Assembly: GCF_000487995.2 (NCBI RefSeq)
Contig: NZ_CP097562.1
Coordinates: forward strand, 372,001 to 436,000
Length of the DNA stretch: 64,000 nucleotides
Direction: 5' to 3'
DNA from: Mucispirillum schaedleri ASF457
GTDB lineage: Bacteria > Chrysiogenota > Deferribacteres > Deferribacterales > Mucispirillaceae
Positions 1 to 64,000 of this stretch are shown here, piece after piece. The position numbers and the translations under genes were made by a program. The notes beneath the pieces were generated by a model. It was not told where the DNA came from. It did no database searches and was given only the letters and a program-made list of their open reading frames with translations. Each line of letters starts with the position of its first letter. Within the stretch, counting starts at the first letter, position 1.

Positions 1-760
1 TTCTTTCCACCTTTCCATTCTGCCAAGGTGAATAAGGTCTTATTCGTTTAATAGTATATCCTTTCTTTTCAGCTGTCTCTTCAAAATAGCTTTTCTTGTT
101 TGTAACTTCCTTATCATTTACAAACTCATAGCCATTATCCACTTGAATTGTTTTTAGTGGAAAGCCAAATTTACTTTCCAGTTCGTCTAAAAACTTACCT
201 GTTTCAAATGTGCTTTTTTCTTCTACTATTTCTAATACTCTCATTCTGCTGTATTCATCTATCGCTGTTATCTGATAATATTTTTTACCATAGCTGGAAA
301 ACATTATACATTCCTGTGGAACATATTTTATATCTATCTGAACCTTGTCGCCTATATACTGACCTGTTATTGGTTCATATCTTGTATAGCTCTTTTTTGA
401 CTTGTTTAATGACTTTAAGCCTTTCTTCCTTATCTGCATACACATACTGCCAAAACTACGATTATAACCAATTTCTAGAAGTCTGACATATACCTCCGCA
501 TTACCATACAAACCATGCTCGGCATATGTGTTAAATATTAAATCAAGCTCTTCTTTACTATGCTTATTTGGACTGGTTCTTGGTCTACGACTTTTAAAAG
601 ATAAACTCTGAACTGTTCCATCATATTTCTTTAAATGCCTGTATACAAACATACGGTTCACTTGATATTTGCGGGCTGCTTTCGTTGCTCCTTTTTTTAA
701 TGCATACTCACATAACCGTTGACGAAATCGCATTTCTTCTGTTATTATCACTTTATTCAT
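1..760 (-). CDS. IS481-type transposase (DDE integrase core), 3' end cut by window edge
   Basis: Reading the minus strand from ATG at 758-760 gives at least 253 codons without a stop, running off the window. The N-terminus has a helix-turn-helix region (about residues 20-50: KKGATKAARKYQVNRMFVYR). An rve-type catalytic core follows with the DDE triad visible: D in VQIDIKYVP, D in IQVDNGYEF and E in QNGKVER near the cut end. It would cut and paste or copy its own element. The start is supported by GAGG 8 nt upstream. IS481 is the best fit because there is one long frame and no programmed frameshift; a related IS3-like core is possible. An inverted repeat overlaps its ribosome binding site (see 765-822). 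It lies next to the feo operon and faces away from it. Confidence 0.85.
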   Translation of the reverse strand, partial: MNKVIITEEMRFRQRLCEYALKKGATKAARKYQVNRMFVYRHLKKYDGTVQSLSFKSRRPRTSPNKHSKEELDLIFNTYAEHGLYGNAEVYVRLLEIGYNRSFGSMCMQIRKKGLKSLNKSKKSYTRYEPITGQYIGDKVQIDIKYVPQECIMFSSYGKKYYQITAIDEYSRMRVLEIVEEKSTFETGKFLDELESKFGFPLKTIQVDNGYEFVNDKEVTNKKSYFEETAEKKGYTIKRIRPYSPWQNGKVER

Positions 761-764
761 TGTG

Positions 765-822
765 ATACCTCTTAGTTTAGTTTAGTTTTTTGCTTAATTT
801 TATACTATATACTAAGAGGTAT
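765..822 (-). promoter_or_regulatory. Inverted repeat that can hide the transposase ribosome binding site
   Basis: A perfect 11-bp inverted repeat (ATACCTCTTAG at 765-775, CTAAGAGGTAT at 812-822) flanks a loop containing a TATAAA-like -10 on the minus strand. The arm nearest the gene contains the Shine-Dalgarno AAGAGG of the transposase. A transcript entering from outside would carry both arms and fold over the ribosome binding site, while one starting in the loop would not. This is the known logic of some IS elements that block read-through expression; its use here is inference. Confidence 0.5.
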
Positions 823-898
823 TTTTTTATACTTATTTTTGTAACATATGTCTCATAATCTTACAGAATTTAAAAAATTTAATATTTTTTAAAGAGAA

Positions 899-928
899 AA
901 ACCTGCCTTTTTAGTTAAAAGCAGGTTT
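899..928 (-). terminator. Intrinsic terminator of the feo operon
   Basis: AAACCTGC (899-906) pairs with GCAGGTTT (921-928). Read on the minus strand the hairpin is followed by TTTTTCTC. It lies 11 nt past the stop of the Cys-rich Feo protein, so it ends the regulator-feoB-Cys-rich transcript. Confidence 0.75.
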
Positions 929-939
929 ATAATCAATAA

Positions 940-1110
940 TTATTTATTTTTTAATTTATATGCAGAACTGCAGCATGAAGAAGTGCATCCATTTGAGCTG
1001 CCACAAGCACATGAACAGCCTGATTTACCTGTTAATGTTTTATATATTTTTCTGATGCTTATAAAAGCAGCCAGTAAAACTATTGATACTACAATAATAT
1101 TTCCTAACAT
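940..1110 (-). CDS. FeoB-associated Cys-rich membrane protein (56 aa)
   Basis: A 56-residue protein. Residues 3-20 form one transmembrane helix (GNIIVVSIVLLAAFISIR), followed by a short basic stretch and a Cys-rich tail with CSCAC, then C, then CC, ending in lysines. This architecture matches the FeoB-associated Cys-rich membrane protein family found next to feoB. It probably helps FeoB handle Fe2+ at the inner membrane; its exact role is not established. The start has AAGGAG 8 nt upstream, and the gene begins 16 nt after the feoB stop, so it is co-transcribed. A terminator follows directly. Confidence 0.8.
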   Translation of the reverse strand: MLGNIIVVSIVLLAAFISIRKIYKTLTGKSGCSCACGSSNGCTSSCCSSAYKLKNK

Positions 1111-1126
1111 AAAATATCTCCTTATG

Positions 1127-3367
1127 TTACATAAAAAGTCTGCCTGTCTGATATATTATAAATGTTACAATATATGCTACAGCAGTCATACCAAAGAATT
1201 GGAAAAATGCCCACTTCCATGAGTTACTTTCTCTTTTTACAATGGCAAAAGTTGCCATGCAGGGTGCACTTAAAAGAGCAAATACCATAATAGCAAACCC
1301 TACAAGTGGAGAATAATTTTCACGAAGTTTATCTCGTAATGCTTCAGAATCTTCCCCTGCTTCACCAAGAGAATAAACGATACCCATTTGAGCAACAAAC
1401 ACTTCTTTTGCGGCAAAAGCACCAATTAATGCTGTGCCTATTTTCCAGTCAAACCCAATAGGAGCAAGCACTGGTTCAATAAATTTGCCAATTCTACCTG
1501 CTGCACTGTATTCAAGCTCAGCTTCTGCAACTTTATTATTAATTTCATCTATCTGCATATTTGCTTCTTCAATTTCTACTGCAATTTTTTCTGCCTTTGC
1601 AAGTTCTCTGTCGCTTAATTTTGAATTAATGCTTTCTGCTTCCTGCATATTTTCATCAGTCATAACAACATAACCAATTTTTACAAGTTCAGCAGTTTTT
1701 TCTTCTATAATCTGTTCTAATTCAGACAGCCCTTTTTCATATTCCGCAACTTTATTTTCTGGGAATAATGGAAATACTGTTAATGCCCACATTACAATAG
1801 ACACAAATAATATAATTGTTCCTGCTTTTTTAAGATACAGCCAGCTGCGTTCCCACATCTGCATTAATACACCTTTTAATGTAGGAATACGGTATGGTGG
1901 CAGCTCCATTACAAATGGTGCAGATTCGCCTTTTAATACTGTCATACCTAAAATTTTTGCAATAACTATGGCAATTACAATACCTATTAAATATACAACC
2001 CATAACACTAAAGCCTGATTTTTATCAAAAAATGCTGGAATAATAAGTAAATATATTGGCAGCCTTGCACCACAGCTCATAAATGGAGTTACAAGCATTG
2101 TTAATATTCTATCTCTTTGGTTATCAAGAGTTCTTGTTGCCATAATTGCAGGAACAGAGCAGCCAAAGCCAATTAAAAATGGAATAAAACTTTTACCATG
2201 AAGACCAATTTTATGCATAACTTTATCCATAATAAAAGCAACCCTTGCCATATATCCACTGGCTTCAAGTATAGCTATTGCTATAAACAAAAATATAATA
2301 TTTGGTAAAAACACAATAACACCGCCAACACCACCTATGATACCATCAACAATTAAAGACCTAAGCAAATCATGAGTTATCAGCACATTTGCCTTTTCAC
2401 CTAGAAATCCAAAAAACTGCTCTATAAAGCCCATAAATGGGTCACCAAGAGTAAAAGTTAAATGGAACACTAAATACATAAGTCCTAAAAATATAGGAAT
2501 ACCAAGAACTCTATTCACTAAAACAGAATCTATTGCATCGCTCATATTATGTCTTGCTTCAACTGTTGTTGTAACACATTCCTGACATGCTCCAGAAATA
2601 AAGCCATATCTGGCACTGGCTATTGCAGTTTCTGGTGAATCACCAAGCATTTCATTAATATCTACATTTGCTCTTTTAATTTCTTCTTGAATAATTGGCG
2701 AAGGAATAACCTGCATAACATCTTTATCACCTTCTAAAAGCTTAACTGCAAGCCATCTTGTATTATAATTTTCTATATTAGTTGAATGCTGTTTAATTAA
2801 TTCTTCAACAGAGTTAACATATTTTTCTATTACTTTATCATAAGTAATTACAGGATATTTTATATCAGGCATATTAGCAGCTTTAAGTGCTTCATCAAGT
2901 ATATTTTTAATACCATCCCCTTTACTGCCCACTGTTTCTATTATAGGAACTCCAAATAGATTAGAAAGACTTTTAATATCTATTTTAATACCCATTTCCT
3001 GTGCCATATCTTTCATATTAAACACAAAAACAAGTGGTATTCTAAGCTCCATAAGTTGAACAGCTAAATAAAGATTTCTTTCTAAATTTGACGAATCTAT
3101 AATATCAACAACAACATCTGGTTTTTCATTAATAATAACATTTCTTGCAACTACTTCTTCAACAGAATATGCTGTTAAACTATAAGTTCCTGGTAAATCT
3201 ATAATTTTTAACTGTTGATTATTATATGTAATAATACTTTCTTTTTTTTCAACTGTAACTCCAGGATAGTTGCCTATATGCTGCCTTGCCCCAGTTAACG
3301 CATTATATATAGTAGTCTTACCAGAGTTTGGATTGCCAGCAAGAGCTATTGTTAAATTTTCTTTCAT
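1127..3367 (-). CDS. feoB: Ferrous iron transport protein B
   Basis: Inner-membrane Fe2+ transporter with an N-terminal G domain. Counting from the ATG at 3367: G1 GNPNSGKT (11-18), G2 region GNYPGVTVE (32-40), G3 DLPG (57-60), G4 NMKD (117-120). The helical spacer and two Gate/nucleoside-recognition membrane halves follow. An in-frame ATG at 3379 is possible, but ATG 3367 has GAGG at the right distance (GAGG-N6-ATG), giving 746 aa. Residues about 537-621 form an 85-residue Glu/Lys-rich coiled-coil insert between membrane segments, longer than in the classical E. coli protein. It is co-transcribed with the upstream DtxR-FeoA regulator and the downstream Cys-rich protein; an operator-like palindrome lies between the regulator and feoB. 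Confidence 0.97.
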   Translation of the reverse strand: MKENLTIALAGNPNSGKTTIYNALTGARQHIGNYPGVTVEKKESIITYNNQQLKIIDLPGTYSLTAYSVEEVVARNVIINEKPDVVVDIIDSSNLERNLYLAVQLMELRIPLVFVFNMKDMAQEMGIKIDIKSLSNLFGVPIIETVGSKGDGIKNILDEALKAANMPDIKYPVITYDKVIEKYVNSVEELIKQHSTNIENYNTRWLAVKLLEGDKDVMQVIPSPIIQEEIKRANVDINEMLGDSPETAIASARYGFISGACQECVTTTVEARHNMSDAIDSVLVNRVLGIPIFLGLMYLVFHLTFTLGDPFMGFIEQFFGFLGEKANVLITHDLLRSLIVDGIIGGVGGVIVFLPNIIFLFIAIAILEASGYMARVAFIMDKVMHKIGLHGKSFIPFLIGFGCSVPAIMATRTLDNQRDRILTMLVTPFMSCGARLPIYLLIIPAFFDKNQALVLWVVYLIGIVIAIVIAKILGMTVLKGESAPFVMELPPYRIPTLKGVLMQMWERSWLYLKKAGTIILFVSIVMWALTVFPLFPENKVAEYEKGLSELEQIIEEKTAELVKIGYVVMTDENMQEAESINSKLSDRELAKAEKIAVEIEEANMQIDEINNKVAEAELEYSAAGRIGKFIEPVLAPIGFDWKIGTALIGAFAAKEVFVAQMGIVYSLGEAGEDSEALRDKLRENYSPLVGFAIMVFALLSAPCMATFAIVKRESNSWKWAFFQFFGMTAVAYIVTFIIYQTGRLFM

Positions 3368-3403
3368 ATCAGTCCTCATAAATAATTTTAGTTAAATGTA
3401 TTT

Positions 3404-3421
3404 TTTTAGTCTATCCTAAAA
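3404..3421 (-). promoter_or_regulatory. Palindrome upstream of feoB, candidate DtxR-family operator
   Basis: TTTTAG-N6-CTAAAA is a perfect 6-6-6 inverted repeat in the 62-bp gap between the regulator stop and feoB, 37 bp before the feoB start. The half-site (TTAG...CTAA) resembles DtxR/IdeR-type operators, and the same half-site TTTTAGT recurs in the regulator's own promoter. Binding is inferred from position and from the regulator encoded next door. Confidence 0.45.
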
Positions 3422-3441
3422 TATATTATAAAAAAATAAAA

Positions 3442-4200
3442 CTATATCATTTCAACTTCTATTTTAGATGCTTCATCTTTTCTTAAAGATAAATGATAAC
3501 CTTTCACTTTCATTTCAACAGGGTCACCAAGTGGTGCAACTCTCTCCACCTCTATGACAGTTCCTGTTGTAAGTCCCATTTCTGTAATTCGCTTAAAAAG
3601 ATTACCTTTTGAAGTAATCTTTACAACTTTACAGCGTTCTCCAGGACGAACATCATTTAATTTTTTCACAATACGACCTCCTTGCAGTTGTTTGCAGTGA
3701 TTTTTATGAACTTTATCTGAAACAGAAGAGATACATTCCTGACAAACTTCTAAAGAAACAGTCTTATCACAATGACTGATTTTACCATTTGCCCAGTCTT
3801 CACCACCCCTTGGACATATCTCAATAAATTCAGCAAATCTAGCAAGCTTATCAATAATTTCCACAGATATACCATGCTCCATAGCACATGCTGCTTTATC
3901 AGCCTCTTCCACAGAAATACCTAAGACTTTAACAAGAAAATCTTTTAAAAGCTCATGACGGCGTAATACATCCATTGCTGCCATACGCCCTTCATTTGTT
4001 AAAGTAATAACATCATAAGGTGCATAGTTTATCATACCTTTATTTGCAAGTGTTTTTAAAGCACCAGTAACAGAAGCATTTGAAACATTCATCCTTTTAG
4101 CAATATCTTTTGGCCTGACAGCTTCTTTTTCAGATATAATAAGGTAAATAGTTTCTAAATAATCTTCTAAACTAGAAGTAAGTTCTTCACTCAAATACAT
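3442..4200 (-). CDS. DtxR/MntR-type metal-dependent regulator fused to a FeoA domain
   Basis: 252 aa. Residues 1-70 are a winged helix (KDIAKRMNVSNASVTGALKTL). Residues 70-125 are the metal-binding dimerisation domain with the typical CAMEHGIS motif. A Cys/His-rich linker follows (ICPRGGEDW, SHCDK, CQEC, NHCK), a possible extra metal or Fe-S site. About residues 175-252 are an SH3-like FeoA domain. No separate feoA is seen, so the fused domain may replace it, either helping FeoB or sensing iron. Likely function: iron-responsive repressor of the feo locus and of itself. A sigma-70-like promoter with an internal palindrome lies upstream (4234-4262). Confidence 0.9.
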   Translation of the reverse strand: MYLSEELTSSLEDYLETIYLIISEKEAVRPKDIAKRMNVSNASVTGALKTLANKGMINYAPYDVITLTNEGRMAAMDVLRRHELLKDFLVKVLGISVEEADKAACAMEHGISVEIIDKLARFAEFIEICPRGGEDWANGKISHCDKTVSLEVCQECISSVSDKVHKNHCKQLQGGRIVKKLNDVRPGERCKVVKITSKGNLFKRITEMGLTTGTVIEVERVAPLGDPVEMKVKGYHLSLRKDEASKIEVEMI

Positions 4201-4233
4201 ATCCCATTTGCACTAATAAATTATTTTTATACA

Positions 4234-4262
4234 TAAATATACTATTTTAGTAGACAAGTCAA
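4234..4262 (-). promoter_or_regulatory. Promoter of the DtxR-FeoA gene with palindrome in the spacer
   Basis: On the minus strand TTGACT (4257-4262) is separated by 17 bp from TATTTA (4234-4239). The spacer contains TACTA-AAA-TAGTA, a 5-bp inverted repeat sharing the CTAAAA/TTTTAG half-site with the palindrome in front of feoB. The arrangement suggests autoregulation by operator occlusion. The remaining sequence to 4478 is nearly pure A/T and shows nothing else, apart from a possible extended -10 (TGTTACAAT, 4437-4445) for the plus-strand PepSY gene. Confidence 0.5.
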
Positions 4263-4478
4263 TATGAAATATTAATATATTGATATAAAATATTTATTAA
4301 TAAAATATAAAATCTTTATTATTAATGATTTAACTAAAAGAATAATTTATTTTATTAATAAATATTATCAAAAAATCTATTTATGAATTTTTTTAATAAT
4401 TTTATGTCAGAAATTAGTAACCAAAATAAAAAAATATGTTACAATAAAAATATATAAAAATAATTTATGAGGTATGTA

Positions 4479-5036
4479 ATGAAAAAAATTTTTAGGAAAA
4501 TCCATCTTTATATGGCACTTTTTACTATTCCTGTTGGTATAATGATGGGTCTAACAGGAGCTTTATATGTTTTAGGAGCTAATCAGGATACTGGAGCAGA
4601 AATTAAATCATATACAGTTAATCATACTATCCCAAAAGGTGAAGAAGTTGCATTTTTAGCAAAATGGACAAAAGAAAATAATATAAAAATGCCAAAAGCA
4701 AATGTTTCTCTAGATAAATCAAAAATAAATAGAAATATTGGAAGTGCAGGATATGTTATTACATTAAAAGAAAAAGACGGTATTACAGAAATTATCACGC
4801 TGGATAGAAGTATTCTTGGTGATATGATTATGCTGCATAAAGCAAAAGGCGGGTTATTATTTAAGATAATGTTAGTTTTATATGGTATTGTTTTAATTTC
4901 ATTTTATATTTCAGGTCTTATTATAGCAATTTTTAAGAAAAATGTTAATGGAAAACTTGTTCCAAAAACTGAAAATTATATTGTAATAGCAGCAGGTTTT
5001 ATTGTAACAATTATTTTAGCAGTATTATCACTGTAA
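4479..5036 (+). CDS. PepSY-associated transmembrane protein
   Basis: 185 aa. An N-terminal basic stretch (KKIFRKIHLYM) leads into a first membrane helix (about 12-37). A periplasmic domain with PepSY-like features follows, including YVITLKEKDGITEIITLD, then a conserved-looking LHKAKGG loop and two more helices. This is the layout of small PepSY_TM proteins, often linked to iron or other metal and siderophore reduction. It diverges from the feo locus, which fits an iron-related role, but the substrate is unknown. The start is ATG 4479, preceded by GAGG-N6; an in-frame ATG at 4467 overlaps that ribosome binding site and is less likely. Confidence 0.75.
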   Translation: MKKIFRKIHLYMALFTIPVGIMMGLTGALYVLGANQDTGAEIKSYTVNHTIPKGEEVAFLAKWTKENNIKMPKANVSLDKSKINRNIGSAGYVITLKEKDGITEIITLDRSILGDMIMLHKAKGGLLFKIMLVLYGIVLISFYISGLIIAIFKKNVNGKLVPKTENYIVIAAGFIVTIILAVLSL

Positions 5037-5056
5037 TTTAAAAATATATAAAATTT

Positions 5057-5090
5057 AAAAACTGTCAGAAAACAACTTTTGACAGTTTTT
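5057..5090. terminator. Bidirectional terminator between the PepSY gene and the RRM gene
   Basis: AAAAACTGTCA (5057-5067) pairs with TGACAGTTTTT (5080-5090). T-runs occur on both strands, and the hairpin sits between two convergent genes, so it can serve both. Confidence 0.8.
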
Positions 5091-5114
5091 ATTTATTATA
5101 AACCTAATTACTGA

Positions 5115-5384
5115 TTATTCTTTTGATTTCTTTTTTCGTCTTTTTTTCATATTTGCAGGCATTACATCTATTATCCTGCCAGCAAATTTAGTTTTATTTA
5201 ATTTTTCTATTGCCATTTTACTGTATTCATCATCCATATTAATAAAACAAAACCCCCTAAATCTGCCAGTGCCATTATCTTTTATTAAAGCAACAGATTC
5301 TACTTTTCCATACTTAGAAAATAACTCTTTTACACTGTTCTCTGTAACTCCATAATCTAAATTCCCAACATAAATACGCTTCAT
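5115..5384 (-). CDS. RNA-binding protein with a single RRM
   Basis: 89 aa and almost entirely one RNA recognition motif. RNP2 is IYVGNL (4-9) and RNP1 is RFRGFCFI (about 41-48), with a very basic tail (KKRRKKKSKE). Bacterial single-RRM proteins of this size bind single-stranded RNA and are often cold- or stress-related; no target can be read from the context. It stands alone on the minus strand, convergent with the PepSY gene and divergent from the EF-G paralog. Confidence 0.9.
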   Translation of the reverse strand: MKRIYVGNLDYGVTENSVKELFSKYGKVESVALIKDNGTGRFRGFCFINMDDEYSKMAIEKLNKTKFAGRIIDVMPANMKKRRKKKSKE

Positions 5385-5539
5385 ATTTCACCATAAAAGT
5401 AAATAAATAGAAAAATATATTATATAATTACTCATAAAAAAACAACTTTTTTCTTATAAACCATAAAAAACACTTGTATATTGCAAATATTACTGATAGT
5501 ATTAAGTATTTATAAAAGATAGTTTTTTGGAGGTGTTGT

Positions 5540-7600
5540 ATGGAAACAAGTATGATAAGAAATGTAGCTTTTATTTCACACGGTGGTGCTGGAAAAACAA
5601 GCCTTATAGAAGCTGTCTTATATAATACTGGTGCTACACAAAAAATAGGCAATATAGAATCTGGAACAAGTGTAATGGATTTTGACCAGATAGAAATAGA
5701 AAGAAAATTCTCAATAAACGCAAAAGTTGCTTCAGTTACTTGGAATAAAAACCTCCTTAATATTATAGATACACCAGGATACACTAACTTTCTGCATGAA
5801 ACAAAATGTGCTTTATCTGCAGTAGATGGTGCTGTAATCATTGCATCTGCAATTACTGGTGTGAAAGCTGAAACTATCAGAGTATGGCAGTATGCAGAAG
5901 AATATAATCTTTCTAAACTTATATTTATTAATAAAATGGATAAGGAAAGAGCTGATTTTTATAATGCACTTGGTGATATTGAAAAAGCATTTGGCATTGT
6001 TCCTTTGCCAATCTTTCTGCCAATAGGAAAAGAAAGCTCATTTAAAGGTATTATTGATTTAGTCAGAATGAAAGCATTAATATATCCTGCTGAACCTACT
6101 GCTCAATATACAATAGAAGATATTCCTGAAGATTTATTAAGTGAAGCAGAATTTCATAGACAAAAACTAATAGAAGCAGTATCTGAAACTGATGACAATT
6201 TAATAGAAAAATATCTTGAAGGTGCAGAATTTACTGAAACAGAAATTAGAAAAGGTCTTAGAGAAGGTGTTGTTACTAAAAGATTTGTTCCAGTATTCTG
6301 TGGCTCTGCTATTAAAAATATTGGCTCAAAACTTCTTTTAGAAGGTATTATTGACTATCTTCCATCACCACTGCAAAAAGAAGCAGCCTTTGCAATTGAT
6401 GATCATTCTGGTGAACCTGTTGATGTTACAGCTGAAGATAAAGAATTTGCTGCCTATGTATTTAAAACATTTGCAGACCCTTATGCAGGAAAACTTACAA
6501 TTTTTAGAGTATATTCAGGCTCTATTAAAAATGATACATCTATATATAATGTTAATAAAAAAGAATATGAAAAAATAACTCAGCTTTTTATTCTACAGGG
6601 TAAAAACTTTGTCAAATGTGATACACTTACTGCAGGTCAGATAGGTATGACTACTAAGTTAAAATATACAGAAACATTTGATACATTATCATCAGATGTG
6701 GACCCTGTAACTTTTCCAGCAGTTACACTACCAGAGCCTGTTATATCTTTTTCAATTACTCCTAAATCAAAAGAAGATGAAGACAAAGTTTCTTCTGCAC
6801 TTCAAAAACTTATGGAAGAAGATAAAGGATTAAAACTTAGAAGAGATGATAAAACTGGCGACTTACTGCTTTCTGGTATGGGACAAATGCATATTGAAAT
6901 AGTTGCTGATAAATTGTTGAAAAAATTTAATGTGCATGTAGAATTAAATACACCAAAAGTTCCATATATGGAAACTATTAAAATTAAATCTAACGGTCAA
7001 GGCAAATATAAAAAACAATCTGGAGGTAAAGGTCAGTATGGAGATGTATGGCTTGAACTCTCCCCTCTTGAAAGAGGTGCAGGTTTTGAATTTGAAGACA
7101 GAATTGTTGGTGGTGTTGTTCCACGCAACTTTATTCCTGCTGTAGAAAAAGGTGTTATTGAAGCAGCACAAGAAGGTATTTTAGCAGGATATCCTATGGT
7201 AGACTTTAAAGCTGCATTATATGATGGGTCTTATCATTCAGTTGACAGCTCAGAAATGGCATTTAAAATAGCAGCATCTATGGCATTTAAAAAAATAGCA
7301 GCAGAAGCAAAACCTGTTATTTTAGAACCAATTATGATAATAGATGTATATGCCCCTGAACAATATGTTGGTGCTATAGTTGGTGATTTAAACTCACGAC
7401 GCGGCAGAGTAACTAATGTTGAACCACAGACTACAGGACAGCATATTAGTGCAGCTGTCCCAATGGCAGAAATCCTTAAATATGCACCAGATTTAAGAAG
7501 TATGACTGGCGGGCATGGTATGTTTACTATGGAATTCAGCCATTATGAAGAACTGCCTACTCATTTGGCAACAAAACTTATTAATGAGAAAAAGGATTAG
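5540..7600 (+). CDS. EF-G-like translational GTPase (paralog)
   Basis: 686 aa with the full EF-G domain order: G domain, domain II, III/IV and a C-terminal domain. G1 is HGGAGKTS (14-21), G3 DTPGY (77-81), G4 NKMD (131-134). The switch I region reads IERKFSIN where housekeeping EF-G has ERGITI, and G1 lacks the usual AHxDAGKTT form. This marks it as a divergent EF-G2-type paralog rather than the str-operon fusA, and no rpsL/rpsG/tuf neighbours are present. Such paralogs act in translocation, recycling or stress, but the specific role is unknown. Start: GGAGG 7 nt before ATG. Confidence 0.88.
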   Translation: METSMIRNVAFISHGGAGKTSLIEAVLYNTGATQKIGNIESGTSVMDFDQIEIERKFSINAKVASVTWNKNLLNIIDTPGYTNFLHETKCALSAVDGAVIIASAITGVKAETIRVWQYAEEYNLSKLIFINKMDKERADFYNALGDIEKAFGIVPLPIFLPIGKESSFKGIIDLVRMKALIYPAEPTAQYTIEDIPEDLLSEAEFHRQKLIEAVSETDDNLIEKYLEGAEFTETEIRKGLREGVVTKRFVPVFCGSAIKNIGSKLLLEGIIDYLPSPLQKEAAFAIDDHSGEPVDVTAEDKEFAAYVFKTFADPYAGKLTIFRVYSGSIKNDTSIYNVNKKEYEKITQLFILQGKNFVKCDTLTAGQIGMTTKLKYTETFDTLSSDVDPVTFPAVTLPEPVISFSITPKSKEDEDKVSSALQKLMEEDKGLKLRRDDKTGDLLLSGMGQMHIEIVADKLLKKFNVHVELNTPKVPYMETIKIKSNGQGKYKKQSGGKGQYGDVWLELSPLERGAGFEFEDRIVGGVVPRNFIPAVEKGVIEAAQEGILAGYPMVDFKAALYDGSYHSVDSSEMAFKIAASMAFKKIAAEAKPVILEPIMIIDVYAPEQYVGAIVGDLNSRRGRVTNVEPQTTGQHISAAVPMAEILKYAPDLRSMTGGHGMFTMEFSHYEELPTHLATKLINEKKD

Positions 7601-7633
7601 TATATAAAATAATTGAATAGACGATAATATATT

Positions 7634-8548
7634 ATGCATAACCTAAACCTTTATAGTTATTATGATAAATCTCTTGCTGATGTTAATAGAGAGTATTTAG
7701 AATCTCTAAAACATAAGCCTAAGAGAGTATCTAGGAGGAAAGTAAATAAAAAAGCTGCATTAGCAGCTGCCATTACTCTTGCAACTGGATTATTAATTGC
7801 AAATTATTTAGGTATTTTTTCTGAAAAAGTTGTTGAAGTTGTGGAAGCACCGCCGCCACCTGATACAAGAACTGAAGAAGAAAAACAAGGATATGTTCAA
7901 ATACAAATTTTTGAGTTTGCAGGAACTCCTGTTGAAACAATATCAGAGCCTTCTGCTCAAAATGATAATGTATCAGGCAAAATTATACAAACAGCCCAGA
8001 TAGAAAACACTGCAAAATCTGCTGGTATAATTAATAATAAAGAAACTGAAAAAACTACCGATAAAAAGAAAGAAAGTGAAAAACAAACCACAGTTAAAAG
8101 TGCTGCTGTAAAAAAAGAGCAGAAAAATACAGAAAATAAATCTCTTGCCAAAGCACTTGTTATAAAAAAATATTCAATATTGTTTGAAAATATTGATGAA
8201 AAGCAGTATAATAAAATAAAAGAAATCAGCGAAAAAAATAATACCAAACTTGAAGTTACAGATGCTTACTCAAATACTTATTCTATTTGGAAAGTGTATG
8301 AAAAATCAGATACTGGAAATGAGATGTTTGGTGAAGATAAAGTAAATCATATTGAAGATTTTTTAACTCAAAGTGATGCCATAGAATATGCAAAAAGTAG
8401 AAATCTTGATGCACTTATAAAACAAGCAGGTATAACAGAAAAGTCTTATACTGTTAAATTATGCTGTTCTGAGCTGGAAAATGCTAAAAAAATAGCCCAA
8501 AACAGCAATATTACAGATAAAATCATAAAAATAGTTCGTATAGAATAA
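7634..8548 (+). CDS. Single-pass membrane protein, possible SPOR-like C-terminus
   Basis: 304 aa, not recognised as a named family. A basic cytoplasmic N-terminus (residues 1-40, KPKRVSRRKVNKK) leads into a transmembrane helix at about 42-62. A proline-rich stretch (EAPPPPDTR) and a long Lys/Glu/Thr-rich disordered region (about 95-175) follow. The C-terminal domain (about 178-304) has alternating beta/alpha character with YSIWKVYEK and a segment like DFLTQSDAIEYAKSRN, which recalls SPOR domains that bind septal peptidoglycan. That match is weak. It lies 33 nt after the EF-G paralog and could be co-transcribed. Confidence 0.6.
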   Translation: MHNLNLYSYYDKSLADVNREYLESLKHKPKRVSRRKVNKKAALAAAITLATGLLIANYLGIFSEKVVEVVEAPPPPDTRTEEEKQGYVQIQIFEFAGTPVETISEPSAQNDNVSGKIIQTAQIENTAKSAGIINNKETEKTTDKKKESEKQTTVKSAAVKKEQKNTENKSLAKALVIKKYSILFENIDEKQYNKIKEISEKNNTKLEVTDAYSNTYSIWKVYEKSDTGNEMFGEDKVNHIEDFLTQSDAIEYAKSRNLDALIKQAGITEKSYTVKLCCSELENAKKIAQNSNITDKIIKIVRIE

Positions 8549-8553
8549 GTTTT

Positions 8554-8582
8554 TTGATATGATATATTAATATGCTTATAAA
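8554..8582 (+). promoter_or_regulatory. Sigma-70-type promoter of the IHF-merR pair
   Basis: TTGATA (8554-8559), a 17-bp spacer and TATAAA (8577-8582) lie 40 bp before the IHF start, in the short gap after the membrane-protein gene. Confidence 0.6.
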
Positions 8583-8621
8583 TATAAAATATTATAAATC
8601 ATATTTTTAAGGGGGATAAAA

Positions 8622-8897
8622 ATGACAAAAGCAGATATGGTTGAAAATATCCACAGTAAACTTGGGTTGACTAAAAAAGATATTGCCAAAATCGTTGATG
8701 AAGTTTTTGAAATGATAAAAACTGATATTTTGAAATCTGAAAATGTTAAAATATCAGGATTTGGTAATTTTGAAGTGAAAACAAGGGGAAGAAGAATTGG
8801 TAGAAATCCTAAAACTGGAGAAGAAACTGTTATTGAACCAAGAACTGTTGTAGTATTTAGACCTAGCCAAATATTTAAAGATGAAGTAAATGGTTGA
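8622..8897 (+). CDS. IHF/HU-family DNA-bending protein
   Basis: 91 aa. The HU/IHF fold is complete: the N-terminal helical dimer part (TKADMVENIHSKLGLTKKD), GFGNFEVKTR at the first strand and the DNA-inserting arm with RNPKTGEE. The RGRRIGRNPKTGEE version and the linked MerR gene resemble the IhfA type more than plain HU. It binds and bends DNA as a dimer; no partner subunit gene is seen here. Start has a strong AGGGGG ribosome binding site. It may work with the sigma-54 activators in this window, which often need IHF bends (inference). Confidence 0.92.
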   Translation: MTKADMVENIHSKLGLTKKDIAKIVDEVFEMIKTDILKSENVKISGFGNFEVKTRGRRIGRNPKTGEETVIEPRTVVVFRPSQIFKDEVNG

Positions 8898-9252
8898 TAA
8901 ATTTTATAAAATTGGAGAAGTATCTAAAATGCTGGATTTGCCAGCATCAACATTAAGGTATTGGGAAAATCAATTTAAACAGTTAAAACCTATAAAGTCT
9001 ACTGGTGGGCAAAGATTTTATACAAGTAAGCATATATATTTACTGGAGCAGTTAAAAGATATGCTCCATAATGAACGCTATACTATTGAAGGCGCAAAAC
9101 AGCGTTTAAAAGAAATTATCTCTAATAAAGAACATATTGATATTAACTCTAATGATAAACCTAGTGATAATACAGAAACTGCTGCTCTATCAACATACAG
9201 CATAGAAGATATAAAAAAAGAGTTAAATGAAATATTAATGTTATTACAATAA
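8890..9252 (+). CDS. MerR-family transcriptional regulator
   Basis: 120 aa. N-terminal MerR winged helix: FYKIGEVSKMLDLPASTLRYWE (helix-turn-helix) then the wing GGQRFYT, a helix to about residue 75, and a short polar tail instead of an effector domain. There are no Cys clusters, so no metal-sensing evidence. It overlaps the IHF gene by 8 nt and is translationally coupled. IHF plus a short MerR protein is a recurring pair in several phyla; its target is unknown. Confidence 0.88.
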   Translation: MVDKFYKIGEVSKMLDLPASTLRYWENQFKQLKPIKSTGGQRFYTSKHIYLLEQLKDMLHNERYTIEGAKQRLKEIISNKEHIDINSNDKPSDNTETAALSTYSIEDIKKELNEILMLLQ

Positions 9253-9283
9253 TATAGCCAAGTATATTAAATATTTATATTTC

Positions 9284-9317
9284 AGCAGGGATGATTTATA
9301 CATTTCCTGCTTTTTTT
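9284..9317 (+). terminator. Intrinsic terminator after merR
   Basis: AGCAGG (9284-9289) pairs with CCTGCT (9306-9311) followed by seven Ts in all (9311-9317), 32 nt past the merR stop. Confidence 0.75.
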
Positions 9318-9444
9318 ACACTTTTAAATAGTTAAAAAAATACAGGATGTATTTTCTTCTATAAGCATAGACAAATTTATTTCTGCTATATAAGATTATA
9401 AAAATTAAAGAATAATCATTTCTTGCAAGAGCTGTCTTTTTCTC

Positions 9445-9609
9445 TTCTTTGCTGCATTAAAATGTGAATTTCTTTATATTAACAAGTTCAAAAATATAGA
9501 ACAGTTTAAATATGAACTTGAAAAATATATTGATTTCTATAATAATTACAGAATAAAAGCTAATGGACTTACACCTTTACAGGAAAAAGAAATCTATTTA
9601 ATGGCTTAG
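9445..9609 (+). pseudogene. IS3/IS150-type transposase C-terminal remnant, copy 1
   Basis: 54 codons plus stop read as the typical end of an IS3-family OrfB: FFAALKCEFLYINKFKNIEQ, then YIDFYNNYRIKANGLTPLQ. The catalytic part is missing; the upstream sequence does not continue the homology. After the stop the sequence runs AAAAATTTTTAGGTAAGTTCA, and IS3 elements end in CA, so this may be the true right end of the element. Copy 2 (9833-9997) starts at exactly the same codon. Confidence 0.8.
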
Positions 9610-9709
9610 TTAAAAATTTTTAGGTAAGTTCATTATAACAACTGTGACTATGAGAACTTATACAGAAATACAGATTATCACAATCAGTTTATACTGAGCC
9701 AAAGGCGAA

Positions 9710-9827
9710 GTATCTAAAAAGCTAGATAGTTTAAATATATTATGCACTGTTGTAATATATAATTTAGATTTTTCTCCTTTAAAATCAGGCTCAAAATGAC
9801 TATATTCTAAGTTTTTAGGATAAGTCC
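9710..9827 (-). repeat. Dispersed intergenic element, copy R1
   Basis: In minus orientation it begins GGACTTATCCTAAAAA and contains the family core TTTGAGCCTGATTTTAAAGG and ATATTACAACAGTGCATAAT. It ends near TTTAGATAC. The same core occurs at 21848-21955, 27320-27427, 55380-55472 and 60482-60601. It sits directly against transposase remnant copy 2. Confidence 0.75.
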
Positions 9828-9832
9828 AAAGT

Positions 9833-9997
9833 TTCTTTGCTGCATTAAAATGTGAATTTCTTTATATTAACAAGTTCAAAAATATAGAACAGTTTAAATA
9901 TGAAATTGAAAAGTATATTGATTTCTATAATAATTATAGAATAAAAGCTAATGGACTTACACCTTTACAGGAAAAAGAAATTTATTTAGTTACCTAG
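9833..9997 (+). pseudogene. IS3/IS150-type transposase C-terminal remnant, copy 2
   Basis: Near-identical to copy 1 over 165 bp (differences include ELEKYI to EIEKYI and the last two residues MA to VT), in the same orientation 388 bp downstream. It keeps an open frame, so decay is recent or the fragment was duplicated after truncation. The flank GGATAAGTCC on its left belongs to the dispersed element R1; on its right AAAAATTTTTATGCAAGTTCA matches the end next to copy 1. Confidence 0.8.
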
Positions 9998-10399
9998 TCA
10001 AAAATTTTTATGCAAGTTCACCTTTTTGATAATTTAAAGATATATATCTTAAATCAAGAGCAGAATTTTTTTCATATCATTATATACTATTCATATAGTC
10101 TCACCACATACATAATGCTTAATTATCCATATATTTACAGACCAGTTTTAATGGTAGAAGTCTATTTTTTAGCATATTAAAATGATACTTAAATAAAGTG
10201 CCTTTAATAGTGCAGTATACTCTGCTGACTGTTTAATTTATGATAAATTATAGTATTTGTTACATAAACTAATTTATCTATTAGATATGTAAAATTTAAA
10301 AATTAGGGAAATGCAGTCCCAGTTATTTTTCCAGCTTTTTATTGAAGTGGCTATACTAATTTAGATACTACAAATTAGATTTTACTACTTTATATATTA

Positions 10400-11452
10400 T
10401 CAATACTGCTGTTTATTATAATATTTTTCATCTACTTCTATAAGTCCTGCAACACCTACCCCAACAAGACGCAATGGAACAATTCCTGCATTATGCTCAT
10501 CAAAAAGTGATTTTGCATAATTAAAAATATCATCACCGGAAAAAATAGGAATATATAAAGTTTTACGAAGTGATTTTGATTCAAACCTAAAAGTTTTCCA
10601 GTTAATAGTAATAACTTTTGCAGCATATTTTTTATAAATAAGTTTTTCTGATATTTTTTCAGATAATGATTTCATATAATCATATATTTCCTGTTTAGAA
10701 GAAATATCGTATGGAAATGTTGTTGCTTTGCTTATAGATTTATTTTCAAGCTTTGTTTCTGTATCTTCTTCATATATACCCTGCACTGCATTATAAATTT
10801 TCTGTCCATGATTACCAAGATATATTTCCAGTTTTTCTTTTCCTGCAAGTCTTAATTCCTGAACAGTAAATATACCATATTCGGCAAGTTTTGCTTCAGT
10901 GCTTGCACCAATTCCCCATACTTTTGATAGTGGAAAAGAATCAATAAATGAAACAGCACTATTTTCATCTACTATATAACATCCATCAGGCTTATTTACA
11001 CTTGTAGCCATTTTTGCCATTAGTTTATTAGGACCTATGCCTATTGTGCATGTAATATCAAAATATTTTTTTGTTACATATTTTATCTTTTTAATTAAAA
11101 GCTCAGTTTCCATATTAATATTTGTAATATCTGCATAAGCTTCATCAATAGATGATATTGTAATTTTAGGAACAATTTTAGATATTAAATTAAATATGTT
11201 AGATGATATTTTTTCATACTTATTAATATCTACTGGAAGAAATATTATATCAGGACATAAGCTCTTTACAGCAATACTGCTCATACCAGAAGATACACCA
11301 TATTTGCGGGCTTCATAAGAGCATGTGCATACTACTCCCCTTTCATAAGCACCACCAACTGCAAGCGGCTTTTTTTTCAGATATGGTTTAAATGCCTGCT
11401 CACAGGATACATAAAATGCATCCATATCTATACACATTATACGGTGTTTCAT
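10400..11452 (-). CDS. dinB: DNA polymerase IV (Y-family translesion polymerase)
   Basis: 350 aa, the normal length. Catalytic carboxylates are visible: D9 in CIDMDAFYVS, then D103 and E104 in SSIDEAYADIT. The finger region has YEARKYGVSSGM, and a thumb helix-hairpin-helix lies around VWGIGASTEAKLAEYG. It bypasses DNA lesions at the cost of fidelity. It starts 10 nt after lexA stops, so it is in the lexA transcript and should be SOS-induced. It could also be called an ImuB/UmuC relative, but the motifs and length fit DinB best. Confidence 0.93.
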   Translation of the reverse strand: MKHRIMCIDMDAFYVSCEQAFKPYLKKKPLAVGGAYERGVVCTCSYEARKYGVSSGMSSIAVKSLCPDIIFLPVDINKYEKISSNIFNLISKIVPKITISSIDEAYADITNINMETELLIKKIKYVTKKYFDITCTIGIGPNKLMAKMATSVNKPDGCYIVDENSAVSFIDSFPLSKVWGIGASTEAKLAEYGIFTVQELRLAGKEKLEIYLGNHGQKIYNAVQGIYEEDTETKLENKSISKATTFPYDISSKQEIYDYMKSLSEKISEKLIYKKYAAKVITINWKTFRFESKSLRKTLYIPIFSGDDIFNYAKSLFDEHNAGIVPLRLVGVGVAGLIEVDEKYYNKQQY

Positions 11453-11462
11453 TAATTACCTA

Positions 11463-12071
11463 TCAAAAATGATACCCCTGCTCTCTAAATCTTAAAAGCA
11501 TAACATATCTGCCTATTACTTCAAAAGAATCATCATTTGTAACAGGAATTGGTTGGAAATCATTATTAGCAGGAAGTAAAAATATACCGTCCTCACTTCT
11601 TTTAAAAGTTTTAAGTGTTACTTCTCCATTAAGACGAAAAGCACCGATTTGACCATTTGATATTTCTTTGCAAGGCTGAATAAATACATAATCTCCAGGA
11701 AGAATGCCTTTATCTTGCATACTATACCCATCAACTATTAAGAAAAAACCACCGTTAGAATTTCTAAGAAACTCTTTTACAGGAATGTAACCTTCAATAT
11801 TTTCTTCAGCCATAACTGGTACACCTGCTACAATTCTACCTATTATAGGAATACCTTTATCTTCTTCATGCTTTACAGCAGTAAGAGAACGGGCTCTGCC
11901 TGAAGATTTAGTAAGCATCCCTTTTGCTTCAAGCCTGTCCAGCATAGCTTTTATGGTAGATGGTGAGCTGACGCCCATACCTTGAGCCATCTCTCTAATG
12001 GATGGTGAATAACCATATTCTTTATGAAAATCTAAAATAAAGTTTAATAAACGCTCCTGTTTATCAGTCAT
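11463..12071 (-). CDS. lexA: LexA SOS repressor
   Basis: 202 aa from ATG 12071. Residues 1-65 are a winged helix (SIREMAQGMGVSSPSTIKAM). Autocleavage site A82-G83 in IVAGVPV, catalytic S117 in DGYSMQDKG and K154 in EVTLKTF are all present. RecA-triggered self-cleavage releases the SOS genes, here at least dinB. Start choice: a GTG at 12095 extends the frame, but it falls at the predicted transcription start inside the operator. ATG 12071 has GAGG-N6 in front, so it is preferred. Confidence 0.95.
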   Translation of the reverse strand: MTDKQERLLNFILDFHKEYGYSPSIREMAQGMGVSSPSTIKAMLDRLEAKGMLTKSSGRARSLTAVKHEEDKGIPIIGRIVAGVPVMAEENIEGYIPVKEFLRNSNGGFFLIVDGYSMQDKGILPGDYVFIQPCKEISNGQIGAFRLNGEVTLKTFKRSEDGIFLLPANNDFQPIPVTNDDSFEVIGRYVMLLRFREQGYHF

Positions 12072-12088
12072 GCCACACCTCGCACATT

Positions 12089-12131
12089 TGTTCACTAGAA
12101 CATTTATACTATTTATTTAGATTAATTGCAA
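12089..12131 (-). promoter_or_regulatory. lexA promoter with overlapping LexA-box candidate
   Basis: On the minus strand TTGCAA (12126-12131), a 17-bp spacer and TATAAA (12103-12108) form a good promoter. Immediately downstream, over the expected start site, lies TGTTC-TAGT-GAACA (12089-12102), an inverted repeat with 5-bp arms and a 4-bp centre. Position and symmetry make it the likely autoregulatory LexA operator. The half-site order (GTTC...GAAC) is the reverse of the Bacillus box GAAC-N4-GTTC. Confidence 0.65.
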
Positions 12132-13496
12132 CTATTTTTTATACTTTTCTAAATCATACGCTTTAATTTTTCTATATAAATATGTTCTTTCCATATCTAA
12201 CATTCTTGCTGTCTGAGTTACATTCCAGTTAGTAGACTGTAATACTTTTAAAATAAAAGTTTTTTCAAATTCATCGCGTGCTTCTTTTAAAGATGTGCTG
12301 TAATTTGTATCTACCACATGCTGTTCCATTTCACTAATTCCAGAAAGCATCATATTTGGAGCATCTTTTACATCTAAAATATTATCTTCTGATAATACAA
12401 CCATTCTTTCTACAATATTTTTTAACTGCCTAACATTTCCCGGCCATTCATAATTAATAAAAATATTCATTAATTCTTTAGTAACCTGTTTATCCTGCAA
12501 TCCATTTATGCTGATAGTCTCTTGAATAAAATGGTTTACAAGCAGTGGTATATCATCTTTTCTTTTTCTAAGAGGCGGAACTTCTATAGGTATAACATTA
12601 ATTCTATAAAACAAATCAGACCTGAAACGGTTAGAAGCTATTTCCAGCTGTAAATCTTTATTTGTAGCAGATATTAAGCGAAAATCTGACTTTATAATAT
12701 CATTTCCACCAAGCCTTGAAAACTCACCTGTTTCTAAAACTCTTAAAAGTTTTGCCTGCATCATTAGCCCCATATCGCCAATTTCATCTAAGAATAATAC
12801 TCCATTATTTGCTAGTTCAAATTTACCTATTTTTCTTTTTACAGAACCAGTATATGCACCTTTTTCTGAGCCAAAAAGCTCACTTTCTATTAATTCAGTA
12901 GGAACAGCAGAGCAATTTATTTCTACAAATGGTTTATCTGCGCGTTTACCAAGCATATGTATAAGTCTTGCAACATGCTCTTTTCCTGTTCCATTCTCTC
13001 CTGTAATTAATACCCATGAATTCATTGATGCTATTTTTTCTATACGCTCTTTAAGCCTTGTTATCTGCTGGCTTACACCTATTAAATCATACTTTTTAAC
13101 ATTTTTATATTTAGTGCTTCTTAAATCCTGCATTAAGCTGGCTTTATCATCAAGATGCTTAATAAGCATCACAATTCTTTCAAGAGAAAGCGGTTTTTCT
13201 AAAAAATCATAAGCACCATAACGGATAGTATCTACTGCTGTTTCAATAGTGCCATGACCGCTTATCATAATAACTTCTATTTCTGGAAAATGGCGTTTAA
13301 TTTCCTTTAATCCTTCAATACCGTCAATATCTGGAAGCCATATATCTAAAAATAATACATCAAATCTATTTTCCTGTAATTTATGAAATCCATCTGAATA
13401 GTTTAAACTGTAATTGCATTCATACCCTTCATCTTCTAATATGCCTTTAATTGCAGAACAAATGTTTTTTTCATCATCAATAATTAATATTTTCAT
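12132..13496 (-). CDS. ntrX: NtrX-type sigma-54-dependent response regulator
   Basis: 454 aa. Receiver domain with phospho-acceptor D51 in LFLDIWLPD. AAA+ domain with Walker A GENGTGKE (166-173), sigma-54 contact loop GAYTGS (213-218) and Walker B VLFLDEIGD (233-241). C-terminal Fis-type helix-turn-helix (NWNVTQTARMLDMERTYLYR). It activates sigma-54 promoters after phosphorylation by NtrY. The contact loop is normally GAFTGA; the final Ala to Ser change is unusual. The start overlaps the ntrY stop (TAATG). The NtrX name rests on the linked NtrY. Confidence 0.92.
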   Translation of the reverse strand: MKILIIDDEKNICSAIKGILEDEGYECNYSLNYSDGFHKLQENRFDVLFLDIWLPDIDGIEGLKEIKRHFPEIEVIMISGHGTIETAVDTIRYGAYDFLEKPLSLERIVMLIKHLDDKASLMQDLRSTKYKNVKKYDLIGVSQQITRLKERIEKIASMNSWVLITGENGTGKEHVARLIHMLGKRADKPFVEINCSAVPTELIESELFGSEKGAYTGSVKRKIGKFELANNGVLFLDEIGDMGLMMQAKLLRVLETGEFSRLGGNDIIKSDFRLISATNKDLQLEIASNRFRSDLFYRINVIPIEVPPLRKRKDDIPLLVNHFIQETISINGLQDKQVTKELMNIFINYEWPGNVRQLKNIVERMVVLSEDNILDVKDAPNMMLSGISEMEQHVVDTNYSTSLKEARDEFEKTFILKVLQSTNWNVTQTARMLDMERTYLYRKIKAYDLEKYKK

Positions 13497-15670
13497 TATA
13501 ATCCTCTTGGAAGTATTATTTTAAAATATGCACCACCTGCATCGTTATTGTCTGCAGTAATTGTGCCAGAATGTTCTTCTACGATTTTTTTAACTATTGC
13601 AAGACCAAGCCCTGTTCCACCCTGACGCCTGCTGAAATATGGTTTAAATAAATTAGGTATATCATTTTCATCTATCCCTGTTCCATTATCCCTGATATAT
13701 ATTTCTATATTATCATTTATTTCTAATACTTCAATACTTATTATTCCATTTTCTGCACCAATAATATAAACAGCATTTAAAATAATATTTTGAAACACTC
13801 GTCTAAACTGCAGTTTGTCTATATTAATTTCTATTTTACTTTCGCAGTTAATATTAAACAAAATATTTCTGTATGTTTCTTTATATAATGATATTGTATC
13901 ATTAAGAAGCGATAAAAGATTTACTACATGCTTATCTGCTTTTGGAAGCCTTGCAAACATATTAAACTCTTCTATTAGTTCTCTTAAATTTTCTGATTCT
14001 GTAATAACTATATCCATACATTCATTTATTATATTCCTGCTTTCAACATCTCCCATTTTTGATACTCTCCGTTTAACCCTTTCTGCCATGAGCTTTATTG
14101 GAGTAAGTGGATTTTTCACTTCATGAGCTATTTTAGTTGCAATATCTTTCCATAAAGCAACTTTTTGAGCATCAACAACATCCGTTACATCACTTAATAA
14201 TATTAATACCTGATTTTCATCACCTAAAACAATTTTGGATAAACTTAAAAAGAAAATTCTATTACCACTTTTATCTGATAAATCAAAGTTTTCTATTATT
14301 TCATCATGTTCACCTGCCATAAAATCTTTTACTTTGGTTAAAACTATTTTATCAAAAGCAGCACGGTTATCACCTATAAAAATATCAGCCTTAATATTTG
14401 ATTTTAATATCTGAAAATCATTTGAAACAAGTATAATAGATGAATCAACATTTTTAAATATTGCATCTATATACATATTATCCCTTGAAATCTGCTCAAA
14501 CATTTCTGATAAAACTATATTTTTAGAATAAAGTTCTGTAGTATATGTTTTCATTTGGGCTGTCATACTGTTAAATGCAGTAACTAAATCACCTATCTCA
14601 CCACCAGCATACTCTTTAACAGTCACATCAAAATTACCACTTGATATTTTCTGACTTGCCTTTGCAAGCTCTTCAATCGGTTTTGTGATACTTCTTGCAA
14701 AAAGCATACTTATCCAGATAGATGAAAAAAGCAGCAGTAAAGATATTTGTAAAAGCTGCATAATACTTGAATTTTTAATAGGATATGCAAAATATAAATT
14801 TTGATTATATGTATTTAAATCTTTTTGAATAGCTCCCAAATCATTATATAATAAAGGTGATGTATATTTTAAAATCAATATACCGCCCTGCTGCTCAAAC
14901 TGATTATCTGTATAACTTCCTGCCCAGTGAATACCGCGAGCAATATCTTGATAACCATATATATATTTATCTCTTTCTAATTCCTGCCTGTGAGTTAAAA
15001 GTTTTTCCAAAAGATAAGTATCATAAGAATTATTACAATTTAAGATTATATTATTATCCTTATCAAAAACGATAATACTTGTAAATATATTGTTATATAC
15101 ATATCTGCAAATATCATTAGAATAGCTTTTAATTTTATGAGAAGAAAACAATTTTTTTTCAGTAAGTAATGATTGAAAATAATTTAGATAATTATTCAGC
15201 TCCTGCTGTTCATAATGTCTAAAATCATTCACTAAAACACCTGACTTATTAACTATGCCGCTAACTTGATTTGCAAACCATTTATTAATACTGTCATTCA
15301 AAAGCTGGCTGGAATAGATAAATATAATAGTTACAGGAAAAATTGTTACAACAAGAGAAAATATTAAAAGCTTTATTTTTAAAGTGCCACGCTGTTCTGA
15401 TAAAATTTTTACCAAATTTCTAAAAATTAATAAAAGCAGCACTATGACTAAAATAATATTAATATTAAGCAGTAAAAACATAGAAATATTAGAAGATAAA
15501 GGATAACCTAAATGGGTAATATTTTTGCCTGCAATAATATTAATAACTACAACAATAAGAAAATATATTAAGTATCTTCTTAATTTAACCTTAACATCAC
15601 CATAAGATGGTGATGTTAAAAATTTAATAAAGTTTAAAAGGTTTGTTTTAAATTTATCAAATATAGTCAT
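13496..15670 (-). CDS. ntrY: NtrY-type membrane sensor histidine kinase
   Basis: 724 aa. Several N-terminal membrane helices (about residues 28-125) precede a large periplasmic loop and another helix at about 300-325. A HAMP segment follows (RSITKPIEELAKASQKISSG), then a PAS region. The HisKA box has H516 in IAHEVKNPLTPIK, and the HATPase domain has the N box, DNGTGI and GGTGLGLAIVKK. It phosphorylates NtrX, typically in response to nitrogen or redox cues; the signal here is unknown. It lies 20 nt after the secreted-protein gene and couples to ntrX. Confidence 0.93.
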   Translation of the reverse strand: MTIFDKFKTNLLNFIKFLTSPSYGDVKVKLRRYLIYFLIVVVINIIAGKNITHLGYPLSSNISMFLLLNINIILVIVLLLLIFRNLVKILSEQRGTLKIKLLIFSLVVTIFPVTIIFIYSSQLLNDSINKWFANQVSGIVNKSGVLVNDFRHYEQQELNNYLNYFQSLLTEKKLFSSHKIKSYSNDICRYVYNNIFTSIIVFDKDNNIILNCNNSYDTYLLEKLLTHRQELERDKYIYGYQDIARGIHWAGSYTDNQFEQQGGILILKYTSPLLYNDLGAIQKDLNTYNQNLYFAYPIKNSSIMQLLQISLLLLFSSIWISMLFARSITKPIEELAKASQKISSGNFDVTVKEYAGGEIGDLVTAFNSMTAQMKTYTTELYSKNIVLSEMFEQISRDNMYIDAIFKNVDSSIILVSNDFQILKSNIKADIFIGDNRAAFDKIVLTKVKDFMAGEHDEIIENFDLSDKSGNRIFFLSLSKIVLGDENQVLILLSDVTDVVDAQKVALWKDIATKIAHEVKNPLTPIKLMAERVKRRVSKMGDVESRNIINECMDIVITESENLRELIEEFNMFARLPKADKHVVNLLSLLNDTISLYKETYRNILFNINCESKIEINIDKLQFRRVFQNIILNAVYIIGAENGIISIEVLEINDNIEIYIRDNGTGIDENDIPNLFKPYFSRRQGGTGLGLAIVKKIVEEHSGTITADNNDAGGAYFKIILPRGL

Positions 15671-15690
15671 ATAAGAATACTAATGATATA

Positions 15691-17097
15691 TTACTCTCTA
15701 AAATCTCTTAAAAATATAACTTTTGTCATAAAAAGTTCAGAATCTATACATTGTGTATTTTTATCTTTAAATAATGATAAATATGCAGATATTTCTTTTT
15801 CACTTACTCCTTTTTTAGATAATATTTTAGCAACATCTACTTTTTCTATACAGTCATAAGGAAGTGAAGTTAATTCATAAGGAACAGTTATTTCTAAATC
15901 CGTAACAATAGTTTTTCTTAATTTTCCATATATACCGTTAAGTCCTGAATTTTTTAATTTTAATAATCCAGGATTTTCATATCTTGGTGCATCAGCTGTA
16001 TGAGTATACCTGATTAACAATATGCCTTTTGATATATTATCTACTCTATAAGCAAAACCAGCTATTTCTTCATTACTTATTAAAAGCTCTGCTATGTTAT
16101 TTTTATCATATTTTTTTAATACTTTTTCATTTTTGCCATTTTTTTCTATAATTTCTATTTTTTCAAGAGTAAATTTTGGCAGATATTCATTAAGAAAATG
16201 GTTGTCCTGCTTTGGCAGTGATGGTAAAAGTAAATCTTTATCTTTATTTTGTTGTATAAACTTTGCTATTTTATTTTCAAATACAAATGGGCGTGCTTTT
16301 TCTGATTCTAAAACAGCACTGCCTGAATGGTCTTCTATTTTATCTTTTCCTTTTTTTAATTCATCAAAATAAACAACAACCTGACTGATATTTTTTTCAT
16401 TTTTATAAAGTTCAGGTGCTCCTACATATTGAGCCATCCATTCAGTAACATATCCTACTTCATAAGCATGTGGATATACAGAGTACTGTAATGAGCTTTC
16501 AGTAATATATTCCAACTGTTTAGATTTATCATAAGTTATACCGTTTAGTTTTAAAGAAGGATAAATTGTATTTCTTAAAAACACATCTTTCTTTGATAAA
16601 AAGATAGAAACATCATTCTCTGTTTTAGTTACAAAAGATGATGGCTGCATATTCGTAAATAACATTTTTTGAAAAAGAAGATTTTTTGTTTCATCATCAT
16701 AAAAAGTGCGTTTTACAGGGTTAAAAAGTGCTGAAAGATAGCTAAGCTGTAGATTTTTTTCATCTTTTTCATAAGAGCGTGCAAGATTCATAATATAATC
16801 ACTTGCCAAAATCTCTACTGCCTGAAAATTAAATGATACAAAAAAAGATACATAATCTAAATCGCTGACTTTAAAGCATGTAGAGCCTTTTTCACACCTT
16901 TCTTCAAACTTACATGTAGGATAAGCATATTTTTTATTATCAAAAACACAAGAATATGTAATTTTTTTGACTTCATTATTATCTACTAATGTCTCATAAC
17001 TATTTGGTGCCGCAGCAAAGCAATTTGTGCTTAAGTTTAAAGCATAAAATGCCGATATGCAGATAAAAGCTAAAATAAGTGTTGTAAATTTTTTCAT
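15691..17097 (-). CDS. Secreted protein of unknown function upstream of ntrYX
   Basis: 468 aa, no family recognised. It has a clear signal peptide (MKKFTTLILAFICISAFYAL, cleavage likely after NCFA at about 29). The mature part is mixed alpha/beta with four Cys near the N-terminus (SCVFD, TCKFEERCEKGSTC), which could form disulfides in the periplasm, and one late Cys pair (YDCIE, TQCID). Its operon position directly before a sensor kinase with a large periplasmic loop makes a sensory partner possible, but that is only inference. AGGAG precedes the ATG. Confidence 0.6.
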   Translation of the reverse strand: MKKFTTLILAFICISAFYALNLSTNCFAAAPNSYETLVDNNEVKKITYSCVFDNKKYAYPTCKFEERCEKGSTCFKVSDLDYVSFFVSFNFQAVEILASDYIMNLARSYEKDEKNLQLSYLSALFNPVKRTFYDDETKNLLFQKMLFTNMQPSSFVTKTENDVSIFLSKKDVFLRNTIYPSLKLNGITYDKSKQLEYITESSLQYSVYPHAYEVGYVTEWMAQYVGAPELYKNEKNISQVVVYFDELKKGKDKIEDHSGSAVLESEKARPFVFENKIAKFIQQNKDKDLLLPSLPKQDNHFLNEYLPKFTLEKIEIIEKNGKNEKVLKKYDKNNIAELLISNEEIAGFAYRVDNISKGILLIRYTHTADAPRYENPGLLKLKNSGLNGIYGKLRKTIVTDLEITVPYELTSLPYDCIEKVDVAKILSKKGVSEKEISAYLSLFKDKNTQCIDSELFMTKVIFLRDFRE

Positions 17098-17229
17098 ATA
17101 TATAACTCCTACTACTACAAAGTATTAATAGTTTATTTTATTAAAATTATATTATTAAAAAAAATTGTTTGCAAGGATTTATAGTATAATGTATATATTT
17201 TTTTATTATTTTTTAAAATGAGGCATTGC

Positions 17230-18003
17230 ATGAGTGATTTTGAACAGAGAACTGAGGAATATGGAACAGCAATACTAAAACTTGTTAGAGTAAAAGAAGC
17301 ATCAGGCTCAAATACTAGACTATTTGGAAATATTGTATTTTCAATGAAGCATTATAAAGAAAACGACAGCGAAATGATGCTTGTTAGAATAATACCAGTA
17401 TCTAGTAGTTCTATAAGACCTATAAAAAGTATCTCTGGTAATGCATCTGACCAGTTATCTATTAATAAAATGTATGCACTTGTAAACCACAGAAGCAACT
17501 CTATAGAATTTGGACCAACTCAAGGTTTATTTCTTGATAAAAATCTTAGAAATAGAGGAATAGGAACATTTGCTTTTAATGAACTTATAGTATGGCTTAG
17601 AGAAAACTTTCAAGAATATTCTATCACTCCTTTTGATTTTGTTACAGGGGATAATATGGAAGATGATGAAAGAGAAATACGAAACAAATTTCTAGAAAAT
17701 TTTGGATTTACTCTTGGCTTTACTGATATAACCCAAAGAAATGGAACAATGAAAGCTAAAAAGCCTTCTCTTTTAAAATCTTACACTAATAATGAAAAAT
17801 TAGAAGAAGTAGATATTGAGAAATTCTTTTTTAACCTGCTTAATGAAAGAAATAAACTGGAAAAAGAATATAATGAATTAAAAGTAGAATATGCTGCCCG
17901 CGGTGAAGAACTTTTAGGCGGTATGCCAAAAGGTGACTTAATAAAATATACTGTTATAGGTTCAATTGCTGTTCTTGTTATTATGCTTCTGCTGATACTA
18001 TAG
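17230..18003 (+). CDS. GNAT-type acetyltransferase with C-terminal membrane anchor
   Basis: 257 aa from ATG 17230 (GAGG-N6; an in-frame ATG at 17218 overlaps the ribosome binding site). The middle of the protein carries the acetyl-CoA pyrophosphate loop signature LRNRGIGTFAFNELIVWL (about residues 105-122), followed by NKFLENFGF, the usual GNAT motif B region. About residues 190-225 are charged coiled coil, and the last 20 residues are one hydrophobic helix (VIGSIAVLVIMLLLIL), so it is tail-anchored in the inner membrane. The substrate is unknown. A TTG-start dehydratase-like gene follows 9 nt later. Confidence 0.7.
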   Translation: MSDFEQRTEEYGTAILKLVRVKEASGSNTRLFGNIVFSMKHYKENDSEMMLVRIIPVSSSSIRPIKSISGNASDQLSINKMYALVNHRSNSIEFGPTQGLFLDKNLRNRGIGTFAFNELIVWLRENFQEYSITPFDFVTGDNMEDDEREIRNKFLENFGFTLGFTDITQRNGTMKAKKPSLLKSYTNNEKLEEVDIEKFFFNLLNERNKLEKEYNELKVEYAARGEELLGGMPKGDLIKYTVIGSIAVLVIMLLLIL

Positions 18004-18012
18004 AGGTTATAA

Positions 18013-19017
18013 TTGAAAAGAATTGGATTTACTACAACTATTCCTGTAGAGTTTATACTTGCAGGTGGCAATATTCCTGTTGATTTAAACAATATTTTTG
18101 TATGCAGTCCTAACCCAAACAGTTTAATTGATGAGGCACAAAATGATGGTCTGCCTAGAAACTGCTGTTCATGGATAAAAGGTCTTTATTCTGTTGCTGT
18201 TAAAGAAAAAGCAGTTGATGAAATAATATCTGTTACAAATGGTGACTGCAGCAATACACATGCTTTAACTGAGCTTTATTCTGCAAATAATATTAAAGTT
18301 TACCCTTTTGCCTATCCTTATGAAGAAAAAGAGCCTTATACTGCCCTAAAAAATCAAATGCTTGCATTAGGCAGTGCTTTAAATGTTACTTTTGATGATG
18401 TATATGAATGCTGTAAAATAACAGATAAAGTCCGTAAAAAATTAAAACAAATAGATGAAATGACAGTTCAAGGCTATATTACTGGATTTGAAAACCATTT
18501 ATATCTTGTATCTTCTACTGATTTTAACAGTGATATAGATAAATTTTCAAAAGATGCTGATGAGTTAATAGAAAAAGCATATAAAAGAAACATTGAAGAC
18601 AAATATATAAGACTTGGCTGTATTGGTGTGCCTACAATTAACCCTGCAATGTATGATTTTATAGAAAGTAAAAACTGTAAAATAGTTTTTAATGAAGTGC
18701 AGCGTCAATTTAGTATTCCGTCAGAAAACCCTGACTATGTCAAAAGATATTTAGAATATACATATCCTTATGGAGTAATAGATAGAATAAATGATATAAA
18801 ACAGCAGATAAAAGAAAGAAAAATTGATGGATTAATCCACTATGTTCAGTCTTTTTGTTATAGACAGATACAAGATATTCTAATAAAAAAACATATAGAT
18901 ATTCCTGTTTTAACTATTGAAGGTGATAGTCCTGGAGATATAGACGGCAGAACAAAAATACGCATTGATTCATTTATAGAAATGCTTGAAATGAAAAAGA
19001 GAAAGAGAAGTATATGA
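18013..19017 (+). CDS. 2-hydroxyacyl-CoA dehydratase / double-cubane-cluster-like protein
   Basis: 334 aa from TTG 18013 (GAGG-N6). It resembles the HgdB/FldC/YjiM superfamily: an Fe-S protein reduced by an ATP-driven activase. Cysteines that may ligate the cluster include PRNCCSW (about 50-51), NGDCSNTH (about 78) and SFCYRQ (about 267). Classical dehydratases have two such subunits; only one is encoded here, as in YjiM-type and double-cubane-cluster (DCCP) proteins. So reduction of a small substrate is as likely as dehydration of a hydroxyacyl-CoA. It overlaps the activase gene by ATGA. Confidence 0.72.
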   Translation: MKRIGFTTTIPVEFILAGGNIPVDLNNIFVCSPNPNSLIDEAQNDGLPRNCCSWIKGLYSVAVKEKAVDEIISVTNGDCSNTHALTELYSANNIKVYPFAYPYEEKEPYTALKNQMLALGSALNVTFDDVYECCKITDKVRKKLKQIDEMTVQGYITGFENHLYLVSSTDFNSDIDKFSKDADELIEKAYKRNIEDKYIRLGCIGVPTINPAMYDFIESKNCKIVFNEVQRQFSIPSENPDYVKRYLEYTYPYGVIDRINDIKQQIKERKIDGLIHYVQSFCYRQIQDILIKKHIDIPVLTIEGDSPGDIDGRTKIRIDSFIEMLEMKKRKRSI

Positions 19018-19760
19018 AAAATATTGGTATAGATTTAGGTTCAAGATATGTTAAACTTGTTAAAGAAAGTAACGGAAGTATAGAATATAATATTTTTGAT
19101 ACGGTAAGTTTTTATAAACAGTTTATAGCAAGAAACGGAGCAGAAACATATATAGATACTAACAAACTTGGTCTTAGTGATGATTATAAAATTGTAGCTA
19201 CAGGATATGGCAGAAATTTAATGTCATTTTCTAATGTTGAAATAATATCAGAAATCAAAGCCCATTTCAGGGGAGCTTTAAAGCAGACTGGTAATGACAG
19301 CTTTATTTTAATAGATATTGGCGGACAAGACAGTAAAGTTATACTTGGAAAAGAAGGATATATAGAAGATTTTATTATGAATGATAAATGTGCAGCAAGC
19401 ACAGGAAGATTTGCTGAAAATGCATGCTCAGTATTAGGAATAAGTATAGATGAACTGTCAAAAATGCAGCATAATCCTGCAAACCTTTCAAGCACATGTG
19501 CAGTATTTTGTGAAAGTGAGCTTATTGGACTTATGGCATCAGGAGTTGAAATAGAAAGTATAGCTGCAGGGATAAATAAATCTATTGCTAAACGGCTTTT
19601 GCCATTGATAAAATCATTTCAAGCTGATACAATATATGCTTCTGGTGGGGTAGCAAATAATAAAAGCTTAATATTATTTATTTCTCAACTTATAGGCAAA
19701 AATGTAACACCGCTTAATAATCCGCAGTTTAATGGAGCATTAGGCTGTCTGCCGTTATAG
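19014..19760 (+). CDS. BadF/HgdC-type ATPase activase of the dehydratase-like protein
   Basis: 248 aa, ASKHA fold. Phosphate loop 1 is GIDLGSRYVK, phosphate loop 2 LIDIGGQDSKV and the adenosine motif SGGVANN. Two cysteines expected to bridge a [4Fe-4S] cluster across the dimer are in KCAASTGRF and STCAVFCESE. The family hydrolyses ATP to push low-potential electrons into the partner's cluster. ATGA overlap with the upstream gene shows translational coupling and a 1:1 pairing. Confidence 0.85.
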   Translation: MKNIGIDLGSRYVKLVKESNGSIEYNIFDTVSFYKQFIARNGAETYIDTNKLGLSDDYKIVATGYGRNLMSFSNVEIISEIKAHFRGALKQTGNDSFILIDIGGQDSKVILGKEGYIEDFIMNDKCAASTGRFAENACSVLGISIDELSKMQHNPANLSSTCAVFCESELIGLMASGVEIESIAAGINKSIAKRLLPLIKSFQADTIYASGGVANNKSLILFISQLIGKNVTPLNNPQFNGALGCLPL

Positions 19761-19784
19761 ATTTTTTATTATAAGGGTATTTAT

Positions 19785-21770
19785 ATGGATATAATTTTAA
19801 GAGATATTACTATTATTTTTGCAGTATCTACAATTATTCTTTTAATATGTGCAAAGATAAAAGTTCCTGGTATTTTAGGATATTTATTTACTGGTCTTTT
19901 GATTGGTCCTAATGGGCTTGGGTTTATCTCTAATACAGAAAATGTATCCCACATGGCAGAAATTGGCGTTATACTTCTTCTTTTTACTATTGGTTTAGAA
20001 TTTTCTTTACAGCAGCTTATTGCATTAAAACGCTCTGCTCTTGGCGGTGGTATGCTGCAGGTGTTTTTAACTTCTATTTTTATTACAATTCTTTGTATGA
20101 TTATGGGTATTAATACAGAGTTATCCATATTTATAGGAATGATAGTTGCACCATCTTCAACAGCTATTGTATTAAAACTTTTAATGGAAAGGGGTGAAGT
20201 AGAATCTCCTTATGGAAAAATAACAACAAGTGTGCTTATTTTCCAAGATATTGCAGTTATACCTATGATGCTTATAGCAAGAATGTTAGCACCAGATAGT
20301 GAATCATCTATTAAAGATATTGCTATAACATTAGGATATGCAATTATTGTTGTAGTTCTTTTGTTTGCTGCAGCAAGATTTATTGTTCCAAAACTGTTAT
20401 CAAAAGTTACAAAAACAAGAAGCAGAGAAGTATTTTTATTTTCTATAATATTAATATGTATGATAGTTGCTATTATAACTAATAAAGCTGGTTTATCTTT
20501 AGCTCTTGGTGCATTTTTAGCTGGTATGATAGTAAGTGAAACAGGTTACGGCTATCAGGCTCTTGGCAATGTTGTGCCATTTAAAGATGTTTTTACAGGT
20601 TTCTTTTTCATATCTATTGGTATGATGATTAATATTAATATATTTTTAATCCACCCTGCTCTCATTTTGTTTTTAGCTTTTCTTATTATAATAGTGAAAG
20701 CATTAGTAACTACAATGTCTATTAGTATTTTAGGATATTCTCTTGAAACATCACTTAAAACAGGACTTGCTCTTGCACAAGTAGGTGAATTTTCTTTTAT
20801 TCTTGCTTCAACAGGTATGCAGGATGGAGTTTTTAATGAATTTCAAAACTCATTATTTATTACAATTGCAGTAATTTCTATGGTTGCAACACCTTTTATG
20901 ATGATATATTCCAGCCAGATTGTAAAATTGATTTCAAAACTACCGCTGCCTGTAAATATTATAAAAGGTTACTTTCATGAAAAAAAATCAGATAAAAAAA
21001 TATTTAATGACCATATAATAATAGTAGGTTTTGGACTTTCAGGCAGAATGATTGCAAAAGCAGCAATACAGTCAGGTATTGATTATATCGTTATAGAAAT
21101 GAACCCAAATACTGTGCATACTGAAAAACAAAAACGCACACCTATTTTTTATGGAGATGCATCACAAGAAGAAATATTAGACCATGCTTCCATTACAAAA
21201 GCACGCTCTATTGTTATTTCTGGTGCAGATTTTCACACAACTAAAAATATAGTAGAAACAGCAAGACGCTTAAATCCTACTTTAATTATCATAGCAAGAA
21301 CACGCTTTAAATCATATAATGCAGCATTAAAAGAGTTAGGTGCATCTGAAGTAATATCTGAAGAAGTAGAATCAGCAGTATCGCTTCTTGCTGTTGTATT
21401 TAAACATTACTACATACCTGAAGAAAATATTACAGCAATAGAAGCAGAACTTCGTCAAGAAGATATTGCAGCTATTTCAAAAAAACATCAGGATAAAAAA
21501 ATCTCAACTCTTGGAGTGAAAGGACTTGCAGTAGAAACAATAACAGTTCCTGTAGGCTCAAAATATTCTGGCTGTTCTCTGCGTGCTCTTGATGCAAGAT
21601 TTAAATATAATATTAATATTATTGCTGTAAAATCAGGTGTGCAGATAAAAGTATCCCCTGGCTCTGATGATAAAATTAATGACAGAGATGAGCTTATAGT
21701 TACCGGCAAAAATAGTGATATTACTGTATTTGCATCTATTTTAAATGAAAAAATAGAACCTGCAACTTAA
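19785..21770 (+). CDS. CPA2-family cation:proton antiporter / Kef-type K+ transporter with RCK domains
   Basis: 661 aa. About 12 membrane helices to residue 385 (Na_H_exchanger fold; MIVAPSSTAIVLKL, GAFLAGMIVSETGYG, GLALAQVGEFSF). A TrkA-N/RCK nucleotide-binding domain follows with IIIVGFGLSGRMIAKAA (about 410-426), and a TrkA-C domain (about 570-655) ends the protein. It should exchange K+ or Na+ for H+ under nucleotide control; KefB/RosB-like. It starts 24 nt after the activase, with AAGGG upstream, and could be in the same transcript. Confidence 0.88.
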   Translation: MDIILRDITIIFAVSTIILLICAKIKVPGILGYLFTGLLIGPNGLGFISNTENVSHMAEIGVILLLFTIGLEFSLQQLIALKRSALGGGMLQVFLTSIFITILCMIMGINTELSIFIGMIVAPSSTAIVLKLLMERGEVESPYGKITTSVLIFQDIAVIPMMLIARMLAPDSESSIKDIAITLGYAIIVVVLLFAAARFIVPKLLSKVTKTRSREVFLFSIILICMIVAIITNKAGLSLALGAFLAGMIVSETGYGYQALGNVVPFKDVFTGFFFISIGMMININIFLIHPALILFLAFLIIIVKALVTTMSISILGYSLETSLKTGLALAQVGEFSFILASTGMQDGVFNEFQNSLFITIAVISMVATPFMMIYSSQIVKLISKLPLPVNIIKGYFHEKKSDKKIFNDHIIIVGFGLSGRMIAKAAIQSGIDYIVIEMNPNTVHTEKQKRTPIFYGDASQEEILDHASITKARSIVISGADFHTTKNIVETARRLNPTLIIIARTRFKSYNAALKELGASEVISEEVESAVSLLAVVFKHYYIPEENITAIEAELRQEDIAAISKKHQDKKISTLGVKGLAVETITVPVGSKYSGCSLRALDARFKYNINIIAVKSGVQIKVSPGSDDKINDRDELIVTGKNSDITVFASILNEKIEPAT

Positions 21771-21847
21771 TTTATACTACTGTCAAAATAATATTATATA
21801 TTATATGTTATAATATTTATATATAAATTATAATGTCTGATGAAATA

Positions 21848-21955
21848 GACTTAATAAAAATTTTGTGCAGCAGTTATTTGATCCTGATTTTAAAGGCAAA
21901 AAGTCTAACATTATATATTACAGCAGTGCATAATATATTTAAATTATTTACTTTT
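21848..21955 (+). repeat. Dispersed intergenic element, copy R2
   Basis: Plus-strand copy: GACTTA, then AAAATTTTGTGCAGCAGTTA, TCCTGATTTTAAAGGCAAAA and ATATTACAGCAGTGCATAAT. It is in the 600-bp gap between the antiporter and aconitase genes. Open frames across it are products of the repeat, not genes. Confidence 0.75.
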
Positions 21956-22052
21956 TTATATACTTTGCTTATAAATCAAGCTCATTATGACATATTTAGC
22001 TTAAATTCTCTTGCTGTATTCAATATGGATTAGTATAATTTTTTTGGGTAAA

Positions 22053-22097
22053 TCCATTTTTTTGCATAAAAAATGGAACAGGTAAAAACCTGTTCCA
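22053..22097 (+). promoter_or_regulatory. Two mutually exclusive hairpins upstream of a small ORF
   Basis: Hairpin A: TCCATTTTTT (22053-22062) with AAAAAATGGA (22068-22077). Hairpin B: TGGAACAGG (22074-22082) with CCTGTTCCA (22089-22097). They share TGGA at 22074-22077, so only one can form fully. B is a 9-bp stem with a weak T-run (CTTTCT). It may be the end of the antiporter transcript or a switch for the small ORF that follows. Confidence 0.45.
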
Positions 22098-22127
22098 CTT
22101 TCTACAAAAAGGAGGGAGTTTATTTAA

Positions 22128-22265
22128 ATGCATTACTATGCAAAAAAATACTCTGTTCTATATTATTTTCCTACTTACTATATAGGAAATATATATTACA
22201 AGTGCATAAATAAAAAGTTTTTTTATTTGTTTCTCCATAATATCTACAAAATTTATATGATTTAG
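22128..22265 (+). CDS. Possible small Tyr-rich protein (45 aa)
   Basis: ATG at 22128 is preceded by GGAGGGAG at 22111-22118 (9 nt spacing), the best ribosome binding site in the gap. The product begins MHYYAKKYSVLYYFPTYY and is unusually rich in Tyr and Lys/Phe. It matches no family I know. Support is only the ribosome binding site and the open frame in A/T-rich DNA, so it may be chance. It ends before the aconitase promoter. Confidence 0.3.
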   Translation: MHYYAKKYSVLYYFPTYYIGNIYYKCINKKFFYLFLHNIYKIYMI

Positions 22266-22296
22266 TTTTTTCTTTTCATATTATCCTTATTTTCAC

Positions 22297-22325
22297 TTGT
22301 TTATTATGTAAAAATACTTTATAAT
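22297..22325 (+). promoter_or_regulatory. Sigma-70-type promoter of the acn-icd-gltA operon
   Basis: TTGTTT (22297-22302), a 17-bp spacer, and a perfect TATAAT (22320-22325). The start site would be near 22332, giving a leader of about 38 nt before the aconitase ATG. Confidence 0.7.
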
Positions 22326-22369
22326 TTTTGCAAAAATAATGTTAATCATACAAAAATAAGGATATTGAT

Positions 22370-24607
22370 ATGTTTGAAACTTTCTATAAGTCTTTCAGCA
22401 AAAAAGTAGATGCTGCAAAAAATAAATTTGGCAGACCACTTACATTAACAGAAAAAATTCTATATGCTCACCTTTTTTATGAAAATGAATTAAAGGATTA
22501 TAAACATGGTGAAGATTATGTTAACTTTAAACCAGATAGAGTTGCTATGCAGGATGCTACTGCACAAATGGCTTTATTACAGTTTATGAATGCAGGAAAA
22601 AAGAAAGCTGCTGTAAAATCTTCTGTTCACTGCGACCACCTTATACAAGCTTATAAAGGTGCAGATATAGATTTACCAGAAGCAGAAAAAGTAAATAAAG
22701 AAGTATATGAATTTCTGCAAAGTGTAGCTGCAAAATATGGTATAGATTACTGGAAACCAGGTGCAGGGATTATCCATCAAGTAGTGCTTGAAAATTATGC
22801 TTTTCCCGGCGGTATGATGATAGGAACAGATTCTCATACTCCAAATGCTGGCGGTTTAACTATGGCAGCTGTTGGTGTTGGTGGTGCAGATGCTGCTGAT
22901 GTTATGAGCGGTATGGAATGGGAATTAAAAATGCCTAAAATTATAGGTGTTAAGCTTAATGGTAAACTAAAAGGGTTTGCTTCTCCAAAAGATATAATCT
23001 TAAAACTTGCAGGTATTTTAACAGTTAAAGGTGGCACAAACTCTATTATAGAATATTTTGGCGAAGGAACATTATCACTTCCTGCAACAGGCAAATCAAC
23101 TGTATGTAATATGGGTGCAGAAGTTGGTGCAACAACATCAATATTCCCTTTTGATAATCATACTGCTGATTATTTAAATGCAACAGGCAGAAAAGATATT
23201 GCAGCTCTAGCTGAGCAGTATAAAGAATATTTAAAAGCAGATGATGAAGTTTTAAATAATCCTGAAAAATATTATGATAAAGTTATAGAAATAGATTTAG
23301 ACAACTTATCCCCTTATGTTAATGGTCCATTTACTCCAGATGCTGCATCTAAGGTAAGTGAAATGGCTGCAAAAGTTATAGAAAATAATTATCCTGATAA
23401 AGTCGAAGCTGCTCTTATTGGCTCATGCACTAACTCATCATATCAAGATTTAGGCAGAGCTGCTAATTTATTAGAACAGGCTGTTGCAAAAAATATACCT
23501 TTAAAAGCAGAGTTAATTATTAATCCGGGCTCTATTTTAGTGCTGGAAACTGCTAAAAGAGATAAAATTATAGATACATTTAAAAATGCTGGTGCAGTTA
23601 TTATGACAAATGCCTGCGGACCTTGTATTGGGCAGTGGAAAAGAATAACAGATGATAACGAAAGAAAAAATACTATAGTAACAACCTTTAACAGAAACTT
23701 TGCAAAACGAGCAGATGGAAATCCTAATACTTATGCTTTTATAGTTTCACCAGAAATGGCTGTTGCTTATGCAATTTCAGGCAGATTAAGTTTTAATCCA
23801 GAAAAAGATACTGTTAAAGATAAATATGGAAATGATGTGATGCTTACTGCTCCATCATGGGATGCACTTCCAAAAGAAGGCTTTGTTAAATGTGATAAAG
23901 GTTTAATCACTCCACCAGAAAATGGTGATGATATTACTGTAAAAATAGATGCCTCATCTTCAAGGCTGCAAATATTAAAACCTTTTGCAAAATGGGACGG
24001 CAATGATATAATAGAAGCAGACCTATTAATAAAAACAAAAGGAAAATGCACTACTGACCATATTTCTATGGCAGGTCCATGGCTAAAATATAGAGGACAT
24101 TTAGAAAATATTTCTGATAATATGCTTATGGGTGCAGTAAATGCCTTTAATAATGAAACAAATAAAGTAAAAAATAACTATACACATGAATATGCTGCTG
24201 TTTCTGCTACTGCAAAATACTATAGAGATAACAAAAACGGCTCTATAGTAGCAGCTGAAGAAAACTATGGTGAAGGCTCTTCAAGAGAACATGCTGCAAT
24301 GGAGCCAAGATTTTTAGGTGTAAAAGCTATTATTGCAAAAAGCTTTGCAAGGATACATGAAACTAACTTAAAAAAACAAGGTATGCTTGCACTGACTTTT
24401 CAAAATAAAGATGATTATAACCTTGTGCAGGAAGGAGATTTAATATCCATTAAAGGATTAAAAGATTTTGCTCCTAATAAAGAACTTATTGTTACTTTAA
24501 AACATTCTGACGGTAAAACAGATACATTCAAAGTAAACCATACATATAATATGCAGCAGATAGAATGGTTTAAAGCAGGCTCTGCATTAAACAACTTACA
24601 AAAATAA
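22370..24607 (+). CDS. acn: Aconitate hydratase (mitochondrial/Bacteroidetes-type)
   Basis: 745 aa. Converts citrate to isocitrate using a [4Fe-4S] cluster. The three ligand cysteines are visible: one in GSCTNSS (about residue 352) and two in [10 protein letters not shown] (about 415 and 418). The C-terminal swivel domain has [17 protein letters not shown]. The length and the N-terminal form ([17 protein letters not shown]) match the shorter mitochondrial-type aconitase rather than AcnA (about 890 aa) or AcnB. First gene of acn-icd-gltA. Confidence 0.95.
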
Positions 24608-24616
24608 TGGTGATTT

Positions 24617-25879
24617 ATGGCAAAAATAATTAAAGAAAATAATAAATTAATAGTTCCTGATACATTAACACTGCCCTTTATTGAAGGTGATGGTGTTGGT
24701 GCAGAAATAACAAATGTATGTAAAAAAATAGTAGACCATACAGTTAATACTGTTTATAAAGGCACAAAAAAAATAGACTGGCTTGAAGTATTAGGCGGAG
24801 AAAAAGCATATAATCAAACTGGGCAGTGGCTGCCTGAAAACACAATGAATACTTTTAAAGAATATTTAATAGGTATAAAAGGTCCGTTAACAACACCTGT
24901 TGGTGGTGGTATAAGGTCTTTAAATGTTGCTTTAAGACAAGAGCTTGATTTATTTGTATGCCTTAGACCATTAGAATGGTTTAAAGGAGTTTCTTCTCCA
25001 TTAAAAGAGCCTGAAAAAGTTAATATGGTTGTTTTTAGAGAAAATACAGAAGATATATATGCTGGTATTGAATGGGAAGCAGGCACAAAAGAAGCTGAAC
25101 AATTTTATAATTTTTTACATGATAAAATGAATGTTAAAAAAGTCCGCTTTCCAGAAACATCATCTTTTGGGGTAAAACCTGTGTCAAAACAAGGGTCTTC
25201 AAGACTTGTTAGAGCTGCAATTCAATATGCTGTTGATAATAAAAAACCTTCTGTAACATTAGTTCATAAAGGAAATATTATGAAATTTACAGAAGGCGGC
25301 TTTAAAAAATGGGGTTATGAAACAGCTGAAACAGAATTTGCTGATTTTACTTTTACTATGAATCAGTATAGCATTATAAAAAATGAAAAAGGTGAAGAGG
25401 CTGCCAATGCTGCATATAAAAATGCAGTTGAAAGCGGTAAAATAATTATAAAAGACAATATTGCAGATGCATTTCTTCAAAACACTTTATTAAAACCAGA
25501 AGATTATTCTGTAATAGCAACACTTAACTTAAATGGTGATTATGTTTCTGACCAGCTTGCAGCTATGGTTGGAGGTATTGGTATTGCACCGGGAGCAAAT
25601 ATTAACTATAATACAGGTCATGCAATATTTGAAGCAACCCATGGCACAGCTCCAGATATTGCAGGTAAAAATATTGTAAATCCATGCTCTATGCTGCTTT
25701 CTTTTGCTATGCTTTTTGAATATATTTTCTGGAAAGAAGTCAGTGAAAAAATTAAAAATTCTCTTGTAGAATCTTTTGAGAAAGGATATGCTACCCATGA
25801 TTTAGCCAGATTTATGAATAATGGAAAAAGCCTTTCTACAACAGATTTTGCTGATAATATTATAAAACTAATTAAATAG
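24617..25879 (+). CDS. icd: Isocitrate dehydrogenase
   Basis: 420 aa. Oxidatively decarboxylates isocitrate to 2-oxoglutarate. The substrate/regulatory region reads VVFRENTEDIYAGIEW and the isopropylmalate/isocitrate dehydrogenase signature NLNGDYVSDQLAAMVGGIG is present. It is of the E. coli homodimer type; NADP+ use is likely from the family, not proven here. It starts 9 nt after aconitase and is followed at once by gltA. Confidence 0.93.
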   Translation: MAKIIKENNKLIVPDTLTLPFIEGDGVGAEITNVCKKIVDHTVNTVYKGTKKIDWLEVLGGEKAYNQTGQWLPENTMNTFKEYLIGIKGPLTTPVGGGIRSLNVALRQELDLFVCLRPLEWFKGVSSPLKEPEKVNMVVFRENTEDIYAGIEWEAGTKEAEQFYNFLHDKMNVKKVRFPETSSFGVKPVSKQGSSRLVRAAIQYAVDNKKPSVTLVHKGNIMKFTEGGFKKWGYETAETEFADFTFTMNQYSIIKNEKGEEAANAAYKNAVESGKIIIKDNIADAFLQNTLLKPEDYSVIATLNLNGDYVSDQLAAMVGGIGIAPGANINYNTGHAIFEATHGTAPDIAGKNIVNPCSMLLSFAMLFEYIFWKEVSEKIKNSLVESFEKGYATHDLARFMNNGKSLSTTDFADNIIKLIK

Positions 25880-25891
25880 GTGAAACAAATA

Positions 25892-27271
25892 ATGAGTTAT
25901 GATAGTTTTTCTGAAGAATGTGCTGCCATTAAAGAACATTTAATTTATGATTTATCTGATGCTATGCGTGAAGCAACTACAATGGATTTAGATCTTTTTA
26001 AACAGTATAATGTTAAAAGAGGGCTTAGAAATGAAGATGGCACAGGTGTATTAGTTGGTCTTACAAGAATTGGCAATGTTGTAGGTTATCAAAAATCTGA
26101 TGCTGGTCTTACTCCTATTCCCGGTAAATTATTTTACAGAGGTATTGATGTAAATGATATAGTTTATGCTCTTTTAAAAGAAAAAAGACTAGGGTTTGAG
26201 GAAGTATCATATCTTCTATTATCAGGTAAACTGCCAAATAAACAGCAGCTTGAAGAATTTAAAAGCTTAATAGCACAAGAAATGCCATTAGAAAAAAAAA
26301 CAAGGCTGCATTTAATTGATTTAGAAGGCTCTGATATAATGAATATACTTGCAAGAACTGTTCTTGAAATGTATATATATGATAAAAATCCAAATGATGT
26401 ATCTCAAAGTAATTTAATGAGACAGTCACTTTATCTTTTATCAAAATTTCCTACAGTTATATCTTATGCATACCATGTTCTCCGTCATGCATATAATGGC
26501 AGAACTATGCACATAAGACACCCTAGAGAAGATTTATCTATTGCAGAAAATCTTTTATTTATGATTAAAGGTGAAGAATATACAGAGCTTGATGCCCGCA
26601 CTCTTGATTTATTATTATTGTTACAGGCAGACCATGGCGGCGGGAATAACTCTACTTTTACCGTTCGTGTTACAAGCTCAACAATGACAGACACATACTC
26701 ATCTATCGCAGCAGGTATCGGCTCATTAAAAGGACCACTTCATGGCGGTGCTAATTTAATGGTAGCAGATATGCTTGACCATTTAAAAGAAAACATAAAA
26801 AAATGGGATGATCAGGAAGAAATAGATGCTTATTTATATCAAATGCTTAATAAAGAAGTATATAATAAAACAGGGCTTATTTATGGTATAGGTCATGCAG
26901 TATATACAATTTCTGACCCTAGAGCAATTCTTTTAAAAGAGTTAGCTAGAGATTTAGCAAAAGAAAAAGGTAGAACAGAAGAAATGGACTTTTTAGAATT
27001 AGTAGAAGCACGCTCTATTGAAGCATTCAGTAATTTTAAAAAAGGGACTAAAAAAAGAGTATCTAGTAATATAGATTTTTATTCTGGTTTTGTTTATGAT
27101 ATGATAGGTATACCAAAAGAAATATTCACTCCACTTTTTGCAATGGCAAGAATTGTTGGCTGGTGTGCCCATAGAAATGAAGAAATAACTTTTGCAGGAA
27201 AAAGAATTATTCGTCCAGGTTACAGCAGTATTGCTCCAGAAAAACCATATATAGAAATACAAAGTCGTTAA
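25892..27271 (+). CDS. gltA: Citrate synthase
   Basis: 459 aa from ATG 25892, with AGGTGA 8 nt upstream; an in-frame GTG at 25880 directly follows the icd stop. Condenses acetyl-CoA and oxaloacetate. Catalytic-region motifs: HGGGNNSTFTVRVTSSTMTD, GPLHGGAN and GHAVYTISDPRA. It completes the citrate-to-2-oxoglutarate branch with acn and icd, enough to make glutamate carbon skeletons without a full cycle. The sequence is of the larger type, which has an N-terminal extension of about 50 residues. Confidence 0.94.
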   Translation: MSYDSFSEECAAIKEHLIYDLSDAMREATTMDLDLFKQYNVKRGLRNEDGTGVLVGLTRIGNVVGYQKSDAGLTPIPGKLFYRGIDVNDIVYALLKEKRLGFEEVSYLLLSGKLPNKQQLEEFKSLIAQEMPLEKKTRLHLIDLEGSDIMNILARTVLEMYIYDKNPNDVSQSNLMRQSLYLLSKFPTVISYAYHVLRHAYNGRTMHIRHPREDLSIAENLLFMIKGEEYTELDARTLDLLLLLQADHGGGNNSTFTVRVTSSTMTDTYSSIAAGIGSLKGPLHGGANLMVADMLDHLKENIKKWDDQEEIDAYLYQMLNKEVYNKTGLIYGIGHAVYTISDPRAILLKELARDLAKEKGRTEEMDFLELVEARSIEAFSNFKKGTKKRVSSNIDFYSGFVYDMIGIPKEIFTPLFAMARIVGWCAHRNEEITFAGKRIIRPGYSSIAPEKPYIEIQSR

Positions 27272-27286
27272 ATTCATTTATATTAC

Positions 27287-27311
27287 CTTATAGTGCTTTA
27301 AGCATTATAAG
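27287..27311 (+). terminator. Hairpin after gltA, possible transcript end
   Basis: CTTATAGTGC (27287-27296) pairs with GCATTATAAG (27302-27311) with one G-T pair, 15 nt past the gltA stop. There is no proper T-run, so it may rather stabilise the 3' end. Confidence 0.4.
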
Positions 27312-27319
27312 GATTTTCA

Positions 27320-27427
27320 GTATCTAAAAAATATATATTTTAAATATATTATTTGCTGCTGTAATAATAGATAATTTAGATTTTTTGCCTTTTAAAATCA
27401 GGCTTAAAACAAAATTCTTGTAAGTCC
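27320..27427 (-). repeat. Dispersed intergenic element, copy R3
   Basis: Minus-oriented copy: begins GGACTTACAAGAATTTTG, has AAGCCTGATTTTAAAAGGCA and ATTACAGCAGCAAATAATAT, and ends TTTTTAGATAC. It fills most of the gap between gltA and tadA. Confidence 0.7.
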
Positions 27428-27525
27428 ATAGTATCCCAACATTTAATACACTTATAAATATGGGAGCAGATATTAACTATGTTAATAATTTAGGAAAATA
27501 TATATTTATTATATATTTAAAAATC

Positions 27526-27987
27526 TTAAATTTTAGAATTTCTTAATTTTATAAAGAATTCTTTCATCATTTGGCTTATTTCTTCACTCATTAAGCCTGA
27601 AAAGTATTCTACTTTATGATTTAGTTTATTTATATCAAAAATATTTGTAATTGATGAAACACCGCCAAATTTTGACTCAAATACACCAAAATATACTTTA
27701 TCAATTCTTGCGTGTAAAATTGCTCCAGCACACATTATACATGGCTCTGCTGTAACATACATACAAGTTCCATTTAAACGCCAGTTATCTGTATTTCTGC
27801 ATGCTTCATATATTGCTTCTATTTCTGCATGGCTTAAAGGGTTTCTATTATTTTCTTTTTTATTATACCCCGCTCCTATAACTATATCATCTTTAACAAT
27901 AACTGCACCAACAGGCACTTCCATAATTTTTAATGCTTTCTGTGCTTCTAAAAATGCAAGCTGCATATATTTTAGATGATTATTCAT
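27526..27987 (-). CDS. tadA: tRNA-specific adenosine deaminase
   Basis: 153 aa. Makes inosine at the wobble position of tRNA-Arg(ACG). The zinc deaminase motif is complete: H53 and catalytic E55 in SHAEIEA, C83 and C86 in EPCIMCAG. It is the last gene of prmA-phosphatase-rsmE-tadA, overlapping rsmE by 8 nt. Confidence 0.94.
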   Translation of the reverse strand: MNNHLKYMQLAFLEAQKALKIMEVPVGAVIVKDDIVIGAGYNKKENNRNPLSHAEIEAIYEACRNTDNWRLNGTCMYVTAEPCIMCAGAILHARIDKVYFGVFESKFGGVSSITNIFDINKLNHKVEYFSGLMSEEISQMMKEFFIKLRNSKI

Positions 27988-28675
27988 TTATAGACAGCCT
28001 AACCAGTCCAGCAAAAAGCACTGCAGCAGTTTCTGCTTTTAAAATAGTGTTAATTGGAGTATGTGCTTTAAAACCTGCATTTATAAGGTATAAGTATTCT
28101 TTATCAGTAAAACCACCTTCTGGACCTATTATTATTGATATATTTTTAGAAGTAATTTTAGGGATAGATTTTTCACCAAGTCTTTCATGGAACAATATAT
28201 TTTCATCTGCTGCAGGCTTTATTCTTTCTAATTTTTGAACAGGATGAATTACTGCCACAGCTTCTCTTTCGCACTGTATTGCAGCTTCTTTTGCTATCTG
28301 AATATATCTTTCATAAGCTGATGATTTTAAAGAATCTAGACTTCTATTTGAAATAACAGGAATAATATCAGTTACTCCTAATTCTGAATATTTTTCTATA
28401 ATAAAATCCATATATTCCCGTTTAGCTATACACTGATATACTATAAACTTATAATCAGGAATACACACAGGTCTTTTTTTAAGTATTCTTACCTGAACAC
28501 CCTTTTTACCAGCAATATATATTTCACCTTCGGCTAAATATTCTTTTGTTAATACTTCTACAATATCGCCCTGCTCTGCCCGCAGAACAGTTTTTAACTT
28601 CCTTGACTGGTTTTCATCAAGCTCTATAACAGGTGTCAGCTCATAATCAAAATAAACTCGTCTTAATCGTCGCAT
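27980..28675 (-). CDS. rsmE: 16S rRNA m3U1498 methyltransferase
   Basis: 231 aa SPOUT-class methyltransferase. An N-terminal PUA-like domain (RRVYFDYELTP...) is followed by the knotted SAM-binding domain with IIIGPEGGFTDKEY and the C-terminal LKAETAAV region. Methylates N3 of U1498 in 16S rRNA. It overlaps the phosphatase gene by 13 nt. Confidence 0.94.
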   Translation of the reverse strand: MRRLRRVYFDYELTPVIELDENQSRKLKTVLRAEQGDIVEVLTKEYLAEGEIYIAGKKGVQVRILKKRPVCIPDYKFIVYQCIAKREYMDFIIEKYSELGVTDIIPVISNRSLDSLKSSAYERYIQIAKEAAIQCEREAVAVIHPVQKLERIKPAADENILFHERLGEKSIPKITSKNISIIIGPEGGFTDKEYLYLINAGFKAHTPINTILKAETAAVLFAGLVRLSINE

Positions 28676-29439
28676 TTAATTATCTCAAATGTATAGTTAC
28701 CATTTTCATCTATAATTATGGCTGTAAGTTTGCCATGATAACAACAGCCTGTATCTATATTAATACTTATCACTTCCCCTGCACTATCTTTATAAATTAA
28801 TGGATAAACATTATCTAGTTCTTCAGCAGTAGAGTTTTTATTAACTATTGCTTCATGACCATGTATAAGAATATAATCAAAATATTTAGATTTATAGTTT
28901 TTTGTTTTTGTATGCCACATATAAGGATAATGTCTGTTTTTTTCTTCTTTACTGCATTTTTCATACTGTTTGTGTGGCGGTGTATCAAAAAATGCAGGTC
29001 CAGCATGAGATAATAGAAACTTATATTTTTTTGTATGCTCTATATAATACTCTTGAAATCCATTAAAAAATTCCATATATGGCAGAAAATATGGGGTTAT
29101 TTCCCATTGTGTTTTTTTAGCAGCTTCTTCAATAGTAATACCCATAAAAGAAGCAACAGTGTTAAGCCCTACCCTTTCATGCCAGCAAAAATTTGGGTAT
29201 CTTTTTTCATTTTCTATAGAATTGATAAGCATATCTTCATGGTTGCCGCAAAGAAATGTCATCAAACATTCCCCCTGCCTGTCCATTAGAAACTCTACCA
29301 CTTCTTTAGAATAAAGTCCTCTATCTACAATATCTCCAAGAAAAACAATGCGATGGATTAAATATTTATCCATCAAAGTATAGTAAAGCTTTTTTAATGT
29401 TTTTATGCTGCCATGAACATCACCTATAACAGCTAACAT
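28663..29439 (-). CDS. Calcineurin-like serine/threonine phosphatase
   Basis: 258 aa metallophosphoesterase of the PPP type. Metal-binding motifs are GDVHGS (6-11), GDIVDRG (about 35-41) and GNHED (about 66-70), with later His in LLSHAGP and LIHGHEA. Either a protein phosphatase or a dinucleoside tetraphosphatase-like hydrolase; the sequence alone does not decide. It is embedded in an operon of translation-modifying enzymes, overlapping both neighbours. Confidence 0.88.
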   Translation of the reverse strand: MLAVIGDVHGSIKTLKKLYYTLMDKYLIHRIVFLGDIVDRGLYSKEVVEFLMDRQGECLMTFLCGNHEDMLINSIENEKRYPNFCWHERVGLNTVASFMGITIEEAAKKTQWEITPYFLPYMEFFNGFQEYYIEHTKKYKFLLSHAGPAFFDTPPHKQYEKCSKEEKNRHYPYMWHTKTKNYKSKYFDYILIHGHEAIVNKNSTAEELDNVYPLIYKDSAGEVISINIDTGCCYHGKLTAIIIDENGNYTFEIIKCDD

Positions 29440-30212
29440 TTTTTAAGCCTCACACCAGTCCATTCATTAATAGTTAGACGCTCATCTATTTGATAACCAA
29501 GACACAATTCATCTTTAATACTGTCAAATTCACTATCTAATATACCTGAATAAACAACATATTCAGAAGATAATCTATTAACATTATCTTTTATAGCAAG
29601 TAGAACACTTGATATAATATTTGCACATACAATATCGTAAGACTTATCTTTTATATCTGATATATTACCAGTCCATGCTTCAATATTTGGACAGTCATTA
29701 TTTTTAATATTTTCAAGACAATTATCTAATGACATTGGGTCTATATCAAATGCATCAATGTACTTTGCACCATTCATTGATGCAGAAATCGCTAATATTC
29801 CACTGCCTGTTCCAACATCAAGCATACTTTTCCCACTGCAGATTTTGCTTAAAAGTCTTGCTGCAATTTTTGTAGTAGGATGAGTTCCTGTGCCAAATGC
29901 AAGTGATGGATTAATATATAAAGTTTTTCTGTTATCTTCAAACTTTTTATCTTTTTCAAAAACAAAGAAAATATCACTGGTGAGATAATCTTCCTGAATA
30001 TATTCTTTCCATTTTTCCTGCCAGCCTGTTTCTTCAGTATCTTTTGCTTCAAAAGGGATACCAAGTTCATTTAATATATCAGAAATATCATCACTTGAAT
30101 ATATTAAATAAGTTTTCTGGTCTTTAAATTCTTCTTCTACAATTAAAGTCTCTGCTTCTTCAAATAAAATACGAAGGACATCAGGTAGTATTTGTAATCT
30201 ATATTCTATCAT
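29433..30212 (-). CDS. prmA: Ribosomal protein L11 methyltransferase
   Basis: 259 aa. An N-terminal substrate-recognition domain precedes a class I SAM fold with DVGTGSGILAISASMNGA and DIDPMSLDN. FGTGTHPTT before it is typical of PrmA. It methylates L11. First gene of the four-gene operon. Confidence 0.93.
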   Translation of the reverse strand: MIEYRLQILPDVLRILFEEAETLIVEEEFKDQKTYLIYSSDDISDILNELGIPFEAKDTEETGWQEKWKEYIQEDYLTSDIFFVFEKDKKFEDNRKTLYINPSLAFGTGTHPTTKIAARLLSKICSGKSMLDVGTGSGILAISASMNGAKYIDAFDIDPMSLDNCLENIKNNDCPNIEAWTGNISDIKDKSYDIVCANIISSVLLAIKDNVNRLSSEYVVYSGILDSEFDSIKDELCLGYQIDERLTINEWTGVRLKKC

Positions 30213-30288
30213 ACTTAATTATATTGCATATAAAAAAAAGTTGCAATATATTATTGAAATATAATATAAATCTTGTTATAGATACATT

Positions 30289-31053
30289 ATGAGACTATCA
30301 GTATATTGTGCAGAAAATTATAACATTTCAAGAAGACAGGCAAAAGAAGCTGTTAAAAACGGCTTAATTTCTATTAATAAAAGTATTATTAAAAAAGATA
30401 TAGAAATAGATGGCACAGAAAATATCACTGCTGATTTTACAATAAAACAGTTAAATTATAATTTATCTGATTATCTTTTATATCAAGATGATAATTATGT
30501 ATTTCTATATAAGCCACCTTTTCTTCATTCTGAAAGACTACATATAGATGATGATTTAACTATCAGTGATATTTATAAAAACTTTCCTGATTATAACTCA
30601 CTTTCGCGGCTTGACTATGAAGCAGATGGTATTATAGGCATGATAAATAAAAATATAAAAATAAATAATATATCTAAATCATATTATGCCTTTGTAAACG
30701 GAGAATTTCCAGAATATATAGAAATTGCAAAAAAAATAGATGCAGTAAATAAGAAAAAAGTCAAAGTATTAGATAATAACGATGATGGATTTCCTGCTGT
30801 TATGAAAAAAGTTAAGTTTAATGGGAAAATAAGCCTTATAGAAGTTACTCTTGAAAAAGCTGCAAGACATCAGGTAAGAGCATTTTCTGATTACTTAAAC
30901 CATTCTATAATAGGTGATAAAATATATAATGGTTTGCAATTTAAAAGGCTGTGCCTGCACTGCTTTAAATATACAATCAATGATAAAACTTTTTACTGTC
31001 ATCAAAAAACAGAATTGTTTCTTCATATGTATGATACTTTTGAATATAAATAG
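30289..31053 (+). CDS. RluA-type RNA pseudouridine synthase with S4 domain
   Basis: 254 aa. Residues 1-50 form an S4 RNA-binding domain (ISRRQAKEAVKNGLISINK). The pseudouridine synthase core has catalytic Asp in SRLDYEADGI, where most family members read RLDxxTSG; the Asp is kept while T and S differ. The later motif ARHQVRAF corresponds to the usual KxHQIRxH region. The target RNA is unknown. Divergent from prmA. Confidence 0.82.
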   Translation: MRLSVYCAENYNISRRQAKEAVKNGLISINKSIIKKDIEIDGTENITADFTIKQLNYNLSDYLLYQDDNYVFLYKPPFLHSERLHIDDDLTISDIYKNFPDYNSLSRLDYEADGIIGMINKNIKINNISKSYYAFVNGEFPEYIEIAKKIDAVNKKKVKVLDNNDDGFPAVMKKVKFNGKISLIEVTLEKAARHQVRAFSDYLNHSIIGDKIYNGLQFKRLCLHCFKYTINDKTFYCHQKTELFLHMYDTFEYK

Positions 31054-31064
31054 ATTTATACCTG

Positions 31065-31120
31065 TGGTTCTAAATAATATTTTTTATAATTTATTTTTTA
31101 AGATTATTTACTTTGAACCA
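31065..31120. terminator. Long inverted repeat between convergent genes
   Basis: TGGTTC-TAAATAAT (31065-31078) faces ATTATTTA-CTTT-GAACCA (31103-31120), forming a stem with one bulge between the pseudouridine synthase and the convergent HAD gene. T-runs are inside the loop rather than after the stem, so function as a shared terminator is only likely. Confidence 0.4.
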
Positions 31121-31141
31121 TAATAACAAATAAAATATTAA

Positions 31142-31768
31142 TTAATACAAATATTTTATAATATCTTTATGGTCATTAATAATTGGAGCACTATGTAAAT
31201 GATTTTTATATGACAGAAAAAATGCTCCACTCTGTTTTGCTGCCATATAATCTGTCATAGAATCCCCTAAAAATAACACATTCTTTGGCTCTATATTATA
31301 ATAACTGCATATTTTATAAACACCCTCAGGACTTGGTTTTGGGTTTTCTACATCTCTTGATGTAATAAGACATGAAAAATATTCTCTAATATTAAAATAA
31401 GTTAATAAATCAGATAAAGAATGGCCTCTGTTAGTATCAACAGCAATAAATATGCCCTTTTCTTTTAATAAATCAAGAGCTGCTGGCAGTGTTTCTTCTA
31501 ATATTATATCTTCAAATCCTGATTTATACTGCTCTGTTCTAATTATTTTATATATTCTGTCTTTTATTACATGACTGCCCTTTGATATAACATCTACAAT
31601 ACCATCTTCAGTATAGGAAAGTACTATTCGTTTAAATTTTTCATCAGACCAGTCTGGTATTTCTACCCCGCTTTTTTCTGCAAGCCATGAATAATATGAT
31701 ATTATTGCATTATCACTATTTACTATTACACCATCACAGTCATATATTACTGCTCTTATCTGTCTCAT
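31142..31768 (-). CDS. HAD-superfamily phosphatase (phosphoglycolate phosphatase-like)
   Basis: 208 aa from ATG 31768; the frame is open 19 codons further, but that part is A/T-rich and uncharacteristic. HAD motif I is IYDCDGVIVNS, motif II VDTNRG, motif III includes NPKPSPEG and motif IV LFLGDSMTDYMAA. The cap between motifs I and II is helical. It dephosphorylates a small metabolite; the substrate cannot be read from the sequence. Confidence 0.85.
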   Translation of the reverse strand: MRQIRAVIYDCDGVIVNSDNAIISYYSWLAEKSGVEIPDWSDEKFKRIVLSYTEDGIVDVISKGSHVIKDRIYKIIRTEQYKSGFEDIILEETLPAALDLLKEKGIFIAVDTNRGHSLSDLLTYFNIREYFSCLITSRDVENPKPSPEGVYKICSYYNIEPKNVLFLGDSMTDYMAAKQSGAFFLSYKNHLHSAPIINDHKDIIKYLY

Positions 31769-31846
31769 ATATTTTACACCAATTAAAATAATTGTAATAG
31801 TATATGCAATTTTATTTTTTTTCAATATTTTTATTAAATTATAATT

Positions 31847-31863
31847 TCGGCACGGTTTATGCT
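31847..31863 (+). promoter_or_regulatory. Sigma-54 promoter of the fliD operon
   Basis: The sequence TCGGCACGGTTTATGCT has GG at 31849-31850 and GC at 31861-31862 with exactly 10 bp between, the -24/-12 arrangement (consensus TGGCACG-N4-TTGC). It lies about 125 nt before fliD; a hairpin CATACTTT...AAAGTATG is in the leader. Sigma-54 control of late flagellar genes is common, and an NtrC-type activator is encoded in this window, though a flagellar FlrC-type activator is more likely. Confidence 0.7.
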
Positions 31864-31999
31864 AGTAAATGATTGGAAAAATGTTTCAAAAGCAATTTGG
31901 AAAAAATTTCCTATTATTGTAATTATTAAAATGATTAAAGTAATTCATACTTTTGACGAATAAATAACAAAGTATGAGTTCCTTTTATATGGAGGATAT

Positions 32000-34807
32000 A
32001 TGGAAGGCTTACGAGTAAGCGGCTTAATAAGTGGTATGGATACAGACAGTATTGTTGAAGCATATATGAATTCAGCAAAAGCTCCAATTGTTAAACTTAA
32101 CCAGCAGATAGATGAATTAACTTATGAAAAAACTACTTATAACAATTTTATCACTATGATAACAGATATTAAAAATTCTATGTTAAGTTTAAAAATGGAA
32201 TCTACTTTTAAAAGCAAAACAACTTCATCTTCTGTAGAGACTGTGGCTTCTGCTATTGCTTCAATCACTACTCCACCAGGAACATATACATTAAAAGTAG
32301 ACCAAGTCGCAGAGCCTGCTTATGCTACAAGTATATATACAAACAAAGTTTTATCACAAACAGGAGCAGGTATAAAAAGTTTTTCTCCATCATTCTCACC
32401 TTATGACCAGTTGGAAGGAACACATACAGTTAATGTGTATACAGGTTCAAACTATGGTTATAATGATAAATGGTTTGCAAAAGATACATTCAAAGGCAAT
32501 TTAAATGAAACTTATATGGTAACTCATACTGGTAAAGCGGATAAAACATTAGTAAATGGTAATGGTGAGCTAAATCAAGATATTAAAGGCGATTTTACTT
32601 TTGTATATAACTATAATGGTGAGCAAAAAAACTTTACCATAAGTATGGATTATAAAGCTGGCACTTCACTAAATAAACTTGCTTCTGATTTAGATTTGGA
32701 AATAAATGCAAAACTTGATGCACTTCATGGTAACAATTCTCAGCAGACTATGAAAGTAACACTTAATTTAGATGATAATGGATTTAATTTCTCCTTTTAT
32801 GATGTAGATACACAGAATGAAATAGAAGTTTTAGGTTTTGTAGATGCTGCAGATACTGGTGACCCAAATGACCCAGGTTATGTGCCAACCTCTACTTCTA
32901 AATTAATTGATGCTTTAGGGCTTAATACCAGATATAAACCACAATCTACTAAAGAAATTACAAATATAATGGTATCAACTTCCTCAGAAAAACTTGGCAC
33001 AAAATTAAATTCAGCTGATCAAGGCGGTTTTTTTGCACCGGGTAAAATAGAATTTGAAGATGGAAAAGGTCCAACTAAAGGAACTTTTAAAATTTATCAA
33101 GATGCATCTGCTGTATGCAGACCAGAAACATATACAACATTTTATGGTGATATATTTGATAAAATAGCAAATGCAAACCCTGCAATAGATAGAGATGAAA
33201 TAGATAAATGGCTTGATACTAAGATAGGCTCTAAAACAACTGCTGGCAATACCTTTTTTGATGATGGCACAGTATTTAAAGATTTAAATGGTGTATTTTA
33301 TATAAACGGAACAAAAATAGAAATTGAAGATTATACAAAATATACTCCAAATGAATTAATGGCAAAAATAAACGGCTCTGGTGCCGGTGTTACTATGACT
33401 TATGATTATGAAAAAAATATTTTTCAAATCAGTAATAACAAAGGCGGTGCTGTTGAATTAACAATGGGTAATGATACTGACACTTCAAGTTTTTTTAGTG
33501 TATTTAAAGTAGGCATAAATAGTGGTGCTACTTATGTCAGGGGGCAGAATAAAGGCACACTTGATACTTCTGCAGTAATTTCAAAACTAGACCCTTCTTT
33601 TACATATCCTATAAAAAGTGGGACATTTACTATTAATGGGGTATCCATTTATGTAGATACTAGTAAGGACTCTATTAATGAAGTAATTAGTAAAGTAAAT
33701 AAATCTGGTGCTGGTGTTACTATGACTTACGACTCTACAACAGATAAATTTTCTTTAACTAGTACAAATGGAGAGAGAATAAAAGTTGGCGGTCCTAATG
33801 ATACATCTTCATTTCTACTTTCAACTGGATTACTTTATATGCAAACTCAAGAAACTACTATCGGCACAGAAGGTAAAGATGCTGTATTTACAATGAATGG
33901 TGTTAAATATACAAGGGAAAATAATGAAGTTAATGATGTAGTGCCAGGAATGTCTTTTACAATTAATACAACAGGCACAACTGTTTTTAATGTAAAAATA
34001 GATACTGATAAAGCAGTAACTGCATTAGCTGAATTTGCTGCAAAATATAATAAATTAATAAATGCATTAAACCCAACAGAAATTTCTTATAAAGATGAAT
34101 TAAGGGAGAAATACAGTGAGCCTTTAACTGATGAAAAAAAAGAATCTATGAGTGAAGATGAAATAAAAAAATATCAAGAAAATTATGAAAAAATACAATA
34201 TTATGACCTAGTAACAAGAAGTTCTGAATTGAGAACATTAAAAACCAATATAAGAGCTAATTTAACAAAAACCATTAATTCTGATAACAGCAAATTTAAA
34301 TCTATAACTCAAGTTGGCATTAATATTGCAGGAAGCAGCACACGAGATACTACAATTACAAAACTAGGGCTTTTGTTTGATGTTTCAACTGACCAAGAAA
34401 AATTAGCAGAATATATAAAAGAACAAAGTGACTTTGTATCAATTTTATCAGAAAATCCTGATGATGTGTTTTACTTTTTTACTGACAGTGAAACAGTTTA
34501 TGAAAAGGATGAAAAAGGTAAAGAAACAAGTAAAATTGTAAGTGTTGGATGGGCTAGAGTTTACAGTGATTATTTAGATAAAACAGTCAATTCAACTTCT
34601 GCATTATATAAAAAAACTGCTACAAATGGAACTATTGAATCAGAAATATCACTACTAAAAAACCAAATAGAATCACAGACAACACGAGTTGAAATGTATC
34701 TTGAAAGATTATATTCTCAATTTGCAGCAATGGAAGAAAGAATATCTACATTACAGCAAAGTGCAAGCTATTTAACAAATTTAAGCACTAATAATGCTTC
34801 AAAATAA
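32000..34807 (+). CDS. fliD: Flagellar filament cap protein FliD
   Basis: 935 aa, about twice the usual 450-660. The N-terminal FliD_N motif is clear (RVSGLISGMDTDSIVEAYM); the C-terminal FliD_C region ends in a heptad coiled coil (SEISLLKNQIESQTTRVEM...). The middle carries at least two related units, at about residues 435-500 and 545-610, both containing SGAGVTMTYD after an ING/DTSKD-like beta segment; these are flagellin-IN-like repeats that enlarge the surface-exposed part. It caps the growing filament. Strong GGAGG start and a sigma-54 promoter upstream. Confidence 0.93.
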   Translation: MEGLRVSGLISGMDTDSIVEAYMNSAKAPIVKLNQQIDELTYEKTTYNNFITMITDIKNSMLSLKMESTFKSKTTSSSVETVASAIASITTPPGTYTLKVDQVAEPAYATSIYTNKVLSQTGAGIKSFSPSFSPYDQLEGTHTVNVYTGSNYGYNDKWFAKDTFKGNLNETYMVTHTGKADKTLVNGNGELNQDIKGDFTFVYNYNGEQKNFTISMDYKAGTSLNKLASDLDLEINAKLDALHGNNSQQTMKVTLNLDDNGFNFSFYDVDTQNEIEVLGFVDAADTGDPNDPGYVPTSTSKLIDALGLNTRYKPQSTKEITNIMVSTSSEKLGTKLNSADQGGFFAPGKIEFEDGKGPTKGTFKIYQDASAVCRPETYTTFYGDIFDKIANANPAIDRDEIDKWLDTKIGSKTTAGNTFFDDGTVFKDLNGVFYINGTKIEIEDYTKYTPNELMAKINGSGAGVTMTYDYEKNIFQISNNKGGAVELTMGNDTDTSSFFSVFKVGINSGATYVRGQNKGTLDTSAVISKLDPSFTYPIKSGTFTINGVSIYVDTSKDSINEVISKVNKSGAGVTMTYDSTTDKFSLTSTNGERIKVGGPNDTSSFLLSTGLLYMQTQETTIGTEGKDAVFTMNGVKYTRENNEVNDVVPGMSFTINTTGTTVFNVKIDTDKAVTALAEFAAKYNKLINALNPTEISYKDELREKYSEPLTDEKKESMSEDEIKKYQENYEKIQYYDLVTRSSELRTLKTNIRANLTKTINSDNSKFKSITQVGINIAGSSTRDTTITKLGLLFDVSTDQEKLAEYIKEQSDFVSILSENPDDVFYFFTDSETVYEKDEKGKETSKIVSVGWARVYSDYLDKTVNSTSALYKKTATNGTIESEISLLKNQIESQTTRVEMYLERLYSQFAAMEERISTLQQSASYLTNLSTNNASK

Positions 34808-34825
34808 ATAAAATAGAGGATTAGT

Positions 34826-35254
34826 ATGCAGACAGCCTACCAAAATTACAAAAAACAAGAAGTTGAAGGAGCTACGAAAGGAAAAATTGTAGTTCTGCTT
34901 TTTGAAGGAACCATTAAATTTTTACGAAAAGCATCTAAAGCTATTGATGAAGACAATATTCAAGAAGCACATAATAATATTGTAAAAGCAGAAAATATTT
35001 TATATGAATTAATGTCTACTTTAAATATGGATGCTGGAGAAATCGCTGATAATCTTATGCGTCTTTATGATTTTATGATTTGGCAGCTTATTGAAGCAAA
35101 CAGAGATAAAGATAAAAATAAAGTAGAATCTGTTATTGAGCTTTTACTGCCGCTTTGTGACGCATGGAAACAAATCGTAGAAAAAGATAATATTGCTGTT
35201 GTAAAAACTCCAGTTAATAGAGAGCAGGCTAAATCTATTAATTTTGCAGGGTAA
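34826..35254 (+). CDS. fliS: Flagellin export chaperone FliS
   Basis: 142 aa four-helix protein. It starts MQTAYQNYKKQEVEGATKGK and has the typical LLFEGTIKFLRKA segment and LMRLYDFMIWQLIEAN. It binds the flagellin C-terminus before export. It starts 18 nt after fliD, the usual order. Confidence 0.93.
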   Translation: MQTAYQNYKKQEVEGATKGKIVVLLFEGTIKFLRKASKAIDEDNIQEAHNNIVKAENILYELMSTLNMDAGEIADNLMRLYDFMIWQLIEANRDKDKNKVESVIELLLPLCDAWKQIVEKDNIAVVKTPVNREQAKSINFAG

Positions 35255-35308
35255 TTTTTTTATAGACATATTTAAAATAAAAATATATGCTTATTTATAA
35301 GGAAGAAT

Positions 35309-35638
35309 ATGAGTGCATTTGATATTATGCTGCAGCAGTGTGAAACTCAGGCAGAGAAACTATGCTTTATAAAAATTGATGATAATTATACTAATGAAAT
35401 TGATATTTTTAATAATTATTTCAGCCAGTTAAAACAGATTATAGAACATGATAAATCTTGTCAGGCAGAAAAAAAAGTTAGTAAATTATCAAAATTATTA
35501 AAAGATTTTATAAAGCGTATTGAAAACGAACAGGCTGCAACAAAAGAAAAAATTAATAATCTTAATAAAAATAGAAGTATGGTATGCTATGGTGCTGTAA
35601 AATATCAATTTGCTCATAGAATAAATAGGAGATTTTAA
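35309..35638 (+). CDS. Small helical protein in the flagellar operon (possible FliT-like)
   Basis: 109 aa, no firm family. Predicted all helical with Lys/Glu-rich heptads (KVSKLSKLLKDFIKRIENEQAATKEK), two Cys in the first 30 residues, and the size of FliT-type export chaperones. Its position right after fliS fits a FliT-like role, but no signature residue confirms it. AAGGAAG upstream of the ATG. Confidence 0.55.
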   Translation: MSAFDIMLQQCETQAEKLCFIKIDDNYTNEIDIFNNYFSQLKQIIEHDKSCQAEKKVSKLSKLLKDFIKRIENEQAATKEKINNLNKNRSMVCYGAVKYQFAHRINRRF

Positions 35639-35647
35639 TATTTAAAT

Positions 35648-35938
35648 ATGGCAAAAGAATTATACAAAATAACTATTATAGATGAAGATAAAGAGCATAC
35701 TACTCTTTATGCTACAAATGTTACTCAGGCAGATTTTTTAGGCTTTATTGAGATTTCAGGAATAGAATTTCCAAACCAGTCAGATATTATTCTTACACCA
35801 GGAGAAGATAAAGCTCACACTCTTTTTAAAGATACAAAGCGTATAATTATCTCTGGTAATTATATTATCCGTATAGAAGAATTAAAAGAAGATAAGAAAG
35901 CACAAATCATCAATATTTTTGATTCGGTTAAAAATTAA
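35648..35938 (+). CDS. DUF1820-like protein in the flagellar operon
   Basis: 96 aa. The pattern YKITI...TLYATNVTQADFLGF then GFIEI, ILTPGEDK, F.DTKR and YIIRIEELK closely follows the DUF1820 family (small cytoplasmic beta-rich proteins of unknown function). It sits 9 nt after the FliT-like gene and 1 nt before the LptF/G gene, so it links the flagellar and envelope genes in one transcript. Confidence 0.65.
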   Translation: MAKELYKITIIDEDKEHTTLYATNVTQADFLGFIEISGIEFPNQSDIILTPGEDKAHTLFKDTKRIIISGNYIIRIEELKEDKKAQIINIFDSVKN

Positions 35939-35939
35939 A

Positions 35940-36986
35940 ATGAATTTAGTCCAAAAATATATAATCAAAGAGATTATACCTTTTTTTTTGATAGGCAATC
36001 TTTTCTTTATGTTTTTGCTGCTTATGGAAAGAATGGTAACTCTTGCAGACCTTTTCTTTTCTAAAAATGTTCCTTTATTTTTACTTATAGAAACAATAAT
36101 ATATTTACTGCCTTCCATATTCTATATGACTATCCCTATTGCAGGACTTCTTGCCACACTGATAGCTTTCAGTAGACTATCAGCAGATTCTGAACTAATA
36201 GCAATGAAAGCAATAGGAGCGAGCAATAAAACATTAATTAAACCGCTTATTTTTATTGGCATATTTGCAGGTCTTATTAATCTTGCAATGGGTTTATATT
36301 TTGTGGAAAAAGGCTCTACATTAGCATACAATAATTTAAATAAAATAGTTGAAAATATATCTATTAAAGACTTAAAAGCAAATGAAATATATGAACAGAT
36401 TCCAGGTATTTTACTGTTTGTAAAAAATAAAATAAGTGATACTGCTTTTGATGATATGATAATGATACAAACAAAAGAAAAACTTATTATTAATGCTGCT
36501 CATGCAAAAATAACACCTACTGATAATAGAAGTATGGAAATGCTATTTTATAATGGAACTTTTACAATGGAAGATAAGCAGGGAAAATTGTCAACTGTTG
36601 GGTTTGAAAATATGTCTATAAATCTGCCACTTAATATTAATATTGCAAAAGCAGTAAATTCTCCAATGACTATGAGCATAGGTCAGCTTATTGAAAACAG
36701 TGATAACCCAAAAGCACAGTTTGAGCTTCATAAAAGGTTTTCTACTCCACTTTCAGCTATTGTCATGATACTTTTTGGATTTTCTCTCGGTGTATTTTTA
36801 TCAAGAAGTGGTAAATCATTTGGTATTCTAATTTCCATAGGACTTGCATTCTTATATAATGCTTTAATGCTTTATTTTGAAAACAGTGCTGGCTCAATTC
36901 CAATAAATCCTGCTCTTTCTGCATGGATACCATTATTTATTTTTATTCTTTTACTTATATACTCTTTAAAACGCTCTTTTAAATAA
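35940..36986 (+). CDS. LptF/LptG-family LPS export permease
   Basis: 348 aa from ATG 35940; a TTG at 35919 would overlap the preceding gene. YjgP/YjgQ fold: membrane helices near 10-35, 45-75 and 90-120, a periplasmic beta domain (about 125-250, starting AYNNLNKIVENISIKDL), then three C-terminal helices. The N-terminal motif LVQKYIIKEIIPFF is typical. It forms the LptB2FG exporter that lifts LPS from the inner membrane, so the cell has an LPS-type outer membrane. F or G cannot be distinguished safely. Confidence 0.85.
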   Translation: MNLVQKYIIKEIIPFFLIGNLFFMFLLLMERMVTLADLFFSKNVPLFLLIETIIYLLPSIFYMTIPIAGLLATLIAFSRLSADSELIAMKAIGASNKTLIKPLIFIGIFAGLINLAMGLYFVEKGSTLAYNNLNKIVENISIKDLKANEIYEQIPGILLFVKNKISDTAFDDMIMIQTKEKLIINAAHAKITPTDNRSMEMLFYNGTFTMEDKQGKLSTVGFENMSINLPLNINIAKAVNSPMTMSIGQLIENSDNPKAQFELHKRFSTPLSAIVMILFGFSLGVFLSRSGKSFGILISIGLAFLYNALMLYFENSAGSIPINPALSAWIPLFIFILLLIYSLKRSFK

Positions 36987-37064
36987 ATGTAAGTAAATTA
37001 TACCTTGATAATTGGTGATATATAATATAAACTCAATTTGTTTAAATTATTTTTGGAGGCAATA

Positions 37065-38144
37065 ATGAATAAAGTTGCAGTATTATCTGGTGACGGTATC
37101 GGACCAGAAGTTATGGCAGAAGCACTTAAAGTGCTTGATGTTATAGCAAAAAAATATAATCATACATTTGAATTTAAAGAAGGATATGTTGGAGGCATAG
37201 CTTATGATAAAACAGGCTTGCCGCTGCCTGAAGAAACAATTCAATTATGTGAAAACTCTAATGCAGTGCTTTTTGGCTCTGTTGGTGGACCTAAATGGGA
37301 AAATTTACCACCAGAAAAACAACCTGAAAGAGGGGCATTGCTTCCTTTAAGAAAACATTTTAATTTATTTGCAAACCTGCGTCCTGTTAAAATATTTCCA
37401 AGCCTTTCTCATGCAAGCTCACTTAAACAAGAACTTGTAAAAGACGGCATAGATATAATATTTTTTAGAGAATTAACTGGTGGTATCTATTTTGGTCAGC
37501 CAAAAAAAATTGCAGAAGATGGAAAATCTGCTGTTGATACTATGGCATATAAAGAAGAAGAAATCAAAAGAATTGCTGTAAAAGCTTTTGAAGCAGCCAG
37601 ACTTCGTAATAAAAAAGTATGTAGTGTTGATAAAGCAAATGTCCTTATGACAAGTATATTATGGAGAAAAATTGTTACAGAGCTTCATGAAAAAGAGTAT
37701 TCTGATATAGAATTAAGCCATATGTTTGTTGATAATGCAGCAATGCAGCTTGTCCGCTGGCCTGCTCAATTTGATGTTATTTTAACAGAAAATATGTTTG
37801 GTGATATTTTAAGTGATGAGGCAGCTATGCTTTCAGGCTCGCTTGGTATGCTTCCATCTGCATCTATTAATGAAAGTGGTTTCGGTTTATATGAGCCTAT
37901 TGGCGGTTCTGCTCCAGATATTGCTGGACAGGGTATTGCAAATCCTATTGCACAAATTCTTTCTGCTGCATTAATGCTGCGATACAGTTTTAAACTTGAT
38001 ACAGAAGCAAAAGCAATAGAACATGCTGTTGCAGATACATTATCTGCAAATATACGCACTCGTGATATTGCTGGTGAATCAAAAGGTGTGAAAATTGTTT
38101 CCACATCTGAAATGGGTAATGAAATCATCAGCAGAATTAAATAA
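37065..38144 (+). CDS. leuB: 3-isopropylmalate dehydrogenase
   Basis: 359 aa from ATG 37065, with GGAGG 5 nt upstream (a TTG at 37038 would lie before the ribosome binding site). The leucine-pathway form is shown by [21 protein letters not shown] and the NAD+ dehydrogenase signature [20 protein letters not shown]. It converts 3-isopropylmalate to 2-oxoisocaproate. No leuA/C/D genes are adjacent, which is unusual. Confidence 0.95.
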
Positions 38145-38145
38145 T

Positions 38146-38859
38146 ATGGTCAAAAAAATATTAACTTTACTCAAAGAATATATAATAGAACACAAAGTAT
38201 TTCTGGCACTTTTTATAGTGCTGGGAATACTTGCATATAAATTCTCTTATATAGATATTCTTATTACAAATCTTTTTTATAATGAAAATGGGTTTTATCT
38301 TGCAGATAATACTTTTGGGCTTATAATATATGAAGGAGCATACTATTTAACTATTGCAGTTATTTTACTGCTTCTTGTTATGCTTCTTTTAAATTTATTT
38401 AAAAATATTAAACCTTTTGGTATGCCAAGAAAAGCTGTAATATTTTTTATAGTTGTAGTTATTATGGCTCCTGGTATTGTTGTAAACAGTATATTAAAAG
38501 AGAATGTAGGCAGACCGCGTCCAATTCATATTACAGAGTATGGTGGAACAGCAGTTTTTCAGCCACCATTTGTAATATCTAACCAGTGCGAGAACAACTG
38601 CTCATTCGTTTCAGGTCATGCTGCTTTTGCTTTTACATTTATGGTGATAGGGCTGCTTTTTAGAAACAGATTAAGGCACATTATCTGCACATCAGGATTT
38701 ATATTTGGTGCATTAGTTGGCTTTGTAAGGATTTTTCAAGGAAAGCATTTTTTTACAGATGTAGTATTTGCATTTTTTTTCACATGGCTTACTATTACAT
38801 TAATTTATAAATTTTTCTATCCTAATGACCAGCTGCCTGATATAATTCAAAAAAATTAA
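38146..38859 (+). CDS. PAP2-family membrane phosphatase
   Basis: 237 aa from ATG 38146, 1 nt after leuB. Six membrane helices. The three phosphatase motifs are visible: KENVGRPRP, CSFVSGHAAFAF (PSGH-like) and RIFQGKHFFTDVVFA (with His and Asp). Members remove phosphate from lipid A (LpxE/F-like), undecaprenyl pyrophosphate or phosphatidylglycerophosphate; nearby LPS export makes an envelope lipid a sensible guess. Confidence 0.85.
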   Translation: MVKKILTLLKEYIIEHKVFLALFIVLGILAYKFSYIDILITNLFYNENGFYLADNTFGLIIYEGAYYLTIAVILLLLVMLLLNLFKNIKPFGMPRKAVIFFIVVVIMAPGIVVNSILKENVGRPRPIHITEYGGTAVFQPPFVISNQCENNCSFVSGHAAFAFTFMVIGLLFRNRLRHIICTSGFIFGALVGFVRIFQGKHFFTDVVFAFFFTWLTITLIYKFFYPNDQLPDIIQKN

Positions 38860-39272
38860 AGATATATTCTGTCTGATACATTATCAGACGGAATATTATT
38901 ATTACTTTCGTTATCCATTAATAAACTATTATTATCTATTGTTATATTATCTGATGAATTATCAGTATATGAAATATTATCATCAGTAGTAATTTCTGAA
39001 TTTTTACTGCTGTTATCATTTGTTGTATTATCTGAAATATTATCTTTTATATAATTATTTGTTACAGTATTATCTTTTATTTCATCAAATTTATTATTAT
39101 CGTCAGTATTGTCATCTTCACTTTCAAGAACTTTTTTTATACCATTATTAAGAGAGCTGTCTACATTATCTATTAAACCAAATCCATTAAACTTATCAAA
39201 TATAAATGCTCCTGCTATTATCAGTATAAAAACTGTGCCAAAAACTATTATTGTAGATACTATATTTTTCAT
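38856..39272 (-). CDS. Membrane-anchored Asn/Asp-rich low-complexity protein
   Basis: 138 aa, no family. One N-terminal membrane helix (IVSTIIVFGTVFILIIAGAF) then a tail almost entirely of D, N, S, T, I and K, with many repeats of the type SDN/TDDN (TTNDNSSKNSEITTDDN). The composition suggests a disordered periplasmic or surface tail. It starts 12 nt after proC with AGGT before the ATG, so it is probably the last gene of the proC operon. The C-terminus overlaps the PAP2 stop by 4 nt. Confidence 0.5.
   Translation of the reverse strand: MKNIVSTIIVFGTVFILIIAGAFIFDKFNGFGLIDNVDSSLNNGIKKVLESEDDNTDDNNKFDEIKDNTVTNNYIKDNISDNTTNDNSSKNSEITTDDNISYTDNSSDNITIDNNSLLMDNESNNNIPSDNVSDRIYL
38865..38895 (+). 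terminator. Strong hairpin at the meeting point of convergent genes
   Basis: TATTCTGTCTGATA (38865-38878) pairs with TATCAGACGGAATA (38882-38895) with one mismatch and a 3-nt loop. It follows the PAP2 stop by 5 nt but lies inside the last codons (SDNVSDRI) of the converging Asn-rich gene, so the two transcripts share it. Confidence 0.55.
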
Positions 39273-39284
39273 AAATTACCTGCC

Positions 39285-40076
39285 TTATTTTTTTGAAAAT
39301 AATAATGTTTTTTCGTATGCTTTATATAATGCAGAAATTACTGCACCTCTTACACCTTTTGATTCTAACTCTGCCAGTCCTTCTATTGTAGAGCCTGCTG
39401 GTGATGTAACTTTATCTTTTAATACAGCAGGATGCATTTCTGTATTATAAACCATACCACCAGAGCCCTGCACTGCCATAGCTGATAATGATATGGCAAG
39501 TTCTCGTTGAAGTCCCATTTTTACACCTGCATCACTCATTGCTTCTATTATCTGGTATATAAATGCAGGAGAGCATCCTGTTAATGATGATACTGCATCT
39601 ATTTTGCTTTCATCTATCTCAATGAACATACCTAATTTAGAAAAAATCGTTTTAAAAATGTTTTTATCATTTTCTACTATATTTGCACCATATACATACG
39701 CTAAAACACCTTTGCATATCTGAACTGGTGTATTAGGCATAGTTCTAATTATTTTAAGCCTTTTATTTACATTTTCCATATCATTTATACTTATTCCTGA
39801 AGCGACTGACACGATAACTTTATCTGCAAGCTCATTTTGATACAGTTCCAAAACATTAATTAAAGCATAAGGTTTAACTGCAAGTAAAATAATACTGTTT
39901 TTTTTAATTACTTCTATATTATCTGCTGCTGTTACACCATATTTTAATGATAATTTTTCAGCTTTGCTTTGATTATAGTTTGATACTACTATATTTTTGC
40001 AGTCTAATGTTTTTGATTTTAATATACCAGCAATTATGGCTTCTGATATATTTCCTGCCCCTATTATTCCTAACAT
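39285..40076 (-). CDS. proC: Pyrroline-5-carboxylate reductase
   Basis: 263 aa from ATG 40076, which overlaps the upstream stop as TAATG. Last step of proline synthesis. Rossmann motif GIIGAGNISEAIIAGIL (3-19), RTMPNTPVQI and the family signature region around LTGCSPAFIYQIIEAMSDAG and TVKDKVTSPAGSTIEGL-like sequence are present. Confidence 0.94.
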   Translation of the reverse strand: MLGIIGAGNISEAIIAGILKSKTLDCKNIVVSNYNQSKAEKLSLKYGVTAADNIEVIKKNSIILLAVKPYALINVLELYQNELADKVIVSVASGISINDMENVNKRLKIIRTMPNTPVQICKGVLAYVYGANIVENDKNIFKTIFSKLGMFIEIDESKIDAVSSLTGCSPAFIYQIIEAMSDAGVKMGLQRELAISLSAMAVQGSGGMVYNTEMHPAVLKDKVTSPAGSTIEGLAELESKGVRGAVISALYKAYEKTLLFSKK

Positions 40077-40885
40077 TATACTAATTTCTCCTTTATCCAT
40101 TCTGCTATATCACTGATAATTTTAACTGAATGTTTTTCTGTTAAAATATGTTTTACATTATATAATTTATTATTATATTTATATATTGTTTTATCATTTG
40201 ATACCATTTCATTTACTTTTTTTTCTGCTTCTTTTGGTGATATTAACACATCTTTTTCAGAAACAGCAAGAAGAACTGGTATATTAATATCTTTAACATA
40301 ATTTGATATTTCATCCTGCAACAGTTTCAGCTGATAAGTTTGCTCTGTTGGAAAAACAGGATAGTTGTATTCTAATTCATTTATATGCCTTGGAATATTT
40401 TTAATAATTTTTCTTATATAAGATATAAGAAAAAAACATGGTATATTCACCTTATATGCAGGTGCTAGAAGTGCAAGGCAGTCGCATTTATTAAATTTTG
40501 CTGCAGCTGTAGCTAATAAACCACCATTAGACTGCCCTGCTATACATATTTTATTACAATATGAAGCAAGAGTATTATATCCTGCAGAAATACTTTCATA
40601 CCAGTCTAAATAATTAGTTTTATAAAAATTATCAAGTGTGCAGCCATGACCTGCAACTCTTACAACATAAACACTAATATCATATTTTTCCAGCTCATAA
40701 GCAAGTGGCAAAAGCTCATTTGGTGAAGCTGCAAATCCATGAATTAAAAGCACACCTTTATCTGAATGTTTACGAAAATATGGTTTATTACCATCATCTG
40801 CAACACCAGCACTTTCTGCTGTTAATAAATCAAAGTTATAAATTTCTTCTATTGACTTTTCTATTTTTTTAAATGGATACAGCAA
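40076..40885 (-). CDS. Alpha/beta hydrolase (carboxylesterase-like)
   Basis: 269 aa from a TTG start at 40885 with AGGTGA just upstream. Oxyanion-side motif LLIHGFAASPNEL, nucleophile Ser in IAGQSNGGLLA, Asp in AVSEKDVLI and His in TEKHSVKI complete the triad. It resembles bacterial carboxylesterases acting on short acyl esters. The substrate is unknown. Coupled to proC and 4 nt after the MBL gene. Confidence 0.85.
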   Translation of the reverse strand: MLYPFKKIEKSIEEIYNFDLLTAESAGVADDGNKPYFRKHSDKGVLLIHGFAASPNELLPLAYELEKYDISVYVVRVAGHGCTLDNFYKTNYLDWYESISAGYNTLASYCNKICIAGQSNGGLLATAAAKFNKCDCLALLAPAYKVNIPCFFLISYIRKIIKNIPRHINELEYNYPVFPTEQTYQLKLLQDEISNYVKDINIPVLLAVSEKDVLISPKEAEKKVNEMVSNDKTIYKYNNKLYNVKHILTEKHSVKIISDIAEWIKEKLV

Positions 40886-40889
40886 TTAT

Positions 40890-41894
40890 TCACCTGTTTA
40901 ACTCTAATTTTATTATTTTATCCATATCTAAATCAGTATATAATTCTTGAAAAAAAACATCTCTCATTCTATCATATTTTGGTGCAAAATGACCAAATGA
41001 AACATAAGTAGAATTTGAATTTTTATATACTGCTTTTGAAACTCCTATTGATAAATGATTTTTTTCTATTGCATGTATTACATCATTATTCATAAAAACA
41101 GACTCAATTAATAATATATAGCTGTCTTTTGCAAGTTTTACTGCCTTTTTATAATTAGAAAAACTTGGAGCAATATCTGTAATATATGTAATATCCTGAC
41201 ATACAGGATACCCTGCCAGCTTTTCTGCAAGTTCATTAATATAATACTGCTTAATACCATAAACTGTATTGACATTTATTATATCGTTGCTTTTATTATA
41301 TAATAATGCTTCTTTTAATAATTTAACCCATGGACCTTTTACAAAACCATATTCTTCCATTTTATCCTTATTAATAGATATACGCTTTGGCTCTTTTACT
41401 CTGTAACCTGCAGATATAGTCCCATGGTCAAAAAATTCATATTCCAAAGAAAAATCATTATTTAATATAAGATGATTATTATTAACTGTAAAGCTTTCTT
41501 CCTTAAAACCGTTTTTTGCAGCAAATTCTGCACCTTTCATACCATTTTCAGATAATTCTATTACAATAAAAGTAATATCATAATCATATATAAGGTTCCA
41601 TGTATAACTAGCCAGCTTTCCTTTTACATTATTAATAAACCCAGAAGGACCAAAAAAAGTAATTTTATTACCGGAAAGCAAAGCTGTTCTTAAAAACCTG
41701 TCAAACCCACTGAAATGGTCTATATGGGTGTGGCTTATAAATACATGAGAAATATCATTTATTTCTGAATTATCAATATTTCCAAGCCTGCCGCAGTCAA
41801 AAAGAAGTGCTTTTTTCATATATACATTTCTAACAAATATGCCACTATCATCAAATGGAGAGTTAAGCCTTCTTATTGTATAATTTGATTTCAT
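40890..41894 (-). CDS. MBL-fold metallo-hydrolase, RNase Z-like
   Basis: 334 aa. Zinc motif HTHIDHFSGFDRFLR (the HxHxDH core), with YRVKEP and later Asp/His positions as in RNase Z-type proteins; the region GPSGFINNVKGKL is also typical. Housekeeping RNase Z keeps a longer exosite arm that I cannot identify, so this may be a paralog cleaving other substrates. It overlaps the upstream kinase gene by ATGA. Confidence 0.75.
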   Translation of the reverse strand: MKSNYTIRRLNSPFDDSGIFVRNVYMKKALLFDCGRLGNIDNSEINDISHVFISHTHIDHFSGFDRFLRTALLSGNKITFFGPSGFINNVKGKLASYTWNLIYDYDITFIVIELSENGMKGAEFAAKNGFKEESFTVNNNHLILNNDFSLEYEFFDHGTISAGYRVKEPKRISINKDKMEEYGFVKGPWVKLLKEALLYNKSNDIINVNTVYGIKQYYINELAEKLAGYPVCQDITYITDIAPSFSNYKKAVKLAKDSYILLIESVFMNNDVIHAIEKNHLSIGVSKAVYKNSNSTYVSFGHFAPKYDRMRDVFFQELYTDLDMDKIIKLELNR

Positions 41895-43435
41895 TTTATT
41901 AAAAATTTCTTTATTTCCTCTATATTATCATCTACATTTCCAGTTGTAATTATAGTTAAATCAGCTTTTGGTTTATTAGATGTTTTTCTTTGTTTTTCAG
42001 CTATTTCTATTCTGCCGTCAGTAATAGTAGTTAATTTTTCTCTTTTTTTAAGCCTTGCCATAATTATATCTTTTGGTGCATCAAACTCAATAAAAGTAAT
42101 ATTTCCAGTATTGTGTTTTGTATATTCTTCTAAATATTCTTTTTTTGTATATGATGCATCTACAATACTCATCCTGCCTATTTTATGTTTTTCTTCTACA
42201 AGCCGTCCAAGCTCATTATATAATTTTAAAGAATTTTCAAAAGAATATATACCTGTATCCCAGTTTAGATACTGTCGTGTAGTGATTTCTATGCCTGCCA
42301 TTTCTTTTCTAACTGCATCAGAAGTGAATAAAGCAGCAGGAAAACGCTTTACAAAAGCATTTGCATTTTTTGATTTACCTGTTCCCATTAAACCAAAAAA
42401 TACAAGATTATTCTGCTCCATGGATTTTGCATAAAATAAAGACATATCTATTAATTTTTTTATTTCATTGACTTTTCCATCATATAATTCCCATGATTTA
42501 TCTTTTCCGTCAACTAAAAAACATGTTACTTTTGCTCTTACATAAGCAAGATAACATCTGTAATAGTTTATTAATTTTAAACTTAATTCATCATCAAAAA
42601 CAGATAAAAATCCAGACAAAAAGCTGTCTGCTAAATCTGTTCTATCCATACTGTCAAGCTCCATAGATAAAAATGAAGCTTCTGAAATTACATCATTAAA
42701 ACGGAACCTTTTATTAAATTCTATGCAGTCTATTAACCCAACTGTTTCATCATCATTAAAATAAATATGTTCAAGCCTTAAATCACCATGACCATTTTTA
42801 ATATAGCCATCTTCTGCCCTTTTAACAAAAATATCTTTATTCTCTTCAAGAAAACCAAGAGTTTTTACCATGATATAGTCATAACTTTCTTTATCAATTA
42901 ATGATGAAATATATTTTTCTGTTTGGTTAAAATTTTCAACAGCATTAAATTTAATCACATCAAAATGAGTATCAAACTCTTCGTCTTTTGGTGCAGGTTC
43001 TAAATTTTTAAAAAGTAAAGCAACCTGACTTCCTATTCTATACATATCATCAAAAGTAATAAGTCCGTCTTCTATTCTTTTTTGAAGAAAATCTTCATCT
43101 TTAATGCGTTTCATTTTTAATACATATTCTATTGCAGTTAAAGAACTTTCCACAGGAACAAGTGCAAAATCTTTTTCATTCTGCCTTACTATTTTAAGAA
43201 CTTCTAAATATATATCTTTTGAAAATCTATCATTTAAATCTTTTTCTAAAATACTATACATTTTTCTGCTTTTAGCAAGCCTGTAATCAAGAAACCCAAA
43301 ATCTACAGGCTTTTTAATTTTATAAACATATTCATCACCTATTACAGCATAAGAAATATGTGTTTCTTTTACAATTTTTGCTCCTGTAATATTTTTTAAA
43401 ATGATAACTGAAGATGATAAATCCTTACTGTTCAT
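41891..43435 (-). CDS. Aminoglycoside-phosphotransferase-like / AAA_33 kinase fusion protein
   Basis: 514 aa from ATG 43435 (AAAGGA 7 nt upstream; the frame could extend to 43468). Residues 1-325 resemble the APH kinase fold: a Lys in YKIKKPVDFGFLDY, HGDLRLEHIYF as the catalytic loop and GLIDCIEFNKRFR as the Mg2+ loop. Residues about 340-514 are a P-loop kinase domain with LMGTGKSKNANAF and RLKKREK. This two-domain protein is widespread in bacteria; its substrate is not known. Drug resistance should not be assumed. Confidence 0.82.
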   Translation of the reverse strand: MNSKDLSSSVIILKNITGAKIVKETHISYAVIGDEYVYKIKKPVDFGFLDYRLAKSRKMYSILEKDLNDRFSKDIYLEVLKIVRQNEKDFALVPVESSLTAIEYVLKMKRIKDEDFLQKRIEDGLITFDDMYRIGSQVALLFKNLEPAPKDEEFDTHFDVIKFNAVENFNQTEKYISSLIDKESYDYIMVKTLGFLEENKDIFVKRAEDGYIKNGHGDLRLEHIYFNDDETVGLIDCIEFNKRFRFNDVISEASFLSMELDSMDRTDLADSFLSGFLSVFDDELSLKLINYYRCYLAYVRAKVTCFLVDGKDKSWELYDGKVNEIKKLIDMSLFYAKSMEQNNLVFFGLMGTGKSKNANAFVKRFPAALFTSDAVRKEMAGIEITTRQYLNWDTGIYSFENSLKLYNELGRLVEEKHKIGRMSIVDASYTKKEYLEEYTKHNTGNITFIEFDAPKDIIMARLKKREKLTTITDGRIEIAEKQRKTSNKPKADLTIITTGNVDDNIEEIKKFLIK

Positions 43436-43455
43436 AATAATATCCTTTATTTTAT

Positions 43456-43863
43456 TTATTTTATACACATTCTTAAATACAAGATACCAGTATTATTATC
43501 AAGAAAACTATCTATTTCAACAGCATCACTTATAACTGTATTAGAACGCTGCCTTGATGATGTAGTCATATCTTTTTCAATGTTTGTCTGCTTATTATTT
43601 CTGCTTTCTACAGTCTTTTTCACTTCTAATTCATTAGAAATACTTATTTCAACAGCCTTTGAAAGTTCTGCTAGTGTATTCATTCTAGCAATTTTTTTTT
43701 GCAGGGAAATATTACTGTTTTTTGGTGCAGAGCCTGCTGCACAGTAAGAATATCCATTAATATCAGGCATCAACACCCATTCAGGTATTTCATCTGCAAA
43801 AGATATTCTTGGTAATAATAAGAATATGATATTTATATAAAAAAAGAAAGAAATAATTTTCAT
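43456..43863 (-). CDS. LPP20-like secreted protein, paralog 3
   Basis: 135 aa with a signal peptide (FFFYINIIFLLLPRISFA, cleavage near SFADE). The mature part has PEWVLMP then GYSYCAAGSAP and a helix ARMNTLAELSKAVEISI, the LPP20/FlgP pattern (W, GxG/S, RA..LA). It lacks a lipobox, unlike its two neighbours. Ribosome binding site GAGGG. The third of three tandem relatives. Confidence 0.65.
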   Translation of the reverse strand: MKIISFFFYINIIFLLLPRISFADEIPEWVLMPDINGYSYCAAGSAPKNSNISLQKKIARMNTLAELSKAVEISISNELEVKKTVESRNNKQTNIEKDMTTSSRQRSNTVISDAVEIDSFLDNNTGILYLRMCIK

Positions 43864-43897
43864 AAAACCCTCTTTATATTATATAACAGGTTTCAAA

Positions 43898-44344
43898 TTA
43901 TTCTGCAATCATATAAATATACATTTCTTTACTTACTGGATGCACCCAAATTTCTTTAATATAAGCTTTTACATTTTGCTGAGTTTTATAACTTGAAATA
44001 TTTTTTGAAGTAGTATCAGGAAGTTTTGTATTATTTAAAGATTTAGAAGAAACAAGTAATATTGAATTAACTAAAACACCTTTTTGACGGGCAATATCTT
44101 CCAATGCTCTTTTTGAAGCTAGTTCTTTTTGACCTGCATATCCATTAATATGTGCAGCACAATAACCAACACCACCAATTAAACCATTTCTTGAAGGATT
44201 AATTACCCATTCAGGAACCTGAATATCAGATGCATAACTACTGGTGCTGTATTTAGAAGCACAGCTTGAAAAAAACATACAAACAGCACAGGAAGAAAAA
44301 ATGAAAAAGGCGGATAAAATCCGCCTGTAAATTTTAATATCCAT
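43898..44344 (-). CDS. LPP20-like lipoprotein, paralog 2
   Basis: 148 aa. N-region KIYRR, hydrophobic core ILSAFFIFSSC and lipobox FFSSC (Cys at about 28) mark an outer-membrane lipoprotein. The mature region has VPEWVINPSRNGLIGGVGYC and QKELASKRALEDIAR, the LPP20 pattern. Its ATG overlaps the upstream gene by 11 nt and has no good ribosome binding site, so it depends on coupling. A perfect terminator hairpin lies within its signal-peptide codons (44308-44326). Confidence 0.7.
   Translation of the reverse strand: MDIKIYRRILSAFFIFSSCAVCMFFSSCASKYSTSSYASDIQVPEWVINPSRNGLIGGVGYCAAHINGYAGQKELASKRALEDIARQKGVLVNSILLVSSKSLNNTKLPDTTSKNISSYKTQQNVKAYIKEIWVHPVSKEMYIYMIAE
44308..44326 (-). terminator. 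Intrinsic terminator inside the signal-peptide codons of the downstream gene
   Basis: On the minus strand AGGCGGAT-TTT-ATCCGCCT is an 8-bp GC-rich perfect stem followed by TTTTC and ATTTTTT. It begins 7 nt after the stop of the upstream LPP20-like gene and codes for RRILSAFF in the overlapping downstream gene. It should partially end transcription between the two lipoproteins. Confidence 0.7.
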
Positions 44345-44933
44345 CTAACTGATTATTAGGAGTTTTCATTACCTTTTCAATCTGCTCATCCATCTCTTTT
44401 AAAGCATTTTTAGCTTGAATTTGCTGCCATAATGCCTGTTCATTACGATAGCTTGATGTGATTTGAGCTTTAATATCTTCTTCCATTGCAGGAGCATCTG
44501 CAACTACAAGTATAAATAATTCATTACATTCTGAAGATATCCATGTTTGCTTTGCTTTTGAGCCTGTTAATGTTTGGTTTGCTAACTGACGAGAAACATT
44601 AGAAGATACTTTATCTACTGTTTGAGCATCTCCAATACCTGTAGTTTGAGTAAAGTTTTTGACCATATTGCTTACTTTTAGCTGAAGCATACGAGCTATT
44701 TCATCTCTGCCGTTTGCAAGTGCTTCTGTTCTTGCAAAAGAAAGTCCAGCATTACCAATTTGAGCACTGCCAACTGCAGAAAGACCACCTTCTGCTCCAC
44801 CCATAATCACCCATGATGGTGCATCTTTGTAGCACTTATTAAACTGAGCAGCTGAAACTGTCTTATTTTTTGAAGAACAACCTGCAATAACTAATGATGT
44901 TATTACTAAAACAAGTAACAATATTTTTTTCAT
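44334..44933 (-). CDS. LPP20/FlgP-like lipoprotein, paralog 1
   Basis: 199 aa. Signal peptide with lipobox VIAGC (Cys 19). The mature protein has APSWVIMGGAEGGLSAVGSA, RTEALANGRDEIARMLQLKV and a C-terminal helical part (MEEDIKAQITSSYRNEQALW). This is the LPP20 family, which includes FlgP of the outer-membrane flagellar disk in Vibrio and Campylobacter. It has its own promoter candidate (44954-44981) and GGAGG. Confidence 0.78.
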   Translation of the reverse strand: MKKILLLVLVITSLVIAGCSSKNKTVSAAQFNKCYKDAPSWVIMGGAEGGLSAVGSAQIGNAGLSFARTEALANGRDEIARMLQLKVSNMVKNFTQTTGIGDAQTVDKVSSNVSRQLANQTLTGSKAKQTWISSECNELFILVVADAPAMEEDIKAQITSSYRNEQALWQQIQAKNALKEMDEQIEKVMKTPNNQLDGY

Positions 44934-44953
44934 AAAATTCCTCCATATACTTA

Positions 44954-44981
44954 AATATAACTACTTTTTTGTTATATTCAA
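44954..44981 (-). promoter_or_regulatory. Promoter candidate before the first LPP20 gene
   Basis: TTGAAT (44976-44981), a 16-bp spacer and TATATT (44954-44959) on the minus strand, in the only sizeable gap (51 bp) of this gene run. Confidence 0.45.
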
Positions 44982-44984
44982 TGT

Positions 44985-46076
44985 TTATTTTCTAATAATA
45001 AGTTCATTATAACTTAGTTTTGTTACTTTATATTTATTATCTTTTTCTAAAAATACAGCTAAATAATAAGATTTATCAGGATAGTCCACAATTAAAGATG
45101 AATCATCCTGTTCTTTTACCTGTAAAACAAAAGGAATATTTTTCAAATCATTTTTTAAATCAGCTAAATCATCAATTAAAGTATTTGCCCCAGTTAAAAC
45201 AATTCTAATTGATTTATAATTATCTCCAAGCACTTTTTCAGAAACCTGAGATACAAGTTTAACTGCGGTATTATTTGCCATACTTTTATATATATTAACT
45301 GCGGCATTATTCAGCGTTGCTCCCTGTGACCTGCCTGAAAAAAAACCGCTGTTTAATATTTTTATTTTATTATTTTCTTTTTCTATAAGTTTCCAGTTAA
45401 GCTCACCAGAAACCATTTTAAAAGAAACAGTGCCATAGCCTGCATTATTTCCCATATCTATAATAGATAGAATACCCAGCAAAATGTTCCTGCACATTTC
45501 ATTTTTTATTAAATTATCTATACTTTTATATGTAGTATTATTAAAAGCAGCATTAAAATTGTTTGATGTAATTAAGCTGTAATCAACTAAATTAACATTA
45601 AATCCCTTTTCTTCCAGCTGTTTTATTACTGCCATATTAAAAGCATTATCAAATAACAGTTTATTATTTTCAGGCATACTGCCTGCAATCATTACACAAA
45701 TTGATGTATCACTTGATATTACATCAATAAGATTTTCTACCTTTTCTGGAATAACATCTGCTTTAATTTTTATAATATATTTATTATCTTTTACATATTC
45801 TTCTACAATATTATAAGATTTTATTGTTGCAGAAAGCTCAGTTTTAACAGCTTCATCTGCAATCTCTGCATTATTAATAATTGTATCTATCTTTACTTTT
45901 GCAGGGCTTACTGTTTCTACAGCAGTCCATTTAGCTCTTGATAAAGCCATAGCTTTAGCTGATGACTTATCATTATTTATAATTAAAGCTTCACCAGTTG
46001 TTTCTATTTCAATAGCAAAAACAGTGCCAATATAGAAAATAAAAAGTAATAACAAAATAATATTGAGTCTAATCAC
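44985..46076 (-). CDS. FlgT-like secreted protein
   Basis: 363 aa from a GTG start. Signal peptide (IILLLLFIFYIGTVFA). The mature N-terminus IETTGEALIINNDKSSAKAM, followed by ALSRAKWTAVETV, matches the FlgT N-terminal domain pattern. The middle (VCVMIAG-like segment, about 125-290) resembles the FlgT TolB-N-like domain. FlgT and FlgP build the H-ring/disk around the motor. The gene next door is an LPP20 lipoprotein, which supports the call; the match is from pattern memory, so moderate. Confidence 0.6.
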   Translation of the reverse strand: MIRLNIILLLLFIFYIGTVFAIEIETTGEALIINNDKSSAKAMALSRAKWTAVETVSPAKVKIDTIINNAEIADEAVKTELSATIKSYNIVEEYVKDNKYIIKIKADVIPEKVENLIDVISSDTSICVMIAGSMPENNKLLFDNAFNMAVIKQLEEKGFNVNLVDYSLITSNNFNAAFNNTTYKSIDNLIKNEMCRNILLGILSIIDMGNNAGYGTVSFKMVSGELNWKLIEKENNKIKILNSGFFSGRSQGATLNNAAVNIYKSMANNTAVKLVSQVSEKVLGDNYKSIRIVLTGANTLIDDLADLKNDLKNIPFVLQVKEQDDSSLIVDYPDKSYYLAVFLEKDNKYKVTKLSYNELIIRK

Positions 46077-46077
46077 C

Positions 46078-46791
46078 TTACTTTGGCACCTCTAAGCCTA
46101 ACTCTTTCATTACTACTTGCAAATCATACCATGCTTCACGCTTTTTAGAAGGATTTCTTAAAAGATATGACGGATGAAAAGTAGGAAGCACTTTATATCC
46201 GTAAAAATTCTGCCATTTGCCACGAAGTTTACTAATTTCAAGTTTTATTTTCCCTTCTGGCTGCAGCAAAAAATTAAGAGAAACAGAGCCAAGGCATACA
46301 ATTATTTCAGGGTTAATTATTTGTATCTGGCTTCTTAAATAGCCTATGCATGCTTGAGCTTCTTCTGCTAATGGGTTCCTATTATTTGGTGGTCTGCATT
46401 TAACTATATTTGCAATATACACATCATCTCTACTTAAACCCATTGCATTAATCATTTTAGTTAAAAGCTTGCCGCTTCTGCCTACAAAAGGAAGCCCTTG
46501 AGCATCTTCATCAGCTCCCGGACCTTCCCCTATAAACATTAATCGTGTATCAGCATTACCATTACCAAAAACAATATTTGTTCTAGTAGCAGCAAGCCCG
46601 CATTTATCACAATCTGTAAAACTTACTTTTAATTTATCCAACTGTTCTTGTTTTGATAAACCATTATCTAATATTACATTACTATTTAACATATTACTTT
46701 CTTGTTTTATACAATTTAACTTATTTTCCTGTGCCATAATATCATCTAAGCCAAACAAAATAGATTTAGGATTATGAAAAAATGAACTCAT
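46078..46791 (-). CDS. Uracil-DNA glycosylase, family 4 (Fe-S)
   Basis: 237 aa from ATG 46791 with AAGGTG 6 nt upstream; a GTG at 46800 is possible. Cluster cysteines in CDKCGL and later CRPPNNRNP and EAQACIGYL. The active-site motif GEGPGADEDAQGLPFVGRSG and the leucine loop TFHPSYLLRNP are present. Removes uracil from deaminated DNA. The long N-terminal part (about 60 residues before CDKC) is usual for bacterial family 4 enzymes. Confidence 0.92.
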   Translation of the reverse strand: MSSFFHNPKSILFGLDDIMAQENKLNCIKQESNMLNSNVILDNGLSKQEQLDKLKVSFTDCDKCGLAATRTNIVFGNGNADTRLMFIGEGPGADEDAQGLPFVGRSGKLLTKMINAMGLSRDDVYIANIVKCRPPNNRNPLAEEAQACIGYLRSQIQIINPEIIVCLGSVSLNFLLQPEGKIKLEISKLRGKWQNFYGYKVLPTFHPSYLLRNPSKKREAWYDLQVVMKELGLEVPK

Positions 46792-46918
46792 AAACATCAC
46801 CTTTCATACTGTTATATACTATAATTTGATATTTAACAACTTATATTTTAGTCTGATAATGATGTATGATTTTAATACAAATCTGAATTATAAATAACTA
46901 AATACATAAAAACATCAG

Positions 46919-46951
46919 TAAATAAGATTATATTTATTTCTTACAATTAAA
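46919..46951. repeat. 33-bp repeat, copy 1
   Basis: TAAATAAGATTATATTTATT then TCTTACAATTAAA. The same 33 bp with one change (AAGG for AAGA) is at 60620-60652. It lies in the 250-bp gap upstream of the glycosylase gene, where I see no gene; the rest is A/T-rich leader sequence and the terminator at 46992. Confidence 0.55.
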
Positions 46952-46991
46952 TTCAATAACTTTTTAAGAAATTATAAAAATTTATAAAAAA

Positions 46992-47014
46992 ACCCTGTGC
47001 ATATAACACAGGGT
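46992..47014 (-). terminator. Intrinsic terminator after the DUF302 gene
   Basis: ACCCTGTG and CACAGGGT with a 7-nt loop; on the minus strand followed by seven Ts, 27 nt past the DUF302 stop. Confidence 0.85.
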
Positions 47015-47041
47015 AAAAAGTAAATAGACATACTATAAAAA

Positions 47042-47497
47042 TTATTTAATAATATTTTTTGCCATACCATCTAACATATTTTGTGTGCCTTTGATAAATT
47101 CATGTTTATCTGCACCTTTATAGTTTTTAGCTATGTCAGTTGGGTTAATATAAGAAAAATATACTTTGCCTTTATCTTCAAAAATGTATATTCTTAAAGG
47201 TAAATCAATACCAGCCTGTGGGTATTCTTTCATAAAAGAAGCACCAAAAGCAGGGTTTCCAAAAATTATTAATGTGCCACGACCCATTTCAGCATTTAAT
47301 TTTTTTGCATTCTCACCATGGTCAATTACTGCAAATAATGTTGCTTTTTTATTTGCTTTAACAGCATTGATTGTTTTTTCTACTGTTGTTTTGTAATCAT
47401 ATTTACTTTCAATTGCTGTAGTATGGCCTGCAGAAAAAGAAACAGCAGCAAAACCTAATACAAAAACAGCGATAGTTAAAAATTTAAACTTTTTCAT
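47042..47497 (-). CDS. Secreted DUF302-family protein
   Basis: 151 aa. Signal peptide MKKFKFLTIAVFVLGFAAVS with cleavage near SFSAG. The mature part follows DUF302: TLFAVIDHGENAKKL, GTLIIFGNPAFGASFMKEYP and DLPLRIYIFED. Crystal structures of the family show a small alpha/beta dimer, function unknown. Single-gene transcript with its own terminator. Confidence 0.9.
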   Translation of the reverse strand: MKKFKFLTIAVFVLGFAAVSFSAGHTTAIESKYDYKTTVEKTINAVKANKKATLFAVIDHGENAKKLNAEMGRGTLIIFGNPAFGASFMKEYPQAGIDLPLRIYIFEDKGKVYFSYINPTDIAKNYKGADKHEFIKGTQNMLDGMAKNIIK

Positions 47498-47631
47498 ACA
47501 ATTTTACTCCTTTTTAGAATTTCATAAAATTAGCACATAGAAATGAACATATCAATAAACATAACCAAAAAAATAACAATTTCTACATAATTAGTTTTGA
47601 TTACTATTATTAATAAAAAATTAAAAAAAAT

Positions 47632-48525
47632 TTAATTTATTACAATATTCAACTTTAATGGATGGTCTGAACTTTCACATCTTTCTGCAGCTGCAAGTAA
47701 ATTCCCTTTATTATCCATTATAAAAAAATTACTGCCTTTATGCTCTATAGGAAAAAATAAAAAAGAATCTTTATTTGGAGAAACACCATTTTTTATGTGT
47801 TTAATAAAGCTGTCCTTAATAACAACTCTGCCCCATTCTAACACATCATAAACAGGAATAACTGCTTGTGATAATTTATTTTCTTCAGAAAGCTGCTCAA
47901 GCTGAGAAATTTTATAAGATTTATTAGATTTAAATACTCCATTAGCTGAACGAATAAGACCACTCATCAATGCACCAGTTTCTAAACGCTCGCCAATAGT
48001 ATTTATTATACTTCTTATATATGTGCCTTTACCGCATGATACTTTCATTATACCAAATGGATATTCATAGTTTAAAAGGTCAATAGAATATATTTCCATT
48101 TCTTTTTGACCAGCATCTTCTATCTCGCCTTTCCGTGCAAGCTTATAAGCTCTAACACCATTTATTTTTTTAGCAGAATATGCTGGAACTTTTAAAGATA
48201 TTTTACCAGTTAAAGAGCTGAAAGTATTTTTTAAATCTTCCACACTAACAATTTTATCTGAAACTTTTTCTATTTCTGAAGTGTTATCATAACTTTGACT
48301 TCTTTCCCCAAGTTTAAATTCTGCAATATATTCTTTATCTACACTTGATAAATAATCTGCAAATCTTGTTGCATATCCGGTTAAAATAGGAAGAACACCT
48401 TCTGCCATAGGGTCAAGTGTTCCAAGATGACCGCATTTTGATACATTAAAAAGGCGTCGTATTTTTGCTACAACATCAAAAGATGTCATACCAGATTCTT
48501 TATATACACTTACAATACCATTCAT
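47632..48525 (-). CDS. truB: tRNA pseudouridine-55 synthase
   Basis: 297 aa. Catalytic Asp in GHLGTLDPMAEGVLPI. N-terminal YKESGMTSFDVV and the C-terminal PUA-like part are present. Makes pseudouridine 55 in the T-loop of tRNA. Last gene of the rimP-truB operon; it overlaps rbfA by 1 nt (TAATG). rpsO, which often follows, is not present. Confidence 0.95.
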   Translation of the reverse strand: MNGIVSVYKESGMTSFDVVAKIRRLFNVSKCGHLGTLDPMAEGVLPILTGYATRFADYLSSVDKEYIAEFKLGERSQSYDNTSEIEKVSDKIVSVEDLKNTFSSLTGKISLKVPAYSAKKINGVRAYKLARKGEIEDAGQKEMEIYSIDLLNYEYPFGIMKVSCGKGTYIRSIINTIGERLETGALMSGLIRSANGVFKSNKSYKISQLEQLSEENKLSQAVIPVYDVLEWGRVVIKDSFIKHIKNGVSPNKDSFLFFPIEHKGSNFFIMDNKGNLLAAAERCESSDHPLKLNIVIN

Positions 48526-48875
48526 TAATGGTTTTCCTTTTCTATTAAGCTAAGCAGACCGTCTATTCTGTCTGCTTCTTGTCTGGAATCATCTATAATA
48601 AATTCTAATTTTGGCACTTTTTTGCTGCGGACAGATTTTAATATTTCTTTACGAATAAACCCTGCAGAACGCTCTAAACCTGCCTGTATACCTTTTAATG
48701 CATCATTATTATATGTAGTCCAGTATATTCTTGCTAAATCTAAGTCAACATTTACTTTTACAGCAGTAATAACTACATCTTTTACTTTTGGATCATGAAC
48801 ACTATCCCTTATTACATTTGATACTTCCTGCCTTATTAGCTCCGCAAATCGTTTTGTTCTTAATGTTTCCTGCAT
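48525..48875 (-). CDS. rbfA: Ribosome-binding factor A
   Basis: 116 aa KH-fold protein. Typical motifs RTKRFAELIRQEVSNVI, DLDLARIYWT and KVPKLEFIIDDS. Assists late 30S maturation. It sits 1 nt after infB and is coupled to truB. Confidence 0.93.
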   Translation of the reverse strand: MQETLRTKRFAELIRQEVSNVIRDSVHDPKVKDVVITAVKVNVDLDLARIYWTTYNNDALKGIQAGLERSAGFIRKEILKSVRSKKVPKLEFIIDDSRQEADRIDGLLSLIEKENH

Positions 48876-48876
48876 A

Positions 48877-51849
48877 CTACTTCTCTTTTTCGTCTTTGGC
48901 TACATCTTCTAGTGTTCTTTTTTCTTCAACCACTTCATATACTTCTAATACATCATTTTCTTTAATATCTTGATATTTTTCAATAGTTAAACCACACTCA
49001 TAACCTGCAACAACTTCTTTTACATCATCAGTAAATCGTTTTAATGAGCTTAATTTACCATCAAAAATTACAATAGAATCTCTAATAACTCTTACACTTG
49101 AGTTTCTAGTAACTTTACCGTCAGTAACAAAACAACCTGCAATTTTACCAACTTTTGGTGCAGAGAATATTTGTCTGATTTCTATATGACCTATAATATT
49201 TTCTTTCACTTCTGGTGAAAGCAGACCTTCAAGAGCAAGTTTCACATCATCTATTGCTTTATAGATTACTGAATAAAGTTCAATATTTATTTTTTCTCTT
49301 TCTGCAGACTGTTTTGCTTTTGCATCTGGACGAACATTAAAGCCTATTATAATAGCACTTGATGCAACAGCAAGAGATATATCTGACTCATTAATTGCAC
49401 CTATACCATCATGTATAATGCTTACTTTTACTTCTTTATTAGAAAGTTTTAAAAGAGATGATGATAATGCTTCTAATGAGCCTTGTGCATCTGCTTTTAA
49501 TACAATATTTAATTCTTTCAATTCGCCATCTTTCATTTTACTAAAGAAGTCAGCAAGTGAAAGTTTACCCCTGTCAGCCATCTGCTGTTCTTTTGCAAGC
49601 TTAGCTCTTAATTCTGTAACTTGTTTTGCTGTTTTTTCGTCAGTTACAATAAATTTCTCACCTGCTTCTGGAAGTTCGCTGAAGCCCATAACTTCAGCAG
49701 GAATAGATAGACCAGCATCTTTTATAGATAAGCCTTTATAGTTAAACATAGCTCTTACTTTGCCAAATTGAGAACCTGAAATAAATGTATCGCCGCGTCT
49801 TAAAGTACCATTTTTAACAAGCACTGTTGCAACAGGTCCTTTTTGTTTATCAAGACGGCTTTCAATAACAACACCCTCTGCAGGTCTGTTTTTATTGCCT
49901 TTTAAATCAAGTATTTCTGCTTCAAGCATAACTCTATCTAATAAATCATCAATATGCAGGCGTTTTTTTGCAGAAATTTCTTGAAATTGATAATCTCCGC
50001 CCCATTCTTCTGGGATAATGCCATATTCTGCCAGTTGCTGTTTAACTTTATCAGAATTTGCTCCATCTTTATCTATTTTATTAATTGCCACAACTATACG
50101 AACACCAGCTGCTTTTGCATGGTCAATAGCTTCTTTTGTCTGTGGTTTAACACCATCATCTGCTGCAACAACTAAAATGACTATATCTGTTAATAATGCA
50201 CCGCGAGCACGAAGTGTTGTAAATGCTTCATGACCTGGAGTATCTAAAAATGTAACAGTTCCATTGCTGCATTCTACTTCATATGCACCAATATGCTGAG
50301 TAATACCACCAGCTTCACCAGATACAACACTTGTTGAACGAATAGCATCTAAAAGAGAAGTTTTACCATGATCAACATGTCCCATAACTGTAACAATTGG
50401 CGGGCGTTTTTCCAAATCTTCTTCTTTATCATCATATACTGGCAGCAAATCATCTTCTGTAATAGTTTTAATAGTAACTTCTACACCATATTCAAGACCT
50501 AAAAGCTGAGCACTTTCAGCATCTATTGACTGATTAACACTAGCCATAATGCCCATAGAAAATAATTTTTTAATAAGCTCAGTGGTTTTAACACCTATTA
50601 AACTGCCAAATTCAGATATAACAATATATTCCCCTATTTCTATTTTTTCTGGACGGACAAATGCTTTTATTTGAGATTTATCCTGCTTTTTATTTACTTT
50701 TTTATTTAATCTATTTTTATTAAAATTGTTATTTTTTGGCTGTCTATCAGGGTCTACATCTAATAAATCTGAAATATCAATATTTGGCGAAATAGCAGGC
50801 GAACTATCTACTTCATTTTCAATAGTAAGCTCATCCATACCTTCATTAATAGTTTTTATCCAGCTTTTAGAGCGTTTACTATCTTTTTTACTTTTTGTTT
50901 TTTTACTTTCTTTATCTTTATCTTTATTTTCGTCTTCTTTCTTTTTAACAATGCGTTTTCTATCTTCATCAACAGCTATAAATACATTATCATTACCCAT
51001 TCTCTGCTGACCGCCAGTCTGCTGATTTTTTCCGCCTTTATTATCGCGAAATCTATCACTTGAGCTGTTTTTATCTCTGTCTTGAAAACGCTTATCACTT
51101 TTATCTCTATCTTTATTAAATTGTCTATCAGTTTTCTCATTTCTATCTTTAGAAAAACTTTTATTTTTATCACTTGGTTTATTTTTATTAAATGGTTTAT
51201 CTTTACGGTCGTCCTTTTTTTGCTCTTTTGAACGGTCTTGGTTTTTATTTTGAAAATTTTGACGACTTTGAGTATTTTTGTTGTAGCTTTGTTTATGGCT
51301 GTTTTTAGAAGCTTCATTATTATTAGATGCAATAGTATTATTTTGGTTAGCAGTATTATTATTTTGATTAACAGCAGTAGTTTTCACATCAGTAGAAACA
51401 GTCTGCATTTCTTTTGTTTCCTGTTTTACTGTAGTTTTTTTTACACTCTGCGGGTTATATTGCTGAGCTGCTTTTTCTTTATTATACTGAATTCTATCTT
51501 CATCAACTTTTTTAATGTGCTGCTCCATTAATTTTTTACGCTTTTTCAGTTCTTCTTTGCTTAATTTTATATTAGGACCATCCTGCTGACTGCCACCAGT
51601 ATTTTTATTACTCACTACTACTTCTTTAATTTTAACACCTTTCTTATGGCGTTCTAATGCTTTTTGAAGCATTTCCTGCCTTCTATCAAGCTGTCCTCTT
51701 TTATCAAGTCCAGCTGCTGTTACATCTTCATCTTTAACAGTATCATTACCATTGGATACCTGCACACCTGATGCCTGTAACACTTTTACAGTTTCCTCAA
51801 TACTAATACCTGCATTTTTCGCCACATCACTAACTTTTTTTAACGCCAT
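48877..51849 (-). CDS. infB: Translation initiation factor IF-2
   Basis: 990 aa. An IF2_N module at the N-terminus (VSDVAKNAGISIEETVKVL) is followed by about 350 residues of Lys/Asn/Gln/Asp-rich low complexity. Then comes a second IF2_N-like module and the GTPase: G1 GHVDHGKTS, G3 DTPGHEAF, G4 NKID. C-terminal domains bind fMet-tRNA. The low-complexity linker is rich in NKNQDRSKE/DKPFNKN-type repeats and long for the family. Its ATG lies 20 nt inside the ylxR gene. Confidence 0.97.
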   Translation of the reverse strand: MALKKVSDVAKNAGISIEETVKVLQASGVQVSNGNDTVKDEDVTAAGLDKRGQLDRRQEMLQKALERHKKGVKIKEVVVSNKNTGGSQQDGPNIKLSKEELKKRKKLMEQHIKKVDEDRIQYNKEKAAQQYNPQSVKKTTVKQETKEMQTVSTDVKTTAVNQNNNTANQNNTIASNNNEASKNSHKQSYNKNTQSRQNFQNKNQDRSKEQKKDDRKDKPFNKNKPSDKNKSFSKDRNEKTDRQFNKDRDKSDKRFQDRDKNSSSDRFRDNKGGKNQQTGGQQRMGNDNVFIAVDEDRKRIVKKKEDENKDKDKESKKTKSKKDSKRSKSWIKTINEGMDELTIENEVDSSPAISPNIDISDLLDVDPDRQPKNNNFNKNRLNKKVNKKQDKSQIKAFVRPEKIEIGEYIVISEFGSLIGVKTTELIKKLFSMGIMASVNQSIDAESAQLLGLEYGVEVTIKTITEDDLLPVYDDKEEDLEKRPPIVTVMGHVDHGKTSLLDAIRSTSVVSGEAGGITQHIGAYEVECSNGTVTFLDTPGHEAFTTLRARGALLTDIVILVVAADDGVKPQTKEAIDHAKAAGVRIVVAINKIDKDGANSDKVKQQLAEYGIIPEEWGGDYQFQEISAKKRLHIDDLLDRVMLEAEILDLKGNKNRPAEGVVIESRLDKQKGPVATVLVKNGTLRRGDTFISGSQFGKVRAMFNYKGLSIKDAGLSIPAEVMGFSELPEAGEKFIVTDEKTAKQVTELRAKLAKEQQMADRGKLSLADFFSKMKDGELKELNIVLKADAQGSLEALSSSLLKLSNKEVKVSIIHDGIGAINESDISLAVASSAIIIGFNVRPDAKAKQSAEREKINIELYSVIYKAIDDVKLALEGLLSPEVKENIIGHIEIRQIFSAPKVGKIAGCFVTDGKVTRNSSVRVIRDSIVIFDGKLSSLKRFTDDVKEVVAGYECGLTIEKYQDIKENDVLEVYEVVEEKRTLEDVAKDEKEK

Positions 51850-52351
51850 TTAATTCTCCATAAAATAAACCATCAATATCTGTAATCAAGTTTTTATATT
51901 TTATTAATTTATCTGCTGTATATTTATCATAAACAATGCATAATTTTTTACTGCCATTATAAACTGCTTTATCTAATAATATATTGTTACTGCTGTTTAT
52001 TAATACATCATACCTGAATAAAACTAATTTTTCAGTGTTTATATAAGCATCATTAATACCATATTTCTCAAACAACTTATTAATATTGTATATAATATTA
52101 TTTTTTATATTTTCTCTAAGTTTATCATATAATAAATTTATATTTACACTTTCATCTAAATATTTATATACAGTTTTCTTTTTAAATACTTTATTTATAC
52201 ATGTATGTTTTGGGCATACATAAAAACTTCTGCCTTGTTTATTCTGCCAAAAATCAAAAAAAATATCTGGCAGAGTAATTCTTAATAAATTTGATTTATG
52301 CTGCCTTATACCACAAAATGCACAAACTCTGTATTCTTTCGGCTTAGACAA
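51830..52351 (-). CDS. ylxR: YlxR-type protein with L7Ae-like C-terminal part
   Basis: 173 aa. Residues 1-80 are the DUF448/YlxR fold: YRVCAFCGIRQHKSNLLRI and GRSFYVCPKHTC with its Cys pairs. The remainder (about 95-173, with SSNNILLDKAVYNGSKKLCI and ADKLIKYKN) looks like a degenerate L7Ae domain. Nucleic-acid-binding proteins of this kind are fixed between nusA and infB. It overlaps infB by 20 nt. Confidence 0.85.
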   Translation of the reverse strand: MSKPKEYRVCAFCGIRQHKSNLLRITLPDIFFDFWQNKQGRSFYVCPKHTCINKVFKKKTVYKYLDESVNINLLYDKLRENIKNNIIYNINKLFEKYGINDAYINTEKLVLFRYDVLINSSNNILLDKAVYNGSKKLCIVYDKYTADKLIKYKNLITDIDGLFYGELNGVKKS

Positions 52352-52359
52352 TATAAACC

Positions 52360-53667
52360 CTATTCTTCGTCGTCAAGTTCATCAAGCTTTGCTGTTAAAT
52401 AATCTATTGCAGCATTGATTATACCAACAGCGGCTTCTTCAGAAATTTCTAAATAAGATACAATTTCATCAACACTTGCACTGGAAAGTTTTTCTATATC
52501 ACCTACACCATGCTCTATTAATTTAGCAATCATAGCATGATTTAAAATTTCTAAATTTTCCAGATTATAAAGCTCATAAAAAGCTTTTAATTCCTGCTCC
52601 TGCTCTTCTAAACGGCTTGTTCTAATTTCTGCATATTCACTTTCCTTTAATACATCTAAACGCCATTCAGTTAAAATAGCTGCAAGACGGACATTTTGAC
52701 CTTTCTTGCCAATAGCTAAAGAAAGCTGGTCATCAGGAACAACTATTTCTATAGTTTTATCATCTTCAATAATATTTGTTAATAAAACATTAGCAGGACT
52801 GATTGCATTACATACATATTTAACTGGGTCTGGAGACCATTCAACAACATCAATTTTTTCTTTTTTAAGTTCATCAGAAATAGTTGATATTCTAGCACCT
52901 TTAACACCAATACATGCACCTACTGGGTCAATATTAGAGTTTTTAGAATATACTGCAACTTTTGCTCTGTCTCCCGGCTCTCTTGCAGCACCTTTAACTT
53001 CAATAATACCTTCAAATACTTCTGGTATCTCTGCTTCAAATAATTTTTTAAGAAAATTAGGATGTGAACGAGATAATATTAACTGTGGCCAGCTTTTAAC
53101 AAGTTTAATATCTAAAAGTAATGCACGCACATAGTCATTTCTATTAAAAAATTCACCGGGTATCATTTCTTTTTTAGGGAGTATAGCTTCAGTTTTACCA
53201 ATATTAATAATAATATTATCTCTATCTGTTTTTAAAATAGTTCCATTAACTATTTCACCAAGTTTGTTTTGAAAATTATCTAATATAACTTGTTTTTCAG
53301 CTTCTTTTAGTTTTTCAATAAGTTTTTGCTTAGCAACAAGAGCTGCCTGTCTGCCTAAAGCATCAAGAGTAGTCGGCACCATTAATATATCACCATACTG
53401 TGGGTTTTCTTTATACTCTTTTGCTTCCTCCATAGTTATTTCATACCAGTTGCTTTCTTCTGATTCTGATACTTCTTTTGGTATTAATATATTTATAAGG
53501 CCTTTATCTAAATCAACAGTAACTTCTGGTTCTAAATATTTACCAATACGCTTAACAGTAGCTGCTACAATAGCTTCATGAAGAGCATCTGCTAATATTT
53601 CTCTAGATATACCTTTTTCTCTGCCTAAATCTTCCACAGTTTTTATGATTTCTTTACTGCTGCTCAT
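52360..53667 (-). CDS. nusA: Transcription termination/antitermination factor NusA
   Basis: 435 aa. N-terminal RNAP-binding domain, S1 domain (EIVNGTILKTDRDNIIINIG), then two KH domains (PVGACIGVKGARISTI and VPDDQLSLAIGKKGQNVRLA) and a C-terminal helical repeat with acidic tail. Modulates pausing and Rho-dependent termination. Starts 8 nt after rimP with AGGAGG. Confidence 0.96.
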   Translation of the reverse strand: MSSSKEIIKTVEDLGREKGISREILADALHEAIVAATVKRIGKYLEPEVTVDLDKGLINILIPKEVSESEESNWYEITMEEAKEYKENPQYGDILMVPTTLDALGRQAALVAKQKLIEKLKEAEKQVILDNFQNKLGEIVNGTILKTDRDNIIINIGKTEAILPKKEMIPGEFFNRNDYVRALLLDIKLVKSWPQLILSRSHPNFLKKLFEAEIPEVFEGIIEVKGAAREPGDRAKVAVYSKNSNIDPVGACIGVKGARISTISDELKKEKIDVVEWSPDPVKYVCNAISPANVLLTNIIEDDKTIEIVVPDDQLSLAIGKKGQNVRLAAILTEWRLDVLKESEYAEIRTSRLEEQEQELKAFYELYNLENLEILNHAMIAKLIEHGVGDIEKLSSASVDEIVSYLEISEEAAVGIINAAIDYLTAKLDELDDEE

Positions 53668-53675
53668 TATTCCTC

Positions 53676-54146
53676 CTAAAATTCATATTCAATGCGGGCT
53701 TTTGCAATATCTGAAATGACAATATCAAATTCTGCACTTTCTTCTTTTGTGTAGATATGGACAATACCATTTTCACATGACATTACTTTTCCTTTATATC
53801 TTTTACGACCGTCTTTGGCTTTTGTTTTTGTCTCAAAATAAACTATTTTATTAATACAGTTTATAAAATCATGCTCTTTATGCAGTTTTCTGTCTGGTCC
53901 TGGACTTGATACTTCAAAATTATATGATGGACATTTAATTTCACTTTCATAACTATCAAGCCATTTAGAAAGTTCTCTGCTTATATCTGCACACATATTT
54001 AAGGAAGTATCATCACCATCAATTGTTACCCGCAAAGTGTAAGATTTTTTCTCAGGTTTTAATGTAATATCAAGCACTTTACATTTATATTTACATGCAG
54101 TTTTTTCTGCATATTCTATAAATTTTTTTGGTATTGTTATACGCAA
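53676..54146 (-). CDS. rimP: Ribosome maturation factor RimP
   Basis: 156 aa from a TTG start at 54146; AAGGAG lies 8 nt upstream. Core motifs: LRVTIDGDDTSLNMCADISRE-like segment and FEVSSPGPDRKL (SSPG..R), then the SH3-like C-terminal half. Needed for 30S maturation. First gene of rimP-nusA-ylxR-infB-rbfA-truB and preceded at 18 nt by a strong terminator (54164-54190). Confidence 0.92.
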   Translation of the reverse strand: MRITIPKKFIEYAEKTACKYKCKVLDITLKPEKKSYTLRVTIDGDDTSLNMCADISRELSKWLDSYESEIKCPSYNFEVSSPGPDRKLHKEHDFINCINKIVYFETKTKAKDGRKRYKGKVMSCENGIVHIYTKEESAEFDIVISDIAKARIEYEF

Positions 54147-54163
54147 ATTATACTCCTTAAAAC

Positions 54164-54190
54164 AAAAAAATAGGCGGGAGCAACCCGCCT
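54164..54190 (-). terminator. Strong terminator directly before rimP
   Basis: On the minus strand AGGCGGG-TTGCT-CCCGCCT, then A and seven Ts, ending 17 nt before the rimP TTG. It must end or attenuate whatever is transcribed from 54341 downwards, so the operon needs read-through or another promoter inside a very short space. Confidence 0.85.
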
Positions 54191-54341
54191 AACTACATCT
54201 TATAATATGAATAAATATTATAAGAATAATTACAACAAGAAATATCCTGCAACACAAGATATTACTAGCATCATAAATAACTTACTATTTATGAGCGGAA
54301 ATAAGGGATAATACCCTTATAAAGCTACTTCTTAAAAGCTC
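54164..54341 (-). ncRNA. Structured leader or standalone RNA upstream of rimP-nusA-infB
   Basis: About 178 nt from a predicted start near 54341 to the terminator. Successive perfect or near-perfect hairpins: AAGGG/CCCTT (54303-54318), CATAAATA/TATTTATG (54272-54293), AATATC/GATATT (54241-54263), CTTATAATA/TATTATAAG (54199-54224) and the GC-rich terminator. No coding frame, no tRNA or tmRNA feature. It may be an attenuator of the operon or a small RNA such as a 6S-like RNA; I cannot assign a family. Confidence 0.55.
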
Positions 54342-54347
54342 TTGCAC

Positions 54348-54376
54348 TTTCTACCATATTTTTTATGAAATAGCAA
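54348..54376 (-). promoter_or_regulatory. Promoter of the rimP leader RNA
   Basis: TTGCTA (54371-54376), a 17-bp spacer and TAGAAA (54348-54353) on the minus strand. The start would be near 54341, just before the hairpin series. Confidence 0.5.
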
Positions 54377-54392
54377 GTATTTTTTATAGTTT

Positions 54393-54623
54393 TTATAATT
54401 TACCAGTTATCCCATAATAACATTGAATATATTTATATTTTTCTATATATTCTTCAGTCTGTGCAGGCAGTAGTTGAGAAAGCTCTATTATGCCAGTGTA
54501 TGTATTTAAATTCCACTTCATTCTTTGATTTTTTACATCTTTCATATATGATAAGCCTAAGCCTGCTAATAATGGACTTAAATATAATAAACCTAAGTTT
54601 TTTAATACACTGCTCTTTTTGTA
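54393..54623 (-). pseudogene. Reading frame continuing past the ABC ATPase stop (no clear start)
   Basis: After the ATPase stop (54624-54626) the same frame stays open for 76 codons to the stop at 54393. It encodes a plausible protein segment: a hydrophobic helix (KNLGLLYLSPLLAGLGLSYM) then WNLNTYTGIIELSQLLPAQT and a Tyr-rich end. There is no ATG until 54545 (50 aa) and no good ribosome binding site. It may be a small membrane protein with an unusual start, or the 3' part of a gene cut off by a new stop codon. Confidence 0.35.
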
Positions 54624-55184
54624 TTATAAATATATAATTTTATCTGCTGTTTCTTTATCTACAGCCCTGTTTGCTGTATATATTATACATTTTCCAGCGT
54701 CTGCTGCTTCTTTGATTTTTGCTGCAACTTTTGTTTTAGAATTATCATCAAGTGAAACAAAAGGCTCATCAAGCATAATCAATTCTTTTGTTTCAAGATA
54801 GCCGTAGATAAAAAGCAGCCTTTTTTGACCGTCACTTAAATAAAACGGACTCATATCTTTACTGGCATTAATCTCTTTTAGTAAGTTTTTTGCACTATTT
54901 TCATTATTATCCATAATAAGCACAGCTTCTTCAAGAGCTGTTTCTTTAAATATCAAATGCTCTGGAAACTGCAGACATACACCAAGCTGTTTTTTATCTA
55001 TATTATATAGTATACTGCCCTGCTTTTTATCTACTACACCACATAAAGTTTTAAGCAACACACTTTTGCCACAGCCATTAAGTCCAAAAATACATATTAT
55101 ATCACCTTTTTCTGCTGAAAAATTTACTTTTTTAGAGTTTACAAGAGTTTCTAAATCTTCTACTTTTAATAATATATCTTCCAA
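54624..55184 (-). CDS. Orphan ABC-transporter ATPase (ECF/CbiO-like)
   Basis: 186 aa from a TTG start. Walker A GLNGCGKSV (about 34-42), Q-loop CLQFPEHLIF, signature YLSDGQKRL and Walker B ELIMLDEPF with the catalytic Glu. The switch region reads YTANRAVD, so the usual H-loop His is missing. The protein is shorter than typical ECF ATPases (about 270). No permease or substrate-binding gene is adjacent. Decayed or repurposed transporter component. Confidence 0.75.
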   Translation of the reverse strand: MEDILLKVEDLETLVNSKKVNFSAEKGDIICIFGLNGCGKSVLLKTLCGVVDKKQGSILYNIDKKQLGVCLQFPEHLIFKETALEEAVLIMDNNENSAKNLLKEINASKDMSPFYLSDGQKRLLFIYGYLETKELIMLDEPFVSLDDNSKTKVAAKIKEAADAGKCIIYTANRAVDKETADKIIYL

Positions 55185-55483
55185 AAACTACCTGCCTTTT
55201 TCATAATTATTAATAAGTCCATCATACATAAGCTGAATATTCATTACATTTATAATGTTTTATATATCTATCTTTTTTATATTAAACATACTTTTGAATA
55301 TTTCATCAAAATCAGATTTTATACTTTTTATTAGACTTTCTATTTTTGTTTGCACTTCCACAGCTAAAAATTAAAGGTTTAAACTTATCTAAAAATTTTG
55401 TGCAGAAGTCATTTTGAGCCTGATTTTAAAGGCAAAAAATCTAAATTATATATCACAAGTCAGATAAGTTCACATTTTTTATA
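55185..55483. other. Gap with short decayed frames and a dispersed element
   Basis: About 300 bp between the ABC ATPase and the sirtuin. On the minus strand a GTG frame (55361-55260, 33 aa, VEVQTKIESLIKSIKSDF...) and an 18-aa frame ending in YEKGR just before the ATPase read like tails of a lost gene. The dispersed element R4 (55380-55472) lies upstream of them. A decayed transporter module is the likely explanation. Confidence 0.4.
55380..55472 (+). repeat. Dispersed intergenic element, copy R4, with both ends visible
   Basis: Left end AAACTTATCTAAAAATTTTG, core TTTTGAGCCTGATTTTAAAG, right end CAGATAAGTTCA. AACTTATCT at the left is the inverse of AGATAAGTT at the right, a 9-bp terminal inverted repeat, and the right terminus TGAACTTATC (reverse) matches the end beside the IS3 remnants. 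About 93 bp, MITE-like. Confidence 0.75.
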
Positions 55484-56200
55484 TTATCTTAAAATATTTT
55501 CAGCAAATGCACTTACTTTTTCAGATGCAAGTTCTGCCCTTTCATAAATAACTTCATCAAAAAATCTGTCATCAATATATGGCGATTTATCAAGGTTGCA
55601 TAAAAGTCTTGCAGCTTTTACACCATTTGTTTTTGTGCCAAGGATTTGTGCAATAGGGATTACAGAACCTTCTGTTCCAATAACTGCTACACCATCACAA
55701 TGTTCTAATCCTGCAAATGCTTGATACATATCATAATATTTTGGTGCCTGTTCACCAAAAAATATTATAGATGGTTTAAATTCTACACTACCGCATTTTT
55801 CACATTTTAAAGGCTTATATTCTCCTTCAATATATATTTCATTAAGACATTCTGTGCAGTGAATATAATTTATATGACCATGAACATGCATAACTTTTCT
55901 ACATCCTGCTTTCTCAAGAAGATTATCAATATTTTGGGTAATAACCACAACTTTTTCTTCCCCATATTTATTCTGCAATTCTGCAATAACTTTATGCATT
56001 TTATTAGGCTCTGCATCAACATACTGGCATCTTCTTTTTGAGTAAAACTCATGTACCATGTTATAATTTGCTCTCCATGTTACAATATTACAGACTTTAT
56101 TAATATCATATTTATCCCACAGACCGTTTCCACCACGGAATACTCCAAGTCCGCTGTCTGCACTCAGCCCTGCACCACTGAAAAACAGTATTTTAGCCAT
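55484..56200 (-). CDS. cobB: Sirtuin, NAD-dependent protein deacylase
   Basis: 238 aa. NAD-binding FSGAGLSADSGLGVFRG (8-24), TQNIDNLLEKAG, catalytic His in HVHGHI and a zinc ribbon with two CxxC pairs (HCTECL and KCEKCG). Removes acyl groups from lysines; class III sirtuin-like. It follows rho and its terminator, so it probably has its own promoter. Confidence 0.92.
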   Translation of the reverse strand: MAKILFFSGAGLSADSGLGVFRGGNGLWDKYDINKVCNIVTWRANYNMVHEFYSKRRCQYVDAEPNKMHKVIAELQNKYGEEKVVVITQNIDNLLEKAGCRKVMHVHGHINYIHCTECLNEIYIEGEYKPLKCEKCGSVEFKPSIIFFGEQAPKYYDMYQAFAGLEHCDGVAVIGTEGSVIPIAQILGTKTNGVKAARLLCNLDKSPYIDDRFFDEVIYERAELASEKVSAFAENILR

Positions 56201-56216
56201 ACATCACCTATAAAAA

Positions 56217-56237
56217 ATGGGACATATAATGTCCCAT
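56217..56237 (-). terminator. Intrinsic terminator after rho
   Basis: ATGGGACAT and ATGTCCCAT with a 3-nt loop, followed on the minus strand by six Ts; 9 nt past the rho stop and 17 nt before the sirtuin start. Confidence 0.85.
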
Positions 56238-56245
56238 ATAACAAT

Positions 56246-57532
56246 TTATTTGCTCATATTATTTAAAAATTCAGCATTTGTTTTTGTGCCGCGCATTTTA
56301 TCAAGCACAAGTTCCATTGCATCTACAGGGTTCATATTTGACAAAAATCTGCGTAATATCCATACTTTATTCTGCTCTTCCTGAGTATGCAGCAGTTCTT
56401 CACGGCGTGTGCCTGATTTATTAATATCAATAGCAGGAAACAATCTGCGTTCAACAAGACGCCTGTCAAGATGAAGCTCCATATTACCTGTTCCCTTAAA
56501 TTCTTCAAAAATAACTTCATCCATTCTAGAACCTGTATCTACAAGGGCTGAAGCAATAATAGAAAGACTGCCACCGTTTTCAATATTTCTTGCAGCACCA
56601 AAAAAGCGTTTTGGTTTATGCAATGCATTCGCATCAACACCACCAGAAAGCACTTTACCACTTGATGGCTCAACAGCATTATATGCTCTTGCAAGACGAG
56701 TAATACTATCTAATATAATAACCACATCTCTGCCACTTTCTACAAGCCGTTTTGATTTATTAAGCACCATTTCAGCTACCTGCACATGTCTGTATGCCGG
56801 CTCATCAAAAGTAGATGATATAACTTCTACCTGCATAGGCTCTCTGCCTTCATTAACAGCTTCTGCAGTCATTGCTGCAACAGTTTTTTTAAAGTCTGTA
56901 ACTTCTTCCGGCCTTTCATCTATTAATAAAAGTATCATATATACTTCTGGGTGATTTTTTGCGATACTGCTCGCAATAGATTTCATAAGAACAGTTTTAC
57001 CAGTTCTAGGAGGTGCAACAATCAAACCACGCTGCCCTTTACCTATTGGAGCAATTAAATTTATACATCTTGTATCATATTTTGTAGGATCTGCTTCTAA
57101 ATCAAGTCTTTCATCTGGGAAAAGAGGAGTTAAGTTTTCAAACAGATTTCTTTGTCTTGTAGGTGCATCAAAGTTTACTGTTTCTACTTTTAAAAGTGCA
57201 AAATATTTTTCATTATCTTTTGGTGGTCTAATTTCACCAGCAACAGTATCTCCATTTCTAAGACCAAATCTTCTAATTTGTGCAGGTGATACATATATAT
57301 CATCAGGACCTGGAAGATAGTTATAGTCTGGAGAGCGGAGAAACCCAAACCCGTCTGGTAAAATCTCTAATACCCCTTGACCATAAATCTGACCATTTTT
57401 TATGCTTGTTGACTTTAATATTTCAAATACAAGCTCTTGTTTTAATAAGTTTTCAGCATTTTCAATTTCAAGCTGAGTAGCAATAGCCACTAAATCTTCA
57501 ATAGATTTCTTTTTTAACTCTGTAAGATTCAC
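56246..57532 (-). CDS. rho: Transcription termination factor Rho
   Basis: 428 aa from a GTG start with AGGGG 7 nt upstream. N-terminal helical domain, RNA-binding OSB domain ([16 protein letters not shown]), then the ATPase: [15 protein letters not shown] (Walker A), [13 protein letters not shown], Walker [17 protein letters not shown], the Q-loop [20 protein letters not shown] and the R-loop. No long insertion domain. Hexameric RNA-dependent terminator. Confidence 0.97.
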
Positions 57533-57848
57533 AAATATACCCCTGTTTAATGAACATTTATATATTACTTAAAAATATTTTCACACAAAAATACATGAAT
57601 AAAGCAACAAACAAAACTTTAAGGTAACTGAAATTTAACTAAAAAATTGGTTGACAATATACAGAACCTTCTAGAAAATAATGGAATAAACTATATCTCT
57701 TTATTATTACATATTAAAAAGTTTGTCAAGAGAATTTATAAAATATATTTTTATATGACAGCAGCTTTATAAATAAATATTTTTTTAATGACTAAATAAA
57801 AAATATATGATAAAATTTATTTCATTAAAAATTGTAACGGAGAGAGTT
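57533..57848. other. Divergent spacer between rho and the ankyrin gene
   Basis: 316 bp. It holds the rho leader on one side and on the other a plus-strand promoter candidate (57651-57679). A TTCTAGAA palindrome at 57669-57676 lies in it. No small gene is convincing. Confidence 0.45.
57651..57679 (+). promoter_or_regulatory. Promoter candidate for the ankyrin lipoprotein gene
   Basis: A perfect TTGACA (57651-57656), a 17-bp spacer and a weak -10 GAAAAT (57674-57679). The leader would be about 165 nt. Confidence 0.4.
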
Positions 57849-59774
57849 ATGAAAAAACTTATTACTTTATCAGCAATTATTATTGTTATTTTTTCTTTTG
57901 GTTGTAAAAAAGAGCAAACACAAAAACAGCTTGATAATACAAGCAGTGAACAGGTTATAGAAAAAACTGATATGACTCAATTTGAAAAATCACTTTCACT
58001 ATTTAAAAATCCACAATATGATTTATTATACAAATTAATAGAAAAAGGCATCAATGCAGAGCTTGAAGATAATGTTACAATACCTTATCCAAGCCATGCA
58101 AAACGACTTTTAATAAATGATGAACAAATTACTATACAAAAAGGTGCAACGCCACTTGGTATTGCTGCCCTTTTCTGCACACCTTCACTTGTTAATAACT
58201 TAATAGAAAAAGGTGCAGATTTGAAAACAACTATTAATGGCAACTCTATTGCAGCTGTTATTATCCAATGCGGCGAAGCAGAACAGGCTGGTATGTTTGA
58301 AAACTACCTTAAAGCTGTCCGCAAATTTGAAAAAGATAACCCTGCAGTTTATGAAAATAAAGCAGAATTATATGCAGCTAACTCTATAATAAATATTATG
58401 GGAGATAATGGCGAATATATCCCAGTGCAGACAATTATGAACTATGCTGTTGAAAATAAATTAAATAATATTATACCTGTTATATTAAAGTATGCAGGTG
58501 GCATTAACTTCTTTAAAAATGATAATAATAATCCAAATAATCTGCTTCCAATAGTAACAGCTTTAGAAAATAATAACTATGAGGCTGCAAAACTGTTTTT
58601 TGATAAAACTGGCTCACTTTTTGCTCAAATGTATACTCTTGATGGTGTAAAAGTTTCATTGATTGATTACCTTTTCTATAATGTCATGGATGAAGAAATA
58701 AAAAAAGCAGATATTCCAGTAAATACATTCTTTAAATCATTAATCAATGGTTACAAACAAAGCGGAACAGGTATTAAAGAAATCAAAACTATGCTTGAAA
58801 GCGGCAATTTAACTACTGTATTAGATACACCATTAGCTGTTGAAAATGGTGAATTACCAGCTGGAGCAACTGTTGCACATATTGCTGCAGCTATGGAATA
58901 TCATGCTCTTTTAAAAGCCATGGCTTTTTATAATGAGAAAACTGAAATATTAAATATACAGGATAGTAATGGCGATACTCCACTTCATACTGCAGTTAGA
59001 GCAGGTAATCTATCAACAGCAAAAATATTATTAGAGGGTGGAGCATTTATTGATAAAGTAAATTATAATGGATTAACTCCACTTGCTGTGGTAATAAAAG
59101 AATATAATGGCAAAAATCAAGCAGCTCTTGTAAGGCTTCTTTTAACAAGTGCAGGCAATACTACATCTAGGTATGATTTAATGCCTGATGATAAAACAAT
59201 TGAAATATTTGAAAATGCAAAAAATATAAAAACAGTAAACGATATACTTAATAAATATAATATAAAAACAGAAAATATTGAAGCAAGGGGTTATTTATTA
59301 TCTGAATCAAAAAGATATGCAGAAAAAGAACTTAACCCACAGATTGTAAGAATTATGAAAGGCGGTATAGATAACCAGCTTCCATTTGCTGTATATATGT
59401 ATGAAATACCACCATTTCCAAAAGATGCTACCCCATTAATTGCAGCAGCTATTGCATGCTCTGAAAATACAGCCCGTAATTTGATACTTGCAAAAGCGAA
59501 TACAGATATAAGAATTACTGGTGAAAATGATTTAAAATATGATGCCTATGATTTTGCAGACAGAGTCTCTAAATGTGAACCAGTGAAAGCAATACTTAAA
59601 AATCCATCATCATTAAAGATTGATATAGAAGATTTGTTAGCATGGGATGTAGAACAGCCTGCGGAATATAATACAGCTGAAGAAGACGCATACACTGTAG
59701 AAAAAAATAATGATGACAGCAGCAAGAATGAAAATTCAGATGTAGAATTAATTATTGAAGAACCTGTACAATAA
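57849..59774 (+). CDS. Ankyrin-repeat lipoprotein
   Basis: 641 aa from ATG 57849 (GGAGAGAG upstream). Signal peptide KKLITLSAIIIVIFSFGC with lipobox SFGC (Cys at 19). Ankyrin repeats occur in three blocks: GATPLGIAALFCTPSLVNNL, then SNGDTPLHTAVRAGNLSTAK with NGLTPLAVVIKE, and DATPLIAAAIACSENTARNL. The tail is acidic. Exported and membrane-anchored, so it likely makes protein contacts in the periplasm or outer membrane. Ankyrin proteins can interact with hosts, but there is no evidence for that here. Confidence 0.85.
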   Translation: MKKLITLSAIIIVIFSFGCKKEQTQKQLDNTSSEQVIEKTDMTQFEKSLSLFKNPQYDLLYKLIEKGINAELEDNVTIPYPSHAKRLLINDEQITIQKGATPLGIAALFCTPSLVNNLIEKGADLKTTINGNSIAAVIIQCGEAEQAGMFENYLKAVRKFEKDNPAVYENKAELYAANSIINIMGDNGEYIPVQTIMNYAVENKLNNIIPVILKYAGGINFFKNDNNNPNNLLPIVTALENNNYEAAKLFFDKTGSLFAQMYTLDGVKVSLIDYLFYNVMDEEIKKADIPVNTFFKSLINGYKQSGTGIKEIKTMLESGNLTTVLDTPLAVENGELPAGATVAHIAAAMEYHALLKAMAFYNEKTEILNIQDSNGDTPLHTAVRAGNLSTAKILLEGGAFIDKVNYNGLTPLAVVIKEYNGKNQAALVRLLLTSAGNTTSRYDLMPDDKTIEIFENAKNIKTVNDILNKYNIKTENIEARGYLLSESKRYAEKELNPQIVRIMKGGIDNQLPFAVYMYEIPPFPKDATPLIAAAIACSENTARNLILAKANTDIRITGENDLKYDAYDFADRVSKCEPVKAILKNPSSLKIDIEDLLAWDVEQPAEYNTAEEDAYTVEKNNDDSSKNENSDVELIIEEPVQ

Positions 59775-59807
59775 ATAAGTAATATTATAAAATATTTAAA
59801 AATATTA

Positions 59808-59838
59808 AAGCCTGATAATATAACTTATTATCAGGCTT
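59808..59838 (+). terminator. Terminator after the ankyrin gene
   Basis: AAGCCTGATAAT (59808-59819) pairs perfectly with ATTATCAGGCTT (59827-59838), followed by ATCTT; 33 nt past the stop. Confidence 0.75.
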
Positions 59839-60267
59839 ATCTTAAACAATTATTTAATATAAATCAGCTAATGATATATTTTATGAAAACTTAAACGACT
59901 GCTTAAATTGCTGCACTCATTTGTAGATTTTATAAAGGGATGATTGAGATAAACTTTATAATAGTATTTTATGTAATTGTGTGTTATATGCTGTGAAGCT
60001 GCTTTATACTTATGATATAAAAACAATATATAGAGTGTAAATATATTTTTATAATACTTTTTTTAAAATTGCAAATTTGCTGAAATACTATCAAAGATTA
60101 ATTTTCCTTATATTTTTCAGCAGTTTTTATGTTATTTATATAAATACTGCTTTTTATTTATATATATTTTTACTGCATTAACTAAATATTTTATTTTGTA
60201 GAATGTATATAAATATCTTAAATTTGAATATAATTAGACTACTACTTTATATTTGGAGAATTAACTG
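59839..60267. other. A/T-rich gap without a gene
   Basis: About 430 bp. No reading frame with a ribosome binding site. A hairpin AGCAG...CTGCT followed by Ts lies at 60119-60156 and could end stray transcription. GCAAATTT and ATACTATCAAA around 60069-60094 recur near 60655-60680, so part of the gap is repeat-derived. Confidence 0.5.
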
Positions 60268-60471
60268 ATGGAAATTACTGTTTTAATACTTATTATAGCT
60301 GGAACATACTTTTTTTTAAAGTTTTTTACAGTTCACAGATGCCCATACTGCCAGTCAAGATATATCAACAGAAAAAAAAATATGGAAGTTAAGTCTGGTT
60401 ATAAAGTATATGTATGCAGTGCATGCGGAAAAGTAACTGAAAGGAAAAATCTGTTTTATAAAGAAAAATAA
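60268..60471 (+). CDS. Small membrane-anchored zinc-ribbon protein
   Basis: 67 aa. Residues 2-20 form one membrane helix (ITVLILIIAGTYFFLKFF). A zinc ribbon follows with CPYCQSRY and CSACGKV (two CxxC pairs) and a Lys-rich tail. GGAGAA 9 nt before the ATG supports the start. Function unknown; the CxxC pairs suggest zinc binding on the cytoplasmic side. Flanked on both sides by repeat-rich gaps. Confidence 0.65.
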   Translation: MEITVLILIIAGTYFFLKFFTVHRCPYCQSRYINRKKNMEVKSGYKVYVCSACGKVTERKNLFYKEK

Positions 60472-60481
60472 TATTAAAAAT

Positions 60482-60601
60482 TGGACTTACCAAAAAAATT
60501 TATGCAGCAGTCATTTTGACCTTATTTTAAAGACAAAAAAATCTAAATTATATATATTACAGCAGTATATAACATTGTTAAATTATCTGTTGTTTAGATA
60601 C
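60482..60601 (+). repeat. Dispersed intergenic element, copy R5
   Basis: TGGACTTACC end, then AAAAAAATTTATGCAGCAGT, TTATTTTAAAGACAAAAAAA, ATATTACAGCAGTATATAAC and the TTTAGATAC end. It starts 10 nt after the zinc-ribbon gene. The gap to 60862 also has the 33-bp repeat (60620-60652) and the atpE terminator; no gene is seen. Confidence 0.75.
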
Positions 60602-60619
60602 TATATATACTTTATCTAT

Positions 60620-60652
60620 TAAATAAGGTTATATTTATTTCTTACAATTAAA
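60620..60652. repeat. 33-bp repeat, copy 2
   Basis: Differs at one position from 46919-46951. It directly follows element R5. Confidence 0.55.
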
Positions 60653-60806
60653 ATTGCAAATTTTTAAAGATACTATCAAATATGTATGTATCTATATTAT
60701 GTTTATTAAAAGTATCCAATATTTTTTAATACATTATATCACAGTATTCTTTATCTGGACTTACATTTATTAATGTTACTTTTATTTTACATTTCTTTTA
60801 TAATAT

Positions 60807-60835
60807 AAAAAAAGGCAGAGTTTATATACCCTGCC
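60807..60835 (-). terminator. Terminator after atpE
   Basis: On the minus strand GGCAG (60835-60831) and CTGCC (60818-60814) close a stem with an A/T loop, followed by seven Ts; 27 nt past the atpE stop. Confidence 0.75.
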
Positions 60836-60862
60836 CTTATATATTTTGATTTATTATAAATC

Positions 60863-61162
60863 TTACTTAACAAAAAGAAGGATAAGAGATACAACTAAAC
60901 CATAAATAGCGATAGATTCAATAAGTGCAACACCTACAAGTAAGTAAGTGAAAATTTTACCTGCAACCCCAGGGTTACGAGAAATACCTTCAAGACCGCC
61001 TCTAATAGCACTACCCATACCAACACCAGCACCAAGACCAGCAAGACCGATTGCAAGACCTGCACCTAAGTAAAGTGCCCATGCACTAGATGATGCACCA
61101 GTTTGTGCGAAAGCTGGCACTGCAATTAATGCCATCATTGTAGCTAAGATAACTTTTTTCAT
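60863..61162 (-). CDS. atpE: ATP synthase F0 subunit c with signal-peptide-like N-terminus
   Basis: 99 aa from ATG 61162 (GGAGG 7 nt upstream). Residues 1-19 look like a cleavable signal (KKVILATMMALIAVPAFA-Q), giving a mature c-subunit of about 80 residues. Helix 1 has the glycine ladder GLAGLGAGVGMG, the loop RNPG, and helix 2 carries the ion-binding E82 in ALIESIAIYG. The Gln of Na+ c-rings is absent from helix 1, so H+ is more likely. Separated from atpB by 626 bp. Confidence 0.93.
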   Translation of the reverse strand: MKKVILATMMALIAVPAFAQTGASSSAWALYLGAGLAIGLAGLGAGVGMGSAIRGGLEGISRNPGVAGKIFTYLLVGVALIESIAIYGLVVSLILLFVK

Positions 61163-61313
61163 TGAAAAGTCCTCCAAAAAATAAAAAATATTTTAAGCGT
61201 AAAATAAGAACGCTATTTTTTTAATTTATATATACATCTTAATAAGATTATATATTTACAAATTTACTTAATTAAATCAAATATAATTTAATCAAGATTT
61301 TAAGCTTAATATA

Positions 61314-61380
61314 GGCGGATCGCTTTAAAACAAAGGGAGTTTACACAATAGTAAATGACCAAGTTTTGAAACTATCCAAC
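61314..61380. repeat. Covarying hairpin unit, copy 1
   Basis: GGCGGAT start, inner stem TTTAAAAC with GTTTTGAAA, apical GGGAGTTTAC-N7-GTAAATGACC and TCCAAC end. The stem base here is weaker than in copy 4 (CGC against ACTA). Confidence 0.7.
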
Positions 61381-61445
61381 AACAAATAAACTAAAACTAA
61401 GCGATGTTAAACATCATATTTAGCTTGAATTTTTTCTTTAGACAA

Positions 61446-61512
61446 GGCGGAAAGTTTTAAAATGAAAGGAGTTTACATAATAGTAAATGACCGAATTTAA
61501 AAACTTTCCAAC
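61446..61512. repeat. Covarying hairpin unit, copy 2
   Basis: GGCGGAAAGTTTT pairs with AAAACTTTCC. Compared with copy 4 (GGATAG/CTATCC) the pair T-A became A-T on both sides (GGAAAG/CTTTCC), a compensated change. Apical AGGAGTTTAC...GTAAATGACC is kept. Outer arms ATATTTAGCTT and AAGCTAAATAT flank it. Confidence 0.72.
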
Positions 61513-61558
61513 ATATCCTAAGCTAAATATATTTAATTAAGATTTTTAGTTTAATCTA

Positions 61559-61626
61559 GGCGGAATGATAAAAAGCGACAGGAGTTTATATAATAAGTAA
61601 ATGACTTAGCTTTTTATTAAGCCAAC
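61559..61626. repeat. Covarying hairpin unit, copy 3
   Basis: The inner stem is entirely different in sequence yet paired: ATAAAAAGC with GCTTTTTAT. The apical AGGAGTTTAT...GTAAATGACT keeps G-GA/GA-C with the next pair changed from G-C to A-T. Outer arms TTTTTAGTTTA and TAAACTAAAAA pair perfectly. Confidence 0.72.
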
Positions 61627-61693
61627 AACGAATAAACTAAAAACTAAACAATTTCAAACATCGCAAATTAGCTTAGATTTTAATTTTAGACAA

Positions 61694-61760
61694 GGCGGAT
61701 AGTTTTAAAACGAAGGGAGTTTACATAGAAGTAAATGACCAAGTTTTGAAACTATCCAAC
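61694..61760. repeat. Covarying hairpin unit, copy 4
   Basis: Best-paired copy: GGATAGTTTTAAAAC with GTTTTGAAACTATCC (one G-T pair), apical GGGAGTTTAC-N6-GTAAATGACC, TCCAAC end. Outer arms TTTTAATTTTAGAC and GTATAAAATTAAAA also pair. It ends 28 nt before the atpB stop. Confidence 0.72.
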
Positions 61761-61788
61761 ACCGTATAAAATTAAAAGACAGCGAATT

Positions 61789-62460
61789 TTAGTGAGCTTC
61801 TTCTAAAGCACCAGCTATATACACCATAGTCAGCATCATAAATACAAAAGCCTGAAGTATGCTTGTAAATATCATTAAGAAGAACATTGGTATTGGTAAT
61901 AAAAATGGTACAAGCATAAATAATATTACCACTACTAAGTCTTCACCAGCAATGTTACCAAAAAGCCTCATTGTAAGTGAAAGTGGTCTTGCTAAGTGGC
62001 TGATAATTTCTATGATTAACATAAATGGTGCAAGTGCTGGTAAAGGTCCTAAAAAGTGCTTAATATAAGATGCACCATGTTTTTTAATACCTATAAAGTT
62101 ATAAAGTAAAAATACAAATATTGCAGGAGCAGCAGTTGTATTCATATTGCTTGTAGGTGGAATAAGCCCAGGAATAAGTCCCATAAGATTTGATACTGCA
62201 ACATAAAGACCAATACCAAAAACTATTGGCAGATAAGGTTTACCTTCTTTACCCATAACATCTACAGCTAAATTGCTGAGACCGCCAACTAAAACTTCAA
62301 AAAAGTTTTGTGACTTAGAAGGTATTTCGCTGCGTAATGAGCGGACATATAAACCTAAAAAGAAAATAATGCACACAGCAACACAAAGCATAATTACATG
62401 AAGATAATGATGCTGAATATTTGCTGGTAAAAATGATGTCAAATTAAGAGGATGTTCCAT
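61789..62460 (-). CDS. atpB: ATP synthase F0 subunit a
   Basis: 223 aa from ATG 62460 (GGGGGAAAG upstream; it overlaps atpI by 17 nt). Five or six helices. The essential Arg of the proton path is in LSLTMRLFGNIAGED, and the C-terminal helix has SILQAFVFMMLTMVYI. It works with the c-ring to couple H+ flow to rotation. The next gene of the operon, atpE, follows only after a 626-bp hairpin-filled spacer. Confidence 0.95.
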   Translation of the reverse strand: MEHPLNLTSFLPANIQHHYLHVIMLCVAVCIIFFLGLYVRSLRSEIPSKSQNFFEVLVGGLSNLAVDVMGKEGKPYLPIVFGIGLYVAVSNLMGLIPGLIPPTSNMNTTAAPAIFVFLLYNFIGIKKHGASYIKHFLGPLPALAPFMLIIEIISHLARPLSLTMRLFGNIAGEDLVVVILFMLVPFLLPIPMFFLMIFTSILQAFVFMMLTMVYIAGALEEAH

Positions 62461-62818
62461 CTTCTTTCCCCCGAAAGATTTGATATATTCCAGTAATAAA
62501 AACTCCCACAAAAGGAAGTATTATACCCAAAGCAAATGACCATTTGTATAACTTAAGCACTACAAGAGAAATATATATACAAACACCAATAAAAACCCAC
62601 CTTGTAAAACTTTGCAGCAGAAAGCCTGTAACTGCAGCCTGCTTTACTGCTCTTTTTAAATAACGGGCAAGTAAAAGTAAATCAATCAATATGATAATAA
62701 AACCTGCAAAAAAAGCATTTGCATAAGTTATATCATAAAAAAAATAAAACACTGTATAACATGATAACAGCATTATTATAGAGATTATAAGCACAGGTTT
62801 ATAACTTTTTATCACCAT
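62444..62818 (-). CDS. atpI: ATP synthase subunit I
   Basis: 124 aa with four membrane helices (about 8-28, 34-50, 66-85, 92-112) and a loop RYLKRAVKQAAVTGFLLQSFTRW typical of AtpI. Helps assemble the c-ring and may aid Mg2+ uptake. Overlaps atpB by 17 nt. Confidence 0.8.
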   Translation of the reverse strand: MVIKSYKPVLIISIIMLLSCYTVFYFFYDITYANAFFAGFIIILIDLLLLARYLKRAVKQAAVTGFLLQSFTRWVFIGVCIYISLVVLKLYKWSFALGIILPFVGVFITGIYQIFRGKEDGTSS

Positions 62819-62916
62819 ATCTTTATTATATTATATTATATATTTTTTTTTCGCAAGTGTTTTCTACACTATTTTTATGTTTTTTATTAGTTTACAAGTG
62901 TATACAAAACACTTGT

Positions 62917-63201
62917 TTATTTCTTTTCCTTTTTATCATCCCTTATATTTTCTAAAGTAATGCCTGCTTTTTTCATATAGTGTATTGCATTTTTTATACC
63001 TGCTATTACACCAAAAATTAAAAATATAAATAAAAGCCATGGAGAAGTTCCCAGCCACTTATCTAAAAAATATCCTATTGCTCCACCTACAAGCATACCA
63101 GAAACAAGAGCCATACCTACAGTAGATGCATTAAAAAGCTGCTTATAAACGGACTTGTCTTTATTTTCTTCATCACCATTATTGTTAGGTATATATGCCA
63201 T
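62917..63201 (-). CDS. atpZ: AtpZ-type small F0F1-associated protein
   Basis: 94 aa. Two membrane helices: one with SGMLVGGAIGYFLDKWLGTSPW (the conserved AtpZ/ATPase_gene1 motif), then LLFIFLIFGVIAGIKNAIHYM, and a charged tail. Sits 1 nt after hemL and before atpI as usual. A 98-bp A/T-rich gap separates it from atpI. Confidence 0.85.
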   Translation of the reverse strand: MAYIPNNNGDEENKDKSVYKQLFNASTVGMALVSGMLVGGAIGYFLDKWLGTSPWLLFIFLIFGVIAGIKNAIHYMKKAGITLENIRDDKKEKK

Positions 63202-63202
63202 A

Positions 63203-64000
63203 TTAGAGACCTTTTAATGATTCATAATGAGCTTTTATTGTTTTTTCAATATCATCATCACTGTGAACACTTGAAACAAACATAGCTTCAAACTGTGCAG
63301 GAGCTAATGCAATACCACGGTTCAACATATTATGAAAAAATTTTGCATATTTTTTAGTATCACTTTTCACTGCATCAGTGTAACTTTCAACTTTGCCATC
63401 AGTAAAAAATGTGCATGAAAGAGATTCTATTGTATTAAAAGCATAGTTTAAACCTAATTTTTTAGAATTTTCTCTAAATCCTGCCCATAATTTATCAGAT
63501 TTATCTTTTAATTTTCTATAAAAATCAGGTGATGATAATTTTTCTAATGTTTTAAGACCTGCTGTCATTGCAAGTGGATTGCCAGAAAGTGTGCCTGCCT
63601 GATATACTGGACCTGCAGGAGATATCATATCCATAATATCACTTCTGCCTCCATAAGCACCAACAGGCATACCACCGCCAATAATTTTACCCATAGTTGT
63701 AATATCAGGACTTACACCAAAATATTTCTGTGCTCCACCTGATGAAAGCCTGAAACCTGTAATAACTTCATCAAATATTAATAGTGTGCCATTTTCATCA
63801 CATAATTTTCTAAGACCTTCTAAAAATCCAGATTTTGGAAGGACAACACCCATATTTGCTGCAACTGGTTCTACTATTAAACATGCTATTTCATTTTTAT
63901 TCTGCTTAAATATTTCTGTCACATTTTCTAAATCATTATATTGAGCAATTATTGTGTTTTTTGCTGCATCCTGCGGAACTCCAGGAGATGATGTTTCTCC
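63203..64000 (-). CDS. hemL: Glutamate-1-semialdehyde 2,1-aminomutase, 5' end beyond the window
   Basis: The last 265 residues of a PLP enzyme, open to the window edge (first visible codons GETSSPGVPQDAAKNT). The PLP-Asp is in LLIFDEVITGFRLSSGGAQ and the Schiff-base Lys in TMGKIIGGGMPVGAYGG. Converts glutamate-1-semialdehyde to 5-aminolevulinate in the C5 heme pathway. The stop is 1 nt before atpZ, so heme and ATP synthase genes are co-transcribed. Confidence 0.93.
   Translation of the reverse strand, partial: GETSSPGVPQDAAKNTIIAQYNDLENVTEIFKQNKNEIACLIVEPVAANMGVVLPKSGFLEGLRKLCDENGTLLIFDEVITGFRLSSGGAQKYFGVSPDITTMGKIIGGGMPVGAYGGRSDIMDMISPAGPVYQAGTLSGNPLAMTAGLKTLEKLSSPDFYRKLKDKSDKLWAGFRENSKKLGLNYAFNTIESLSCTFFTDGKVESYTDAVKSDTKKYAKFFHNMLNRGIALAPAQFEAMFVSSVHSDDDIEKTIKAHYESLKGL

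Follow-up and report, generated by a model that had tools for sequence, protein, structure and literature searches.

The spacer between atpB and atpE in Mucispirillum schaedleri ASF457 contains four tandem copies of what is most probably (probability of about 0.8) a non-autonomous, palindromic mobile element, similar in kind to MITEs and REP sequences and belonging to a family that spans multiple phyla. The family, which crosses phylum boundaries, was previously unlisted; its kind is already known.

A hairpin array between atpB and atpE

The array was first proposed from a sequence-only reading of the window, the 64,000-nucleotide stretch of DNA analyzed here. The four-unit array is real, and all four hairpin cores were located at approximately 67 nt each. 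The plus strand of the array runs opposite to the direction of the atp operon. The features, in window coordinates, are as follows.

60863 to 61177, minus strand: atpE (ATP synthase subunit c; Pfam ATP-synt_C), downstream gene
61178 to 61788, no strand: atpB-atpE spacer, 611 nt, compared among genera of the order
61294 to 61404, plus strand: unit 1 with outer arms; core 61314 to 61381, tip GGAGTTTAC-N-GTAAATGAC at 61336 to 61359
61416 to 61527, plus strand: unit 2 with outer arms; core 61446 to 61512, tip 61468 to 61491, outer stem ATATTTAGCTT/AAGCTAAATAT
61541 to 61645, plus strand: unit 3 with outer arms; core 61559 to 61626, tip 61581 to 61605, outer stem TTTTTAGTTTA/TAAACTAAAAA
61665 to 61789, plus strand: unit 4 with outer arms; core 61694 to 61760, tip 61716 to 61739
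61789 to 62511, minus strand: atpB (ATP synthase subunit a; Pfam ATP-synt_A), the operon's upstream gene

Each copy forms one long imperfect hairpin composed of an outer stem, a fixed junction (AAGGC ... AAC[AG]C), an inner stem, and a fixed tip (GAGT[T/G]TAC-loop-GTA[A/C]ATGA), and the stems vary freely from copy to copy with pairing retained. The unit length of 67 to 68 nt first given for the array applies to the core only, which is the inner portion of a longer hairpin; the full element is approximately 110 to 130 nt in the atp array and approximately 110 to 150 nt across the family. Likewise, the supposedly fixed ends of the units (GGCGGA...TCCAAC) do not extend to copy 3, the 3' end of which is GCCAAC. 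The outer arms do pair, as tested by partner swaps, although those of copy 1 do so imperfectly, and copy 2 uses a displaced outer stem (ATATTTAGCTT/AAGCTAAATAT). The base stem of unit 4 extends to the atpB stop codon (61789 to 61791).

Folding and covariation

All four atp units are more stable on the plus strand than dinucleotide shuffles, with z scores of -3.0, -4.4, -6.2, and -9.0. Searching the same genome with a short tip pattern identified a fifth copy (848948 to 849019), located 415 kb away between transporter-like and aminotransferase-like genes. The stem of this copy (GGATTAAAATTTTTGC/GCAAAAATTTTAACC) is unlike all stems of the atp units, and its tip and junction are unchanged. Among these five copies, 13 of 24 pairs carry two-sided changes compared to a shuffle mean of 5.0; none of 500 shuffles matched this count, and sliding the partner yielded only 4 to 7 pairs. 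Two-sided changes were present at 21 of 24 pairs in 70 covariance-model matches (383 two-sided cells versus 145 in shuffles), and loci picked by the tip alone gave 438 two-sided cells versus 153. The stem covariation originally read from four copies is thus borne out in three alignments, all above shuffles. In the cross-phylum loci selected by tip only, the junction AAGGC...AAC[AG]C and paired stems also recur. Outer arms pair far better with their own partner than with partners swapped between loci, both in Mucispirillum (-16.6 versus -8.6 kcal/mol) and in other phyla (-26.5 versus -12.0 kcal/mol).

Two further features of the hairpins were observed. In copies from G026 and G031 (L361 to L375), the lowest 8 to 12 bp or so of the outer stem are locus specific and still paired. 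In addition, the tip loop of copies at L289 (1290 to 1520) and L295 (1350 to 1520) holds an extra, partly palindromic insert.

Distribution across phyla

We used two covariance models, the second of them built from 70 sequences. Covariance-model searches identified 10 copies in the M. schaedleri genome and 4 to 13 in every congener (4 to 12 in each of nine congeners with the first model), many of them within two unrelated prophage types, and the first model also found some copies in other families of the order. With the second model, carriers make up 16 of 51 Deferribacterota genomes and 4 of 20 genera. A single genus can hold both carriers and non-carriers; for example, G040, G041, and G042 are congeners of carriers and lack the element. 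The sequence-only reading had proposed that many genomic copies showing covariation in other intergenic spaces would support a mobile or structural element, and such copies were recovered.

Beyond this phylum, a scan of GTDB genomes for the tip's 18 fixed bases returned more than 117 stretches. The covariance model confirmed 80 hairpins in 93 searched loci, which included 13 viral contigs; only 1 of the 13 tip-pattern matches on viral contigs was upheld. Carriers include Bacteroidales, Saprospiraceae, Clostridia, Sulfurimonas (Campylobacterota), Gammaproteobacteria, and others, with dispersed copies in Bacteroidota, Bacillota, Gammaproteobacteria, Campylobacterota, and other groups. Most carriers outside the Deferribacterota are metagenome assemblies, and isolates include Marinilabilia rubra, Staphylococcus petrasii, and Neomelitea salexigens. 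Copy number in the carriers of other phyla ranges from 1 to 107 per genome by covariance model. A 2.4-Mb gammaproteobacterial MAG (G081; L325 to L354) contains 320 forward and 344 reverse terminal-repeat sites, or approximately one element per 7 kb, and the highest load is probably around 330 copies per genome. When the phylum to which one Clostridia carrier belongs was sampled evenly, at least 8 of 398 genomes were positive, with 12 candidates scored per genome. Comparing the Bacteroidota element to known phages and plasmids gave zero matches in either set, as did comparing unit 4 of the window to known phages.

Target-site duplications and evidence for mobility

Terminal inverted repeats with exact target-site duplications were found in Bacteroidota and in a gammaproteobacterium. 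In two Bacteroidota genomes (G065 and G066), most elements are 142 to 143 bp long and end in terminal inverted repeats (GTGTYTGTC); the 6-bp flanks on the two sides are identical in 32 of 40 elements and follow the pattern TANNTA (8 different hexamers), whereas a shifted control gave 0 of 40. In the gammaproteobacterium G081 and its relatives, the element is 152 to 153 bp long with terminal inverted repeats GTAACTATTCAG, and an exact 8-bp target-site duplication flanks 10 of the 16 elements of full length, a set counted manually from the element listing, with 5 more of the 16 differing by one base. The left end in both lineages holds a second copy of the terminal repeat that is paired within the hairpin, and these 142- to 153-bp elements contain no ORF between their paired ends. 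At L278, nested tandem copies have a duplication in common, showing that arrays can grow through insertion into the element's own flank. Other elements of approximately 177 bp in G065 and G066 (L284, 1319 to 1494; L292, 1340 to 1520) share the same terminal repeats around an unrelated, AT-rich palindromic interior.

Since terminal repeats and duplication lengths vary by lineage, at least two transposition systems are needed. The GTAA ends and 8-bp duplications of the gammaproteobacterial element are traits of the IS66 family. In G081, an IS66 transposase gene is preceded by a 14-bp end (GTAACTATTCAGCT) common to the element, and this IS66 copy is truncated. No parent insertion sequence with matching ends was found in Bacteroidota, and among 20 windows at G065 terminal-repeat sites that had no listed partner, none contained a transposase between the ends. 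Searches for an autonomous element with an intact transposase were likewise negative. As a general partner, IS66 was ruled out by its absence from G000, G092, G072, and G073, and Y1/RAYT was ruled out since 11 of 24 carriers, G000, G062, and G067 among them, have no Y1 transposase gene.

Mobility in Mucispirillum rests on homology of the core, patchy distribution, and one comparison of occupied and empty sites. In prophages of this genus, two genomes carry the element at a site that is vacant in two others, and the exact ends of this difference show precise gain or loss. Two unrelated prophage types, one with a gpA terminase and lambda-type portal and the other with Terminase_6N and Phage_portal_3, carry several copies each between structural genes (L048, L049, L050, L053, and L055 to L057); these copies are mostly antisense and lie 18 to 30 nt past stop codons. 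Neither a fixed terminal-repeat sequence nor terminal repeats with a target-site duplication were detected among the Mucispirillum copies, and their outer stems vary from copy to copy. Insertion into terminator loops, an idea raised by the locus-specific base stems, was abandoned, as stems of this kind are missing from the empty prophage sites.

Genomic position and the folded strand

The element is scattered through intergenic regions, and its copies often directly adjoin a stop codon. In approximately half of the cases with a stop facing that side, the stop codon lies 18 to 35 nt from the 3' end of the core, which corresponds to the base of the outer stem. Relative to co-directional genes, Mucispirillum copies have an antisense orientation in 19 of 24 cases. 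In M. schaedleri, two copies flank tRNA-Ile, identically in both operons (C1:1464496-1464775 and 1997704-1997983; L045 5497-5776 and L046), and are in sense direction with a tRNA-Ile/Gly/Ala cluster in a probable rRNA operon spacer.

The placement of copies directly past stop codons, mostly in antisense, could indicate that the gene-strand RNA of the hairpin was co-opted after insertion as a transcription terminator or stabilizer of mRNA 3' ends. There is precedent, as known MITEs can stabilize or destabilize mRNA (PMC3733652). However, the atp hairpins have no U-tract 3' of the hairpin in the direction of the genes, and the orientation of Bacteroidota copies is unbiased (8 to 7), making this role unlikely.

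The two strands of the hairpin are not equivalent. On the plus strand, the tip places 5'-GAG opposite TGA-3', which gives tandem G.A pairs and an almost invariant G.T pair, whereas the minus strand would show C.T and C.A mismatches instead. This plus-strand asymmetry had been suggested by the sequence-only reading and held up across the family. Stem mismatches follow the same direction in two sets, with 39 G.A versus 8 C.T and 115 versus 5. Based on the G.A and G.T pairs of the tip and the excess of G.A over C.T in the stems, the plus strand is most likely the folded, recognized strand. RNA generally retains many more G-U than A-C pairs. In the variable stems, G.T is close to A.C (42 versus 35 and 68 versus 43 in the two sets), which mildly favors DNA over RNA.

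These same features bear on whether the family is primarily a structured RNA, in which the sheared G.A tip of a plus-strand transcript would bind a protein and mobility would be secondary. Conservation of the tandem G.A and G.T pairs on the plus strand alone, the stem G.A excess, and the sense orientation of the rRNA operon spacer copies would all fit such an RNA. However, the plus strand is mostly antisense to genes in Mucispirillum operons, variable-stem G.T is barely above A.C, and no promoter signal above chance was found at the array. We therefore regard a structured RNA as improbable, and the earlier suggestion of a plus-strand RNA antisense to the atp operon is not supported by the chance-level promoter signals.

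Covariation could also arise free of selection by quasi-palindrome correction, in which template switching copies one arm of the hairpin onto the other. Stems within one genome are almost wholly different with near-perfect pairing, and the variable stems contain G.T and A.C mismatches in almost equal numbers, both as expected from such a process. Yet correction should wipe out the tandem G.A pairs, the G.T pair, and the AAGGC/AAC junction, all of which are retained across phyla. Quasi-palindrome correction may contribute to the stems, and it is quite unlikely as the explanation of the family.

The atp spacer among genera

In other genera of the order with resolved spacers, atpB and atpE are approximately 19 to 40 nt apart (with one overlapping call), and a ribosome-binding site is present. 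In the eight Mucispirillum genomes in which the site is visible, the spacer is 231 to 900 nt long and contains 1 to approximately 5 hairpins, the first at a constant distance from the atpB stop in all eight. Per-species counts made by exact pattern are lower bounds; for example, the covariance model gives 5 in G001. Within the order, hairpins at this spacer were seen only in Mucispirillum. The atp array is a genus-specific insertion, most simply explained by a single entry followed by copy-number change. Its presence at a constant offset in 8 of 8 genomes favors a regulatory array acting on atpE expression, processing, or stability, a role that is very unlikely given that the element occurs at dozens of unrelated sites, that the atp site holds anywhere from 1 to approximately 5 copies, and that other genera do with a spacer of approximately 19 to 40 nt. 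The atp-specific role left open by the sequence-only reading is therefore not supported, as copies are spread over the genome, prophages, the rRNA operon spacer, and many phyla, and array copy number differs among Mucispirillum species.

A model for movement and its implications

Under the mobile-element explanation, resident insertion-sequence transposases would mobilize the element in trans via its terminal repeats, with an IS66-type enzyme as the candidate transposase in the gammaproteobacterium. The plus strand would become single stranded during replication, transposition, or transcription and then fold, and a putative protein would read the fixed tip and junction on single-stranded DNA or RNA. 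In Mucispirillum, the element entered the atpB-atpE spacer, where its copy number varies by species. Insertion into spacers beside stop codons may be why the element is tolerated even within the atp operon. More tentatively, the core hairpin may be a functional module in its own right that serves a widely conserved protein as a strand-specific ligand, in the form of folded DNA (or RNA). Under this reading, it has moved between phyla and been fitted with different transposon ends, so that a single selfish hairpin makes use of several unrelated transposases.

As a rule, short bacterial repeats are limited to one genus or clade. A constant design from Deferribacterota to Bacteroidota, Clostridia, and Gammaproteobacteria, combined with the ends of different transposition systems, points to either wide horizontal spread or repeated refitting of the module to new transposases. 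From the conserved design, one would also expect a shared binding partner, which can be searched for. The element family accounts for a bulky insertion in an essential operon, and its model can help annotators to recognize hundreds of repeats that lack annotation; many of these are at contig ends, where they probably break assemblies.

Relation to known repeat families

Searching Rfam at the gathering threshold returned no family match in the window or in ten loci of four lineages, in agreement with the original impression that the array has no named family. A permissive Rfam search of the array gave only chance-level miRNA matches, and our literature searches found no description of the motif. 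A match to rli38, a Listeria sRNA, at a Clostridia locus was rejected, as it fell below the gathering score and was scored mainly on a separate terminator-like hairpin.

Bacterial MITEs include NEMIS, ERIC, RUP, and Bcr1 (PMC3733652). The element resembles them in being non-coding, intergenic, within 70 to 300 bp, and capable of forming a robust hairpin. In the Bacteroidota and gammaproteobacterial branches, it also has terminal inverted repeats and a target-site duplication, and MITE class membership is shown for these two branches only. Whereas known MITE families are described from single genera or clades and share ends with one parent insertion sequence, here the internal core is kept across phyla, the ends and duplication length vary, and the Mucispirillum copies lack classical terminal repeats. 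The element is also similar to REP/BIME sequences and to REPINs with RAYT (TnpA-REP) as a high-copy extragenic palindrome, found singly or clustered near stop codons, with one strand marked by non-canonical pairs. REPs have a 5- to 13-bp stem and a GTAG or CGTC tag, and GTAG REPs likewise often provide the stop codon (PMC3733652). Unlike REPs, our element is 110 to 150 nt long and has a tip and junction of fixed sequence; the flank profiles of 136 copies showed no GTAG or CGTC tag at its foot.

Integron attC sites are likewise imperfect palindromes with conserved parts and variable stems that are strand specific upon folding and occur in arrays. In contrast to attC sites, copies of this element are dispersed with target-site duplications and without cassettes; paired RYYYAAC/GTTRRRY boxes were not found, and the element ends are AAGGC and AAC[AG]C. 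We also considered an integron-like array for the prophage copies, which are 0.4 to 10 kb apart on one strand, and rejected it because they lie between phage structural genes without cassettes or attC boxes. Rickettsia palindromic elements, known from Rickettsiales and often located within ORFs, differ in these respects; by description alone they are alike, being palindromes of similar size that have spread through the genome with their hairpin retained.
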